Shown: in pieces, positions 1-54,672 of the stretch | Numbering within the stretch: the stretch's first letter is position 1 | How the letters are laid out: every line of letters starts with the position of its first letter | NCBI GenBank assembly: GCA_031274925.1 | Contig: JAISPL010000015.1 | Location: forward strand, 1 to 54,672 | Source: Syntrophobacterales bacterium | Lineage (GTDB): Bacteria; Desulfobacterota; Syntrophorhabdia; Syntrophorhabdales; Syntrophorhabdaceae | Length of the DNA: 54,672 bases | Direction of reading: 5' to 3' | The notes under the pieces: model-generated | The model's input: the letters and a program-made list of their open reading frames with translations, nothing else | The model's database searches: none | What the model was told of the DNA's origin: nothing | Program-made: the position numbers and the translations under genes

Positions 1-33
1 TGATTTATGCACTATTCCATTGGGATACGCTGA

Positions 34-63
34 TTGACAGCCAATAAACACCAATGTTACAAT
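34..63 (+). promoter_or_regulatory. Possible sigma70 promoter
   Basis: TTGACA at 34-39 and TACAAT at 58-63 are separated by 18 bases, close to the sigma70 consensus. No intact gene follows within 300 bases. Downstream lie two small hairpins (GCCCA/TGGGC at about 117-128, TTCTACC/GGTAGAA at about 129-147). It may be a relic of a lost gene or mobile element. Confidence 0.35.
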
Positions 64-75
64 AATTGAAAGTGT

Positions 76-274
76 AAAAATTGCACGGCGAGTTTAGATA
101 AATTTTCTACAAATTGCCCAAATGGGCTTCTACCGAGGAGGTAGAATTATTCACAACAAAATATTTTACGGCTTAGGTCATTAAAAATACCTGTGCAATT
201 TTGGACAGGTATCGACCCCAACCCACCGCGGGGCACCGAATATCTCTCGTCTGAGAGTCGTGCAATTTTGGACA
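76..274. repeat. Short repeats resembling IS end repeats
   Basis: The 15-mer GTGCAATTTTGGACA occurs at 193-207 and again at 260-274 in the same orientation. A partial inverted copy (AAAAATTGCAC) lies at 76-86. Several short copies spaced about 70 bases apart are typical of transposase-binding repeats at ends of IS21-type elements, but no transposase gene is visible here. Reading this as an old IS end is inference; what is seen is only the repeats. Confidence 0.35.
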
Positions 275-340
275 CTTGTTTACCAATTTTCACTCTTGTG
301 AACTTTTTACATTCTAAATCGTTTTAGTATAAGTGCGGAG

Positions 341-615
341 ATGTTGCCTGTGAAGAAAATTATTTTTAGTTAATATTTATAGCCCATGTATTTGCCGAGA
401 AGGTTGAATATCGTAGCAATGGGCAAGTTAGCTCCATAAGCAATGAACAGGTTGAATACCATTCAAATGGTCAAAATACGTTCAATCGGCAAGTAATTTT
501 TCGTGCTAAATATAGAAAAAAGTTTGGTAAAGATGAATGCATCGCCAACAGGAGGCAAGCCCGCGATGTCAATTTCCCGAAACGGGCAGAATTCCTACCC
601 CAGGACCACCCGTAA
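341..615 (+). pseudogene. Possible broken small secreted protein
   Basis: An ATG at 341 opens a reading that starts like a signal peptide (residues VKKIIF). It stops after about ten codons, but the next frame, open from 370 to the TAA at 613-615, continues as LIFIAHVFAEKVEY, so one base change would give a signal peptide with an Ala-Glu cleavage region. The body carries two similar units (EYRSNGQ, EYHSNGQ), reminiscent of short bacterial MORN-like repeat proteins. The function is unknown. The reading may be chance; the join of a signal peptide to a repeat across one frameshift is the only support. Confidence 0.25.
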
Positions 616-659
616 AAAACCCCCCGAATTTCTCTGGACTATGCTATACTGATCTCCTG

Positions 660-1007
660 ATGGACAATCGAAAAAAGACTGGCATAATCTTCATAATAAT
701 AGGTGTTTGTATTCCATTGCTGGCCTTACCGTTCGTTTCTGGATATTCGAAGGATAAGGGTTTTATCGACAACTTTTACAAAATAGGGATTCAAATCAGG
801 GGAGATGCAGAAAGCAACATCGGTAACAAAGGATTCGCAAACCTTGAGAACATTAAAGGAAAGCGGCCAAAATTCTCCAAGCTCATTCCAAAGAGAATAC
901 CTCTCAGGCTTTTTTTTGTTATCACGCTGATCTTTCTGTACATGGGTATTACACGTATCGCGCCCCCTGGCCGGGAACACGACGAAGAACCGACAAAAAA
1001 GGGATAG
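660..1007 (+). CDS. Small two-helix membrane protein, unknown function
   Basis: This encodes a 115-residue protein if translation begins at the ATG at 660 (MDNRKKT). An in-frame ATG at 537 would add 41 residues rich in Pro and Arg that look non-coding, so the internal start is preferred. Two hydrophobic helices are visible, at about residues 8-28 and 83-100, around a basic 50-residue loop, followed by a charged tail ending in EEPTKKG. The likely topology is an inner-membrane protein with both ends on the same side. I do not recognise the family. It sits between decayed mobile-element material on both sides and is followed by a strong hairpin at 1103-1136, so it may be accessory. Confidence 0.5.
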   Translation: MDNRKKTGIIFIIIGVCIPLLALPFVSGYSKDKGFIDNFYKIGIQIRGDAESNIGNKGFANLENIKGKRPKFSKLIPKRIPLRLFFVITLIFLYMGITRIAPPGREHDEEPTKKG

Positions 1008-1102
1008 ATCGGCAACATCTCTCAAAAACGCTCCCGGACGTTCGGCATGTAAGTCTAAAAGGGACGAAGATAACCAGGCAAGTATCCTACTATATCTAGC
1101 TT

Positions 1103-1136
1103 AAGAACCCCCTGCAGCAAGCTGCAGGGGGTTCTT
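1103..1136. terminator. Strong hairpin; terminator or IS200 left-end hairpin
   Basis: A 16-bp perfect stem (AAGAACCCCCTGCAGC against its complement) with a two-base centre is followed by GTTTTG. It can terminate transcription coming from the 660-1007 gene. It also lies just upstream of the decayed IS200-type transposase, where elements of that family carry a hairpin that blocks incoming transcription. Confidence 0.7.
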
Positions 1137-1189
1137 GTTTTGTATTAATGTGGGATGGACAAGAGCACTGTTAGAATAAGGATACCACT

Positions 1190-1488
1190 AGGGCATGGCA
1201 GATTCATTACCATATAGTGTGTTCCAGGTAAAGTACAAGGAAATCTTTTTCTGGATGACAAGGTTGGTATAGATAAGAAAAAGAAACTGCCGCGGGCGCA
1301 GAAGAAAGAGATGGAGTGGGGGTTTGTAATTTCAGGCTACGCATCACACCACACGTAGAAAGCCTTAAAAGCGCTTTTAAGGTGGTAAATTCTGGACGGA
1401 TGAATACTCTTATGTGGCAACGGTCGGAAAAGAGAGCTTAATGGAAGAGTACGTTGAAAAACAAGGGGCACCAAAGAGAGGACTTTAA
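1190..1488 (+). pseudogene. Degenerate IS200/IS605-type TnpA (Y1 transposase) remnant
   Basis: Fragments of an IS200-type transposase can be read in shifted frames. Near 1200 there is IHYHIVCS, then in another frame QVKYKE, which together recall the family's N-terminal HYHIVW..KYR. Around 1310-1375 GYASHH and VESLKSAF recall the DHVH..LKS..S segment. From 1381 to the TAA at 1486-1488 the frame is open and gives GGKFWTDEYSYVATVGKE and EEYVEKQGA, the family's C-terminal pattern W-T-D-x-Y-x-V-x-T-V-G. Frameshifts and missing sequence (about 300 bases against about 450 for a full tnpA) mean it cannot make an active enzyme. Hairpins at 1103-1136 and 1503-1522 sit where the element's end hairpins would be. 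Confidence 0.6.
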
Positions 1489-1502
1489 GCATGCTTTTTA
1501 AT

Positions 1503-1522
1503 ACCCTGCAAGCTTGCAGGGT
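1503..1522. repeat. Perfect 20-bp palindrome
   Basis: ACCCTGCAAG followed directly by its complement. It lies 15 bases after the tnpA remnant stop, the place of the right-end hairpin in IS200-type elements. There is no following T-run, so a terminator role is less likely. Confidence 0.55.
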
Positions 1523-1628
1523 GCATTCTCCTGTTTAAGGTCTGCCAAAACAATATACAGGCGTCACCAGTTTCGCCGGGAATCAGTCCTCCCCCTCCCT
1601 ATGACTTGATTCTGTAAACGTAACAACA

Positions 1629-1661
1629 CGAAGCCCTTTTCCTATAAGGAAAAGGGCTTCG
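1629..1661. terminator. Terminator downstream of the decarboxylase genes
   Basis: A 15-bp perfect stem (CGAAGCCCTTTTCCT and complement) with a three-base ATA loop lies 38 bases beyond the minus-strand stop at 1700. It is positioned to end the minus-strand gcdB transcript. The T-runs are weak on both sides, so it may work in both directions. Confidence 0.65.
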
Positions 1662-1699
1662 TTTAATAGCTCGCACTTTATCTTACTTCAATAAAGATA

Positions 1700-2191
1700 T
1701 TATGCTTTCTTTGCTTTCTCTGGGAACAATTTCTTCATGGCAAAACTGTTAATATTCAGAAGAAGCCATAGGATACAGAGGACGATGAAGACGCCCGCAA
1801 ACCGTATAAGAAGCGTGCTCATAATCCACGTCATGTTATCTCGTGTAATCTTCACTGACGTCTTATCCCCACCAGTCTTTGAGATACCGATGGAGTGCCA
1901 GTTAGCCCCCCCTTGATCCTCAATATACATCTGTTCCTTCCAGTCCCTGTACTTTAAATCTTTCTCTTCCTCTTTTAGTGATTCCTTGTACCATTGCAGA
2001 ACGTTTTCATATGGCTGATTATACTCTATTACCTGAGACGTCTTCTCCGTGCTCAACACCTTACCTTCCGGCATCACAGGGGCATCCCAAGGCGCCTCGC
2101 CCTTTGCCCATGCATGCAAAGATGATGGTAAAAGAGCTACTCCTCCCAACATCAGGCTGACGATAAATATTATATAGACAATTTTTTTCAT
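1700..2191 (-). CDS. Secreted/TM protein paired with decarboxylase beta subunit
   Basis: This encodes a 163-residue protein starting at the ATG at 2191, chosen because GAGGAGGG precedes it at ideal spacing; an upstream ATG at 2206 lacks a good site. Residues 1-27 are a signal peptide ending LHA. Residues about 40-120 form a soluble periplasmic domain rich in Trp and charged residues, and residues about 126-147 are a single TM helix with a basic tail (KKLFPEKAKKA). The gene follows the Na+-pump beta subunit by 15 bases, so the two are co-transcribed. The C-terminal helix recalls the membrane anchor of OadG-type gamma subunits, but a gamma subunit normally has an N-terminal anchor and no periplasmic domain. 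Proposed role (inference): an assembly or anchoring partner of the pump. I do not recognise the domain. Confidence 0.75.
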   Translation of the reverse strand: MKKIVYIIFIVSLMLGGVALLPSSLHAWAKGEAPWDAPVMPEGKVLSTEKTSQVIEYNQPYENVLQWYKESLKEEEKDLKYRDWKEQMYIEDQGGANWHSIGISKTGGDKTSVKITRDNMTWIMSTLLIRFAGVFIVLCILWLLLNINSFAMKKLFPEKAKKA

Positions 2192-2206
2192 ATATACCCT
2201 CCTCAT

Positions 2207-3352
2207 TTACTCAAACATAGACAGGAGCATGCCGGCAGCGGCCGGTGAGCCGATTGACCCGGCGAGACAGGCGGCCATTGCATGCATGAGCAGGTAGTTT
2301 TTCTTGTCATACTGCTGTCCAATGATCTGCGAAAGTCTGGGAGCCATCGGGATCGCTGAAACACCTGAGTTACCGATCAGAGGATTGACCTTATCTTTTG
2401 AGACCATGTTGATGATTTTTACCGTAATGATTCCACCGGCTGTACATACGACGAAATCAAGAAGGCCAAGAGCGAAAACAAGCATGGGTTTGTAGGTCAG
2501 GAATACATGAGCCTGCATAGAGGCTCCAACACTTAAGCCCAGAAAAATAGTCACAATGTCCATCATAGGATTTGCGGCTGTATCTGTTAGACGTTTCACC
2601 ACGCCGCTCACTCTCATAAGGTTACCGAACAGGAGCATACCCATTAAAGGCATAACCATCGGGACCATCAAAGCAATGATGCCACCGCAGATAAGAGGAA
2701 AGAGAATCAATTCCGTCTTGGAGCATTTTCTTCCTATCTTCATCCTGATGAGCCGCTCTTTCGGGGTCGTCATCATTCTCATAACGGGCGCCTGAATAAT
2801 GGGCACCATGGACATGTAGGAATATGCGGCCAGCGTATTCGCACTGAGAAGATGTGGGGCCAACTTGGCCGTAAGATATATTGTCGTCGGACCGTCTGCG
2901 CCACCAATAATACCGACGGAAGCAGCTTCTTTAATCGTGAAACCCGCCAAGATCGTTCCTGTGAAAGTTACAAAAACGCCCAACTGTGCCCCAGCGCCGA
3001 TAAGGAGCATTTTCGGGTTGGAGATCATAGGTTCAAAGTCCGTCATCGCCCCAAGTCCGAGAAATATAAGGCAGGGGATTACCTCCCATAGAATTCCGTA
3101 TTTATAAAAAAATTGCAGCAGTTGGGGCTGGCCGCCTTCCTCAAACCCAAACAGGGGGGTATTTGGAAAGTTAACCAGGAATATTCCAAATCCGATGGGC
3201 AGAAGAAGTAAAGGCTCAAAATCCTTCACTATTGCCATATAGAGGAAAAAGCACCCTATTGCCCACATGACGACATGCTGCCAAGTCAACGTCGGAAACC
3301 CCGTCGTATGGAGCGTGCCAATAAGCAGATCCCAAATTTCGTTAAAACTCAT
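2207..3352 (-). CDS. gcdB: Na+-translocating decarboxylase beta subunit
   Basis: This is the membrane carboxyltransferase-coupled decarboxylase subunit of the OadB/MmdB/GcdB family, which decarboxylates carboxybiotin and pumps Na+ out of the cell. It has 381 residues with about nine to eleven hydrophobic helices. The two re-entrant signatures are present: GGADGPT (Asp153, matching Asp203 of Klebsiella OadB) and NPLIGNSGVSA (Asn323, Gly327 and Ser332 matching OadB Asn373, Gly377, Ser382). The ATG at 3352 is preceded by AAGGAGG; a TTG one codon earlier is ignored. Which substrate is used (oxaloacetate, methylmalonyl-CoA, glutaconyl-CoA) cannot be told from beta alone; gcdB is a guess from the anaerobic acyl-CoA context. 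No carboxyltransferase alpha or biotin-carrier gene is in the window. Confidence 0.92.
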   Translation of the reverse strand: MSFNEIWDLLIGTLHTTGFPTLTWQHVVMWAIGCFFLYMAIVKDFEPLLLLPIGFGIFLVNFPNTPLFGFEEGGQPQLLQFFYKYGILWEVIPCLIFLGLGAMTDFEPMISNPKMLLIGAGAQLGVFVTFTGTILAGFTIKEAASVGIIGGADGPTTIYLTAKLAPHLLSANTLAAYSYMSMVPIIQAPVMRMMTTPKERLIRMKIGRKCSKTELILFPLICGGIIALMVPMVMPLMGMLLFGNLMRVSGVVKRLTDTAANPMMDIVTIFLGLSVGASMQAHVFLTYKPMLVFALGLLDFVVCTAGGIITVKIINMVSKDKVNPLIGNSGVSAIPMAPRLSQIIGQQYDKKNYLLMHAMAACLAGSIGSPAAAGMLLSMFE

Positions 3353-3388
3353 CAATAACCTCCTTAAAGTAAAAATTTTCGTGAAATA

Positions 3389-3416
3389 ATTCTAGTCCCA
3401 AAGTGACCAAATCCAA
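3389..3416 (-). promoter_or_regulatory. Candidate promoter of gcdB
   Basis: On the minus strand TTGGAT (3411-3416) and TAGAAT (3389-3394) are 16 bases apart and lie about 37 bases upstream of the gcdB start. The match to sigma70 consensus is reasonable but not perfect. Confidence 0.45.
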
Positions 3417-3873
3417 GGGCAGGAGGAGCCCGGACTCAATCACCGAACCAGAACTTTGAAATCAGCAAATCAGCATACTATTGTTGATATTAATGAAATA
3501 TTTCACTTATCTATTTTTGTTTTAACGATATATTATTCCGCACCCCATGTCAACTTTTTATTTTCGGAATCTTACTGCAATTTTCTCGCATACATTCCAT
3601 TTGGCGAAAGACCTGATGATTTACTCCGATTTCAGTCGGACGGGCATCCGAAAGGCGTATCACGGCGAGCTATCTAAAAAGGAATCGATAAGTCGAGAAA
3701 AAACAGGCTTAAGACATAGATACCGGCAATTCGATATGGCACCTCCCATTTGAATCATCCGTCCGTTCCGTGTTACAATTATTCATGCGTTACAGAACTG
3801 ATTCCACGATCTCTGCCAGTTCAACCGGGGAGGACGGACCACATTCCGTGACTATCCTGAAAGCAGCGACAGA
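3417..3873. other. Intergenic stretch, no gene recognised
   Basis: The interval between the divergent gcdB and the small membrane protein gene is AT-rich around 3475-3560. Short readings exist in both directions but none has a ribosome-binding site, a recognisable domain or protein-like composition. It probably holds the promoter of the plus-strand gene; no clear -35/-10 pair was found. Confidence 0.4.
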
Positions 3874-4212
3874 ATGAATCCATCTGTACGCCGTTCATTT
3901 GTGCGGGATTTGATCATCTTCTGGCTCGTGGTATTTCTCGTGGTCCTGACTTGGCGCCACAATATGGCAGTCATGGCGATCCTGGTAGCGGCCTACCTGA
4001 CCAGATTCTATTTTTGGCCAGATAAAGAGGATCATATCTTCTATCTGGCAGGAGCGATTGTAGGACCGGCCGCAGAGATTGTCGCCACCCATGCGGGCAT
4101 ATGGAGCTACACCCTGCCTTCCTTTCTTAATATACCTGTGTGGCTTCCCTTTGCATGGGGTTTTGCAACGGTCATTATAATAAGGATCGGGCAGGCTTTC
4201 GTAAAAACATGA
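3874..4212 (+). CDS. Small integral membrane protein, unknown function
   Basis: This encodes a 112-residue protein that is hydrophobic over most of its length, with about three to four helices (roughly residues 10-28, 30-46, 55-72 and 84-106). A conserved-looking segment reads GPAAEIVATHAGIW, then PVWLPFAWGF, with a membrane-embedded Glu and His, a pattern I associate with small bacterial membrane proteins of unknown function. It begins MNPSVRRSF, so the N-terminus is probably cytoplasmic by the positive-inside rule. It stands alone and converges with dusB. No function is proposed. Confidence 0.6.
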   Translation: MNPSVRRSFVRDLIIFWLVVFLVVLTWRHNMAVMAILVAAYLTRFYFWPDKEDHIFYLAGAIVGPAAEIVATHAGIWSYTLPSFLNIPVWLPFAWGFATVIIIRIGQAFVKT

Positions 4213-4297
4213 CAACATGATAAAGGTGTGCTGTTCGGATCAACAAGAGCAAAGAGCCAAATGGTTTCCACGAAAGAAAGGATAGCCCTTTCTAGGA

Positions 4298-5263
4298 TTA
4301 AAGGCCAGTCACTTCCTCAATCACACCGAGAAGCGCTTCGCTTGTTTTCTCCCTGAATGCTTTGTCCCGAAGAGGCTTGGCCCCCGGCAGCCCCCGTGTG
4401 TACCAGATGAAAAATTTTCGAAAACTGCTCACCCCCCGGCTCTCACCGTGGTGGGCCACAACCAGATCAAGATGATTCTTCATTACCGCCGCTACTTCCC
4501 GGGCATCAGGCCGGTAAGAAATCCGGTCATTCCGAAAGAACCCGATTATCTCCTTGAATATCCATGGATTGCCTAGCGCTCCCCTGGCGATCGCGACTCC
4601 GTCGCAGCCAGTTTCGTCAAACATGGTTTTTATTGAGCCTATGGTAAGATTGTCCCCGCTTGCGATGACAGGTATTTTCAACGCCTGTTTCACTTCTCTG
4701 ATTATGCGGTAGTCGACAGTTCCGCTGTAGCCCTGCATCTTCGTCCTGCCATGAATGAAGAGCGTACCAATACCTGCGTCTTCCGCAAGAAGGGCCACTT
4801 CTTTTGCATTTACTGAATCGGTGTCCCACCCTGCCCTTATTTTCACGGTCACCGGAATATTCGAACGGCGAACAAGCCCCCTAAGGATCTTCTTTAGGTT
4901 GTAAGGATCTCTGAGCAACGCAGCGCCCATACCTTTGCGTGTGACTTTTGTTGTCGGGCAAGCCGCGTTGAAATCAAGAAGGTCGAATCCACCTTCGTGC
5001 AGCAGATCAACGGCCCTCCAGAGATAATCTTCATCATTACCCACCAGTTGAACGCCAAGGGGCCTGTCATCCTGGCTTGAGGAGAGCATGCGACAAGTCC
5101 TTTTGTCGCCATTGCTCAACGCCTTTGCATCAATCATCTCCGTAAAAGCAAAGGGAGCCCCAAAACTGCGCGTTATGGCACGGAAAGGGAGATCGCTTAC
5201 ACCCGCCATGGGCGCGACCATACATGGGACAGGCAAAGCGAGGCCGCCAATAACCAGCATCAT
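4298..5263 (-). CDS. dusB: tRNA-dihydrouridine synthase
   Basis: This FMN-dependent enzyme reduces uridine to dihydrouridine in tRNA D-loops in the cytoplasm. The 321-residue TIM barrel has the usual order: APMAGVSDLPFR (residues 17-28), GVQLVGND (70-77), DFNAACPTTK with the catalytic Cys102, VKIRAGWD (Lys141), FIHGRT (His171), ASGDN (201-205) for FMN phosphate, and ARGALGNPW. The last 80 residues form the helical tRNA-recognition domain. The length is normal for DusB (E. coli about 321). NAACPTTK replaces the commoner NMGCPVKK; the catalytic Cys is kept. The start has two adjacent ATGs and a weak ribosome-binding site. It is a single-gene unit by position. Confidence 0.93.
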   Translation of the reverse strand: MMLVIGGLALPVPCMVAPMAGVSDLPFRAITRSFGAPFAFTEMIDAKALSNGDKRTCRMLSSSQDDRPLGVQLVGNDEDYLWRAVDLLHEGGFDLLDFNAACPTTKVTRKGMGAALLRDPYNLKKILRGLVRRSNIPVTVKIRAGWDTDSVNAKEVALLAEDAGIGTLFIHGRTKMQGYSGTVDYRIIREVKQALKIPVIASGDNLTIGSIKTMFDETGCDGVAIARGALGNPWIFKEIIGFFRNDRISYRPDAREVAAVMKNHLDLVVAHHGESRGVSSFRKFFIWYTRGLPGAKPLRDKAFREKTSEALLGVIEEVTGL

Positions 5264-5325
5264 CTATTTTAGACCGGAATAATTAAGACGTCAAATACAG
5301 AAGAATTTCAGACGGCAATCCCCAC

Positions 5326-5352
5326 AAGGACCGGCCATGGTGGCCGGTCCTT
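5326..5352. terminator. Bidirectional terminator-like hairpin
   Basis: A 12-bp perfect stem (AAGGACCGGCCA and complement) around TGG lies between the dusB start and the stop of the Tyr/Pro-rich gene at 5379, where it can end the minus-strand transcript of the latter. Confidence 0.65.
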
Positions 5353-5378
5353 TATTGCCTTCAACAACCTCAACCTGC

Positions 5379-5678
5379 TTACGGGTATGCGTATGCCCTG
5401 GGCGCAGGTGGATAGTAATAGGTATGGGGAGCGGGAGGGTAATAGTATGCTGGGGGCGGAGGCGGCGCGTAGTAAACCGGAGGCGCCATAGCGGCTCCGA
5501 TAAGTCCGCCCAGTACGAGTCCTCCCACCACAGCGCCGGCAACACCCAACCCATGGGCGCTGTGGTGCCCGTGATAATAACCGCGCCCGTATCCAAAGCC
5601 CCGAGCCTCACTCATGACTGGCACGCTCACCGCGAAAAATATGGCCAAAAGAGAGGTAATTACAAGTGTCTTTCTCAT
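5379..5678 (-). CDS. Secreted Tyr/Pro-rich protein with glycine zipper
   Basis: This encodes 99 residues from the ATG at 5678, which has a GGGGG ribosome-binding site; an in-frame ATG at 5771 would put 31 residues before a perfect signal peptide and is rejected. Residues 1-26 are a signal peptide (MRKTLVITSLL to SEA). Residues 27-45 are Gly/His/Tyr-rich, 46-66 form a glycine zipper (GVAGAVVGGLVLGGLIGAA), and the tail is repeats of Tyr-Tyr-Pro-Pro-Ala. Proteins with this layout are small envelope proteins, often induced under stress, with no known reaction. The tail could be an unstructured surface extension or a metal-binding His/Tyr region; that is inference. Confidence 0.75.
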   Translation of the reverse strand: MRKTLVITSLLAIFFAVSVPVMSEARGFGYGRGYYHGHHSAHGLGVAGAVVGGLVLGGLIGAAMAPPVYYAPPPPPAYYYPPAPHTYYYPPAPRAYAYP

Positions 5679-5993
5679 GCGAACCCCCTGTGGTATCGTA
5701 GTGGCGACTTCAATGCATCCGCCATTGTTATTTAAGGTTGCAAAAAAAATGCCATATACCTTACCATGCATAATTGATTCAAATTACGCGCAATGTCCTA
5801 AAATATTGTCTCCCGGGCACTACGAAACAGGAAAGAATTGTCGAAATCAATAGATAGGGGCGACAAGATCGTCGCATGACGACCGTTATGATATTTGTGA
5901 AACTGCCGAGTCCAGCACAAAAGAATAAAGATGGGAGGGATTCTGCTCCGCCCCATCCTTTAATTGTAACGTGAATTAACCCTTATCGTTCAG
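5679..5993. other. Intergenic region with abfD terminator
   Basis: No gene is supported. The stretch holds the probable upstream region of the Tyr/Pro-rich gene (AT-rich near 5740-5770) and, at 5930-5957, the terminator of the abfD transcript. Confidence 0.4.
5930..5957 (-). terminator. Rho-independent terminator of abfD
   Basis: On the minus strand GATGGGGCGGA pairs with TCCCTCCCATC (two mismatches) around a six-base loop and is followed by a T-rich CTTTATTCTTTT. It lies 37 bases after the abfD stop. Confidence 0.6.
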
Positions 5994-7430
5994 TCAATCT
6001 TTGATGCCAGCCAGTCGCTTTGCTGCCCGTTTCTTGCTCTCCAAGTCGGTCTCGCGGAGAATTGTTACCCTGTGGGCTTCCGGTGAACCTCCACCATGGA
6101 TATCGGATATGGTATCCGCACTTTCCATCGCCATCTTCTCGACCAGCCTGTACATTTTAACCCTATTCTCCGTCGGTACATTGCCCACACCCTTGAGATA
6201 CTTTCTCAACAAATCACCGATCTCTGGGTTGTCAAAATCTCTGTCCGACGGCAGATCGGCGACGAACCCTCCGGCAGCGTCTACCATAAGCCTTATGGCT
6301 TCCGACATCTCCTTGCCTTCATGAATCTTAGAGGCATTCGCGAGCACTGTATCGATAAAGTATGTCCCTGAAGGCTGCTTCTTTCCCTCATATGAGGAAG
6401 CAAGGCAACAGCCGTAGAGAGTCTCTGCCCTATGGACCATGTCGACAACTTTTTGTTTCAGGTGCCCCGCTTTCGCGGTTCCGTTATAATCCATCAAAGT
6501 AAGGGCTGCACCGACCATGCAATCAATCTTTCCGGATTTGCATCCGCCGTGACTCTGGCGATGGAGGGAGGAAAATTTCACCACCATATCCTGAGCAAAT
6601 TCCGTCTCACCGCACATAAACACTCTCTCCCAAGGTACGAATACATCATTAAAAATAATGGTCGGGCAGTATTTTGAATAGTATACATTACCGATATCGC
6701 ATCCGTCTAACTCGCGCATATCCAGAGTTGACCTCCCCACCACATGGATCAATCCTTTAGTGTCGGAAGGTACAGCAAATGACACGGCATAGTCCGTGTC
6801 GGCTTTACCCATTGCTCTAGTGGGAAGGACAATAATCTCATGGGACGAGAGGGACCCAGTCTGATGGGCTTTTGCTCCTCGGACTACAATGCCGTCGTCG
6901 CGCTTCTCAACAATGCGGAGAAACATATCTTTGTCAGGCTGTTCATGGGGATTAAGGGAACGGTCGCCTTTTACGTCCGTTACGCCTGCATTGCCCGTGA
7001 GGTCGTTCTTCTGCATATATTTAAGAAATTCGGTAAAATTCTTGTGATAACTGGTACCGTATTTCTTGTCGATATCATAGGTCACAATGGAGAGGCTCGA
7101 CAGACAGTCCAGACCCGTACACCGCTGGTGGCAGGTCCCCACAAAATTGGCCATTTTACGATTGACCTTAACTCTTGCAACAAGGTCTTCAATGCTTGAA
7201 GGGGGCAAATTGAACCTGCTTACCGGCTCGTTAATAAGGGGGCTTACAGTTACGAAAAGGTCACGGTTTTCTTCTTTGCCAGCCATTTCATACGTAGCTG
7301 CCGTCGCCTCAATGCCGGCGCGGAGCCTGGGGTTGTCCACTATGTTTGTCAGGCGTTCGCCGAACATATATGCCGTCGGTTTCAGAGCTCTTATTGATTC
7401 GATATACTCCTCTTTTGTTTTAAGACCCAT
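5994..7430 (-). CDS. abfD: 4-hydroxybutyryl-CoA dehydratase / vinylacetyl-CoA delta-isomerase
   Basis: This enzyme converts 4-hydroxybutyryl-CoA to crotonyl-CoA by a ketyl-radical mechanism using FAD and an unusual [4Fe-4S] cluster, and also isomerises vinylacetyl-CoA. The 478-residue protein is of the usual length (C. aminobutyricum about 490). The cluster ligands are all visible: Cys100 and Cys104 in TCHQRC, His290 and Cys297 in HRQSHGGC, matching Cys99, Cys103, His292 and Cys299 of the Clostridium enzyme. The acyl-CoA dehydrogenase-like fold and the C-terminal IHGGGSPEAHR segment are typical. The start ATG at 7430 follows AGGAGGTAC. The gene follows a GntR regulator by 37 bases and is divergent from sucCD-like genes. 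The family also includes 4-hydroxyphenylacetate 3-monooxygenase-type flavoproteins, but these lack the four ligands. Expected to be cytoplasmic and oxygen-sensitive. Confidence 0.95.
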   Translation of the reverse strand: MGLKTKEEYIESIRALKPTAYMFGERLTNIVDNPRLRAGIEATAATYEMAGKEENRDLFVTVSPLINEPVSRFNLPPSSIEDLVARVKVNRKMANFVGTCHQRCTGLDCLSSLSIVTYDIDKKYGTSYHKNFTEFLKYMQKNDLTGNAGVTDVKGDRSLNPHEQPDKDMFLRIVEKRDDGIVVRGAKAHQTGSLSSHEIIVLPTRAMGKADTDYAVSFAVPSDTKGLIHVVGRSTLDMRELDGCDIGNVYYSKYCPTIIFNDVFVPWERVFMCGETEFAQDMVVKFSSLHRQSHGGCKSGKIDCMVGAALTLMDYNGTAKAGHLKQKVVDMVHRAETLYGCCLASSYEGKKQPSGTYFIDTVLANASKIHEGKEMSEAIRLMVDAAGGFVADLPSDRDFDNPEIGDLLRKYLKGVGNVPTENRVKMYRLVEKMAMESADTISDIHGGGSPEAHRVTILRETDLESKKRAAKRLAGIKD

Positions 7431-7467
7431 ACCTGTACCTCCTTAAATGTTTAAACTCTTATATCCT

Positions 7468-8169
7468 TTAAAATTCGGATCGTTCCTGTTCCGCAAGCAT
7501 CTTCTTCACACTTGACAGAACCTGCACTTTCACATTAGTGATGTGGTTTTTGACAATGGTCTGGGCTCTTTCCAGACTCCTGAGAGCGACGGCATCATAT
7601 ATTTCCTGGTGCGCCTGGTCGGTGGAAGTAAGCGACGCTACCGGAAAATAATTTCCGCCATACTTGAGGAATAACATTTCGAAGACATTCTGCAGTATTC
7701 TTATCTGTGTGGCTTTTCCGGAAAGGGAGGCCAGCGTCATATGGAACTCCCTGTTTTTGAAAAGCCGCTCTTTCAAATAGAATTCCCTTTCCGCCGACAA
7801 ATGAGCGTCCAGTGTGGTCTTAAGTTCCCGTAACCCTTTCTTGTCAATGCGCTGGATAATGGCTGGAACTAAAGAAGGCTCAATAAGCTCTCTCAATTCA
7901 TAGAGTTCCTCCATTTCCTTGAGACTGAAAGGTGCCATGGAGTAGCCTCGGTTCGGTTCATGGCACACAAAGCCCTGCAACTCCAGCCATTTCAGGGCCT
8001 GTATAATAGGTGTGGGGCTCAGTTGGAGCCGCTCGGCCAGATCCCTGTAGGCTATCCTCTGTCCCGGGATAAGCTCCTTACTATACAGCATCCGCCGGAT
8101 CCCCTGATAGGCTACCTGACTGCTATCTTCCTGTGATTTCGTATTAGGTTCTGTCTTTCGCTGTGCCAT
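7468..8169 (-). CDS. GntR/FCD-family transcriptional regulator
   Basis: A 233-residue DNA-binding regulator. Residues about 18-80 are the GntR winged helix (GIRRMLYSKELIPGQRIAYRDLAERL, then SPTPIIQALKWLELQGFV). Residues about 85-215 are an all-helical FCD effector domain; His143 (in REFH), His187 (AHQE) and His209 (NHI) are placed like the metal ligands of this family, so a small carboxylate or acyl-CoA effector with a divalent metal is likely. It precedes abfD in the same direction and faces sucC, so it probably controls both arms. Its own upstream region carries an AT-rich motif that recurs next to the sucC promoter. The effector is not predictable from sequence. Confidence 0.9.
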   Translation of the reverse strand: MAQRKTEPNTKSQEDSSQVAYQGIRRMLYSKELIPGQRIAYRDLAERLQLSPTPIIQALKWLELQGFVCHEPNRGYSMAPFSLKEMEELYELRELIEPSLVPAIIQRIDKKGLRELKTTLDAHLSAEREFYLKERLFKNREFHMTLASLSGKATQIRILQNVFEMLFLKYGGNYFPVASLTSTDQAHQEIYDAVALRSLERAQTIVKNHITNVKVQVLSSVKKMLAEQERSEF

Positions 8170-8563
8170 GATTAATTATAATTCAATTAAATTAAATTTG
8201 CAATTATATTTTTGTTTTTTTCGTTCTTTATTTGTAGCCGGACCTGTCTCTCCTATCATGGGATACTCTCATTCTCGCCTGATAGACCACCTCCGCATCG
8301 GCCCGTGACGGCTCACCAATCTATATGTCTGGTTGTTGGCCGCGAATACCTGCTTTTTTAGAATGGTGAAGCCGAGGTGGCCCACTTATTCAAATAAGGC
8401 GGGTGGTCCGAAAGGTATGGGATGTGTGACATGAATATAATTAAATATTAAATTTTCTTTGTCATTGACTTTCTTCCAAGACAATCATATAATTACGGGA
8501 TATTGTGAGGATATGCATACTTTGGATATATCCGTAAAATTAGCTTGTAAGGAATAGATAGCT
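8170..8563. promoter_or_regulatory. Divergent control region between gntR-abfD and sucCD
   Basis: This 394-base region separates two divergent operons. It holds the sucC promoter (8465-8493). Two related AT-rich sites lie near the two transcription units: ATTAAATTAAATTT at 8186-8199, in the gntR leader, and ATTAAATATTAAATTT at 8440-8455, just upstream of the sucC -35. A 10-bp palindrome GGATATATCC sits at 8524-8533 between promoter and start. Use of these as GntR operators is inference. The middle part (8230-8420) shows nothing recognisable. Confidence 0.5.
8465..8493 (+). promoter_or_regulatory. Near-consensus sigma70 promoter of sucCD
   Basis: TTGACT (8465-8470), 17-base spacer, TATAAT (8488-8493). 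One mismatch from the full consensus with optimal spacing. The start of sucC is 71 bases after the -10, leaving a leader of about 64 bases that contains the palindrome at 8524-8533. Confidence 0.8.
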
Positions 8564-9703
8564 ATGAGACTTCATGAATACGAGGCGTTAGATATTTTTG
8601 AGCAATTCGGTATTCCCGTTCCACGGCGGGGCCTGGCAGGAACAATGCACGAGGCTCTTCACATGGCGGGAGAGATAGGATATCCGGTCATGCTGAAAGC
8701 CCAAGCGCTGGTCGGCGGGCGAGGCCTTGCCGGAGGTATTAAGACGGCAGCCTCCCCGGACGAGCTGAAAGACGCAGCCGATGCACTCCTTAATTCCGAT
8801 ATTAAAGGGTTACCTGTCCGTAAGATTCTTGTTTGCGAGAAAGCTGAAATTGCCAAAGAGCTTTATGTGGGTATCACAATAGACGGCTATTCCGGCAAAC
8901 CAATTATCGTAGTAAGCACCGAAGGCGGGGTACGTATCGAAGAGACAGCCATGATGTCCCCTGAAAAGATTGCGGCAATTCATATCGACCCTTCTTTCGG
9001 GTATTATCCTTATCAGGCACGATCTCTGCTCCGGATGCTCGGACTCAAGCAACAGCTCATAACCGCCTGGACCAACGTAATCGGTCAATTATATGAAGTA
9101 GCCTTGCGTTATGAGTCTCTTATCACGGAGATAAATCCCCTCGTAGTCCTTCCCAACGGAGGGTTACTGGCTGTCGATGCCGTTCTGGAAGTAGATGATT
9201 CTGCGCTCTCCAGGGTCCGACGACCCCTACCCGACCGTATCGACAGGATTGAAAACCCTCTAGAGAAGAGAGGCAGAGAGATCGGGGTCACATATGTCGA
9301 TCTCGATGGAGATATCGGGATTATCTCATCAGGAGCCGGACTCGGGATGGCATCCATGGACATCATCAGGGAAAAGATGAAACCCGCCAACTTCCTGGAA
9401 ACAGGAGGTGGGATCACGGCAGATCTGCTTTATCGGTGTATGGAGCTAATCATGAGAAAGCCAAGGCTCCGCGGTATACTGATCAACGTTTACGGCGGCA
9501 TCAATCCAATACATGAAGGCGCCAAGGGAGTCGTCCGCTACATTCAGGAACATAATGTGAAGCTGCCTATAGTCGCCAAGGCTTTGGGGAACAGACAGGA
9601 GGAGACATGGGAGATTTTTCGATCCGCCGGTGTACACGTGGTGACCGAGACGGCCACAGAGAGGGCTGTAGATAAATTATACGAGTTGGTAGGAGCAGGT
9701 TGA
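8564..9703 (+). CDS. sucC: Succinate-CoA ligase (ADP-forming) beta subunit-like
   Basis: The ATP-grasp subunit couples CoA-thioester hydrolysis to ADP or GDP phosphorylation together with the alpha subunit encoded next. It has 379 residues (E. coli SucC 388). It starts with HEYEALDIFEQFGIPVP; the nucleotide loop GGRGLAGG is at residues 51-58, and EINPL (189-193) provides Mg ligands. The CoA-ligase domain has GAGLGMASMD (257-266), NFLETGGG (276-283, commonly FLDVGGG) and INVYGGI (307-313). AAGGA lies 10 bases before the ATG. Being divergent from abfD, it may act on succinyl-CoA or on another short acyl-CoA such as malyl-CoA; the sequence does not decide this. ATP formation from an acyl-CoA would suit a fermentative or syntrophic anaerobe. 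Confidence 0.88.
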   Translation: MRLHEYEALDIFEQFGIPVPRRGLAGTMHEALHMAGEIGYPVMLKAQALVGGRGLAGGIKTAASPDELKDAADALLNSDIKGLPVRKILVCEKAEIAKELYVGITIDGYSGKPIIVVSTEGGVRIEETAMMSPEKIAAIHIDPSFGYYPYQARSLLRMLGLKQQLITAWTNVIGQLYEVALRYESLITEINPLVVLPNGGLLAVDAVLEVDDSALSRVRRPLPDRIDRIENPLEKRGREIGVTYVDLDGDIGIISSGAGLGMASMDIIREKMKPANFLETGGGITADLLYRCMELIMRKPRLRGILINVYGGINPIHEGAKGVVRYIQEHNVKLPIVAKALGNRQEETWEIFRSAGVHVVTETATERAVDKLYELVGAG

Positions 9704-9774
9704 AAGCATATCAAATGCCATTAAAATCTGTTTTTATATTGAAAGTACTAACAAAAATTAACTGAGGTCTATTC

Positions 9775-10647
9775 ATGGGCATATTGATTGACGATTCCAC
9801 CCGTGTCATCGTACAGGGGATCACTGGCCGCATCGGGAGTACACAGACTCACTGGATGCTCGAATGTGGAACGAAGGTTGTGGGCGGCGTTACCCCGGGC
9901 AAGGGGGGGTCTACGGTGGAAGGGGTACCTGTCTTTGATAGCGTTCAGGAGGCTGTGAAAGAAACAGGAGCCAACGCATCCGTTTTTTTTGTCCCAGCGG
10001 CATTCGTCCTTGATGCCTTCCTTGAAACCATCGACGCAGGAATAAAGCTTATCGTGATAGTTCCAGAACACATCCCCGTGAAGGATGTAATCAGGATGCG
10101 CGACTACGCCGCACAAAAAGGAGTCTTCGCGCTCGGTCCGACTACACCCGGTATCCTTGTCCCAGGAAAGGGTAAAATGGGCATTATGCCCACCTCTCTC
10201 TTTGCTCCGGGCCGCGTAGGCATCATCTCCCGGAGCGGCACGCTCTCCTATGAATTTGCCGGCATCCTCTCGGAGTGCAATGTAGGCCAGAGCACCGTTA
10301 TCGGTATGGGCGCCGACCCCGTTGTGCTGAGAAATCTCGCCGACATCCTTGAGCTCTTCGAGGAGGATGAGAACACCGACGCCGTGATCATTGTCGGAGA
10401 GGTAGGAGGTGAACAGGAAGAAAAGGCGGCCGGCTTTATATCCAGAAAAATGACAAAACCAGTTGCAGCATACATCGCCGGACGATATTCACCTCAGGGG
10501 AAACGCATGGGCCATGCAGGCGCCATCGTCAGAGGTTCTTCCGGCACAGTAGAAGGGAAACACGATGCCATGCGTGCCGCAGGGGCTGAGGTTCTTGAAA
10601 GTCCTATCCAGGCCACCGACTGGGCCAGGAAGCATAAACTCAGGTAG
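9775..10647 (+). CDS. sucD: Succinate-CoA ligase (ADP-forming) alpha subunit-like
   Basis: This subunit binds CoA and carries the phospho-His. It has 290 residues (E. coli SucD 289). A Rossmann start VIVQGITGRIGSTQ (residues 11-24), VGGVTPGKGG (36-45) and SRSGTLSYE (152-160) are typical. The active-site His is His247 in MGHAGAIV. The loop that reads GPNCPG in most SucD proteins is GPTTPG here (121-126), so the Cys beside bound CoA is Thr. GAGG precedes the ATG at a loose spacing and the gap from sucC is 71 bases, so the two are one operon. The altered loop suggests a different acyl-CoA or a paralogue outside the TCA cycle; this is inference. Confidence 0.88.
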   Translation: MGILIDDSTRVIVQGITGRIGSTQTHWMLECGTKVVGGVTPGKGGSTVEGVPVFDSVQEAVKETGANASVFFVPAAFVLDAFLETIDAGIKLIVIVPEHIPVKDVIRMRDYAAQKGVFALGPTTPGILVPGKGKMGIMPTSLFAPGRVGIISRSGTLSYEFAGILSECNVGQSTVIGMGADPVVLRNLADILELFEEDENTDAVIIVGEVGGEQEEKAAGFISRKMTKPVAAYIAGRYSPQGKRMGHAGAIVRGSSGTVEGKHDAMRAAGAEVLESPIQATDWARKHKLR

Positions 10648-10727
10648 AACGCCATCATTGGGTTCGGCAGTTTAGAACATCAGCGACAATTCTTCAAAAG
10701 AACAATGAATAGAAGTTTTCTGGAGTC

Positions 10728-11036
10728 ATGACCCCAAAACCAAATGCCACTTGGTGTGTCTATGTGCTTCAATGCAGGGACGGTTCTCTTTATGTAGGTT
10801 TGACCAACAATCTCGCAAAACGGCTCGCGTGTCACGACACCGGGAAAGGCAGCAAATACGTTAGGTCACGACGGCCTTTCCAGCTTGTGAAGGTGATTTC
10901 ATGCCAATCAGCTCGGGAAGCATATCAGTTGGAGTACCATTTAAAAAAGCTCACGAGGGAAAGAAAGATAAGACTGCTCTGTCTTGGCGATTCAATCCCT
11001 CCGGCCTCCGTCGCCGATGAAACCTCCGAGGCTTAA
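10728..11036 (+). CDS. GIY-YIG nuclease domain protein (UPF0213/YhbQ type)
   Basis: This is a 102-residue single-domain protein. The GIY-YIG core appears as CVYVLQCRDGSLYVGLTNNLAKRL (the family's variant V-Y-V ... Y-V-G), then HDTGKGSKYVRSRRPF, then the conserved Glu in LEYHLKKLTRERK. Homologues are about 80-100 residues; YhbQ-like proteins act on branched or damaged DNA. GGAG precedes the ATG by four bases. The last 15 residues are a low-complexity tail. It is not linked to an intron or mobile element here. It lies 80 bases after sucD in the same direction, so it may be co-transcribed. Confidence 0.85.
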   Translation: MTPKPNATWCVYVLQCRDGSLYVGLTNNLAKRLACHDTGKGSKYVRSRRPFQLVKVISCQSAREAYQLEYHLKKLTRERKIRLLCLGDSIPPASVADETSEA

Positions 11037-11259
11037 AGTGAAAGAAGCGTTGCCTCTCGACTGGCCCATGTTGTGGCCTTTTTGATTTGAGCCTATTTAG
11101 GCTATACTTAAAGATACTGCAACATTCAGCGGTCAATTCTTATGAAAATCTTTCTCTTTCCAAGCCCTACTCCCGCTCATTTGGTCGTCAAGAGCTTCAC
11201 CTGAGTGATACTTCCTTCTGTAATATCATTGGATGCAATCACTCTCCTGACAGGGTCCA

Positions 11260-14200
11260 TCAGTCCAGTCCAAGAAGAAAATTGAAATCTTCGCGCGTTA
11301 TGGCCTTACCGGAGCTTCGCTCCGGAGCATCCATAAGAACACGGTAAAGACTCAGCTTTCGCTGTTTGAGGGCCATCATCTTTTCTTCCACGGTGTGTCT
11401 CATGAGAAGTCTTGTCACGATTACCTTGTTTTTCTGACCTATTCTGTGAGACCTGCTCGAAGCCTGACTCTCCACCGCTGGGTTCCACCAAGGGTCAAGG
11501 TGAAACACGTAGGCAGCCCGGGTCAGATTCAGCCCCTGTCCTCCGGCTTTCAGACTGAGAAGAAAGACCGAGGTACCTTCGCATGCCTGAAACTCTTCGA
11601 CGATTTCCTTTCTCTTAATGACTGGTGTAGTACCGTCGAGTCTAAAAATACGAAAATCTTTCGCCCGTAATTCATTTTCCACGAGGTCGAGAAATGAGGT
11701 AAACTGAGAAAAAACAAGGGAACTGTGAGATTCTACACCCAGTTCTTCCAACTTATCCACAAGGAACTCTATTTTGGGAGACAATTCTTTATGGGTATGG
11801 GCAAGAAGGTCGGGGCTCAGGCATATCTGCCGGAGTTTCATGATAGCTGTCAGCGCGATGATCCGTGCCTGAGACGAGGTCTTGCTACTGTAGGCCTCAT
11901 CAATCGTCGATCTTACCTCTTCCACTGTCCTGTTGTAGAGCTTTTTCTGACGCTCCGTAAGCTCCAAGTATACATCATATTCGACCTTATGGGGCAGATC
12001 CTTCAGGATGCGCTCCTTGGTCCTCCTGAGCACAAATGGTCTTGTCCGCTCTGTCACGACAGGAAGAAACGACCCCATTTCCTGCCTGGCCTGTCTTTGA
12101 AACTCCCTGTACTCACCCAACAAGCCAGGTAAAACAAGGTCCATAATCGAAAAATACTCACTTATGTGATTTTCTACAGGGGTTCCGGTCAAAGCTACTT
12201 TGAAAAACCCTTTTAACTGGCGAACCGCACCTGTCGTCCCTGCAAATATGTTCTTGATTGCCTGCGCCTCATCGAAGATGATAACGTTAAAATGAATATT
12301 TTTCAGTTTTTCAATATCTCTCCTGACAAGGCCGTAGCTGGTCAGAACTACATCATACCCTTTGAGAATCGTGGAACGTTCTTTGCCACGATACACATAT
12401 ACTGTAAGGTCAGAATAAAACCTCTCGATTTCTTTTTCCCAGTTGAACAGAAGGCTCGGCGGCATGACTACCAGAGATGGATTGGAATCGTCCGCAGTTG
12501 CCAAAACTTTCCGTTCCTTTATGGCGCCGAGAAGGGCGAGCGCCTGAATCGTCTTCCCAAGCCCCATATCATCCGCCAGGCAGGCTCCGAACCTATGCTC
12601 ATAAAGAAAACTCAACCAGTAATACCCCTCTTTCTGATACTGCCTCAGTTCCGATTTGAGGCCCGAAGGTTGGAGCTTCTTCTCAATCTTGTCGAACTGG
12701 GTGAGGCGTGACATAATCTCCTTGTCAAGTGGCGTAAATCTTACAGAAATACCTCTCTTCTGTAGCATAAACAGTTCTATAATCCTCAGTCTAGGGACGG
12801 AAACGATCTCCCTGGCCGAAGAATTTTTTCCGGCTTTTCCGGATGTATCGCCTAGGCAGGCAATGGCCGAAAGGTTCTCCAAGACCTTCCTGTCGAGGAT
12901 TTGCACGACGCCATTACGGTAAACAACTCCCCTTCCTAGAATCGCCTTCTCCCAAACCTCCTTATCAAGGATCAGTCCGTTACACCGTATCTCAGGTTTG
13001 AGTTCAAACCAGTCGATTGTCCCTTTCGTCGCATCAATCTCTATCTCCCACTCGGCAGACTCAATCGGGTGGTCGTCCACCCTAACCTCAATGCCATGCT
13101 TTTTCGCGAGACTGTCAAGAGAGTAAAGATGTCCGATAAACTCTTCCTCTTTAACTATCATCATTGAATCATCGAGAATAACGCGTTCGAAAATCTCGGA
13201 GCCGAATACCTGGAACGGTATGTAGAAAAGAAACAGTTCTTTCGCTCTATCCGGCGTCAGGAATTGCCAGCTCTGCTCCGCGGAATGCAATCGAACCTCC
13301 GCAGTCTTCGTTTGCGCGGAGGCTTCCCTGATCAACCTGCGAGCCATGGAGGCAAATTTGGTTTTACCGAATGTCCTTTCGTTGATCGCCTTCTTTAATG
13401 TCTCATCCAGCGCTTTACGATTCTGGTCCAATGTCAGAGCCTGAAAGAACATCTCGTAAAGGATGGGTTTTCTTTTTTTTGTGCGTAGCGAAACCGGTAT
13501 CCGTCCCCATTCCACCGCCCTTATGAATGACAAAACTCCTCTTGAAGGTTCGAATGAGTAACCTCCCACTCTAAACTCAGGCTTAATAACAAATTCTCGC
13601 CCGTTATCCCCATGTCTTGAAACCATTAATCTGTAATCTGAGACCGGCGGAAAAACAGGTTCCGATTCCACCCCTTTTACTTTAAACACCGCAGACGGGC
13701 CCATCCCTCCTTCGGTCAAGCCGGAGAAAGAAAGATAAAATTTCCTGAAAATGTGTTTTGGAATACGAAGAACCCCATCTTTCACGTCTTTGTCTGCCGT
13801 TGATATGCAGGGGTCATGACGACAGAGATCCCTTATTGAATTCCACAGTTCCCATCCGTGTCTCTCTTTTACGTAACACATTTTCGTACGGTCCGAGTTA
13901 AAGGCAAAGTTCCCGATGAGAGCCGACGGGCGTGAGTCTCCGGCCATGGAGCATCCTTTTCTCACCAAAATATCGGTCCTGGAAGTATCAAACTCCGTCC
14001 ATGTTGTGCAAACCAGATTATCATACCAATCAATCCTGTGCACCGCATTGCCGTCATCAAAAAAAACGGGATAATCTTTCCCCCATTTTCTCAGGAATAT
14101 TGAAAGAGGAAGAGACATATCCTCTCTCCGTATGAAACTCACAAGATACGCAAGTTCTGCTGGCAACAACTCTGTGTTTGACGTGGAATCTACCCGCCGA

Positions 14201-14835
14201 CCGTCTCTTTCCACGTAAGCCTTGAGCCTTCCGCTAACACCCTCAAGGATGATCTTGAATAAGGGTACATTCTCCGCCGATACACCTTCAAGTTGCCCAG
14301 CCGTCTTCATAAAAGGAAGCCTCGAGGAACCCGTCCGGTTCCTCAGAGAGACTCCCCATGACTTTCCCAATGGCTCCTTTCGTAGACCTGCGAGCAGGTG
14401 TTCCCTGTATTCCAAGTCCTCAACCGTTATCTTGAAAATATTCGGCTTCAGGAGATGAATTATAGTGAGAAGAGCGCACACCGTATGCTCGCAGCTACTC
14501 TGAGAAATATATGTCTTGCATGAGCAGCGCGGCAACACTTTCGATGCTTCCAGGGAGATGTGAACGGATATTCCATTCCCGTCCGCCACATTCACCGTCA
14601 GAACCCCTTTGCCCTCAACCCATTCGATATTCTCAACCTTGTCCCCTGCATAAAGCAGGAAACCCTTGAAGATCGTTCTCTTCTCGACGTTAGCATAGAC
14701 GGTGTTAGGGGGCAACGACTTCACGGCATTAAGAAGGGTATTTTCCGGGTCAGTAAATATCATACTCGACTTATTCTCAAGGGTAAGCGTTATATTTAAC
14801 ATATCCATTGCCCGTTTTTCAATTGCACCCTCCAT
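11260..14835 (-). CDS. SWIM-domain SNF2/Swi2-family helicase-like ATPase
   Basis: A 1191-residue protein of the bacterial SWIM-SNF2 type: a DNA translocase, not a strand-separating helicase. Near the N-terminus the SWIM zinc site is Cys104, Cys106, Cys115 and His117 (CSC then CEH). A long middle part of unknown fold follows. The ATPase core starts near residue 725 (LRQYQKEGYYWL), with Walker A DDMGLGKT at about 750-757, DEAQ at about 855, LTGTPVEN, and the C-terminal lobe with LKAGGQGLNL, WWNPAVE and HRIGQ near 1130-1165. All motifs needed for ATP hydrolysis are present. The ATG at 14835 has G-rich sequence (AGGGGGG) at a good distance. It is a single gene flanked by poor-coding gaps. Partners and substrate are unknown; roles in transcription recycling or DNA repair are guesses. 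Confidence 0.93.
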   Translation of the reverse strand: MEGAIEKRAMDMLNITLTLENKSSMIFTDPENTLLNAVKSLPPNTVYANVEKRTIFKGFLLYAGDKVENIEWVEGKGVLTVNVADGNGISVHISLEASKVLPRCSCKTYISQSSCEHTVCALLTIIHLLKPNIFKITVEDLEYREHLLAGLRKEPLGKSWGVSLRNRTGSSRLPFMKTAGQLEGVSAENVPLFKIILEGVSGRLKAYVERDGRRVDSTSNTELLPAELAYLVSFIRREDMSLPLSIFLRKWGKDYPVFFDDGNAVHRIDWYDNLVCTTWTEFDTSRTDILVRKGCSMAGDSRPSALIGNFAFNSDRTKMCYVKERHGWELWNSIRDLCRHDPCISTADKDVKDGVLRIPKHIFRKFYLSFSGLTEGGMGPSAVFKVKGVESEPVFPPVSDYRLMVSRHGDNGREFVIKPEFRVGGYSFEPSRGVLSFIRAVEWGRIPVSLRTKKRKPILYEMFFQALTLDQNRKALDETLKKAINERTFGKTKFASMARRLIREASAQTKTAEVRLHSAEQSWQFLTPDRAKELFLFYIPFQVFGSEIFERVILDDSMMIVKEEEFIGHLYSLDSLAKKHGIEVRVDDHPIESAEWEIEIDATKGTIDWFELKPEIRCNGLILDKEVWEKAILGRGVVYRNGVVQILDRKVLENLSAIACLGDTSGKAGKNSSAREIVSVPRLRIIELFMLQKRGISVRFTPLDKEIMSRLTQFDKIEKKLQPSGLKSELRQYQKEGYYWLSFLYEHRFGACLADDMGLGKTIQALALLGAIKERKVLATADDSNPSLVVMPPSLLFNWEKEIERFYSDLTVYVYRGKERSTILKGYDVVLTSYGLVRRDIEKLKNIHFNVIIFDEAQAIKNIFAGTTGAVRQLKGFFKVALTGTPVENHISEYFSIMDLVLPGLLGEYREFQRQARQEMGSFLPVVTERTRPFVLRRTKERILKDLPHKVEYDVYLELTERQKKLYNRTVEEVRSTIDEAYSSKTSSQARIIALTAIMKLRQICLSPDLLAHTHKELSPKIEFLVDKLEELGVESHSSLVFSQFTSFLDLVENELRAKDFRIFRLDGTTPVIKRKEIVEEFQACEGTSVFLLSLKAGGQGLNLTRAAYVFHLDPWWNPAVESQASSRSHRIGQKNKVIVTRLLMRHTVEEKMMALKQRKLSLYRVLMDAPERSSGKAITREDFNFLLGLD

Positions 14836-15878
14836 TCCCCTGTCCCCCCTCCACTCCCGACCATCTATTCCCCAATATCACCCTTGCATCAAAGGGAGAG
14901 GGATCTTTTCTCTCCCGTTTCTCTATTACGGCAATACGCCTCTTCTCTGTGGGAAGCGGGATCTCTTCGCTTCAGGGCAAATTGCAATCCTGCTGAACCT
15001 ACATTTCATCTCGCATTTCATCCAGAGGATATGGTCGTGTTTCTGAAGAATCTCCTATTCAAAGGAAGTTGGAAAGAGATTCCTGTAATCGCTGCAATCC
15101 AAACAGGGTTTCGTGTAAGTTTTCTAAAGATGGAAAATCCGCTGCACGAGCCTCAGAAAAGTTCCGAGAATGCAAATACTCCAACATCAGTATCTCTTTT
15201 TATGTCTTTTAAAAAAAGAAAACGAAAGAGATATGAATCAAGAAGATAAAATGTCTCTTTTGGATGGAAGGATAGTCTTTGAGAATGATGTAGGCAAACT
15301 TAATGTAATCCTTTTTTCTCTGCAAGTGAATATTCCCATACACCCACTTCATGATATACCGGAAGATCGGATATAGAAAGAAAGTGGGTACGCAGACGAG
15401 CATGGGCAATGGGGTCAAAGATGCCCAACAAGGCTTACATTGAAGATAGCTGCAAAAAGTAAGGGCAGAAAAAGATAGTGTTTTTAATAAGAACAATAGG
15501 GTTTCTTTTTTTATCTTATCCGTCAAAAAATCTATTTGGATTGTTCTCAGCGGATCAATCCACCAGCAAACTTCCCTATAATTGCGGAAAAACAATCATT
15601 AAAGAATGCCCTGAATGAGAAGAACGGTCACCTCTTTTCGGCAATAAGGAAACTCGCAACCACGAGTGGATCAATCTTGAAGAAACTGTTAATCGCTAAA
15701 ACATCTCATCTTTCCTCCGACTCGGGGTCATGAACGGTCGTCGCAACTGTTACATTTTCGGGCGTGAGACTGAAGAAACCTGCGGTGCACGATCGGCTAT
15801 AACGATATCGGATAACTCGCAAGACTGATTATGAACAATTCCGGCAAGTCCTTGTCGAAAATTCCGACAATTATTTGA
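14836..15878. other. 1-kb stretch without a recognisable gene
   Basis: Several readings of 60-130 codons exist on both strands, but none has a convincing ribosome-binding site or domain. The most protein-like are a plus-strand reading around 14950-15165 (phrases such as EDMVVFLKNLLFKGSW) and a minus-strand hydrophobic reading at 15209-15595 (around FFLYPIFRYIMKWVYG). Parts may be remnants of decayed genes, as seen elsewhere in the window. The region is AT-rich at 15170-15320. I cannot assign a function. Confidence 0.4.
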
Positions 15879-17243
15879 TCATGATGGTGATCTGAGAAAT
15901 GTTAAGGCATACTGCAATGCTTCGCTTTTTTCGCGGATTTCGCCGGAGATCTGCTTCTCCCGGATATCGGCCAACACCATCCCGACATACGGTCCGGAAC
16001 GAAATCCCACCGACAAGAGGTCATCGCCGCTGACGAGCCTCGGTAATGGCTGTTTTTTCCAATCATAATACATCTTGAGGATGGCACCGCATTTTATCTC
16101 AACCTGCCTCGTCGACTCATTCTCCGAGCCTCCGGAGCTGCCAAACATATCGCACATGGAGTGCACTATGAGCATAGGAGTAAGGTCCTCCATTTTGTAG
16201 ACCAGTCTCCGTACAGCCCTTTCCGTGGCTTCAGGGCCGCTTATAAGAAAGATTCTCATGTGACTTTCTATAAGAGCGACAACATTCTTAATCTCGCTGG
16301 AACTGAAGCGCAACGTCTCCATTATGGATGTGGCAATCTCTCGTGAATGTCTTTCGTGATAGAAGAAATGGACGGCCATCTTGTCCTTGTCATACGAAAA
16401 CGTCCGAGCCTTCCCCAAATCATGAAACAAAAGCGCGTACCCAACATTTCTAAGAGCTTTTTCGTTGAGATCATATGTATCCCCGTACTTTCTGAGATAC
16501 TTGAATCCGTCTATCGTATGGCCGTATGTCGTAAGAACAAATCCTTTTTCCTCATCCAATTCCCTAAGTCTCTGAAGGCCGGGGAAGAGGTCGAAAAGAA
16601 GACCTGTCCTCTCCATGACTTTCATCCCTTCAAAGGCTTTATACGAGGTTATAATCTGATCCAATTCATACTTGATCCTTTCGGGAGCGGACTGATGAAT
16701 AAGCTCTTTTGAATTCCGGATCGCCTCTTCCAGATTAGCGTCAAGAGAGAAACCGTTAAGTGTGGCGAGGTGGCGGACAGCCTTCAACATCCTAAGGGGG
16801 TCATCACCGATCACCTGTTCCCCGGTATGCCTGATGATCTTTCGCTCAATGTCCGCAAGCCCTCCAAGAGGGTCAATTATCGTACCATTTTTCACATCGT
16901 ATGCCATTGCGTTAACTGTGAAATCCCTCCTGGATAGGTCTATTTCAATGAGGCCCAGGTGAAAGCTTATATCCAGAGAGGTATCCCTCGCGACGATCCT
17001 GTGGGTTTGGATAGGTTTTTTTCCGAGGATGAAAGAAGACGCAGAGAATGCAGCTTCGAAAATTCTAAGGTCCTTCTCGTTATTGATGACAAAATCATAA
17101 TCTTTAGGAGAACCGCCAAGGGCGATCTCTCTTATTGCACCGCCCACAAGGTATACGTCTCCGTGGAATTGTTTTTCAGCGATCCTGGATATGATTTTTT
17201 CCCTTCTAATCCTCTCTCCGAGGTTGGCGAAAAATGAGTTCAT
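15879..17243 (-). CDS. cca: CCA-adding enzyme / poly(A) polymerase-family protein with HD domain
   Basis: A class II nucleotidyltransferase that either adds CCA to tRNA 3' ends or polyadenylates RNA. It has 454 residues from the ATG at 17243. The head domain has YLVGGAIRE (about residues 31-39) and the catalytic DYDF (48-51), then RRDFTVNAMAYD and GDDPLRMLKAVR, the family signatures. The C-terminal half carries an HD phosphohydrolase motif (FHDLGKA), as in bacterial CCA enzymes with 2',3'-cyclic phosphatase activity. A TTG at 17291 would extend it by 16 residues and overlap the upstream gene; the ATG lies 10 bases after that gene's stop and is preferred, though its ribosome-binding site is weak. 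CCA versus poly(A) specificity cannot be decided by eye. Confidence 0.88.
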   Translation of the reverse strand: MNSFFANLGERIRREKIISRIAEKQFHGDVYLVGGAIREIALGGSPKDYDFVINNEKDLRIFEAAFSASSFILGKKPIQTHRIVARDTSLDISFHLGLIEIDLSRRDFTVNAMAYDVKNGTIIDPLGGLADIERKIIRHTGEQVIGDDPLRMLKAVRHLATLNGFSLDANLEEAIRNSKELIHQSAPERIKYELDQIITSYKAFEGMKVMERTGLLFDLFPGLQRLRELDEEKGFVLTTYGHTIDGFKYLRKYGDTYDLNEKALRNVGYALLFHDLGKARTFSYDKDKMAVHFFYHERHSREIATSIMETLRFSSSEIKNVVALIESHMRIFLISGPEATERAVRRLVYKMEDLTPMLIVHSMCDMFGSSGGSENESTRQVEIKCGAILKMYYDWKKQPLPRLVSGDDLLSVGFRSGPYVGMVLADIREKQISGEIREKSEALQYALTFLRSPS

Positions 17244-17253
17244 GAGGATAACG

Positions 17254-17556
17254 TCAGACTTTTCCCGAGAAGGATACCAATCCCTTGGCAAGCCTTTTCA
17301 GAGAATCGGTCATATCAATATAGAGATAAGATGCTTTGGACATAAAGACACCGACAATCAGCCTGTCCTGACGTATAACGGTATATTCGCCCGCCATTCT
17401 CAGGATATCCTCCTGGTCCTGACGAACCACCGTCTTCATATGGAGATTTCCGTTGAGAATATAATCTTTTATGTCTGTCCATTGCACCTCAATAAATGCA
17501 AACAGCTCATTAAGTTCTTTTAACGCTTTATTGCCAAAAATGGTCTCGGTCCGCAT
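17254..17556 (-). CDS. Conserved-looking small protein, unknown function
   Basis: A 100-residue soluble protein from the ATG at 17556 (a TTG lies one codon upstream), preceded by AAGGA at loose spacing. It begins MRTETIFGNKALKELNELF and continues with mixed helix and strand character, ending SFSGKV; there are no Cys residues, signal peptide or TM segment. Its stop lies 10 bases before the cca start, so the two are probably co-transcribed. A role linked to RNA processing would only be guilt by association. I do not recognise the family. Confidence 0.55.
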   Translation of the reverse strand: MRTETIFGNKALKELNELFAFIEVQWTDIKDYILNGNLHMKTVVRQDQEDILRMAGEYTVIRQDRLIVGVFMSKASYLYIDMTDSLKRLAKGLVSFSGKV

Positions 17557-17638
17557 CAATTTAAGATTTGTCCTTATTCGCCGGAACGTCCGGTCTGGTG
17601 TAGGATCGCAAACCTCCCGAAAGTGGGCTTAGGGACCA

Positions 17639-17920
17639 CTACCCTTTTATGGTCTTCTGGAGGATTTCGCCCAACTCTCCAATATTTGTTGGCTCAAACG
17701 TCATCACATAAGCACAGTACCCTATCTTTACTTTTCAGACTCCGCTCCTCGGGCTACTTCATCGTCCGGAACTGTTCCCTAGGGGCGGTGAGACCCCTGA
17801 CCATATCTGTCTCTGGACTTGTATTCATCCTTCATGGATTTGGCAAGTACCGCCGGTTACGATTCCATCTCGTCGCTGATGCCGAAAATTATAATTCCCT
17901 TTTATTATCTTGTAAATAGT
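17639..17920 (-). pseudogene. Possible decayed gene, unidentified
   Basis: The minus strand carries protein-like segments in two frames. One, near 17820-17900, reads FGISDEMES, a stop, then PAVLAKSMKDEYKSRDRYG. The other, ending at the TAG at 17639-17641, reads GYCAYVMTFEPTNIGELGEI and LQKTIKG. No start codon with a ribosome-binding site is present. This may be the end of a gene broken by stops and frameshifts. The family is not recognised, and chance cannot be excluded. Confidence 0.25.
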
Positions 17921-18071
17921 TTGTAAGCAGCTTTTTCCTCGTACAGAACCTTCAAATGGCTCGCTTAAGAGGAGGCTTAAGATGGCCGCATTTCTTCCTG
18001 TGGGTAAAATTTGCAATATGGGCGATCCCTTACAGACCTATGGCAAATAATCTCAATTCCTGCTAAAATAT
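17921..18071. other. Short leader region before mnmG
   Basis: This interval should hold the mnmG operon promoter. No clear -35/-10 pair was found by eye and no small gene is supported. Confidence 0.3.
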
Positions 18072-19955
18072 ATGAAATTCTTCGGTATAAATATGGATAC
18101 ATATGATGTGATTGTTATTGGGGCCGGCCATGCCGGTTGCGAAGCGGCGCTAGCTGCATCCAGAATGTCTGGCAAGACCCTTCTTCTTACAATGAACTTG
18201 GACCATATCGCGTACATGTCCTGTAATCCAGCCATTGGGGGCCTAGGCAAAGGACATCTCGTGAAGGAGATAGACGCCCTGGACGGAGAGATGGCAAAGA
18301 ATATCGATGCCACAGGCATTCAATTTAGGGTCCTGAATATGAAAAAAGGCCCTGCGGTCCGCTCTACCCGTATCCAGGCGGATAAGGCGCTATATGCCGC
18401 ACGAATGAAAAGCAGGCTTGAAGAACAGGAAAATTTGGCCATAAAACAGGGGACTGTGGAACGGTTGCTCACGGATAACAATGCAGTTATCGGGGTTGAG
18501 ACAAAATGGGGCGAAAAATTTCGAGGAAAGACGGTTGTGGTCACCACCGGCACATTCCTCAGAGGTCTCATCCATATCGGGCTTAACCATTTCGAGGCTG
18601 GCAGAATGGGTGATTTTCCGTCAATTAGTCTTTCGGTCTCCCTTCAAGCGCTCGGATTCGAGATCGGACGGCTCAAGACAGGGACGTGTCCGCGCCTTGA
18701 CGGACGGACTATTAATTTCTCAAAACTTGAACCCCAGCACAGCGATGACCCTCCCAAACCATTCTCTTTTCTTACCCCATCAATAACAAACAGACGCGTG
18801 CCATGTTGGATCGGCTACACAAATACGGTAACCCACGAGGTACTAAAGTCTGGCTTTGACCGCTCCCCCCTCTACACCGGAAAGATAAAGGGCACCGGTG
18901 TCAGGTACTGCCCTTCCATTGAAGACAAAATTGTCCGGTTCAAGGACAAGGAAAGGCATCGTATATTCGTAGAACCAGAGGGTCTCAATACGGTAGAGTA
19001 TTACCCTAACGGCCTTTCCACGAGTCTGCCCCTCGATATACAGCTTGCCATGCTCCGGACCATTGAAGGCATGGAGTCAGTGGAGATTACCCGTCCAGGA
19101 TACGCCATCGAATACGACTTTATCCCTCCCACCCAACTTTATCCTACTTTAGAGACGAAAATGGTAAAAAACCTGTTTCTTGCGGGTCAAATCAACGGCA
19201 CAACGGGATATGAGGAGGCGGGAGCCCTCGGATTGATGGCCGGGGTTAATGCCGCATTAAAGGCGTCGGGCAGAGATGGACTGATCTTTGGACGAGATGA
19301 AGCCTACATAGGGGTGATGATTGACGACCTTGTGACAAAAGGCGTTGATGAGCCTTACAGAATGTTTACATCACGGGCGGAGCACAGGCTTTTTCTGCGC
19401 GAAGACAACGCGGATCTAAGACTCACAAAAAAAGGCTACGATATAGGCCTTGTGAACCTGGAAAGATATTCAATGGTACAGGAAAAAAAGTCAAAGATCA
19501 TGGAGACGCATTCAATACTCAAATCCATCAGGCTTACACCCACAAAAGAAACTAACATACAGCTTCAGAAGGCAGGATTTGAAAACATCAAGAATCCGGT
19601 TACCCTCGAAGAACTACTCAAGAAGCCGGGTTGCACTTTTCACGAGATTACCGGCCTCGAAAAAAAACTCCTCAATGTGGAAGAAAATATTGCTTATCAG
19701 GTAGAGTTAAATGTAAAATACCAAGGCTATACTGACAGGCAACGCAAGATGGTAAAGAGAACCAAGAAACTTGAGGACCAGAAGATCCCTCCAAATATAG
19801 AGTACGAAGAAATTTCGGGGCTTTCGAGAGAGATGGTGGAGAAATTTTCACGAATCAGGCCCTTTTCTCTTGGTCAGGCTTCAAGGATACCCGGAGTTAC
19901 CCCCGCTTCAATCACGGCCCTCCTAATCCATTTCAAGAAGAAGGGCATGTTGTAA
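18072..19955 (+). CDS. mnmG: tRNA uridine-5-carboxymethylaminomethyl modification enzyme MnmG (GidA)
   Basis: This FAD- and NADH-dependent partner of MnmE places the carboxymethylaminomethyl group on U34 of several tRNAs. It has 627 residues, the usual length. The FAD-binding GAGHAGCEAA is near residues 17-26, followed by CNPAIGGLGKGH, then GPAVRSTRIQADK, GTFLRGLIH, RLKTGTCPRL, and the C-terminal helical MnmE-binding domain ending LLIHFKKKGML. The first ATG (MKFFGINMDTYDV) or the ATG at codon 8 could be used. The gene heads a four-gene run with the Fe-S protein, carA and carB. In many bacteria rsmG or mnmE follows mnmG; neither is here. Confidence 0.96.
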   Translation: MKFFGINMDTYDVIVIGAGHAGCEAALAASRMSGKTLLLTMNLDHIAYMSCNPAIGGLGKGHLVKEIDALDGEMAKNIDATGIQFRVLNMKKGPAVRSTRIQADKALYAARMKSRLEEQENLAIKQGTVERLLTDNNAVIGVETKWGEKFRGKTVVVTTGTFLRGLIHIGLNHFEAGRMGDFPSISLSVSLQALGFEIGRLKTGTCPRLDGRTINFSKLEPQHSDDPPKPFSFLTPSITNRRVPCWIGYTNTVTHEVLKSGFDRSPLYTGKIKGTGVRYCPSIEDKIVRFKDKERHRIFVEPEGLNTVEYYPNGLSTSLPLDIQLAMLRTIEGMESVEITRPGYAIEYDFIPPTQLYPTLETKMVKNLFLAGQINGTTGYEEAGALGLMAGVNAALKASGRDGLIFGRDEAYIGVMIDDLVTKGVDEPYRMFTSRAEHRLFLREDNADLRLTKKGYDIGLVNLERYSMVQEKKSKIMETHSILKSIRLTPTKETNIQLQKAGFENIKNPVTLEELLKKPGCTFHEITGLEKKLLNVEENIAYQVELNVKYQGYTDRQRKMVKRTKKLEDQKIPPNIEYEEISGLSREMVEKFSRIRPFSLGQASRIPGVTPASITALLIHFKKKGML

Positions 19956-19957
19956 AG

Positions 19958-20629
19958 ATGATTGAGGAAGACAAAAAGGCAATCGTATCATATATCTCGA
20001 ACTTTGACGTGGATGTGTGGGGGATAGCCGATTTCACCGCCTACGATAAAGAAATGACGGGCGTTGACAAGGATGTGTGTTTGCACTATCGCCGTGCTAT
20101 TTGTTTTGGATTGGTCTTATCCAGAGAGGTACTCTCCACAGTCCTAGACGGCCCGAACCCTCTTTACCTTCACCATTACCGGCAATTAAACAGCCGACTC
20201 GATACGATTGCCTACTACGTCTCAAGAGAAATCGAGAGAAAAGGATACCGAAGTCTGCCCTTCGCGGCCTCACAGGTTGTGGACTGGCGGAACCAAAAAG
20301 CTCATATATCTCACAGGCATATAGCCGAGCTGGCCGGTATAGGATGGATCGGAAGAAACAACCTGCTCATCCACCCTTCTCTTGGCGCTCACGTGAGGTA
20401 CAATACGGTGCTCACCGATATGCCTCTCGACGCGGGAAAGCCTCTGGATACGGCCTGCGGAGAATGCAAGAAATGCATCGCCGTCTGCCCCGCCTCCGCA
20501 ATAAAAGAGGACGTATCCGATTTCAACCATATGGAGTGTTGCAATATGATCACGCAGCTCAAAAACAAAAGAAATGTGGGACATCACATCTGCGGAATAT
20601 GCGTAGAGGCCTGCAAGGGGGCAAGATGA
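19958..20629 (+). CDS. Short QueG-like double [4Fe-4S] protein
   Basis: A 223-residue relative of epoxyqueuosine reductase (QueG, about 310-390 residues) without its C-terminal HEAT-repeat part. Two clusters are predicted: Cys167, 170, 173, 177 (CGECKKCIAVCP), and Cys194 or 195 with Cys212, 215, 219 (CGICVEAC). The cobalamin-domain signature AGIGWIGRNNLLI (126-138) is kept, but the catalytic-Asp segment (DxxPV in QueG) reads VDWRNQKAHISHRHIAELAG; aligned from AGIGW, the Asp position is Gln113. It starts 2 bases after the mnmG stop and overlaps carA by four bases (ATGA). It is likely a cobalamin or Fe-S oxidoreductase of the COG1600 type, but queuosine synthesis is doubtful. Confidence 0.82.
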   Translation: MIEEDKKAIVSYISNFDVDVWGIADFTAYDKEMTGVDKDVCLHYRRAICFGLVLSREVLSTVLDGPNPLYLHHYRQLNSRLDTIAYYVSREIERKGYRSLPFAASQVVDWRNQKAHISHRHIAELAGIGWIGRNNLLIHPSLGAHVRYNTVLTDMPLDAGKPLDTACGECKKCIAVCPASAIKEDVSDFNHMECCNMITQLKNKRNVGHHICGICVEACKGAR

Positions 20630-21723
20630 AGGCACTGATTGCACTGGAAGACGGAACCATATTCGAGGGAAAAAGTTACGGGGCCCCGGGCGAAAAAGAA
20701 GGAGAGATCGTCTTCAACACGAGCATGACCGGGTATCAGGAAATCATGACCGATCCATCGTATAAAGGACAGATTGTGGCCATGACCTACCCTTTGATCG
20801 GGAACTATGGAGTAAATGCCGAAGACGTCGAGTCAGATAGTCCTAAAGTTGAAGGTTTTATTGTCAGGGAATTCAGTAAAATCACTAGCAACTACAGGGC
20901 CGAAGATAACCTCTTAAATTACTTCAAAAAGCACAATATAGTTGCCATTGAGGAAGTGGATACAAGAGCCCTCGCCAGACACTTAAGGGTCCGGGGTGTC
21001 ATGAAGGGGATAATCTCTACCGTCGATCTTGACCCTTTGAGCCTTGTGGAAAAGGCGCGGAATTCCAAGGGGATCGTGGGAAAGGACCTGGTAAGAGAAG
21101 TCACGTGCAATGCCCCTTATGTGTTCGGCAATGACGACGGTGATTTGAGATGTGTTGTCATGGACTTCGGTGTAAAAGACAATATTCTGAAAATGCTCAA
21201 AAAAGAGGGTTGCCATGTCACAGTGGTTCCCGCCAAAATAAAAGCAGAAGATGTCTTAGCCATGAGGCCTGACGGAGTGTTGCTCTCCAACGGCCCCGGC
21301 GATCCTGAAGCCGTTACCTATGCGATTGAAGAAATAAAGAAGTTCCTTGGAAAAGTACCCATATTCGGCATATGTCTCGGGCAGCAACTCCTAGGACTCG
21401 CATACGGAGGCAATACATATAAATTGAAATTCGGCCACAGGGGAGCAAACCAGCCTGTAAAGAATCTCCGTACGGGACGCGTCCATATTACATCGGAAAA
21501 TCATGGATTTGCCGTGGATATCAACTCAATAACGTCGGCATCGGTGAGAGTCACCCACGTCAACTTGAACGACAATACCGTGGAAGGCATGGAGCATGAG
21601 GTCTACCCCAATTTCTCTGTTCAGTTTTATCCGGAGGCATCTCTTGGACCTCATGATCCGTATGGTTTGTTCAGAAAATTTAGAGATATGATGGAATCAT
21701 TCAAAAAGGAGAAGTATGCCTAA
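20626..21723 (+). CDS. carA: Carbamoyl-phosphate synthase small subunit, glutaminase His replaced
   Basis: CarA normally hydrolyses glutamine and channels ammonia to CarB for arginine and pyrimidine synthesis. It has 365 residues (E. coli 382). The start ATG at 20626 follows AAGGGGG; the reading upstream of it belongs to the previous gene's other frame. The N-terminal domain ([19 protein letters not shown]) and class I amidotransferase domain are complete, with the nucleophile Cys250 in [10 protein letters not shown]. The catalytic His of the triad, expected in QYHPEAS, is Tyr335: the codon at 21628-21630 is TAT in QFYPEAS. Glu337 is kept. In E. coli, changing this His abolishes glutamine use while ammonia-dependent synthesis remains. 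The protein may thus serve as a structural partner, or the base may be an error. It overlaps carB by eight bases. Confidence 0.95.
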
Positions 21724-24700
21724 GAGAACAGACATTAAGAGTGTCCTGATTATAGGATCCGGTCCAATTATAATAGGACAGGCGTGCGAATTCGATTATT
21801 CAGGAAGCCAGGCATGTAAAGCCCTGCGGGAAGAAGGTTACCGTGTAATCCTAGTGAACAGCAATCCCGCGACGATTATGACGGACCCGGACATGGCCGA
21901 CAGGGTATACGTCGAGCCTCTTATCCCCGAGATCCTTGAAGAGATAATCCGGATAGAAAGACCGGACACACTCCTTCCTACGATCGGCGGCCAGACCGGC
22001 CTCAACCTCGCCACAATTCTCTCTGAGAGGGGAGTTCTCGGGCGCTATAACGTAGAGCTTATAGGAGCAAATTACGCTGCTATAAAAAAAGCCGAGGACC
22101 GGGAAGAATTCAAAGCCGCCATGGAAAGGATCAACCTTGAAGTCCCGAAGAGTGGTCTGGCCCATAACATGAAGGATGCCAAGAAAGTGGCAAAAGAAAT
22201 AGGGTTCCCGCTGATCATAAGACCGAGTTATACACTCGGAGGTACCGGGGCCTCCGTCTGCTATAACATAGAGGAGTTTGAATCCCTAGCCCAGCGAGGT
22301 CTTGAGCATAGCATGATAAACGAGATCCTCATAGAAGAATCTGTCCTCGGGTGGAAGGAGTATGAGTTTGAAGTAATTAGAGACAAGATAGATAACGTGA
22401 TAATTATCTGTTCCATTGAGAACTTTGATCCCATGGGCATCCATACGGGTGACAGTATTGCTGTGGCGCCTGCACAAACGATGAACGACAAAGAATACCA
22501 GAACATGAGGAACGCTTCAATCCGCATCATCAGGGAGATAGGTGTGGAGACAGGCGGTTCTAACATACAGTTCGCCGTCAACCAAGACACGGGAAGGATG
22601 GTGGTTATTGAGATGAACCCGAGGGTATCGCGGAGTTCCGCTCTGGCGTCTAAGGCTACCGGGTTCCCTATCGCGAAAATAGCGGCAAAGCTGGCGATAG
22701 GCTATACCCTGGATGAGATACCGAACGACATCACGAAAAAGACGCCTGCGTCTTTTGAGCCTGCAATCGATTACTGCGTGGTGAAGATACCAAGATTCAC
22801 CTTCGAGAAATTTAAGGGAGCCGATGAGACGCTGACTGTTTCCATGAAATCGGTGGGGGAAGTCATGTCCATTGGCAGAACATTTAAGGAAGCCCTGCAA
22901 AAAGGTCTCAGGTCTCTGGAGACAGGGGTCTTCGGCCTCAACGACGAACGTCTTGCCGGGATCAACGACCACGAATGGATCAAGCAAAAACTAATCAGAC
23001 CCAACAAGGACAGGGTTTTCTACATACGTCACGCCCTACGGGCCGGTTTCGATATTGATGAGATCTATGCCATATCGGGCATTGACAGATGGTTTCTTAA
23101 AAATATCGAGGATATTATCGAGTTCGAAAGAGAGCTTGAGCTATATCGGAAGGACCGCCCCCTATCCTCTGAATCGAAGCACAGTCTCCCTGAGGAGGTC
23201 ATGCTCAAAGCCAAAAAATATGGTTTCTCAGACAGACAGTTGGGCGACATAGTTGGCCACTCAGAAGAAGAAATAAGGGCTTGGCGTATCAGTAAAAACA
23301 TACGGAGCGTTTTCAAGCTCGTGGATACATGCGCGGCGGAGTTCGAGGCATATACACCTTATTACTACTCCACCTATGAGACGGAGGATGAGTCAAGAAA
23401 TTCGGATAAACAGAAAATCATGATATTGGGCGGCGGACCGAACAGGATCGGACAAGGGATTGAGTTTGATTATTGTTGCGTCCATGCTGCATTCGCCCTA
23501 AAAGACCTCGGCTATGAGACCATAATGGTCAACAGTAACCCGGAGACGGTCAGCACAGACTATGACACATCCGACAAACTCTATTTCGAGCCCCTAGCCT
23601 TGGAAAATGTCCTCGACATCGTGGAAAGGGAAAAACCAGCAGGTGTAATCGTTCAATTTGGAGGCCAGACCCCACTCAACTTGGCAGTACCTTTGAAAAA
23701 GGCTGGAGTCCACATTATCGGTACCACACCAGAAAGCATAGATATTGCCGAGGATCGGGACAAGTTTAAGACACTGCTCAAGAAGCTGGATTTGACACAG
23801 CCCGAAAACGGCATAGCCGTCTCCTTTGAGGAAGCAAGGGATGTGGCTAATGTTATCGGTTATCCGGTTGTTGTCCGTCCGTCCTACGTTCTCGGAGGCA
23901 GAGCCATGGAGATCGTCTATGGTGAAGAAGACCTGAAATCCTTTATGGTGAAAGCGGCGGAAGCATCCCCCGAACGGCCCATCCTGATAGACAAGTTCCT
24001 TGAGGATGCCATTGAGATTGATGTAGATGCGGTGGCCGACGGCGAAAAATGCGTGGTTGCGGGCATCATGGAACATATTGAAGAGGCTGGTATCCATTCC
24101 GGCGACAGCGCCTGCGCCTTTCCACCGTACTCCCTTGATGATACCGCAATTGAGAAGATAAAGACCTATACGTATAAACTCGCCAAAGAGCTGAACGTAA
24201 TCGGTCTCATGAACATCCAGTATGCGGTCAAGAACGACATAATCTATGTACTTGAGGTAAACCCTAGGGCAAGCAGGACGATTCCGTTCGTAAGCAAGGC
24301 CACAGGAATACAATGGGCCAAGGTGGCAGCCAAAATGATGGTAGGATTAAAGCTTAAAGACCTCGGCATCGAAAAGGAGATCGAAATCAAACATATAGCA
24401 GTAAAAGAGTCCGTCTTTCCGTTCAATAAATTCGCAGGGGTGGATACCATACTCGGCCCGGAAATGAAATCCACCGGCGAAGTGATGGGTATTGACGATA
24501 ATTTCGGAGCCGCTTTCTGGAAGGCCCAGCTCGGAGCAGGACAAGGTCTTCCGTCCAAGGGTAATGTCTTTGTGAGTATAAAGAACAAAGACAAGAGAAA
24601 TGTCATCTTCATCACAAAAAAACTATCCGACCTCGGTTTCAAGATCTATGCAACCCGAGGCACAGGCAAAGTGCTCGCCAACAACGGCATTGAAGTGAAG

Positions 24701-24952
24701 TTCGTCCACAAAGTATCTGAAGGAAGACCTCACATTGTGGATATGATAAAAAACGGCGAAATCAGCTTCATAATAAACACACCCAGCGGGCGAAACCCGA
24801 AACAGGATGAGGTGCTTATAAGGTCGGGAGCCATACAGTACAATATTCCGTATACCACCACCCTTTCTGGGGCCCAGGCGGTAGTAAACGCTATAGAAAG
24901 TATGAGGAAGGAGAAACTACGGGTCAAGGCCTTGCAGGATTATTACATCTGA
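21716..24952 (+). CDS. carB: Carbamoyl-phosphate synthase large subunit
   Basis: This subunit makes carbamoyl phosphate from bicarbonate, ammonia and 2 ATP. It has 1078 residues (E. coli 1073). Two homologous ATP-grasp halves are seen, each opening with the ATP-binding phrase ([17 protein letters not shown] near residue 13; [16 protein letters not shown] near residue 572), with RPSYTLGG and RPSYVLGG and the metal-binding [10 protein letters not shown] and EVNPRASRT. The C-terminal MGS-like allosteric domain (about 935-1078) is present. The start overlaps carA by eight bases, with AAAGGAG just upstream, so the two are translationally coupled. All catalytic parts look intact, consistent with an enzyme that still runs on free ammonia even if CarA cannot hydrolyse glutamine. 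Confidence 0.97.
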
Positions 24953-24960
24953 CGCACGAT

Positions 24961-24978
24961 AAACAGGCTAAACAGGCT
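24961..24978 (+). repeat. Two direct copies of AAACAGGCT
   Basis: A 9-base unit is repeated head to tail immediately before the carB/pckG terminator. Probably slippage; no function is implied. Confidence 0.5.
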
Positions 24979-24980
24979 AA

Positions 24981-25010
24981 AAAATGGGGAGCCCTTGGGC
25001 TCCCCATTTT
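24981..25010. terminator. Bidirectional rho-independent terminator
   Basis: A 14-bp perfect stem (AAAATGGGGAGCCC and complement) with a two-base centre, flanked by A and T runs on both sides. It lies between the convergent carB and pckG and can end both transcripts. Confidence 0.9.
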
Positions 25011-25025
25011 TTCTAAAGATTCCTT

Positions 25026-26795
25026 CTAAAAACTTTTTTTCACCTTTTCAAGATGGTCTTCCAGTTCCTTGGGTATCCTGTCGCCAAACCGGCTATAAAA
25101 CTCGACGATCCCCTCCACCTCTTTTTTCCAGTCATCACTTTTGATTTCAAAAAGCTTCTCAAGTGTATCGCGAGAAAGATCAAGGCCCGACAGATTGAGG
25201 TCAGCATGGTAAGGCAGAAGGCCTACAGGGGTCTCCATCGCCGGAACCGTGCCTTTTACCCTATCCATCATCCATTTAATGATGCGAAAATTATCACGGA
25301 AGCCGGGCCAAATGAACTTGCCCTGAACGTCCTTCTTGAACCAGTTGACGAAGAATATCTTGGGAGGGCTCGTAAGTTTGCTCCCAACGCTCATCCAATG
25401 TTTGAAATAGTCGGCCATGTTATAGCCACAGAATGGCAGCATCGCCATGGGATCACGCCTCACCACACCAACTGCGCCCGCTGCGGCGGTCGTGGTCTCG
25501 GAACCGAGAGAAGAGGCCTTGAAGACCCCGTGATTCCAGTCAAAGCTTTCGCACACAAGAGGGATAGTATCGGACCTTCTCCCTCCGAAAAGGATGGCCG
25601 AGATGGGAACACCATTCGGATTGTCAAATTCGGGGGAAAGCGTAGGACAATTACGCGCTGCCACGGTAAACCTGGAGTTGGGGTGGGCAACGACTTTGCC
25701 GGATTCCGGCCTCCATGAATTTCCCTGCCAGTCAAGGAGATGTGCAGGAGCTATGTCGGAGAGACTTTCCCACCATGGAGAATTTGTATCCGTGTCCAAC
25801 CCTGTGTTTGTGAAAAGAGTGGGGAAAACTTTGCCCGCCTTCAGGGTTTTCATCATCTGAGGATTCGTTTTATCTGAGGTACCAGGCGCAACTCCAAAAA
25901 AACCTGCTTCGGGATTGATGGCGTATAACCTCCCATCCGGCCCGACGTTGATCCAAGCAATGTCGTCGCCGAGCGTCGTTACATTGTAACCCTCAAGGAT
26001 CGGGTCAATCATTGCAAGATTCGTCTTGCCGCATGCCGAAGGAAAGGAGCCAAGAACATACATGATCTCCCCGGTCTTTTTATCTTCCACGCCCATGATA
26101 ATCATATGCTCTGCGAGCCATCCTTCTTGGCGGCCTTGATATGATGCGATCCTCAATGAAAAACATTTCTTACCGAGCAGGGCATTCCCGCCGTAGCCGG
26201 AGCCTACACTCATCACGAGATCTTCCTGAGGGAAATGCATGATGTAGCGTCTTTCGGGATTGAGGTCGGCGATGGAGTGGAGACCCTTCACGAATTTGTC
26301 GGAGCCTCCGATCCGTTCCAGAGTAGCCTCACCCACACGGGTCATGATGTACATGCTGACCACTACATATATAGAATCGGTGATTTGTATACACGGTTTG
26401 GCGTAGGGAGAGTTAGGATGGCCCATCATGTAGGGGATCACGTAAAGGGTACGGCCTTTCATGCATCCATCAAAGATTCGAGAAACGGTCTCTTTCGCCT
26501 CCCTGGGTTCCATCCAGTTGTTATTAGGACCCGCATCTTCCCTGTCAGGCGTGCATACGAAGGTGAGCTGTTCCGTCCTGGCCACATCGTTAGGATGGCT
26601 TCTGTGGAAGTAAGAGTTAGCAAAAACTTCATGGTTCAATTCCCTGAACGTCCGGTTCGACCCCGTCATCTCCTTCTCAATCCCGATCCTGATAAGGTCG
26701 CGCATTTCCTGTTCCGTTCCATGAACCCAGTATATTTTGTCCGGTTTGGTAAGCTTCGCCTGTTCTTCGACCCATTGTTCGACAAACGTAGACAT
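25026..26795 (-). CDS. pckG: Phosphoenolpyruvate carboxykinase (GTP)
   Basis: It interconverts oxaloacetate + GTP with phosphoenolpyruvate + CO2 + GDP, for gluconeogenesis or, in anaerobes, anaplerosis. It has 589 residues, usual for the GTP type. Visible are the P-loop FPSACGKTN (residues 251-259) with the hyper-reactive Cys255, GDDIAWI (277-283) for metal and nucleotide, the substrate segment PEAGFFGVAPGTS (295-307), and the mobile-lid and C-terminal regions. AAGGAGG precedes the ATG. The gene stands alone, converging on carB. It would supply PEP from C4 acids formed via succinyl-CoA; the link to the neighbouring metabolism is inference. Confidence 0.97.
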   Translation of the reverse strand: MSTFVEQWVEEQAKLTKPDKIYWVHGTEQEMRDLIRIGIEKEMTGSNRTFRELNHEVFANSYFHRSHPNDVARTEQLTFVCTPDREDAGPNNNWMEPREAKETVSRIFDGCMKGRTLYVIPYMMGHPNSPYAKPCIQITDSIYVVVSMYIMTRVGEATLERIGGSDKFVKGLHSIADLNPERRYIMHFPQEDLVMSVGSGYGGNALLGKKCFSLRIASYQGRQEGWLAEHMIIMGVEDKKTGEIMYVLGSFPSACGKTNLAMIDPILEGYNVTTLGDDIAWINVGPDGRLYAINPEAGFFGVAPGTSDKTNPQMMKTLKAGKVFPTLFTNTGLDTDTNSPWWESLSDIAPAHLLDWQGNSWRPESGKVVAHPNSRFTVAARNCPTLSPEFDNPNGVPISAILFGGRRSDTIPLVCESFDWNHGVFKASSLGSETTTAAAGAVGVVRRDPMAMLPFCGYNMADYFKHWMSVGSKLTSPPKIFFVNWFKKDVQGKFIWPGFRDNFRIIKWMMDRVKGTVPAMETPVGLLPYHADLNLSGLDLSRDTLEKLFEIKSDDWKKEVEGIVEFYSRFGDRIPKELEDHLEKVKKSF

Positions 26796-26984
26796 AAAAA
26801 TCCTCCTTAAAGATATAAAATTACCTTGCTAATATGTAGCATTATCATTCCAGACGATTCAACAAAAAAGAGGTGGAAGGGATCGAATTTTATAGCCTGT
26901 TTGGCGACAAAAAGATTGCAGTTATGTACACCCTGCTTCGTCCACCCGTTATGATAGGGGACGTTGATAATAATCCAATCAGAT

Positions 26985-27809
26985 TTACCGCAGACCCGGC
27001 ATGGCTTGATAAAATCCGTTTATATGAACCACTTCTACTGGAATGTCAAAAAGATCAGTCAAGTTCTCACTCGTCATAACATGGGCCTTGCCTCCGTCAG
27101 CTGCAACTTTTCCGTCTTTAAGAAGGACAACTCTTTCAATTCCAGGTGGTATCTCGTGCACATGGTGGGTGACGAGAACTACGGTTTTCCCTGATGCAAT
27201 AAGGTCTCCGATGATGGTCAGGTATTGAAAACAGGCCCTTATGTCAAGTCCACTCGTAGGTTCATCCAAAACGAGTGCTTCAGGCCCGTTGATCAGCGCC
27301 CGACCTAGAAGAAGTCTCCGCTGCTCCCCCGTTGACATCTCTCGAAACTGTTTCTTCTCGCAATTCGATACCCCAAGAATTTCCAGCATACGTCCGGCAC
27401 GCTCCAAGTCCCGCACGGTAAATTTCTGATGGGTCCATATTCCGATGCTGGAGTATAATCCGGAGAGAAGAACGTCAATCCCCCGCACATCCCCCAAATA
27501 CTCCGCCTGAAGGTCTTGAGACACTACACCCAAATGGTTTCTGATGTCCCACACATTCCAGAGGCCATGACCAAACACTCTGACATAACCCTCCCCTTCT
27601 TGCAAAGGATATATCTCTCTAGTCAGAAGTTTTAGGAGTGTGGACTTTCCGGCGCCGTTCGGTCCCAGTATAGCGGTATTTTGCCCCGCGGTTATCTTCA
27701 GGGAGAGTCTCTCGAATACCATAGTCTCCCCCCGATAGACGGTGGCATTCTTAATCTCCACTATATTGCGTACATGGGACAATTTCAGGATGTCTCCGTT
27801 TACACGCAT
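26985..27809 (-). CDS. Orphan ABC ATPase of the ModF/PhrA (COG1119) type
   Basis: A 274-residue single nucleotide-binding domain. Walker A GPNGAGKST is at residues 49-57, Q-loop Gln98 (VVSQDL), signature MSTGEQRR (158-165, a weakened LSGGQ), Walker B VLDEPTSGLD (180-189) and the switch His in VTHHVHE (213-219). The phrases VWDIRNHLG, VLLSGLYSSIG and GEQRRLLLGRAL are the pattern of COG1119 proteins, annotated as molybdate-related ModF. No permease or binding-protein gene is adjacent, so it is either a regulator-like ATPase or works with a permease elsewhere. It lies 18 bases after the first KAS III gene in the same direction, so they may share a transcript. Confidence 0.85.
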   Translation of the reverse strand: MRVNGDILKLSHVRNIVEIKNATVYRGETMVFERLSLKITAGQNTAILGPNGAGKSTLLKLLTREIYPLQEGEGYVRVFGHGLWNVWDIRNHLGVVSQDLQAEYLGDVRGIDVLLSGLYSSIGIWTHQKFTVRDLERAGRMLEILGVSNCEKKQFREMSTGEQRRLLLGRALINGPEALVLDEPTSGLDIRACFQYLTIIGDLIASGKTVVLVTHHVHEIPPGIERVVLLKDGKVAADGGKAHVMTSENLTDLFDIPVEVVHINGFYQAMPGLR

Positions 27810-27827
27810 TTCACAGAGTACTGCGTC

Positions 27828-28772
27828 TTATCTCTTTAAAAGCATTGCACCGCTTGAATATCCACCACCAAAAACGGTCACGACGATCAGTTCATCACTC
27901 CGAAATCTTTCCCAGTTCTGGGAAATCGCAATGGCAGTACTTGCGCAGCCTGTGTTGCCAGTATTCTCGATATTCATAATCAATTGCTCGTCCCGGAGTC
28001 CCAAGGTCGCCCCAACATGGTTGATAATCCTCAAATTGGCCTGGTGCGGTATTAGGTGTATAATATCGTCAAGACTAAAGCCGTTACGCGCCAAAATCCT
28101 TTCCACTTCGGAAACCATGTATCTGGTCGCGTAAACAAAAATGTCTCGTCCGCAGGGCATCCTCAATCCGCTCTCATTAGGCCTAAGATACACGGCATCC
28201 AGACTTTTCCCGATATCACCGAGACCAGTAGTATTCACATCAAGAATCTCTATCTCATCGCCTGTAATCTTTTCTTTCGAGATGAAGACAGCGCCTGCCC
28301 CATCACCCCATAGGTGACCTGACTGCTCATCTTGATCATCATTGTATGCGCTGTTGTGCTCTGAAGCAATGACGACCGCCCTGCGAGCCTTGTTTGCCGC
28401 GAAATAACCTTCCACTATTTCTATGCCGTTCAGAAACGACGAACACGCAGATGAAATGGAGACAACTCTTGCACCGCCGATTCCAAAATAGCTTTGTACG
28501 GCGTGCGCAAGGGTTCCGACGGTGTCATAAGGGGTGTAAGTCGCCCCCACAACGAGATCAATATCTTTCAATGGATAGGGAAGCCTCCCAATGGCTGATT
28601 TCACCGCTTCAATCGACATAGTGTTGGTATTCTCTTCCGGCTGGACTTTAGTCCTCTTCCTGATCCCCGACCGTTTAAAGATCCAATCGTCGGTAAGCCC
28701 GAGTAACTGCGTATAATATTCGTTGGGGACGAATGTTCCGGGCAGATAATGAGAAGCGGCATTGATATACAT
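27828..28772 (-). CDS. Ketoacyl-ACP synthase III-like protein (paralogue 1)
   Basis: A 314-residue thiolase-fold condensing enzyme. The FabH-type triad is intact: Cys110 (SSACSSF), His243 (IPHQANLRI) and Asn273 (NTGNTG). HLWGDGAGAVF (153-163) and the closing FGGGYSSGAM are typical. It begins MYINAASHYLPG, a little shorter at the N-terminus than canonical FabH, and its substrate-pocket segment (ATYTPYDTVG) differs from that of the second copy at 30398-31384. FabH uses an acyl-CoA and malonyl-ACP to start fatty-acid synthesis; divergent copies use other acyl groups or make small molecules. It precedes the ABC ATPase gene. Exact substrate is unknown. Confidence 0.9.
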   Translation of the reverse strand: MYINAASHYLPGTFVPNEYYTQLLGLTDDWIFKRSGIRKRTKVQPEENTNTMSIEAVKSAIGRLPYPLKDIDLVVGATYTPYDTVGTLAHAVQSYFGIGGARVVSISSACSSFLNGIEIVEGYFAANKARRAVVIASEHNSAYNDDQDEQSGHLWGDGAGAVFISKEKITGDEIEILDVNTTGLGDIGKSLDAVYLRPNESGLRMPCGRDIFVYATRYMVSEVERILARNGFSLDDIIHLIPHQANLRIINHVGATLGLRDEQLIMNIENTGNTGCASTAIAISQNWERFRSDELIVVTVFGGGYSSGAMLLKR

Positions 28773-29035
28773 GGCTGTTATATAAACAAACCCCCTTCAT
28801 TTTTTAATAATAACAATCGGGTGCACAGTCCAAAATCTCTCTTTCCAATGATTGCGGAACAGCATTCAAATAAGCCAAGAGAACCGCTACAGGAAGTGAT
28901 CCGGGCGAACTCATTCGCTCTCTTCACGATAAACCATTCATATGAGAGGTAACTATATCAACAATGCAAGTCCGTGTCAACTGTGGAAGCGCAAAGCCCG
29001 CGGTGGTTAACGGTCAGGACTGACCGAAACACACC

Positions 29036-30024
29036 TCAACAGGCAAGATGTCGGTCGTCAAAGGACTCGAATCGTGGCGCCTCCTTATCTTCATCCTGGA
29101 GGATTACGAGGTCTATACCTAGTCCGTGATCTCCGAGATGTTTCATCATGAGTTTTGAGATATTTGCGAGAGTCTGGGCAAAAGATTAAATGTCGTAGAA
29201 TCTTCCCTTTGAATCCCAGCAGAATATCGATTTAAGCTCTTCAATCATCTGTGCTGCCTCTTCCTCGCGGAGGGGACATGTGAAGGACAGAGTCAGCGTA
29301 CATTTCTGGAAATATTCCGCCTATTCCACATAAAACACATGGGCCGAATCCTGGGTTAACCACGCTCCGCTATAATCACTTTCCATACCAGGCAAACTAT
29401 CCTCTGAAAAAGATACGAATCGGCCTTCATGATTCCAAATCCCCTTTCCACGAAAAGTCCCGTCACCTATATCAAACATCACCCTTCCCTGCTTCCGCAA
29501 ATAAGACTGCATATCTTCCAAATGGGCGACAGCGACCTCTCTTTCGGCGATGAGAAAAAGAAGGCTTTCAAGGCCTCACTCATCCTTCTTAAGATTCAAA
29601 GCCCTGTGAACACCGGTCTAACTTGCCGCTATCTATCTAGCGGTCTCCCGAAAGCACGGAAGTGTGAAATCTGGCAACTTCCCGATTCCCAAGACTTCCG
29701 TTGGCTTCAAATAGAACAATGGGTTTAGTCGGTATATTAGACAGATACATTAACCTCCTTTGGCATTGATGGTGTCCACGCAATCCGGCCTTATGATTTT
29801 TATGCCCAACCGTAAGGACACACCAAGAATTTTCTGTCCAGCTTTTCGATCCTCCCCTAACCCCGAAAACCAGCCCGCCTCAATAGTAGCCCCCAGGATT
29901 CCTTTTTTCCTCATGATTTCAAGAATGTCCGACAATCCTGACGCTGGAATAAGAATGGCCGCTAGATCAGGAGAGAAGGTACATCGCTGACCGTAATGCT
30001 TTCAGAAAAATATATGGCTTCCAT
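29036..30024 (-). pseudogene. Decayed ADP-forming acyl-CoA synthetase (CoA-binding / CoA-ligase protein)
   Basis: The minus strand holds pieces of one protein in three frames. From an ATG at 30024: SESITVSDVPS. Then, in the frame ending at 29750: SPDLAAILIPASGLSDILE, a segment with IEAGWFSGLGE, and RPDCVDTIN, matching the CoA-binding domain pattern P-D-L-A-V-I-x-V-P ... G-P-N-C-V-G-V-I-N. Then, near 29640-29725 in a third frame: KPIVLFEANGS and ARFHTSVLSG, matching K-P-V-V-x-K-x-G-R-S ... S-H-T-x-S-L-A-G. Finally, in the frame from about 29320 to 29036: PLREEEAAQMIEELKS, GRFYDI, a TAA, then SFAQTLANISKLMM, like the C-terminal end of the ATP-grasp half. Stops at 29576, 29321 and 29186 and at least two frameshifts break it, and about half of the roughly 2.1 kb expected is gone. 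It is non-functional. Confidence 0.6.
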
Positions 30025-30225
30025 AAAGAAACCTTAAGGGTTCTTTATATCGCGGTACATTTTTTTACATCTCTTTATTGTAATTTGAGGGTCAAAAAAT
30101 CGTCAGTATATACAAATACAAAGAGAATACTGCATGCGCAACTTTTGCCTGGTGTCACGCTTTAGGTCGTCATAAGCTTCAAAATAGGGTAAAACGAAAA
30201 AATGGACGTCACGCTTAATAATGGA

Positions 30226-30259
30226 GAAAGCCTGCAACCTCTTGCGGTTGCAGGCTTTC
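30226..30259 (-). terminator. Terminator after tRNA-Ser
   Basis: A 14-bp perfect stem (GAAAGCCTGCAACC and complement) with a six-base loop begins one base beyond the encoded CCA of tRNA-Ser. The downstream T-content is modest. Confidence 0.7.
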
Positions 30260-30260
30260 G

Positions 30261-30350
30261 TGGCGGAGGGAGTAGGATTCGAACCCACGGGGCGCTTGCA
30301 CGCCCAACGGTTTTCAAGACCGCCGCTTTCGGCCGCTCAGCCATCCCTCC
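30261..30350 (-). tRNA. tRNA-Ser (anticodon UGA)
   Basis: Read on the minus strand, this is a class II tRNA of 90 bases. The acceptor stem is GGAGGGA with TCCCTCC, discriminator G, and CCA is encoded. The anticodon arm GGTCTTGAAAACC carries TGA in a seven-base loop, the long variable arm (GTTGGGCGTGCAAGCGCCC) is typical of tRNA-Ser, and the T loop is GGGTTCGAATCC. It decodes UCA and, by wobble, other UCN codons. It lies 47 bases after fabH and may be co-transcribed with it or have its own promoter; a terminator follows at once. Confidence 0.97.
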
Positions 30351-30397
30351 GGTGAAGACCGTAATGAATACTACTCAGTTTGCAACTCCCGATTTTA

Positions 30398-31384
30398 CTA
30401 CCATCTTATGAGGCTGCTGCCCCATGTGAGGCCACCTCCAAACGCAGTCAGCAAAACCAATTTGTCCTTGGTTATTGTACCGTCTCTTACCGCTTCGTCA
30501 AGAGCAATCGGCACGGTAGCCGATGATATATTTCCATATTTCTCAATGCTCATGTAAACTTTATCCATAGACACTTTCAACTTTTTGGCCATACCTTGAA
30601 TTATCCTTAAATTGGCTTGATGGGGGATGATGACATCCACATCATCAATCGTGTGCCCGTTAAACTCGACTGCTTCCTCGCATGCCTCGGCAAACCTGGT
30701 AACCGCCACCTTGAAGGATTTGCTGCCTTCGATCAGTTTCAGGAAGTGAAGCCCTTTGTCGACGCTCTCGTGCGATATAGGGGTCGTCTTAGAGCCACCA
30801 CCAGGCATCAGCAGGGTATCTCCGTTTGCCCCGTCCGTATGGACATGGGTCGAAAGCACTTGCGCCCCGCCATCCGTCTCGGTAATGACCGCTGCTCCTG
30901 CACCGTCTCCCCAAAGGATACAACTCTCCCTCTCCTTCCAGTTCACCACTCTCGTCATTATTTCTCCTGCCACGACAAGGGCAGTCTTGTTTGATCCCGA
31001 CTTTATCATCCTGTCCGCCACGTGTAGTGCAAATATGAAACCAGAACATGCCGCAGTCACATCAAAAGAGATGGCTCTGGTACACCCTAATTTCGCTTCC
31101 AGCCAGTTTGATCCGGAGGGACAGTGAGTGTCCGGGGTTATTGTTCCAAGCACAATGAGGTCAATATCATCTGCCTTGATGCCCGCCATCTCTATAGCCC
31201 GCAAGCCCGCCTCCTTACATAGGTCTGAGGTAGCAACCTCAGGGTCCGCGATTCTTCGGGCTTTTATACCTGTTCTTGTATAAATCCATTCATCAGAAGT
31301 ATCCAGAAATTTTTCAATATCAAAATTGCTCAGAACCTTCTCAGGAAGATACGAGCCTGTTCCTACAATTCCAACCCTTTTCAT
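30398..31384 (-). CDS. fabH: 3-oxoacyl-ACP synthase III
   Basis: It condenses an acyl-CoA (usually acetyl-CoA) with malonyl-ACP to start fatty-acid synthesis. It has 328 residues from the ATG at 31384, which has AAGGAG at ideal spacing; a longer in-frame start at 31477 is not supported. The sequence is canonical: GTGSYLPEKVLSN (8-20), EWIYTRTGI (32-40), the triad Cys113 (AACSGF), His255 (IPHQANLRI), Asn285 (YGNISSAT), and the closing AFGGGLTWGSSL. It is the more canonical of the two copies in the window. It does not sit with plsX, fabD or fabG here. tRNA-Ser follows on the same strand. Confidence 0.95.
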   Translation of the reverse strand: MKRVGIVGTGSYLPEKVLSNFDIEKFLDTSDEWIYTRTGIKARRIADPEVATSDLCKEAGLRAIEMAGIKADDIDLIVLGTITPDTHCPSGSNWLEAKLGCTRAISFDVTAACSGFIFALHVADRMIKSGSNKTALVVAGEIMTRVVNWKERESCILWGDGAGAAVITETDGGAQVLSTHVHTDGANGDTLLMPGGGSKTTPISHESVDKGLHFLKLIEGSKSFKVAVTRFAEACEEAVEFNGHTIDDVDVIIPHQANLRIIQGMAKKLKVSMDKVYMSIEKYGNISSATVPIALDEAVRDGTITKDKLVLLTAFGGGLTWGSSLIRW

Positions 31385-31616
31385 TAAAAGCTCCTTCTTA
31401 AACCTTTTAGACATAGAACATTTAACAGGGCAATAGCCAGTGACCTTAGTAGACCAAAAAAGTCGGGAAATTGTCAAGGGCTAATATATCGAAAATATCA
31501 CTTGACATGTCGGCCATATGTCTCTAAAACTGTTCCCTGATGGCAGACTGGATGCACAGATTGAAGAACCTAAAATGGCCCATATGGCGCGCATGTACTC
31601 TACTGGCAATTAAAAC

Positions 31617-32594
31617 ATGAAGAAACAATGGATCGTCACCGTTTTTGGGTTCATCATAAGCGCCATGCTCCTCTATTTTTCACTGAAAGGTGTCAGCTTC
31701 GGAGAAATACTAAAGACTTTCCGTACGGCTCATTATGGGATTATCTTTATCCCGCTTTTATTTGTGGCCTTTGCGATCGCTGGTTGCGCTTTAAGGTGGT
31801 CGAAAGTGTGCGGCGGAAAGGTGAAGTTTCGAGATACTTCGACCGCTCTTCTCATAGGACTCTTCGTAAATAATGTGCTTCCCGCCAGGATCGGTGAAGT
31901 AGCGAGAGGATACGTCCTGTCAAAGAGGACTGGCCTGTCGCTTACTTACAGCCTCTCCACGGTACTTGCAGACAGGTTTTTCGATCTTGTCGGTCTTCTA
32001 GCAATTACCTTTCTCTTTTTTCCTGAACGGTCCCTGCCCCAGGATGTCTCTAAGGCAATATTGTTGCTCGTCCTACTCCTCATATTCTGCATCACAATCA
32101 TGCTTATAATGAGCCAACAAAAATATGCAGACAGGGTCGCGCAAATATTTCACCGCATAAAAAAACCATTCTTTTCGAATATCGCTCACAGGATACTTGA
32201 GATCCAAGAAAACCTCAAGCGCATCAATTCGCCCTTGAACCTCCTGATTTTCATCACCTTATCACTCTTCACTTGGCTATCCATGAGTACCGCCCTTTAT
32301 TTTGTCACCCTGGCGCTCGGAGTATCGGTCAATTTCAGATATATACCTTTTGTCTGCGCCCTCCTCAACATGGGCCTCACTGTCCCCACGGTCCCCGGCT
32401 ACATCGGGGTCTATCAGTTTCTTCTTACAAACCTTCTTATGATTTTCGCCGTGCCGAAGACCGAAGCGCTTTCCGTTTCCATCCTTTTTCACGCAACATG
32501 GTACATACCGTACAATATTATTGGAGCCATACTGCTGGTCAAAGAAAAAATGGGGTTCAAGGAGATAAAAAGCCTTAAGGACAAAAAACAATAG
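31617..32594 (+). CDS. Flippase-like / lysylphosphatidylglycerol synthase TM-domain protein
   Basis: A 325-residue integral membrane protein with about eight helices, matching the bacterial LPG-synthase TM / UPF0104 family. Signatures are RWSKVCGGKVKF, LIGLFVNNVLPARIGEVARGY (residues about 79-99, the most conserved segment), ADRFFDLVGL and GLTVPTVPGYIGVYQF near residue 255. Members act in lipid or glycolipid movement and synthesis; many accompany glycosyltransferases. This copy lacks the soluble aminoacyl-transfer domain of MprF. It is divergent from fabH and faces the LPS/rhamnose operon, so an envelope-lipid role is plausible but not shown. The tail is Lys-rich (KSLKDKKQ) and cytoplasmic. 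Confidence 0.85.
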   Translation: MKKQWIVTVFGFIISAMLLYFSLKGVSFGEILKTFRTAHYGIIFIPLLFVAFAIAGCALRWSKVCGGKVKFRDTSTALLIGLFVNNVLPARIGEVARGYVLSKRTGLSLTYSLSTVLADRFFDLVGLLAITFLFFPERSLPQDVSKAILLLVLLLIFCITIMLIMSQQKYADRVAQIFHRIKKPFFSNIAHRILEIQENLKRINSPLNLLIFITLSLFTWLSMSTALYFVTLALGVSVNFRYIPFVCALLNMGLTVPTVPGYIGVYQFLLTNLLMIFAVPKTEALSVSILFHATWYIPYNIIGAILLVKEKMGFKEIKSLKDKKQ

Positions 32595-32833
32595 ATATCA
32601 GCCGCTTTTTTAGAGCTATTCGTCTATGCTTCGCTGATTACTATTCACTGCCTTCAAATATTCACTTCACGGATTTTGCTGAGGCCAAATTGGGAGGTGC
32701 CAGCACATATTCTATCTCGGTCTAGCTTCCAGGCAGAGCGAGGGGGGATTTTGTTCAAGTATTCCTGTTCTCACTATAGCTAGAGAGGTATCGCTAACGA
32801 CTAATGACGAATGGTCAACAACTGCTTTTAAGA

Positions 32834-33547
32834 TTATTCGCTACCGATTATCTTCTTGATTTCGAAACCTGACGTTCTCTCGTATGAAATGTAGGTTGCA
32901 TGTTTGATAAAGTCCCCTGCATTCAGGTAGACGACCTTTCTTCCTCCTGAGGTATATTCAAATCGGTCTGGCATGTGCGAGTGCGCCAGTATGACCGCAT
33001 CAAATCCTTCATCAAGTATCTTTAGGGCATACGCCCGAAACCTGTCGCGCACCTTTTGCTTGTATTCCTTCTTTTTTTTCGAAAGGAAGATTCTCGCCCC
33101 CATGGCAATTATCCATGTCAAGCGAGGACCGAGGATATCCATCATACGGCCTGTCAGACGGGATTTTAGCACAGTCCTCACAAACCCCCCGGCCAGTTCG
33201 TCCCCATGGGACACGAATACCCTCTTGCCATCAATGTCAATGTTCATACTTTCTCTGCATACTACGCCGGTATAAACTTCAAAGAATCTACCCACGCCAA
33301 ACTCGTGGTTACCTTCAAGGAAGTAAACAGTAACGCCACTGTCCGTCAATTTCTTCAGAGCATCGGCAACACCTTTGAACCACGGGTATATGTAATCACC
33401 GTGTCCATGATAAAATTCGAAGAGATCGCCAAGAACAAATACCATGTCAGCGTCGCTACACGCTTCCCTGAGGAAGTTTTTCACGATCTTCTGTTTTTTC
33501 TCATCTGTTTTGTCGAGGTGGGTATCGGAAAAAAAAATTATTTTCAT
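32834..33547 (-). CDS. LpxH-like metallophosphoesterase
   Basis: A 237-residue calcineurin-type phosphoesterase resembling UDP-2,3-diacylglucosamine hydrolase LpxH, which makes lipid X in lipid A synthesis at the inner membrane. Metal ligands are visible: Asp8 and His10 (SDTHLD), Asp41 (GDLFEFY), Asn80 (GNHE), His114 (SHGDE), His189 and His191 (AHSHMP). A basic, hydrophobic middle segment (about 125-165, LTWIIAMGARIFLSKKKK) could be the membrane-binding helical cap. The ATG at 33547 overlaps the rfbD stop (ATGA), so it is translated with rfbD; an upstream extension is unsupported. The place at the end of an LPS-related operon supports a lipid A role, but related phosphoesterases exist, so lpxH is not assigned outright. 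Confidence 0.82.
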   Translation of the reverse strand: MKIIFFSDTHLDKTDEKKQKIVKNFLREACSDADMVFVLGDLFEFYHGHGDYIYPWFKGVADALKKLTDSGVTVYFLEGNHEFGVGRFFEVYTGVVCRESMNIDIDGKRVFVSHGDELAGGFVRTVLKSRLTGRMMDILGPRLTWIIAMGARIFLSKKKKEYKQKVRDRFRAYALKILDEGFDAVILAHSHMPDRFEYTSGGRKVVYLNAGDFIKHATYISYERTSGFEIKKIIGSE

Positions 33548-34383
33548 CGCTGGCAAGTAAGATATTCCCCAAGAGCCTCCTGCCAACTCCTCATGGCCAT
33601 ACCTGTGTCGCCTTCAATCTTTAAACAGTTAAAGACCGAATACTTCGGTCTTGTCGCTTTTCTGTCAAGGTTGGAAGACGTGACCGGAGTAAGAGAGACA
33701 TCCATGCGAAGGCGTGAAAATATCTCCTTGGCAAATTCATACCAAGAACAGGAGCCCCTGTTGGCCACGTGATAAATGCCGGATTCCCCTTTTTGTATGA
33801 GACGTGCGAGCGGAGCGGCTATGTCCTTTGCATAGGTAGGCGTACCCCATTGGTCATTCACAACCCGGGCAGCGCCTGTTTCATTGGCTATCTTCATCAC
33901 CTTGGTGATAAAATTGTTCCCACCACAGCCGTAAATCCATTCAGCCCTCAAAACCACGGACGAGGGAAGTATGCGGAAAATGTTCTGCTCGCCCGTGAGT
34001 TTGGTCTTTCCATACACGGACAAAGGATTTGGCTGATCTTTCTCCGTGTATGGAGTCCCTTTCTCGCCGTCAAACACATAATCCGTGCTGAAATGGACAA
34101 AACGGATCTTATTGGCTTTACACAGTTGAGCGACTATCGCCGGTCCGTCGCTATTCAGCTCCTGAGCCTTGTCCGGTAAATCCTCACATCCATCGACATC
34201 CGTCATTGCTGCAAGGTTGACGACAACGTCTGGCCTGTGATGCCGGATGACCCGACCGCCCATCTCAGCGTCCGTGATATCCCACTCCATGATATCAAGC
34301 GGCACGACGTCAAAATCATGGGCCAGAAGGGGAATAATATTTGTGCCTACAAGGCCGAGACTGCCGGTAATCAGAAGTTTCAT
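33544..34383 (-). CDS. rfbD: dTDP-4-dehydrorhamnose reductase
   Basis: It catalyses the last step of dTDP-L-rhamnose synthesis, using NAD(P)H. It has 279 residues. It has the Rossmann start LLITGSLGLVGTN (3-15), the conserved NLAAMTDVDGCE, FSTDYVFDG, the catalytic Tyr-x-x-x-Lys in VYGKTK, and RAEWIYGCGGNNF. The length is standard. It lies 2 bases after rfbB and overlaps the LpxH-like gene by four bases. It forms a complete rhamnose pathway with rfbA, rfbC and rfbB upstream. Confidence 0.94.
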   Translation of the reverse strand: MKLLITGSLGLVGTNIIPLLAHDFDVVPLDIMEWDITDAEMGGRVIRHHRPDVVVNLAAMTDVDGCEDLPDKAQELNSDGPAIVAQLCKANKIRFVHFSTDYVFDGEKGTPYTEKDQPNPLSVYGKTKLTGEQNIFRILPSSVVLRAEWIYGCGGNNFITKVMKIANETGAARVVNDQWGTPTYAKDIAAPLARLIQKGESGIYHVANRGSCSWYEFAKEIFSRLRMDVSLTPVTSSNLDRKATRPKYSVFNCLKIEGDTGMAMRSWQEALGEYLTCQR

Positions 34384-34385
34384 GC

Positions 34386-35399
34386 CTATCTATTCTTGTA
34401 CATCCGGTCATAGTACTCAAGGTACTCACCGCTTATGATCCTCTCCCACCAGGATCTGTGGTCCATATACCAGGCCACTGTCTCTTCCATCCCTTTTTGA
34501 AATTCCATTTTTGTTTCGAAATTAAGGAAGTTCTTGATTTTCGTGGAATCAATGGCATACCTTCTGTCATGGCCCGGCCTGTCCTTCACGTAACGTATCA
34601 AGCTTTCAGGCTTCCCAAGGATGTTGAGAATAAGCTGGACAATTTCGATGTTGGTTCTTTCGTTTTCTCCGCCCACGTTATAGATATTGCCCGGCTCCCC
34701 CTTATGGAGTACCAAATCGATAGCCTCGCAATGGTCCGTCACATATATCCAGTCCCTTACGTTCATGCCGTCTCCATAGACCGGCAACTCCTTGTCATGC
34801 AGGGCATTACTAATGATAAGGGGAATCAATTTCTCTGGGAACTGGTAAGGCCCGTAATTATTGGAACATCTCGTTATGACCGTGGGGGTGCCATATGTTT
34901 TGTGGTATGCCATGGCGAGCAGGTCCGCCGATGTCTTGGACGCCGAGTAAGGACTGTTTGGGGCAAGTGGAGTATCCTCGCAAAATTTTCCCTCTTTCCC
35001 GAGAGAACCGTACACTTCATCGGTGGATATCTGGATAAAACGTTTCACACCTTTTTGCCTTGCCTGCTCAAGGAGCATAAAGGTGCCGGAGATATTCGTC
35101 CTCACGAAGGCATCAGGTTCCATGATACTTCTATCCACATGGGATTCTGCCGCAAAATTCACTACTATATCCACTCCATTGTTGAAAACCAAGGCTGTGT
35201 CTTCTTTCCCCGCAATATCTCCCCGTATAAAGGTATAGCGAGGATCATCCTCAATATCCTTAAGGTTTTCAAGGTTACCAGCATAGGTAAGATTGTCAAA
35301 ATTAACGATATAATACTGATACTTGGATAACATATGCCTTATGAAATTGCTCCCTATAAAGCCACAGCCTCCAGTAACAAGTATACGCATGTTATCCAT
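34386..35399 (-). CDS. rfbB: dTDP-glucose 4,6-dehydratase
   Basis: It converts dTDP-glucose to dTDP-4-keto-6-deoxyglucose with bound NAD+. It has 337 residues from the ATG at 35399 (another ATG three codons in is also possible). It shows GGCGFIGSNFI (about 11-21), FAAESHVDRS, ISTDEVYGSLG (Thr-Asp-Glu catalytic triplet region), YSASKTSADLL with the Tyr-x-x-x-Lys pair, and RCSNNYGPYQFPEKLIP. Typical length and motifs throughout. It overlaps the end of rfbC by eight bases and is preceded by GGGAGAGG inside rfbC, so the genes are translationally linked. Confidence 0.96.
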   Translation of the reverse strand: MDNMRILVTGGCGFIGSNFIRHMLSKYQYYIVNFDNLTYAGNLENLKDIEDDPRYTFIRGDIAGKEDTALVFNNGVDIVVNFAAESHVDRSIMEPDAFVRTNISGTFMLLEQARQKGVKRFIQISTDEVYGSLGKEGKFCEDTPLAPNSPYSASKTSADLLAMAYHKTYGTPTVITRCSNNYGPYQFPEKLIPLIISNALHDKELPVYGDGMNVRDWIYVTDHCEAIDLVLHKGEPGNIYNVGGENERTNIEIVQLILNILGKPESLIRYVKDRPGHDRRYAIDSTKIKNFLNFETKMEFQKGMEETVAWYMDHRSWWERIISGEYLEYYDRMYKNR

Positions 35400-35847
35400 C
35401 TTTCCTCTCCCATTTATAGGGTACGCCGTTCACATGAGGGTCAAGCCTATACTCGTCGGGATTCTCTCTATTATAGGGCTCGGTGGGAACATTGATCACG
35501 AGAGCCTCCTCGACGCTCACACATTTCCAGCCGTGATACACCATCCGAGGTACTTTCACAATCATGGGATTATGATCTCCGATAAAGAAATCATTAACCT
35601 CACCTCTGGTTGAAGACTCTTCCCGGTCATCAAAGAGGGCTAGTTTCAGCATCCCTTTTACGCACGTGATAAAATCGTCCTGTTTTTTATGGTAGTGCCA
35701 TGCTTTCACGACTCCAGGATATGTAGTCGTGAGATAGACCTGGCCAAAGTGGACAAAAAAATTATCGTCATTTCTCAATATTTCCATAAGTCTTCCCCTT
35801 TCATCGGGGATAAGTCTTAATTGTCTCGTAATTACACCATCAATCAT
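35392..35847 (-). CDS. rfbC: dTDP-4-dehydrorhamnose 3,5-epimerase family protein (short type)
   Basis: A 151-residue cupin. RmlC proteins are usually 180-190 residues; this is the shorter relative often found in rfb clusters. It starts at the ATG at 35847 (MIDGVITRQLRLIPDERG); a longer in-frame reading overlaps rfbA and is rejected. WHYHKKQDDF (about 50-59) replaces the RmlC segment G-L-H-Y-Q and keeps a His for catalysis; VYHGWKCVS and NVPTEPYNRENPDE follow. It could be a 3,5-epimerase or a related 3- or 4-keto sugar epimerase or isomerase. Its place between rfbA and rfbB makes the rhamnose role the best guess. Confidence 0.82.
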   Translation of the reverse strand: MIDGVITRQLRLIPDERGRLMEILRNDDNFFVHFGQVYLTTTYPGVVKAWHYHKKQDDFITCVKGMLKLALFDDREESSTRGEVNDFFIGDHNPMIVKVPRMVYHGWKCVSVEEALVINVPTEPYNRENPDEYRLDPHVNGVPYKWERKDG

Positions 35848-35860
35848 GCCCGCCTCTCTC

Positions 35861-36592
35861 TTAATCTCTATTGTTTGCGCCGGTCTGCGACACGAGAATA
35901 TTGGCCCTAAGTAGCGACTCGAAAGTGCCTGCATCCGTCCACCATCCCTGAAGCATCTCCCAAGTCATGGTCTCCTCCTTCACGTACGCGTTGTTCACAT
36001 CAGTAATCTCGAATTCCCCTCTCTCGGATGGTTTCAAAGTTTTCACGATATCGAACACTCGGCCGTCGTACATATAGATGCCGATTACCGCCAGATTGCT
36101 CTTTGGCTCCTTCGGCTTTTCCACAATATTTACAAGCTTGTCATCTATAATTTCAGCGACACCGAACCTTTCGGGATCAGGCACTTCCTTGAGGAGTATC
36201 TTGGCCCCTTTCCCCTGAGCTTTGAAGTCTTCTACGGCTTTTATGATATTCCGCTCTATGATATTATCGCCGAGAACTACGCAGATCGGCTCGCCATCGG
36301 CAAAGTACTCGGCAAGAGCCAGAGCATCCGCAATGCCGCCTTCACCTTCCTGGTATGTGTAGTTTATATGTTTCAAGCCGAACTCTCTGCCGTTTCCCAT
36401 GAGTCTGAGGAAATCGCCGGCATGATTGCCTCCGGTGACGATCATGATATCCGTAATACCAGCCCTGATGAGAGTCTCAATAGGGTAAAATATCATGGGC
36501 CTGTCATAAATAGGCAGCAGATGCTTGTTCGTGATCTTTGTGAGGGGGCTCAGCCTTGAACCAAGGCCTCCCGCCAATATTATACCTTTCAT
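35861..36592 (-). CDS. rfbA: Glucose-1-phosphate thymidylyltransferase (short form)
   Basis: It makes dTDP-glucose from dTTP and glucose-1-phosphate. It has 243 residues, the shorter RmlA-like form lacking the C-terminal extension of E. coli RmlA (about 290). The nucleotide loop GGLGSRLSPLTK (8-19) is followed by KHLLPIYDRPMI, GEGGIADALALA, VVLGDNI (the metal-binding Asp) and GEFEITDVNNAY; the family Lys is in IVEKPKEP. The ATG at 36592 has a perfect AGGAGG and overlaps the lptD stop by four bases (ATGA). It opens the rhamnose part of the operon. Confidence 0.92.
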   Translation of the reverse strand: MKGIILAGGLGSRLSPLTKITNKHLLPIYDRPMIFYPIETLIRAGITDIMIVTGGNHAGDFLRLMGNGREFGLKHINYTYQEGEGGIADALALAEYFADGEPICVVLGDNIIERNIIKAVEDFKAQGKGAKILLKEVPDPERFGVAEIIDDKLVNIVEKPKEPKSNLAVIGIYMYDGRVFDIVKTLKPSERGEFEITDVNNAYVKEETMTWEMLQGWWTDAGTFESLLRANILVSQTGANNRD

Positions 36593-38733
36593 GGAATTAT
36601 GCCTCCTGTTATCATCCCTCCCGGCCCTGAGGTCCTCGTAATTCCCGCGAGATCGACAGACAATCTGACGGTCGTATCCCGGGGCCTCACTGATTGAATT
36701 AGGGACAGATTTAAGGCCCAGCATCCGGGATGATAGACGATCTGGTAAAGGGTATTGATCCACGTCTGATCCGTGAAAGAATACCGTATATGATAACGGA
36801 GGTCAAACGACTTGTAGGTTGCCCCCATATCGAATACAGCCTCGTTGTTGTTGAGCGCTGTGCTGTATGTATGATAAATATTCATGAAATATTGTTTGGG
36901 GACACTGTAATACAGGCTATTTATCATCGAAACAAGACCCTGTCCTCCGGTGCTCCAAGTTGTCTGGTTCACATATCCAAAATCTTTCCATGGATGCAGT
37001 GTTAACTTTGAATTGATGTCTGAAAACCTTCCTCCGGAGCCTTTGTAATCCAAGGATGGGTCTAGATTCCCCGAAAATCCGTAAGTCTGCGATACCTCAA
37101 AGACGGAAATCTCCTTCGAAGTTCCTGAAGTCAAAGCATAGAGGTAGTGATTGAAAGAATAGGTGATCGTATTCTGTTGAGTGATCCTGTCGTAGGGATC
37201 AGCCGAAGAAATATTACTTGATGAACCGTTAGGAATGAACGTATACTTGAGTCGCGGCTTTATCAAGCTCTGCATCTGACCGAGGTTAAGAAAATCAAGA
37301 TTATAATTCCTTATCAGTTGTATGTTCGCGTCTCCCTCCACCTTCATGGCATGACGCTCCGAGGTCGAACTCCCGCTTTCATTGGCGGCATGGTCTATCA
37401 AGTAAGCCGTTTCATAAAAGGTTGCATTGAAAAGGAAGTTTACCCCGTTCCATGAATATGGCAGTCTAACCCTCGGTTCAAAGGCAAGCCTTGTAAACGT
37501 GGTCCCCTGTTCCCGATAAAAATTGTTCAAATCAAAGTAGAAGTTGGTATAGAACTTGTTTTTCATGATGGGAATATATTCGGTAAAAAAGGTCGCGCGA
37601 GGCAGGTATTTAAACGTTGCGTCGTTATCTTTCACGGTCAGGTTTCTGAAATATGCCGCTTCTACAGTGAGAAGTGACGCAGTGAAAGGCTTTTCTACGT
37701 ACGCAGTTGATTTCAAAAGGTGCTCCGCCCTTTTTGCCGGTGTGATGCCGAAGTCAAGGACAACATCTTTATCCGACACGAAGTCAACGTTAGCCTTAAA
37801 AGTAAGATCTTTCCCTATCAGTTGTTCATGCCTTCCAGTCAATTCCCATCTTGTATTGCCGTAGTCACGGTCGGATATGATCTTGTAATCCCACTCGCCC
37901 TTCAAATCTTGCCGGATAAAATATCTGAATTCAGAACCCAACAGAACTCCTCTGTTTTGAATGAATTGAGCGTAAAACGTCGCATCTTTATCTTTAGAGA
38001 TGGCCCAGTAATACGATTCCTTAAATTTAAAGCCATCCCTGCTTGATGTTACGATTTCTGGAAGGAGAAACCCAGATTGTCTCTCAGCCTTCACCGGAAA
38101 AAAACCGCCGGGTATATAAAAAACTGGCACGTCCAGGATATAGAATTTCATGCCTTTTGTCCTTGCAAAGCCCTCCACCGTCACCTTGGTGTTGTCGGCA
38201 GTAAACTTCCACGCAGGCGCCGAAGGTCCTTCTATATTGCATGCGGTAAACTGGCCTCTCTTGATCTCGTATTCATTCTCCCCTAATTTCTCTATTTCAC
38301 TGCCCACAATACTGAAATTGCCCTGTTTTATAAGTATCTTTCCTTTTTCTATCATGCCGGTCTTAGTGGCGAGGTTTAAATACATTTTATCCGAATAAAT
38401 CACGTCCTCCCCTTCCCTGAACACCACGTTGCCCTCTGCGTATACATCTTCAGTAGCCTTGTTGTAGCGCACGTAATCGGCAGTCAATTTCCTTATTCCT
38501 TCTTTTATCTCCACGTCACCCTTGGCTACATAGGTATCCACCTCCTTGTCGTACTGAAGAGAGTCAGCCAAAATGTCGACAGACCCTGTTGCCCTTGCCT
38601 GAGCACTATCGGGCTTGGCAGGTGAGGAATATTTTTTATTGAGGGCGCCAAATTGCCCATAGACGGTCAAAGGGATCACCATGATACCTATGAACAGAAT
38701 TAAGAGGGTGATTCTTTTAAATTGAACCGCCAA
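36589..38733 (-). CDS. lptD: LPS-assembly outer-membrane protein LptD
   Basis: This is the outer-membrane barrel that inserts lipopolysaccharide into the outer leaflet. It has 714 residues (E. coli 784). A signal peptide covers about residues 1-26 (ending VYGQ), then an OstA/LptA-like jellyroll (SVDILADSLQYDKEVDTY through about residue 210), then a long barrel rich in alternating strands to the C-terminus. Phrases FYILDVPVFYIPGGFFPVK and RQSGFLLPEI are family signatures. Only two Cys are seen in the mature chain, Cys165 and about Cys671, compared with four in E. coli, so a single inter-domain disulfide may replace the pair. It ends in an overlap with rfbA and starts inside the 3' end of folC (17 bases). 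Confidence 0.93.
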   Translation of the reverse strand: MAVQFKRITLLILFIGIMVIPLTVYGQFGALNKKYSSPAKPDSAQARATGSVDILADSLQYDKEVDTYVAKGDVEIKEGIRKLTADYVRYNKATEDVYAEGNVVFREGEDVIYSDKMYLNLATKTGMIEKGKILIKQGNFSIVGSEIEKLGENEYEIKRGQFTACNIEGPSAPAWKFTADNTKVTVEGFARTKGMKFYILDVPVFYIPGGFFPVKAERQSGFLLPEIVTSSRDGFKFKESYYWAISKDKDATFYAQFIQNRGVLLGSEFRYFIRQDLKGEWDYKIISDRDYGNTRWELTGRHEQLIGKDLTFKANVDFVSDKDVVLDFGITPAKRAEHLLKSTAYVEKPFTASLLTVEAAYFRNLTVKDNDATFKYLPRATFFTEYIPIMKNKFYTNFYFDLNNFYREQGTTFTRLAFEPRVRLPYSWNGVNFLFNATFYETAYLIDHAANESGSSTSERHAMKVEGDANIQLIRNYNLDFLNLGQMQSLIKPRLKYTFIPNGSSSNISSADPYDRITQQNTITYSFNHYLYALTSGTSKEISVFEVSQTYGFSGNLDPSLDYKGSGGRFSDINSKLTLHPWKDFGYVNQTTWSTGGQGLVSMINSLYYSVPKQYFMNIYHTYSTALNNNEAVFDMGATYKSFDLRYHIRYSFTDQTWINTLYQIVYHPGCWALNLSLIQSVRPRDTTVRLSVDLAGITRTSGPGGMITGGIIP

Positions 38734-39982
38734 TAATTGACCTCGCCTCTCCTATGGTATACATTGATCCGGTAACAACGATGAGATCCTCGTCACCAGC
38801 TGCACTTTGCGCCTCGGCAAGTGCGTCTTTCACGCTTTCAATAATGCGGGCACCTTTTACATAATCCTGGAGACAAAACGGGGAAAGAGCCCTTTCTACA
38901 TGAGGTCTAGTAAGGATCACAATATCAAACAAAGGTAGTATCTCGTTCAATATCTCCTCATATGCCTTATCTCTCATGACGCCGAAAACAAGAATTTTCT
39001 TCTTCCCCGAGTAATGGCTCCGTAAATAATCCTTCAAAGCGCGTGCGCCATGAACATTGTGCGCCCCATCAAATAATACGGTCGGCCTCGACTTCACGAC
39101 CTCCAATCGCCCTGGCCACTCAACATTGGAAAGCCCGGCCCTCACGTCTTTTTCGTTCAGACAAAAACCTGATAGCGTCAGACATTCGGTTGCTGCGAGA
39201 GCCAGCGCCCCGTTTCGAAGCTGATGATCGCCTTTGAGATTTACAAAAATATTTTTGAATCTTTTGTTTAGGCTCTCATAGGTCATGCACTGGTCGGACT
39301 CTTTGCTGCAACGGAAATCCTTGCCAAGCGCAAATACTGCACTTCCCTTGTTGCGGGCCTCCTCTTCTATCACTCGCAGCACAAGGCCGTAGGCTCCCGT
39401 GACCACTGGTACGCCACTCTTTATGATACCCGCCTTTTCCCGGGCTATATCGAAAATTTCATTGCCAAGGCAGTCCATATGATCGTAGTCAACGTTTGTG
39501 ATAATGCTCACCAGAGGCAACACCGCATTAGTGGAATCAAGCCTACCTCCGAGACCCGTCTCAATAACACAAATATCTGTCTGTCTTTCAAAAAAAAATT
39601 CAAAAGCAAGGGCAGTCGTAAAGTCGAAATAAGTAAAGAACTTCTCCTCGTCGGTTTCTCTGACCTTATTTCTTAACCAGTTTGCAATGTCTGCTACTTC
39701 TTCTTCCCTGATCTCTACTTCGTTAACCGAAATTCTTTCTGTAAACGAGACAAGATGGGGGGACGTATATTTCCCCACCTTATACCCTCCCTCTAACAGC
39801 ATACGGGAAAGCATGGACGCTACTGAACCCTTGCCGTTCGTTCCAGCCACATGGACAGTTTTTATGCGTCGGTGTGGATTATTGAGAAGATTAAGAATCC
39901 ACTCTATATTTTCAAGCCCAAATACCGCCCCGAACTTCTCAAGGCCGGCAAGATACCTAAGGGTCTCTTCATAGCCCTTCAT
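38717..39982 (-). CDS. folC: Bifunctional folylpolyglutamate / dihydrofolate synthase
   Basis: It adds glutamate to dihydropteroate and to folates, with ATP. It has 421 residues, usual for FolC (Mur ligase family). The P-loop GTNGKGS is at residues 47-53 and is followed by KYTSPHLVSFTERI, the folate-binding loop; then TTALAFEFF, ETGLGGRLDSTN, the DYDHM segment, and the C-terminal GAHNVHGARAL and LTRPHVERAL. The start overlaps the accD stop by four bases and the 3' end overlaps lptD. The accD-folC pairing is common in proteobacteria. Confidence 0.95.
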   Translation of the reverse strand: MKGYEETLRYLAGLEKFGAVFGLENIEWILNLLNNPHRRIKTVHVAGTNGKGSVASMLSRMLLEGGYKVGKYTSPHLVSFTERISVNEVEIREEEVADIANWLRNKVRETDEEKFFTYFDFTTALAFEFFFERQTDICVIETGLGGRLDSTNAVLPLVSIITNVDYDHMDCLGNEIFDIAREKAGIIKSGVPVVTGAYGLVLRVIEEEARNKGSAVFALGKDFRCSKESDQCMTYESLNKRFKNIFVNLKGDHQLRNGALALAATECLTLSGFCLNEKDVRAGLSNVEWPGRLEVVKSRPTVLFDGAHNVHGARALKDYLRSHYSGKKKILVFGVMRDKAYEEILNEILPLFDIVILTRPHVERALSPFCLQDYVKGARIIESVKDALAEAQSAAGDEDLIVVTGSMYTIGEARSIIGGSI

Positions 39983-40842
39983 GTAACCAGCGATAACAAC
40001 GTGTAAAGCTTCTGTTTCAGCTCTTTTCTCGGTACTATCATATCAATCATGCCATGTTCTAGGAGGTATTCAGCTCTCTGAAAGCCTTTGGGCAACTCCT
40101 CTTTTATGGTATCCTTGATCACTCTTGGGCCAGCAAAACCTATCATCGCCTTCGGCTCGGCAATGATGATATCTCCAAGCATACCCATACTCGCGGTCAC
40201 CCCTCCGAGAGTCGGGTCCGTGAGCACTGAAATATACGGAACACCAGCAGATTTCAGCCTGTAAATTGCACCTGACACTTTAGACATCTGCATAAGGGAC
40301 ATAATGCCTTCCTGCATTCTCGCCCCCCCCGAAGAACAAAAAAGGATCGTGGGTATTTTCTTGTCCGCCCCCTCCTCCATGATTCTCGTAATTTTCTCAC
40401 CAGCCACGGACCCAAGGCTGCCGCCCATAAAGGTAAAATCGAATATAGCAACCAAAACCTCTATCCCTCCTATCTTTCCTTTGCCGCAGTATAACGAATC
40501 CTTTTTCTTCGTCGCCTCTTGGGTCTCTTGGAGCCTGTTCTTGTAAGGCTTTGTATCCTTAAACCGGAGAAAATCTACAGGCTCTATTTTTTTGAATAGC
40601 TCCGCAAAAGACCCTTTATCAAAGGTAAGGGATACTCTGGTTTCAACCGTAATAGGAAAATGATACGAACACTTCAGACAGACGCTCTGATTACGTTCCA
40701 CCTCTTTCTTGTACAGGAGTTCTTGGCACGAGCTGCATTTAATCCAAAGCGATTCCTCGCGAACCGCTTTTTTTATCTCTTTTTCAATATCTATTTCTTT
40801 GTGAGGCTTAGTCTCACTTTCTTTCTTTCTGAATAATCCCAT
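39979..40842 (-). CDS. accD: Acetyl-CoA carboxylase carboxyltransferase beta subunit
   Basis: It transfers CO2 from carboxybiotin to acetyl-CoA together with AccA, making malonyl-CoA. It has 287 residues (E. coli 304). The N-terminal zinc ribbon is Cys36, Cys39, Cys55, Cys58; the crotonase-fold core has SSGGARMQEG, GGVTASMGMLGD and AGPRVI. It is the first gene of an eight-gene minus-strand run that ends at the LpxH-like gene. A short GGAAA is the only ribosome-binding candidate before the ATG. Together with the two FabH-like proteins it feeds fatty-acid and LPS acyl supply. Confidence 0.96.
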   Translation of the reverse strand: MGLFRKKESETKPHKEIDIEKEIKKAVREESLWIKCSSCQELLYKKEVERNQSVCLKCSYHFPITVETRVSLTFDKGSFAELFKKIEPVDFLRFKDTKPYKNRLQETQEATKKKDSLYCGKGKIGGIEVLVAIFDFTFMGGSLGSVAGEKITRIMEEGADKKIPTILFCSSGGARMQEGIMSLMQMSKVSGAIYRLKSAGVPYISVLTDPTLGGVTASMGMLGDIIIAEPKAMIGFAGPRVIKDTIKEELPKGFQRAEYLLEHGMIDMIVPRKELKQKLYTLLSLVT

Positions 40843-40894
40843 TGTTCAATTTCCAGTTGATTTTTTGTTAGAAAGCTACCAAAATAAGTATGTC

Positions 40895-41533
40895 ATGTCA
40901 ATAAAAAGGGTCACTATACCAGCTCATTACAACCTTGAAGGTATTTTGAGAACAGGAAGCCGCGGCGCAGGTGTAGTGATATGCCATCCCAATCCGCTCT
41001 ACGGAGGAAGCATGTTCAATAATGTGGTGGATGCCATTGAAGAAGGATTCTCGTCAAAGAATTTCACCGCCCTGAGGTTCAATTTCCGGGGAGTGGGAGA
41101 GAGCGCTGGAGTTTACGGCGGCGGAGACGGTGAGATAGATGATCTGACTGCTGCTCTCAGCTTCCTAAAGAGCCATTTATCATCCGACGCACACGTGACA
41201 CTTGCCGGTTATTCCTTCGGGGCTTGGATCTGCAGTCGCGCTGCAGCCCGGCTTGGTAATATAGACCGCCTCTTTCTTGTGGCATATCCTTTTGCTTTTT
41301 ATGGGACGGAAGAATTGAAGGCCTTTTCGGGCAAAATCTATCTTGTCGGCGGCACCCGAGATGAACTAGGCCCCAAAGAGGCTCTCCTTGATTTTTACCA
41401 AAACCTGGCGCTGATTGACAAATACCTTAAAATCATACCCACTGACCATTTTTACTGGGGGAAAGAGGAAGAAATAGCGCAGCTCATAAGGGAACAAGTG
41501 GGTCTTGAAGACCAGTCCGGAACCGGAGACTAA
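40895..41533 (+). CDS. Alpha/beta hydrolase
   Basis: A 212-residue hydrolase from the ATG at 40895; a TTG ten codons upstream is possible, and neither has a strong ribosome-binding site. The order is HPNPLYGGSM (31-40), RFNFRGVGES (61-70), nucleophile elbow GYSFGAW (Ser107), an Asp in GTRDELG and the His in TDHFYWG. This matches the small COG2945-type hydrolases (dienelactone-hydrolase fold) of unknown substrate. No signal peptide, so cytoplasmic. It is divergent from accD with a 52-base gap and may share its control region. Confidence 0.88.
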   Translation: MSIKRVTIPAHYNLEGILRTGSRGAGVVICHPNPLYGGSMFNNVVDAIEEGFSSKNFTALRFNFRGVGESAGVYGGGDGEIDDLTAALSFLKSHLSSDAHVTLAGYSFGAWICSRAAARLGNIDRLFLVAYPFAFYGTEELKAFSGKIYLVGGTRDELGPKEALLDFYQNLALIDKYLKIIPTDHFYWGKEEEIAQLIREQVGLEDQSGTGD

Positions 41534-41542
41534 AGTTCCCAT

Positions 41543-41925
41543 CTATTCAATCCTCATAATAAGATAAAGATTCGTGACGGACTTGTCTTTGTCTTCCTGC
41601 ACGCGGCAATCGCTCATAACAATTTTTGCGGACCCGATTTCTTTGGCCTTCAGACGCTACACGTTCCAGATCAGGCCCACCGATCCAGCCCGCGCGCCAC
41701 TATTGTCTCCTTGAAAGTTACTTCAAGACGCTTCTTATAAAAGTACTGAACTCATCAAATTGCCTTAATAGCCTGCCGTCCCGACTACACGGCGCGAACG
41801 TACATGTCATCACGATAGAGACATAGCTGGTGTTCACCCCCACATTAAAATGGTTTGGATCACCTGTAAATCTTTCAGGTTCAAGCGTCCATATATTTCT
41901 GATAAAATCATAAGGAGATTTTGCT
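41543..41925 (-). pseudogene. Decayed gene, family not recognised
   Basis: The minus strand reads as one protein broken by frameshifts. From about 41925: SPYDFIRNIWTLEPERF, then NHFNVGVNTSYVSIVMTCTF and FDEFSTF; in a second frame RLEVTFKETIVARGLDRWA; in a third, after a TAG, RLKAKEIGSAKIVMSDC and NLYLIMRIE, ending at the TAG at 41543-41545. The pieces are contiguous, protein-like and free of an ATG with a ribosome-binding site at the front. It appears to be the C-terminal part of a lost gene, possibly envelope-related. I cannot name the family. Confidence 0.4.
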
Positions 41926-41977
41926 TATAAGCTTTTCAAACGACTTACCAGATTGTACGTCAGGAGAAATGTATGGA

Positions 41978-42028
41978 GGTGTTCTTTTAAGCTCTTTATG
42001 ACTGCCATAAAGAGCTTAAAAGAACACC
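41978..42028. repeat. Perfect 23-bp inverted repeat
   Basis: Arms 41978-42000 and 42006-42028 are exactly complementary around ACTGC. There is no T-run on either side, so it is not a standard terminator. It may be a relic of a mobile element, a cruciform-type site or a processing signal. Confidence 0.8.
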
Positions 42029-42197
42029 CACCAATTTCCCGCCCTATCTCAAGAAGTCCGATCATTGTTTTGAATCTAGGACACCATCATTTTCATGAAA
42101 GATCTAAACCCATCAATGACCTTATGTATCATAAAATAACTATCCATTATTTCATTATGTTACAATTCAATATGGTACTTATTTTCAAAATATGAGG

Positions 42198-42226
42198 TTG
42201 ACAAGATATATGGATCTGTTTATGTT
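42198..42226 (+). promoter_or_regulatory. Promoter very close to the transglycosylase start
   Basis: TTGACA (42198-42203), 17-base spacer, TATGTT (42221-42226). The transcription start should fall near 42232-42234, only 2-4 bases before the ATG at 42236, implying a leaderless or nearly leaderless message. Confidence 0.6.
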
Positions 42227-42235
42227 AAGTGCAAT

Positions 42236-42847
42236 ATGAATGCTCTCAGAAAAGCAGCAGCCGCGTCCATTCCCCTTACCGTGCTCTTATGTTTTACTTA
42301 TGGACATTTCCATCAAGTCAAGATTTCGACTCCCCATGAGGCCACAAAAGAACAGATTGTCCAAAAAATAATCCAACACATGGAAAACGAAAGTGTGAGC
42401 TTCGAAGACGAAGCACTCTGGAGTAGCGCAGAGATTATTTACGAGGAATCAAGACAGAAGCGTATAGACTACAGGCTCGTACTGGCAGTCATGAAGGTAG
42501 AGAGCAATTTCCAGCATGACGCGGTATCCAACCGTGGGGCAAGGGGACTCCTTCAACTGATGCCTTCGGTGGCCAAATTTATTGCAAAAGACGCGGGAAT
42601 TCAATGGCATGGAGTGAAGACCCTTGACGAGCCTACGAAGAATATAAAGATAGGCATCCATCATCTTTCTAGTCTGCTTGATGACTTTGAAAGTCTGAAT
42701 CTCGCCCTTCATGCGTATCATGTGGGACCCACCAGACTAAAGGAAATTCTCTCGGAACAGCATAAGCCTGACAAGAAATTTCTCAATCTCGTTCTTAAGG
42801 AATACAAAAATAATAAAGCCTCCCTCCCCGAACCCAACCTCCTTTAA
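42236..42847 (+). CDS. Lytic transglycosylase (SLT domain)
   Basis: It cleaves peptidoglycan glycan strands in the periplasm, leaving 1,6-anhydro ends. It has 203 residues with an N-terminal signal or anchor helix (about residues 5-24). The SLT domain covers about 75-185: LVLAVMKVESNF with catalytic Glu89, SNRGARGLLQLMP (98-110), NIKIGIHHLSSLL and ALHAYHVGP, the usual order ES...GLMQLMP...AYNAGP. His stands where AYNAGP has Asn (AYHVGP), a minor variant. No ribosome-binding site is seen and the promoter abuts the ATG. It precedes mfd by 278 bases, with a separate promoter candidate between. Confidence 0.9.
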   Translation: MNALRKAAAASIPLTVLLCFTYGHFHQVKISTPHEATKEQIVQKIIQHMENESVSFEDEALWSSAEIIYEESRQKRIDYRLVLAVMKVESNFQHDAVSNRGARGLLQLMPSVAKFIAKDAGIQWHGVKTLDEPTKNIKIGIHHLSSLLDDFESLNLALHAYHVGPTRLKEILSEQHKPDKKFLNLVLKEYKNNKASLPEPNLL

Positions 42848-42862
42848 AATATTTTCATAAAT

Positions 42863-42871
42863 TGGTATAAT
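42863..42871 (+). promoter_or_regulatory. Extended -10 promoter candidate before mfd
   Basis: TGGTATAAT is an extended -10 (TGn plus perfect TATAAT). No good -35 is seen, as is usual for such promoters. It would give mfd a leader of about 250 bases, in which no gene is visible. Confidence 0.45.
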
Positions 42872-43125
42872 AGAGACACTCCAACTTCCTGGATTCGGGG
42901 TCGGTAATACTTTCGGACGGCTTTGTCACATTTTATTCGCCATCTCATAGGGAAAATGAGGTATCAGTATTTACCTGCCACCGCGGATACCGATCTTCTC
43001 TTCTCTTAGAAGTCTCTCCGGGAACAGAGGACAGACCGACAGACCACGGTGACGCTTCTTACGGACGAGGTACCGACAGGACCGGATACGTTCCGGCCAG
43101 ATGGATGACGATATAAGGTTCTTCT

Positions 43126-46100
43126 ATGTATAATCCTGGCAAGAATGGGTTCATTTACCTAAAAGGGAAAATCGGTTCGTTCGTCTCTTTCTTTCTCTCC
43201 CGCATCGACCGCAAGACGGTGCTCTTTTATGAGACAGATGGTGAAGCGCTGTTACTGAAAGAGGAACTGGAGTTTTTCACAGGAAGAGATGTCCATCTTT
43301 TCCCTCCGTATTCGAATAAAGTATTCGAAAAAGAGGATGAAATGAAGAGGACAGGTTTCCTCTCGCACCTGGCCTCGGATGATGCTTTTTTCGGACTGTT
43401 TCCCTATAGCGCCATAAACCATCCTTTGAGTCCCGTTCAGGCATTTGAGGACCAAAAGAGACAGATCAGCTTCGGCGATACAGTCTTTCGGGAAGACCTC
43501 ATTCAGCACCTCGACAAAATGGGATACGAACTTACGACTCTCGTGCGCGAGGAAGGGGAATACGCAAAAAGGGGCAGCATCGTAGACGCATTTCCTCCTT
43601 CTTATGGAAAGCCTGTGCGTATAGAGTTCCTGGGAGATGAGATCCTTTCTTTGCGCTCCTTTGATCCCCTTACACAAAGATCTCACGGGGAGCTGGAAAA
43701 ATGCAACCTCGTGCCGGTGAAGACCAACGGCGGAGAAGAAGCTGCTCTTTCCGATTACTTTGACGACAATATGGTCTTTGTCCATAAGGGGCTCCAAAAC
43801 CTCCTCCTGGTCGTAGAAAATGTGAATCATAAAGAGCAGTTGCGACAGCGATGTCTGTCAGGTCTCAATATTAATGTGTCCGGCATTGAAGGCGATGAGT
43901 CCGACACATTGATTGAGGCGGTTTCGAATGAAGACCTCAGACTGCTCCTTGAAACAAAAAAGAGTGAAATGTTCAGGATCCTTTCGGAAAAGATGACAAG
44001 AGAGTGGCATAAATACCGGTACGTCTATATTTTTGCCAGCAGCATGCGCCAGGGGGAGCGGCTCAGGGATATTTTCAAGAACTATGGCATTTCTCTACCT
44101 ATATTGAATGCCATCTCTTTTTCGACACGAGAAAGGGAGAGTGGCATAGTAATAGGGCCTCTAAGGAGAGGATTCAGGACATCAGATATCGTTCTCCTCA
44201 CCGAAGAAGATATCGTAGGCCCGAAGAAAAGGGTGGTCAAAAAGCGGAAAAGCAACGGTATCGATGAGTTTATTACTTCTTTCAAGGACCTCCAAACAGG
44301 TGAATGGGTGGTCCATGTAGAGCACGGCATTGGAGTTTACAAGGGACTTACTGAGTTAAAAGTCGCGGGGTATACCAAGGATTTTCTTCAAATAGAGTAT
44401 CAGGATAGCGATAAGCTGTACGTTCCCATTGATGACCTTCATCTGGTGCAGAAATTTATTGGCGGCGAGAAGGCCAAACCGAAGATCGATAGACTCGGAT
44501 CACAATCCTGGAAAACGACGAAAAGGAAAGTCAGAAAACAGGTAGAAGACATCGCCAAAGAACTTCTCGAAATTTATGCAGAGAGGGAAATGGCTGAAGG
44601 CTATGCGTATCCACCTGAGGATGAGCTTTTCAGAGAAATGGAGTCCCGGTTTGAGTTTGAAGAGACGGAAGGGCAGTCCGAAGCCATCGAGGCTGTTCTC
44701 AATGATCTGAAGAGCGCAAAGCCGATGGACCGTGTCATATGTGGAGATGTAGGATTTGGAAAAACGGAGGTGGCCATCAGGGCATCTTTTAAAGTCGTCA
44801 TCGAAAACCGGCAGGTAGCCCTTCTCGTTCCTACCACGATCCTCGCCCAGCAACATTTCAAAACTTTTCAGGGAAGATTCGTCGATTACCCGATAAACAT
44901 CGAAATGTTAAGCAGATTCAGGTCCAGAGAAGAGCAAAAACACATCGTGGAGAGAGTAAAGAAGGGTTCAGTAGATATTATAATAGGCACACATCGGCTG
45001 CTCCAGAAAGACCTCGCCTTCCGGGATCTTGGTCTCCTGATAATCGACGAAGAACACAGGTTCGGCGTGAAACATAAGGAATTGTTGAAACAGGCAAGAA
45101 AGAACGTGGATGTCCTTACTCTGAGCGCAACACCAATTCCGAGGACTCTCTACATGGCAACATCCGGCATAAGAGATCTGAGTGTTATCAATACCCCGCC
45201 CCTCGACAGGTTAGCGGTGAAGACTTCTGTGGTCAAGTTCAAGGACAACCTGATCCACAAGGCTGTGATGAAGGAGTTGGAGCGAGGGGGACAAGTGTTC
45301 TTCGTCCACAATTTCATTCATAATATAGGGGTCGTGCACAACCACTTGTCGAAACTCGTCCCTGATGCGAGAATTGTCGTGGCTCACGGCAGGATGGACG
45401 GCAAGACCCTTGAAAAGATCATGTTCGACTTCATCGATCGGAAATATGATATCCTCCTCTCGACCAATATCATTGAGTCCGGCCTCGACATTTCTAACGT
45501 GAATACCATATTCATCAATAACGCCCACAAGATGGGCCTTGCCGAATTATACCAATTGAGAGGCAGGGTCGGAAGGAGCACAAAGCAGGCATATGCGTAC
45601 CTACTGGTCCCAAAAGATGAAACCCTGAAAAAGGATTCGCTTCTCAGACTCAAAATCATTGAGGAGTTATCGGAGCTCGGCTCAGGCTTCCATGTGGCAA
45701 ATTACGACCTTGAGATAAGGGGGGCGGGCAACCTTCTGGGAAAGGAACAGTCGGGCAATATAAATCTTATAGGCTTTGAGCTCTATTGTCTCATGCTTGA
45801 GGACGCCATCACCAACCTCAAACATGAGGGGACCGGGGTCCGGCGCGAAGAGGAAATCGTACCGGAAATCAACATCCCCGTCGATGCATTCATCCCCGAC
45901 ACGTATATTGAAGACCCTGCCCAAAAACTCCTCATATACAAAAGACTCTCCAAAGTGCGAAGCGGGTCTGAGCTCATAGAGATGGAAAACGAGTTAAAAG
46001 ACCGATATGGTGAAGTTCCGGGACCACTCGAAAATCTTCTGGAAATCATTTCTCTCAAGGCTCTCCTATTCCATTTGAAAATCAAGAAGATAGAACATTC

Positions 46101-46293
46101 CTCAAAACAGTTCATGCTTCACGTCACGGAACGCACACCCATCAACATGGAAAATCTGCTTCATCTCGTGAGAGAGGGAAAAGAGAAGATCAAGCTTCTT
46201 CCTGACGGAAGGATTATAATCGAAACGGAAAAGAAGGGCCGTGACGCAATTGTGTTCACCAGAAACATATTGATGCGTATTGTTACAATATGA
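43126..46293 (+). CDS. mfd: Transcription-repair coupling factor
   Basis: It displaces RNA polymerase stalled at DNA damage and recruits UvrA. It has 1055 residues (E. coli 1148). The N-terminal UvrB-homology part (about 1-330) includes YEFTTLV-like EGEYAKRGSIVDAFPP; the polymerase-interacting CarD-like domain follows (GEWVVHVEHGIGVYKGL, about 393-410); then the translocase with Walker A GDVGFGKTE (about 539-547), DEEH (about 641), SATPIPRTLYM and RGRVGRS; and the C-terminal TRCF domain. All motifs look intact. A G-poor site with GGTTC precedes the ATG. mfd followed by PpiC/SurA genes and pdxA is a familiar deltaproteobacterial order. Confidence 0.96.
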   Translation: MYNPGKNGFIYLKGKIGSFVSFFLSRIDRKTVLFYETDGEALLLKEELEFFTGRDVHLFPPYSNKVFEKEDEMKRTGFLSHLASDDAFFGLFPYSAINHPLSPVQAFEDQKRQISFGDTVFREDLIQHLDKMGYELTTLVREEGEYAKRGSIVDAFPPSYGKPVRIEFLGDEILSLRSFDPLTQRSHGELEKCNLVPVKTNGGEEAALSDYFDDNMVFVHKGLQNLLLVVENVNHKEQLRQRCLSGLNINVSGIEGDESDTLIEAVSNEDLRLLLETKKSEMFRILSEKMTREWHKYRYVYIFASSMRQGERLRDIFKNYGISLPILNAISFSTRERESGIVIGPLRRGFRTSDIVLLTEEDIVGPKKRVVKKRKSNGIDEFITSFKDLQTGEWVVHVEHGIGVYKGLTELKVAGYTKDFLQIEYQDSDKLYVPIDDLHLVQKFIGGEKAKPKIDRLGSQSWKTTKRKVRKQVEDIAKELLEIYAEREMAEGYAYPPEDELFREMESRFEFEETEGQSEAIEAVLNDLKSAKPMDRVICGDVGFGKTEVAIRASFKVVIENRQVALLVPTTILAQQHFKTFQGRFVDYPINIEMLSRFRSREEQKHIVERVKKGSVDIIIGTHRLLQKDLAFRDLGLLIIDEEHRFGVKHKELLKQARKNVDVLTLSATPIPRTLYMATSGIRDLSVINTPPLDRLAVKTSVVKFKDNLIHKAVMKELERGGQVFFVHNFIHNIGVVHNHLSKLVPDARIVVAHGRMDGKTLEKIMFDFIDRKYDILLSTNIIESGLDISNVNTIFINNAHKMGLAELYQLRGRVGRSTKQAYAYLLVPKDETLKKDSLLRLKIIEELSELGSGFHVANYDLEIRGAGNLLGKEQSGNINLIGFELYCLMLEDAITNLKHEGTGVRREEEIVPEINIPVDAFIPDTYIEDPAQKLLIYKRLSKVRSGSELIEMENELKDRYGEVPGPLENLLEIISLKALLFHLKIKKIEHSSKQFMLHVTERTPINMENLLHLVREGKEKIKLLPDGRIIIETEKKGRDAIVFTRNILMRIVTI

Positions 46294-46299
46294 TATAAT
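46270..46299 (+). promoter_or_regulatory. Promoter for ppiC-surA-pdxA-rarA
   Basis: TTGATG (46270-46275), 18-base spacer, TATAAT (46294-46299), lying across the mfd stop and 111 bases before the ppiC start. Confidence 0.55.
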
Positions 46300-46410
46300 A
46301 AATGGGAAATTTGAATAAAAATGAGCTGCAAGGACAAATGCACTTTTCGATTTCCCTCGTCATGACAAAATCTTGCAGCCAAAAAGACTTCAAAGGGATG
46401 GGGTGAGTAG

Positions 46411-47433
46411 ATGAAAAAGATTTGTATTCTTCTGTGCGCAGTGTTGCTTATATTTTCATGTTCTAAGAAAGAGGACGGGAAGGTTCTTGTGACAATTGAC
46501 GGAGAAAAAATCACTCTCAATGAGTTCAACAATGCGCTCGACAAGATACCTATGAATATGAAAATGCTTGTCGCTACAGAAAGCGGCAAGAGAACCTATC
46601 TTGACAATTTTATTACCAAAAGACTGCTTCTCAGGGAGGCCAAGAAAGAGAAAATGGACAGCGACAAGGAATTCCTTGAAAGACTTGGGGAGATTAGAGA
46701 TCAGCTCCTCATGGAATCCTTGCTGAAAAAGAAACTCACCCTTGAGGGAAAGGTGACCGATGAGGACTTAAAGCAATACTACGCCTCTCACAAGGAAGAA
46801 TTCAAAAAAGAAGGTGAGATCAATACAAGGCATATTCTCCTGAAGACGGAAGACGAGGCTAAGCAGATACTTGTCAGACTTCAAAAGGGAGAAGACTTTA
46901 TCGAACTTGCCAAACGATATTCTATTGATCCCAACGCGAAAGCATCCGGCGGAGAAATAGGATTTCACCCCAGAGGGTCCCTTCTCCCAGAATACGAGGC
47001 CCAGGCTCTGAAATTGAAAAAAATTGGACAGATAAGTGGTATCGTCAAGACCAAGTTTGGCTACCATATTATACAGCTGGAAGGTATAAAACCGTCGGCT
47101 TACGTGCCCTTCGACGAGGTCAAGGAATTTGCAAAACAGCAGATGGGGCAGGAAAAACAAAAAGAGCTTTTCGAACAGTATGTTCAAGACCTCAAGAAAT
47201 CCTCAAAAATAACGATAAACGAGTTGCTGCTGAAGACTGAAGATAAGCCTAAGGCGACATCGCCTAGCGAGAAACCGGAGACAAAACTAGAAGAAACCGC
47301 CGGGCCTCAGAATGAAGAAACAAAACCAGTGGCTAAAGAAGATAACCAGGCGGAACAGAAGAAAGACGCGGCGAAGTCTGAAGGCAAGCAGGAAAAGTCT
47401 GCAGTGAAGGAGGAAGGACAACTAAAAAAATGA
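46411..47433 (+). CDS. ppiC: Parvulin-type peptidyl-prolyl isomerase lipoprotein
   Basis: A periplasmic, membrane-anchored foldase for secreted proteins. It has 340 residues. A lipoprotein signal ends at LIFSC, with Cys17 as the lipidation site; the next residues SKK favour outer- or inner-membrane retention that cannot be decided. A SurA-N-like helical part covers about 30-120, and one parvulin domain about 135-230 (INTRHILLKTEDEA, GEDFIELAKRYS, GGEIGFHPRGSLLPEYEAQA, TKFGYHIIQLE). The last 70 residues are a Lys/Glu/Pro-rich disordered tail (KPETKLEE, KEDNQAEQKK). GGGGTG precedes the ATG. It overlaps the next gene by four bases. Confidence 0.93.
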   Translation: MKKICILLCAVLLIFSCSKKEDGKVLVTIDGEKITLNEFNNALDKIPMNMKMLVATESGKRTYLDNFITKRLLLREAKKEKMDSDKEFLERLGEIRDQLLMESLLKKKLTLEGKVTDEDLKQYYASHKEEFKKEGEINTRHILLKTEDEAKQILVRLQKGEDFIELAKRYSIDPNAKASGGEIGFHPRGSLLPEYEAQALKLKKIGQISGIVKTKFGYHIIQLEGIKPSAYVPFDEVKEFAKQQMGQEKQKELFEQYVQDLKKSSKITINELLLKTEDKPKATSPSEKPETKLEETAGPQNEETKPVAKEDNQAEQKKDAAKSEGKQEKSAVKEEGQLKK

Positions 47434-48356
47434 GTATTCTCTTATCGGTCTTCATAGCTCTTTCTCTGTTTTGGCCTGCCTTGTCCCAAGGAGAGGTAAT
47501 AGATAGGGTGGTAGCAATCGTAAACGATGATATTATTACGCTCAAGGAGACCGAAAAATACGTTCCTATCGAGAAAAAAGACAAATTCGTGTCGATAAAC
47601 GAATACCTGCAGGGCCTGAGACTGAAGGAAAAAATGGATTTCATGATTGACGACTTGCTTATCAGGCAGCAGGCAAAAAAACTGAACGTTTTTGTATCAG
47701 ATAAAGACGCCGATGCCATAGTAGACAATATAAAAAAGCAGCACCTTATCACGGAAGAGGATCTGAAGCAGCAGTTGGCAAAAGAACATATCAATTACAC
47801 TGATTTTTATGAAGGCTTGAAATCGAATCTTCTTCGCACGAGAGTCCTTACGCGTATCATTTCCCCTGACGTGACCATCACGGAAGCAGATTTGAAAGAT
47901 TACTACAACAAACACCTGGATGAATTCAAAGATGAAGACTACAAGTTGCAGCATATTTTTATATCAGGGAAAAGATCTGATATAAAGGACCGAGCCATAC
48001 GAGCATACAACCTCCTTAAAGAAGGAGAGTCTTTTGAGGCAGTGGCCAAGGAGTTCTCGGACGACCCGTCAGCCGATAATGGCGGCGATATAGGGTTTGT
48101 CCGGAAAGAAGATCTTGTCCCTGAATTCAGGGGAGCAGTCACTTTTCTCACCCCGGGAACATACAGCAAGATCGTACAGTCGGCATACGGAGTCCATATC
48201 CTGAAGCTTATTGAGGTGAAGGCCGGCGGCACATTACCCTACGAGGCAGTCAAGGTACAGATTCAGGAAAAGATCGTTTCAGATTTGTCCCAGAAGAGAT
48301 ATAAAGAATTTATCGAAAAGTTAAGAAAATCATCCTATATTGAGGTAAAGATCTGA
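47430..48356 (+). CDS. surA: SurA-like periplasmic chaperone / PPIase
   Basis: It helps outer-membrane proteins such as LptD fold. It has 308 residues (E. coli SurA 428), with one parvulin domain instead of two. A signal peptide covers about 1-21 (PALSQG). The N-terminal chaperone helices follow (VIDRVVAIVNDDIITLKE, then LLIRQQAKKL), the parvulin domain is at about 170-270 (YKLQHIFISGKR, GDIGFVRKEDLVPEFRGAV, SAYGVHILKL), and a C-terminal helix returns to the chaperone core. It is translationally coupled to ppiC by ATGA overlap. Its stop TGA lies inside the probable CTG start region of pdxA. Confidence 0.93.
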   Translation: MSILLSVFIALSLFWPALSQGEVIDRVVAIVNDDIITLKETEKYVPIEKKDKFVSINEYLQGLRLKEKMDFMIDDLLIRQQAKKLNVFVSDKDADAIVDNIKKQHLITEEDLKQQLAKEHINYTDFYEGLKSNLLRTRVLTRIISPDVTITEADLKDYYNKHLDEFKDEDYKLQHIFISGKRSDIKDRAIRAYNLLKEGESFEAVAKEFSDDPSADNGGDIGFVRKEDLVPEFRGAVTFLTPGTYSKIVQSAYGVHILKLIEVKAGGTLPYEAVKVQIQEKIVSDLSQKRYKEFIEKLRKSSYIEVKI

Positions 48357-49312
48357 AAAGGATCGCGATCACGATGGGAGACCCCGCCGGCATAGGCGGA
48401 GAAATCATTCTGAAATCTTTACCCCATCTCCGTAAAGACAGCATCCCCGTTGTGATCGGGGATTTTATTGCAATGAAAGCCCACGCCGGCTCCATTTTTG
48501 GTGATACCGCCCTTCCGTTCAAGGATTTCGGAGAGGGCCGCACCGGTGACGCAGAATTCATAGACTTATCGCTTATTGACAAAATAGAATTCGGCACAAT
48601 CAGTGCAATGTATGGTGAAGCTTCCTACAAATATGTCATCGAAGCTCTCAAGTATGTCTTTTCCGGAGAAGTTGCCGCAGTTGTTACCTGCCCGATAAGC
48701 AAGGCCGCCCTTCGCTTGGCCGACGTTCCTTTTGCAGGCCATACCGAACTTCTCGCTCATTACGGCGGTACAGAAGAGTATGTCATGATGATGGCAAACA
48801 GGGATATGAGGGTCTCCCTCGCAACAATCCACATTCCCTTAAAAGATGTGCCGGAAGCACTGAACGCCAATGAGATCCTGAAAACAATCTCTATAACTCA
48901 CCGTTCGCTGAAAGAATATTTCGGCATCAAGAACCCCTCCCTGAAAGTCTGCGGCCTAAATCCACACGCAGGGGAACAGGGTTCCATAGGCGTCGAGGAG
49001 AAGTTTATAGAAAAAGCCGTTACATTCGCACAATCCCAGGGCATTGATGTAAGCGGTCCTTTTTCGGCGGACACCCTTTTCTACCATAAGGATTGCGATG
49101 CCTTTGTAGCCATGTACCATGATCAGGGACTTATTCCGATAAAGACCGTCGATTTTGCAGGAACCGTGAATATTACGTTGGGACTTCCCTTCATACGTAC
49201 CTCTCCTGGCCATGGCACAGGTTTCGATATTGCAAGCAAAGGGCTAGCAGACCCAACCAGTCTGGTAAGGGCCTACCGTATGGCCGAGAAAATGATAACC
49301 CGCCTCGATTAG
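48353..49312 (+). CDS. pdxA: 4-hydroxythreonine-4-phosphate dehydrogenase, probable CTG start
   Basis: It oxidises 4-phosphohydroxy-L-threonine in pyridoxal phosphate synthesis, with NAD+ and a divalent metal. Numbered from CTG at 48353 it has 319 residues (E. coli 329). Substrate residues His130-Thr131 (AGHTE) and metal ligands His160 (TIHIPL), His205 (NPHAGE) and His256 (MYHDQG) are all kept. The only ATG is at 48374, inside IAITMGDPAGIG; starting there would remove the first beta strand that all PdxA proteins have. The in-frame CTG at 48353 gives LKRIAITMGD and overlaps the surA stop (CTGA), so a CTG start coupled to surA is proposed. GGEI replaces the usual GPEI after AGI. Confidence 0.9.
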   Translation: MKRIAITMGDPAGIGGEIILKSLPHLRKDSIPVVIGDFIAMKAHAGSIFGDTALPFKDFGEGRTGDAEFIDLSLIDKIEFGTISAMYGEASYKYVIEALKYVFSGEVAAVVTCPISKAALRLADVPFAGHTELLAHYGGTEEYVMMMANRDMRVSLATIHIPLKDVPEALNANEILKTISITHRSLKEYFGIKNPSLKVCGLNPHAGEQGSIGVEEKFIEKAVTFAQSQGIDVSGPFSADTLFYHKDCDAFVAMYHDQGLIPIKTVDFAGTVNITLGLPFIRTSPGHGTGFDIASKGLADPTSLVRAYRMAEKMITRLD

Positions 49313-49321
49313 AGGATTTCT

Positions 49322-50629
49322 ATGGATTTATTCGACTATATCCCACCCGATCAACCGACTGGAAAACCGCTTGCAGATAGGATGCGGCCGCGGACTCTGG
49401 AAGATTTCATGGGGCAAGAGCATATTCTCGGAGAGGGCAGATTGCTCAGACGCCTCCTTGAAAAAGGAGATATACCATCCATGATACTCTGGGGACCGAG
49501 CGGCGTAGGGAAAACGACTTTGGGATGGTTGATGGGACGCTACATGAAACTCCCCTTCATCACCCTGAGTGCCGTAAGTATCGGCATCAAAGAGGTGAAA
49601 GAAGTAATCCGGAAATCCAAGTTCCATAAGATCATCCTTTTTATCGATGAATTTCACAGATTCAATAAACTTCAGCAAGATACATTCCTCCCTCACGTTG
49701 AAAACGGGGACATTACCCTCATCGGCGCAACCACGGAAAATCCCTCTTTCGAAATCATTGCCCCCCTTCTTTCAAGGATGAGGGTACTTACCCTTAATCC
49801 TCTGACGAAGGATGACGTGACGGCAATTCTCAGAAGAACATTGAAGGATGATCAGGAGCTTAAGACCGCCTCTCTTTGGATAGAAGAAGATGTCATTTCG
49901 GAGATTGCAGCCCTTTCGAATGGAGACGCCCGAAGAGCCCTCAATCTTCTGGAGTTATGTTACATAATGGTACGAGAGACTGGCGAAAAAAAAGAGGGGA
50001 TCACTCACGCCATCGTGAAGGAGGCTTATCAGAAAAACATCGCCGTATACGACAAAAAGGGTGAAATGCACTATGACCTAATAAGCGCCCTTCACAAAAG
50101 TATGAGGGGTTCCGACCCAGACGCGGCCCTTTACTGGCTTACCCGAATGATTGAAGGAGGCGAAGACCCTCTTTACATACTGAGAAGGATGGTCCGGTTT
50201 GCCTCAGAAGATGTGGGCAATGCAGACCCTGCAGCTCTGACTCTTACCGTCTCGGCAATGGAGGCATTCAAATTTATCGGTCCTCCGGAGGGACTCTTGG
50301 CACTCGCACAGGCGTGCATTTATCTCTCCCTTTGCGAAAAAAGCAATGCGGTGTATGTTGCATACGGGGCTGTACGATCGGATATGAAGACTCTTTCTGA
50401 ATATCCTGTACCCATGCACATAAGGAATGCCCCAACGAAATTAATGAAGGAACTGGGCTACGGTCACGATTATCTATATCCTCATGATTTCGAGGATGCC
50501 ATCGTGAAACAGGATTACCTGCCTGAAGAACTACGGGGCAGGCAATACTACCATCCTACAGACAGAGGATACGAAAAGCAGTTAAAGGTATTTCTGGAAA
50601 AAGCAAGAAGAATGTTCAGAGGGGATTAG
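49322..50629 (+). CDS. rarA: Replication-associated recombination protein A
   Basis: This AAA+ ATPase (also called MgsA) acts at stalled replication forks. It has 435 residues. It begins MDLFDYIPPDQPTG, then PLADRMRPRTLEDFMGQEH; Walker A GPSGVGKTT is at residues 58-66, Walker B ILFIDEFHRF at about 101-110, sensor 1 GATTENPSF, and the arginine-finger and sensor 2 region NGDARRALNLLE. The C-terminal tetramerisation part with DPDAALYWLTRMIEGGEDP is typical. It lies 9 bases after pdxA and ends the ppiC-led operon. Confidence 0.96.
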   Translation: MDLFDYIPPDQPTGKPLADRMRPRTLEDFMGQEHILGEGRLLRRLLEKGDIPSMILWGPSGVGKTTLGWLMGRYMKLPFITLSAVSIGIKEVKEVIRKSKFHKIILFIDEFHRFNKLQQDTFLPHVENGDITLIGATTENPSFEIIAPLLSRMRVLTLNPLTKDDVTAILRRTLKDDQELKTASLWIEEDVISEIAALSNGDARRALNLLELCYIMVRETGEKKEGITHAIVKEAYQKNIAVYDKKGEMHYDLISALHKSMRGSDPDAALYWLTRMIEGGEDPLYILRRMVRFASEDVGNADPAALTLTVSAMEAFKFIGPPEGLLALAQACIYLSLCEKSNAVYVAYGAVRSDMKTLSEYPVPMHIRNAPTKLMKELGYGHDYLYPHDFEDAIVKQDYLPEELRGRQYYHPTDRGYEKQLKVFLEKARRMFRGD

Positions 50630-50890
50630 GCAGTGTCGACGCTTTCATCCGTCAAGGAGTCTATCGGCAAACCGATGTTAAAATTTAACATTATCGGCAT
50701 CGCATCCAAATTATATACTTGAAATATAAAAAATCTCAAATCGGTTAATGTCATGGCGGACGGCCAGATTCAGTTTCTCTTATCCTATTTGCTGGTTGGT
50801 ATGAAAATACTCTTTTTACCTTAAACGGGAATTTTTGCAGCATTCTTGCTGTCAAGAAAAGACAGACCGCGATTTTATGATTGACGTTGC
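50630..50890. other. Intergenic with small dyad
   Basis: No gene is seen. A 15-base dyad TGTTAAA-A-TTTAACA lies at 50676-50690 within a larger pairable stretch (CCGATG to CATTATCGG). It may be a weak terminator for rarA or an operator. Confidence 0.4.
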
Positions 50891-51718
50891 ATGGCGGGAA
50901 AATTTATTATTCTTTTTGATCAGTATAATCGGTACTTTTAGAAAGCGAGGTATCAGACTGACTTGGGTAAGCTCTTCGTCCCATACAGCAACGACTTTGA
51001 GATAAATTACGATACCATCGACTTTGAAAACTCACACAGGGTGGTGGAGATCTGGTAAAGATAAAGGAGATAGCCGAATTCGCCGAGGTCGATCCCTGTA
51101 CGGTTTCCGACCTCCTTCTCTGCCATAGCCAACGGCTCGTGAGTATTGTAGAGGCAAACGACGAGGTCTCTGTTGCCAGACGGGCGGCGGGAGGAACCGT
51201 CCTGGCCGCAATGGCGGCCTTGTCCGGCCGACCGGCCTTTGCGCTCATACAACCTCCGGGCCATCATGCCGGCTATGATTTTAACGGCGGCTTCTGTATT
51301 ATTTAACAACATGGTAATTGCCCTCAAGAAGCTGCTATCGGAAGGGCTCATCCGAAACGCTCTTGTCGTGGATATTGACCTTCACTATGGAAACGGAACT
51401 TTCGACATAGTCAAAGATGATGACAGGATTACTTTCAGGAATATTCTCGCTACCTCCAGAGAACAATTCTTTAAAATTTTTGGGGATGCACTTAAGGATG
51501 CTGCATCATTCGACCTCGTCGGGTGCTCAGCAGGGTTCGACACATATATAAAAGACTGGGGCGCCATGCTTCTCACTGATGATTACAGGAGGATAGGAAA
51601 TCTCCTCGTTTCATCGAATCCGCACGTCTTCTCCATTCTTGAGGGGGGCTACTACATAGAGGACCTTGGGATAAATGTCCTTTCATACCTGAAAGGCGTG
51701 CAGGAAGCTTGTTCATAA
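50891..51718 (+). pseudogene. Histone-deacetylase/acetoin-deacetylase-family gene broken by frameshifts
   Basis: The fold is recognisable but spread over two frames. From 50963: GKLFVPYSNDFEINYDT and ENSHRVVEI, ending at a TAA (51056). From about 51052 in the next frame: KIKEIAEFAEVDP, LLCHSQRLVSIVEAND and QPPGHHAGYDFNGGFC, ending at a TAA (51304). From 51302 back in the first frame: FNNMVIALKKLL, VVDIDLHYGNGT, CSAGFDTY and LEGGYY, to the stop at 51716-51718. Zinc ligands of the family (Asp and His in DIDLH, Asp in AGFD) and the paired His survive, but about 35-40 residues normally found between DRITF and the AGFD part are absent. An ATG at 50891 is in frame with the first segment but cut by a TAG at 50939. 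It looks inactive unless these are sequence errors. Confidence 0.75.
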
Positions 51719-54009
51719 TCGTAGTTCTTTCTTTCGTCGCAGGTATTTACCTGGAGGCCGTGTATCCCTGCCCGCCGGCCCGCCTGTTGCTCATCATTCT
51801 CGCGCCCCTTCCTTTCATCCCTTTTCTGATCCCCAAAAAACCGACTCTCGCTTCCAGCCTCATGGTCGTGTTATTTGTATTGACTGGGATGCTGCGCCTC
51901 GCGATAGTGACATCGAGTCAGACATACGTTGTCTTTGAAGATCAAAGCGAGGTCTATGAAGGAGTCATCGTTGAACAATCTCCAAACACAAAGGTCGTAA
52001 GAATTGAAAAACCCCTTGATTTTCGTGGCATGAAGGTTATATTCAGAACAACGGACCGGCTCCGGATAAACGACAAGATAAAGGTCTTCGGGCAACTGAG
52101 AGAAATGGCTCTCACGCACAACAACCCTTCACTCATTTCATGGAAATGGACCAAGAGACTCGAAGGGATATCCCATGAAATACGAGGTACCATTATTGCA
52201 ACCTCTCCTGGCACGAATTTGATTCACTGGTGGAGGGACTTTCTGAGCAGGAGGATCGAGGCATCCGGTGCCGCAAATCCGGGTATCATCAAGGCACTCA
52301 CGGTCGGTGATACCACAGGTATCAATGAGGAGACAAAAACCCTTTTCCAAAAAACAGGGACATCTCATATTCTTGCTATCTCTGGCTCGAATATAGGCAT
52401 AGTTACCGGCTTCTTCTTCTTTATCACCCGCGCTCTAATACGAAGGTCATCCCGACTAAGACAAAGGGGGGATGATATACGGTACGCCGCCCTCTTATCA
52501 ATACCTTTTGCCTTCGCATTCATGCTTACAGCCGGATCAAGTATCCCTACCATCAGGGCCACGATTATGATCACCGTGTTTATGATAGGCCTCTTTTCAG
52601 AGAGAGGCAAACATATGATCAATACCATCGCATTGAGCGCTCTCGTCATCCTCCTCATATATCCTCATTCCCTTTTCTCACCCTCCTTCCAGCTTACCTT
52701 TATGAGCGTGTTGCTTATCGTGATATGCTCGGAGCGGTTCTATCCGTTAAGGACTGAGAGCAAGATCCTAAGATGGTTTGCCTCATCCATCCTAATGACA
52801 GTGGCCGCGACCATCGGTTCTATGCCAATCGTAATATATCATTTTTACGGGTTTAATCCCTTTTCCATAGTTTATAATCTGATTGCAGTGCCTTTGATGT
52901 GCGTCATTGCCATGCCTATAAGCCTCTTGGGACTCGTTCTTCCATGGGGTGAATATCTCCTCCGATTCTCTGGAGTTGTGTTAGACTTCACAGTACATAC
53001 TCTCGAATATCTGAACACCGGCTACATCTATCCCGTAGTCCGCCCTACCCTATTCGAATGCCTGCTCTATTTCTCTCTTGTTCTCCCTCTCTTTTATGTC
53101 AAAAAACGCATCGTCCTTGCCGGTCTCGTCTTCTTCCTGATCCCCAGCGCTTTGGGGTATTCCTGGTACACGTACCTTGAGAGGTTTCATAACCGGACTC
53201 TCTGCATTCATTTTATTGATGTGGGACTCGGGGACGCAATGCTCGTGGAAGCACCTAGAGGAATACGGATGCTAGTGGATGGAGGCGGTGGGTACAGAGA
53301 TAATAATGACGTGGGCACATCAATCATTACCCCCATACTCCTTTCCAGGAAGATCCAGACCATCGATTACGTCATAAATACTCACCCACACGGTGACCAC
53401 ATAGGCGGACTGCTTGCCGTGCTCAAATCTTTCAGGGTAAAACATTTTGTCACAGGGGCTTATTTCGGGAAAGAAACCAACTTCTTAGATCTTCTCGTCT
53501 TGTTAAAGGAGAAAGGTATACCCCTCGAAATCTGGAAGAAAGGCGAACGGTACGCCTTCAAGGAAAATATGGAAATTGATGTCCTCAATCCGGGAAAGGA
53601 TATTTCTTCCGACAATCCGAACAATGCTTCTCTCGTCCTGAAACTGACCCATGGAGATAATTCCTTTCTTCTCACCGGAGACATTGACCGTCAAGTCGAG
53701 GAAAAACTCATCCTCACCGGCACTCCGGTCCGATCAAGGGTAATCAAAATACCTCACCACGGCAGCCACTTTTCGAACTCCATCTCCTTCGTCCAGGCAG
53801 TCAAACCCGACATGGCGGTGCTTAGCGTAGGTAAAGGCATCAAAGGTTTGCCGGGAGATGGTGCCCTCGACACCTATAAAGCCCTTTCCGTGCCTGTGTT
53901 TCGGACAGACCAGCATGGTCTCATCAAGATTTGCTCGGACGGCAGGGGCTTGACTTGCAAAATTTTAATCCATGACACCGGCAAAATGGCTCCATACTCC
54001 TCACCTTAG
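51709..54009 (+). CDS. comEC: ComEC/Rec2-family DNA-uptake channel protein
   Basis: A DNA translocation channel for natural transformation, in the inner membrane. It has 766 residues from a TTG at 51709 that overlaps the stop of the HDAC-like remnant, with GGA just upstream. Two or three N-terminal helices are followed by an OB-fold part (about 70-165), the Competence domain with many helices (GTSHILAISGSNIGIVTGF near 221-239, then TAGSSIPTIRATIM), and a C-terminal metallo-beta-lactamase domain (HFIDVGLGDAMLVE; zinc-type THPHGDHIGG at about 559-568; LTGDID; PHHGSHFS). All three domains are present, so it is full length. Without pilin or comEA genes nearby, competence itself is unproven. Confidence 0.93.
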   Translation: MFIIVVLSFVAGIYLEAVYPCPPARLLLIILAPLPFIPFLIPKKPTLASSLMVVLFVLTGMLRLAIVTSSQTYVVFEDQSEVYEGVIVEQSPNTKVVRIEKPLDFRGMKVIFRTTDRLRINDKIKVFGQLREMALTHNNPSLISWKWTKRLEGISHEIRGTIIATSPGTNLIHWWRDFLSRRIEASGAANPGIIKALTVGDTTGINEETKTLFQKTGTSHILAISGSNIGIVTGFFFFITRALIRRSSRLRQRGDDIRYAALLSIPFAFAFMLTAGSSIPTIRATIMITVFMIGLFSERGKHMINTIALSALVILLIYPHSLFSPSFQLTFMSVLLIVICSERFYPLRTESKILRWFASSILMTVAATIGSMPIVIYHFYGFNPFSIVYNLIAVPLMCVIAMPISLLGLVLPWGEYLLRFSGVVLDFTVHTLEYLNTGYIYPVVRPTLFECLLYFSLVLPLFYVKKRIVLAGLVFFLIPSALGYSWYTYLERFHNRTLCIHFIDVGLGDAMLVEAPRGIRMLVDGGGGYRDNNDVGTSIITPILLSRKIQTIDYVINTHPHGDHIGGLLAVLKSFRVKHFVTGAYFGKETNFLDLLVLLKEKGIPLEIWKKGERYAFKENMEIDVLNPGKDISSDNPNNASLVLKLTHGDNSFLLTGDIDRQVEEKLILTGTPVRSRVIKIPHHGSHFSNSISFVQAVKPDMAVLSVGKGIKGLPGDGALDTYKALSVPVFRTDQHGLIKICSDGRGLTCKILIHDTGKMAPYSSP

Positions 54010-54109
54010 CTCTCCAGGCGCCTAAACTTTTTCATAAAGGGAAGCAAATATACTCCGTTCTCGCTGCCCACAAGCTCATCTGTTTCAAAGTGAGCCATAA
54101 AAGATTATG

Positions 54110-54438
54110 CTATGGGGTAGTGCATCCTCTAACTCCATACCTTCCGATTCTGCTTCTCTCGTTTATGATCACTCTTTTCTTAGTCTCGGCGATCATTCCG
54201 CCGATATATTTACCGCCATATACAGACTGTAAATACCTCTCTTGTCGCAGAAGTCGAGGCCGAAGGTGATGCCTCCCCGCCATATTGGCAACGATCCATG
54301 GTTCCCACAATGCTGCTCCCCCTCTGTCGTCAAGAGGGCCGCCACGGTTGCTTTGAGATACCTGATCAGGTTCTGCTCCTCCCGGAGAGATCCGCACTCC
54401 TGCTCTTTTGTACACCCACCACTCTTTGTGTAAAGCAA
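54110..54438 (-). pseudogene. Possible frameshifted gene, unidentified
   Basis: On the minus strand a reading from 54438 passes through EEQNLIRYLKATVAALL, PIWRGGITFGLDFCDKRG and IYSLY, then stops at 54193. In the adjacent frame the text continues directly as GGKYIGGMIAETKKR and VIINERSRIG to the stop at 54110. One base change near 54215 would join them. There is no clear ribosome-binding site and the family is not recognised. It lies between comEC and the insertion sequence. Confidence 0.3.
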
Positions 54439-54505
54439 GTTCTCGCTCTGCTTTTCATGATCATGATTTAAAATACCAAGCCCTTTCTTTACCTATTATA
54501 CCAAT

Positions 54506-54533
54506 TTGACATAACGTATACTTATTATATAAT
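54506..54533 (+). promoter_or_regulatory. Consensus sigma70 promoter of the IS1-like transposase
   Basis: TTGACA (54506-54511), 16-base spacer, TATAAT (54528-54533): both hexamers match consensus exactly. It is followed by an 80-base leader ending in an RBS-masking hairpin. Confidence 0.8.
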
Positions 54534-54580
54534 GCAAGCAACGAGAATAGAGAGGAGAATATTTACATAGCGATATATTT

Positions 54581-54613
54581 ATAATACACCTCCTCTTATT
54601 GGAGGTGTATTAT
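54581..54613 (+). promoter_or_regulatory. Hairpin that buries the ribosome-binding site and start codon
   Basis: ATAATACACCTCC (54581-54593) pairs perfectly with GGAGGTGTATTAT (54601-54613) around a seven-base loop. The right arm contains the GGAGGTG ribosome-binding site and the first two bases of the ATG at 54612. In RNA this would block translation of the transposase. Confidence 0.75.
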
Positions 54614-54672
54614 GCCGAAGTGTAAGAATTACGACTCAGAACGAACTATAAAAAATGGAATAGTAAGGGGTA
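54612..54672 (+). CDS. IS1-like transposase, 5' end (cut by window edge)
   Basis: The first 20 codons read MPKCKNYDSERTIKNGIVRG before the window ends. The spacing Cys-...-KNG-x-x-x-G matches the N-terminal zinc-finger region of IS1-family InsA proteins (C-P-x-C-x-S-x-x-x-x-K-N-G), although only one Cys is seen so far. It has a perfect GGAGGTG site, but this is paired in the hairpin at 54581-54613, and a consensus promoter lies about 80 bases upstream. The rest of the element lies outside the window. Confidence 0.6.
   Translation, partial: MPKCKNYDSERTIKNGIVRG

Follow-up and report, generated by a model that had tools for sequence, protein, structure and literature searches.

The stretch of DNA analyzed here (the window) is 54,672 nucleotides long, and it contains on its minus strand the pseudogene of a single-chain ADP-forming acyl-CoA synthetase, which lies between a tRNA gene and an intact KAS III-like gene. 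Enzymes of the ADP-forming (NDP-forming) acyl-CoA synthetase family catalyze the reaction acyl-CoA + ADP + Pi → acid + CoA + ATP. The features of the locus, with the evidence for each, are as follows.

25026 to 26795, minus strand: PEP carboxykinase (GTP), conserved block (homology, synteny)
26985 to 27809, minus strand: ABC transporter ATPase, conserved block (homology, synteny)
27828 to 28772, minus strand: KAS III-like gene, intact, downstream of the wreck (homology)
28952 to 28980, minus strand: promoter-like TTGACA-17-TATAGT, downstream of the wreck and upstream of the KAS III-like gene (both hexamers recur at the equivalent position in the congener G001)
29070 to 30024, minus strand: pseudogene of a single-chain ADP-forming acyl-CoA synthetase (similarity, synteny and tree; frameshifts, internal deletions and stops)
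29090 to 29451, minus strand: C-terminal portion of ATP-grasp_5, spread over more than one frame (Pfam, translated matches, frameshift-tolerant alignment)
29643 to 29759, minus strand: terminal piece of the CoA-ligase domain (Succ_CoA_lig), corresponding to guide residues 221-259 and including the HT motif (translated matches and a weak Pfam match)
29754 to 29974, minus strand: piece of the CoA-binding domain, guide residues about 64-140 (translated matches)
30025 to 30260, no strand: stretch with a break in gene order, from the wreck to the tRNA-Ser (locus comparison)
30261 to 30350, minus strand: tRNA-Ser (TGA), which adjoins FabH in 9 of 9 relatives examined

The first-pass annotation had described positions 29036-30024 as the wreck of an ADP-forming acyl-CoA synthetase, and similarity, domain order, synteny and a phylogenetic tree all bore this out, with an extent that proved right to within about 35 bases (matched, 29070-30024). 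Its estimate that about half of the gene was missing also held, since the wreck measures about 955 bp and the genes of intact relatives about 2,046 bp, leaving about 47% of the length. A tblastn search with the genome's own intact paralogue as the query recovered three collinear minus-strand pieces in two frames, one from the CoA-binding domain (E = 4e-14), one from the end of the CoA-ligase domain (E = 2e-9) and one from the ATP-grasp domain (E = 2e-4). The CoA-binding, CoA-ligase and ATP-grasp_5 domains of the ancestral enzyme were thus all represented in their proper order, as had been read from the sequence before. In the translated search against the family, which had been proposed as a check, the region was matched by all 35 homologues used (34 distinct ones, as L004 repeats part of L001). 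A frameshift-tolerant protein-to-DNA alignment guided by the gene of the congener G001 scored 417, compared with a mean of 142 and a maximum of 164 for 20 dinucleotide shuffles and with 144 for the opposite strand, and G002:C36, which performed best among four guides, raised the score to 487. The ATG at 30024 marks the start of the wreck and aligns with the starts of intact proteins (MEAIYF or MEAIFF), and the last matched residues lie near 29070. Pfam matches to the loose pieces were weak (ATP-grasp_5, E = 2e-4; Succ_CoA_lig, E = 0.23), the CoA-binding piece had none, and the ATP-grasp_5 search of the whole genome saw only 29271-29357 within the wreck (E = 0.004). The case therefore rests on the order of the pieces, on close homologues and on synteny. 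The literature, in the parts available to us, held nothing on this locus.

An intact homologue, which the first-pass annotation had suggested looking for, was found both in the congener G001 (contig C103) and in the same genome (contig C41, 681 aa), and we compared the wreck with each. On G001:C103, a synthetase with an intact 686-aa reading frame precedes a KAS III-like gene, an ABC ATPase, PEPCK and CarB (the last on the other strand), and the window showed the identical arrangement, strand for strand, except that the wreck stands where G001 has the synthetase (identities of 69% for the KAS III-like gene, 71% for the ABC ATPase, 81% for PEPCK and 89% for CarB). Among 13 KAS III-like loci of relatives, two of them from G006, a synthetase neighbor in this order occurred only in G001, and the locus of G005 had PEPCK in common with the window; the shared gene order rests on one congener. 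The tree placed the wreck in a seven-row set with G001:C103, G002:C36, G020:C65, G012, G019 and G010 (support, 100), and FastTree with the far rows kept recovered the same clade (support, 0.906; nearest node, 0.632). The wreck formed a long branch (2.39) and is gappy, covering 29% of the columns, and its exact sister is therefore unsure. A pseudogene is expected to have an intact, syntenic orthologue in a relative, and G001:C103 together with the tree supplies one. As the C41 protein matches the wreck at an E value of 4e-14, we considered that the latter could be a dead fragment of a C41 duplicate, or one acquired laterally, rather than the local orthologue. However, bit sums against the wreck were higher for the clade genes (184 for G002:C36 and 151 for G001:C103) than for C41 (132), a forced clade of the wreck with C41 and its G002 relative was rejected (p-AU = 0.008, on a 28-row tree from which 7 of the 35 alignment rows, the far ones, had been omitted), and the place of the wreck is common to G001. 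Such an origin is therefore very unlikely.

The paralogue on C41 is a full-length synthetase, 63% identical to one in G002, and with it this class of enzyme persists in the genome. Its retention also counts against the first-pass proposal that the synthetase disappeared because a SucCD-type ligase took over ATP formation. SucCD-type genes do occur in the same window (8564-10647, by Pfam and NCBIfam). Nevertheless, every one of the 26 family genomes has a SucD homologue at E ≤ 1e-25 (identity of 90% in G001 and 88% in G002), and orthologues of 85-93% identity were found in 17 of the 25 other family genomes, including those with many intact synthetases. Both congeners, G001 and G002, carry a SucD homologue together with intact synthetases, and SucCD is thus not confined to genomes in which the synthetase has been lost. 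These data left the proposed replacement highly improbable. Near SucCD, at 5994-7430, lies an HpaB-family-related protein that falls below the NCBIfam cut-offs and presumably resembles 4-hydroxybutyryl-CoA dehydratase.

The genome is 2.06 Mb in size, versus 3.3 and 4.3 Mb in two congeners. At E ≤ 1e-5, ATP-grasp_5 matches, among which SucC and further ATP-grasp proteins are counted, numbered 2 here (C41 and SucC), 11 in G001 and 6 in G002, and ranged from 2 to 11 across the 26 genomes. The count rose with genome size (Spearman, 0.68; n = 26), but G021 has 6 matches in 1.9 Mb, so that genome size alone is insufficient to account for the low count here. One ADP-forming synthetase is left in this genome, and most relatives have several. 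Acetate kinase (PF00871) was found in none of the 26 family genomes, and 9 of 14 control genomes were positive; ADP-forming synthetases, in contrast, are numerous in the family. Near the intact synthetase on C41, we observed a weak CoA_binding_2 match with one internal stop (L006:8332-8604, corresponding to G000:C41:52331-52603; E = 1e-5). This is perhaps another decayed gene, and the site had no match at E ≤ 1e-3 from five homologues among the matches listed.

The wreck bears several marks of decay. Large gaps fall within the first domain, between it and the second, and across the middle of the protein. No frame approaches the roughly 680 codons of a complete gene, the longest minus-strand frame in the stretch being 66 codons. 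The first-pass annotation had counted three frames and three in-frame stops; a third frame was indeed seen when other homologues added a further piece, but the frame changes number more than three, and the matched blocks hold one or two stops depending on the guide, so that frame changes outnumber stops and three stops are not clearly present. At the 38 columns that the wreck covers and that show at least 95% conservation among intact homologues, it retained 23 of the conserved residues, compared with 36 of 41 in the worst intact homologue (Fisher p = 0.009), in a comparison for which the wreck pieces had been chosen because they match. In its conserved residues, the wreck falls short of a working enzyme. 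Against G002:C36, it differed at codon positions 1, 2 and 3 by 0.315, 0.279 and 0.655, versus 0.224, 0.103 and 0.636 for the intact gene of G001. This excess at positions 1 and 2 is consistent with relaxed selection, and the higher value at the third position would mean either that much divergence gathered under selection or that the decay is fairly young. A DNA-level search found the wreck in none of 39 relatives, and the decay is therefore not datable from a near relative. Three other long stretches of the window (3353-4297, 14836-15878 and 17244-18071) have no 130-codon frame under a simple mask and may hold further wrecks.

A few pieces of the wreck keep motifs and its 66-codon minus-strand frame is open, which raises the question of whether what is left could still function as a small protein or a regulatory RNA. 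The frame falls partly in the middle region, most of which is deleted, and has no Pfam match, Rfam showed only the tRNA above the gathering score, and the DNA is common to no relative (0 of 39), all of which makes a working remnant quite improbable. Errors of sequencing or assembly are an extremely unlikely cause of the broken gene, even in a draft genome of 57 contigs, as half of the length is gone by several deletions and conserved residues are replaced throughout, while the flanking genes are intact.

The upstream side of the wreck adjoins the tRNA-Ser, and the intervening 30025-30260 showed no similarity to the compared loci of relatives. In G001, FabH and tRNA-Ser lie on a different contig from the synthetase. 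The gene next after the tRNA-Ser varies among relatives, and no gene at this position was common to the relatives and the window. A phage-type integrase comes first in G002, G018 and G006 (L099, L102 and L105; 3 of 3 proteins tested), and the corresponding gene of G012 is similar to those integrases. In the window, the wreck directly follows the tRNA-Ser, and the gene order therefore breaks inside 30025-30260. A search of the window for a duplicated tRNA-Ser 3′ end, which would point to an integrated element, found only the tRNA itself. From these comparisons, the tRNA-Ser (TGA) beside FabH is likely an integration hotspot, and it is plausible that a rearrangement there detached the synthetase from its old promoter.

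On the other side of the wreck, an exact TTGACA with a TATA-like hexamer was the best promoter-like match 171-241 bases upstream of the KAS III-like gene at 8 of 14 loci, including the window. When the 400 bases from the window were shuffled by mononucleotide, 4 of 500 shuffles reached the same score, and an alignment of the KAS III leader from eight loci revealed that the hexamers are kept and the leader hardly so. With a promoter-like site of its own, the KAS III-like gene could outlive the synthetase. In the Rfam search of 28600-30400, the tRNA alone reached the gathering score; two weaker matches overlapped the tRNA and were taken as chance.

Taken together, we conclude with a probability of about 0.93 that the stretch represents a dead orthologue undergoing decay in situ, a case of paralogue loss in a small genome. 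On this reading, the lineage inherited several synthetase paralogues, and the local one lost function and gathered frameshifts and stops, with about half of its length deleted internally while its neighbors stayed intact. Selection may have relaxed because the remaining paralogue sufficed or the substrate fell out of use, the old promoter may have been removed when the DNA beside the tRNA-Ser was rearranged, and the KAS III-like gene would outlast its dead neighbor through its own promoter-like site. This explanation is an ordinary one, and no exchange of ATP-forming routes was seen. A broader account, in which an integrase-targeted rearrangement at the tRNA-Ser cut off the promoter and the cell, in a family found without acetate kinase, relies on C41 plus SucCD for ATP from acyl-CoA, is possible but rather doubtful. 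Paralogue loss in the small genome, for which the locus offers a clean case, carries a caution, as this wreck is not evidence of a switch in energy metabolism. With one ADP-forming synthetase kept and acetate kinase in 0 of 26 family genomes, C41 is the gene to study for energy conservation from acyl-CoA in this organism.

Among known systems, the closest comparison is with acetate-CoA ligase (ADP-forming), or NDP-forming acyl-CoA synthetase (PF13380, PF13607 and PF13549), all three domains of which G001:C103 and C41 carry above the cut-offs and in the same order. The wreck keeps pieces of each domain in the family order; unlike the intact enzymes, it lacks an open frame spanning them, and the greater part of its CoA-ligase and ATP-grasp domains is gone. 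The intact relatives, G001:C103 and C41, fell under all NCBIfam equivalog cut-offs, scoring 400 and 428 against 1200 for acetate-CoA ligase and 395 and 382 against 1300 for 4-hydroxybutyrate-CoA ligase, and no substrate was therefore assigned to the lost enzyme. No unusual feature of the wreck was found to set it apart from the pseudogenes left by paralogue loss in small genomes, with which it shares frameshifts, stops, deletions, a syntenic orthologue in a congener and a surviving paralogue.
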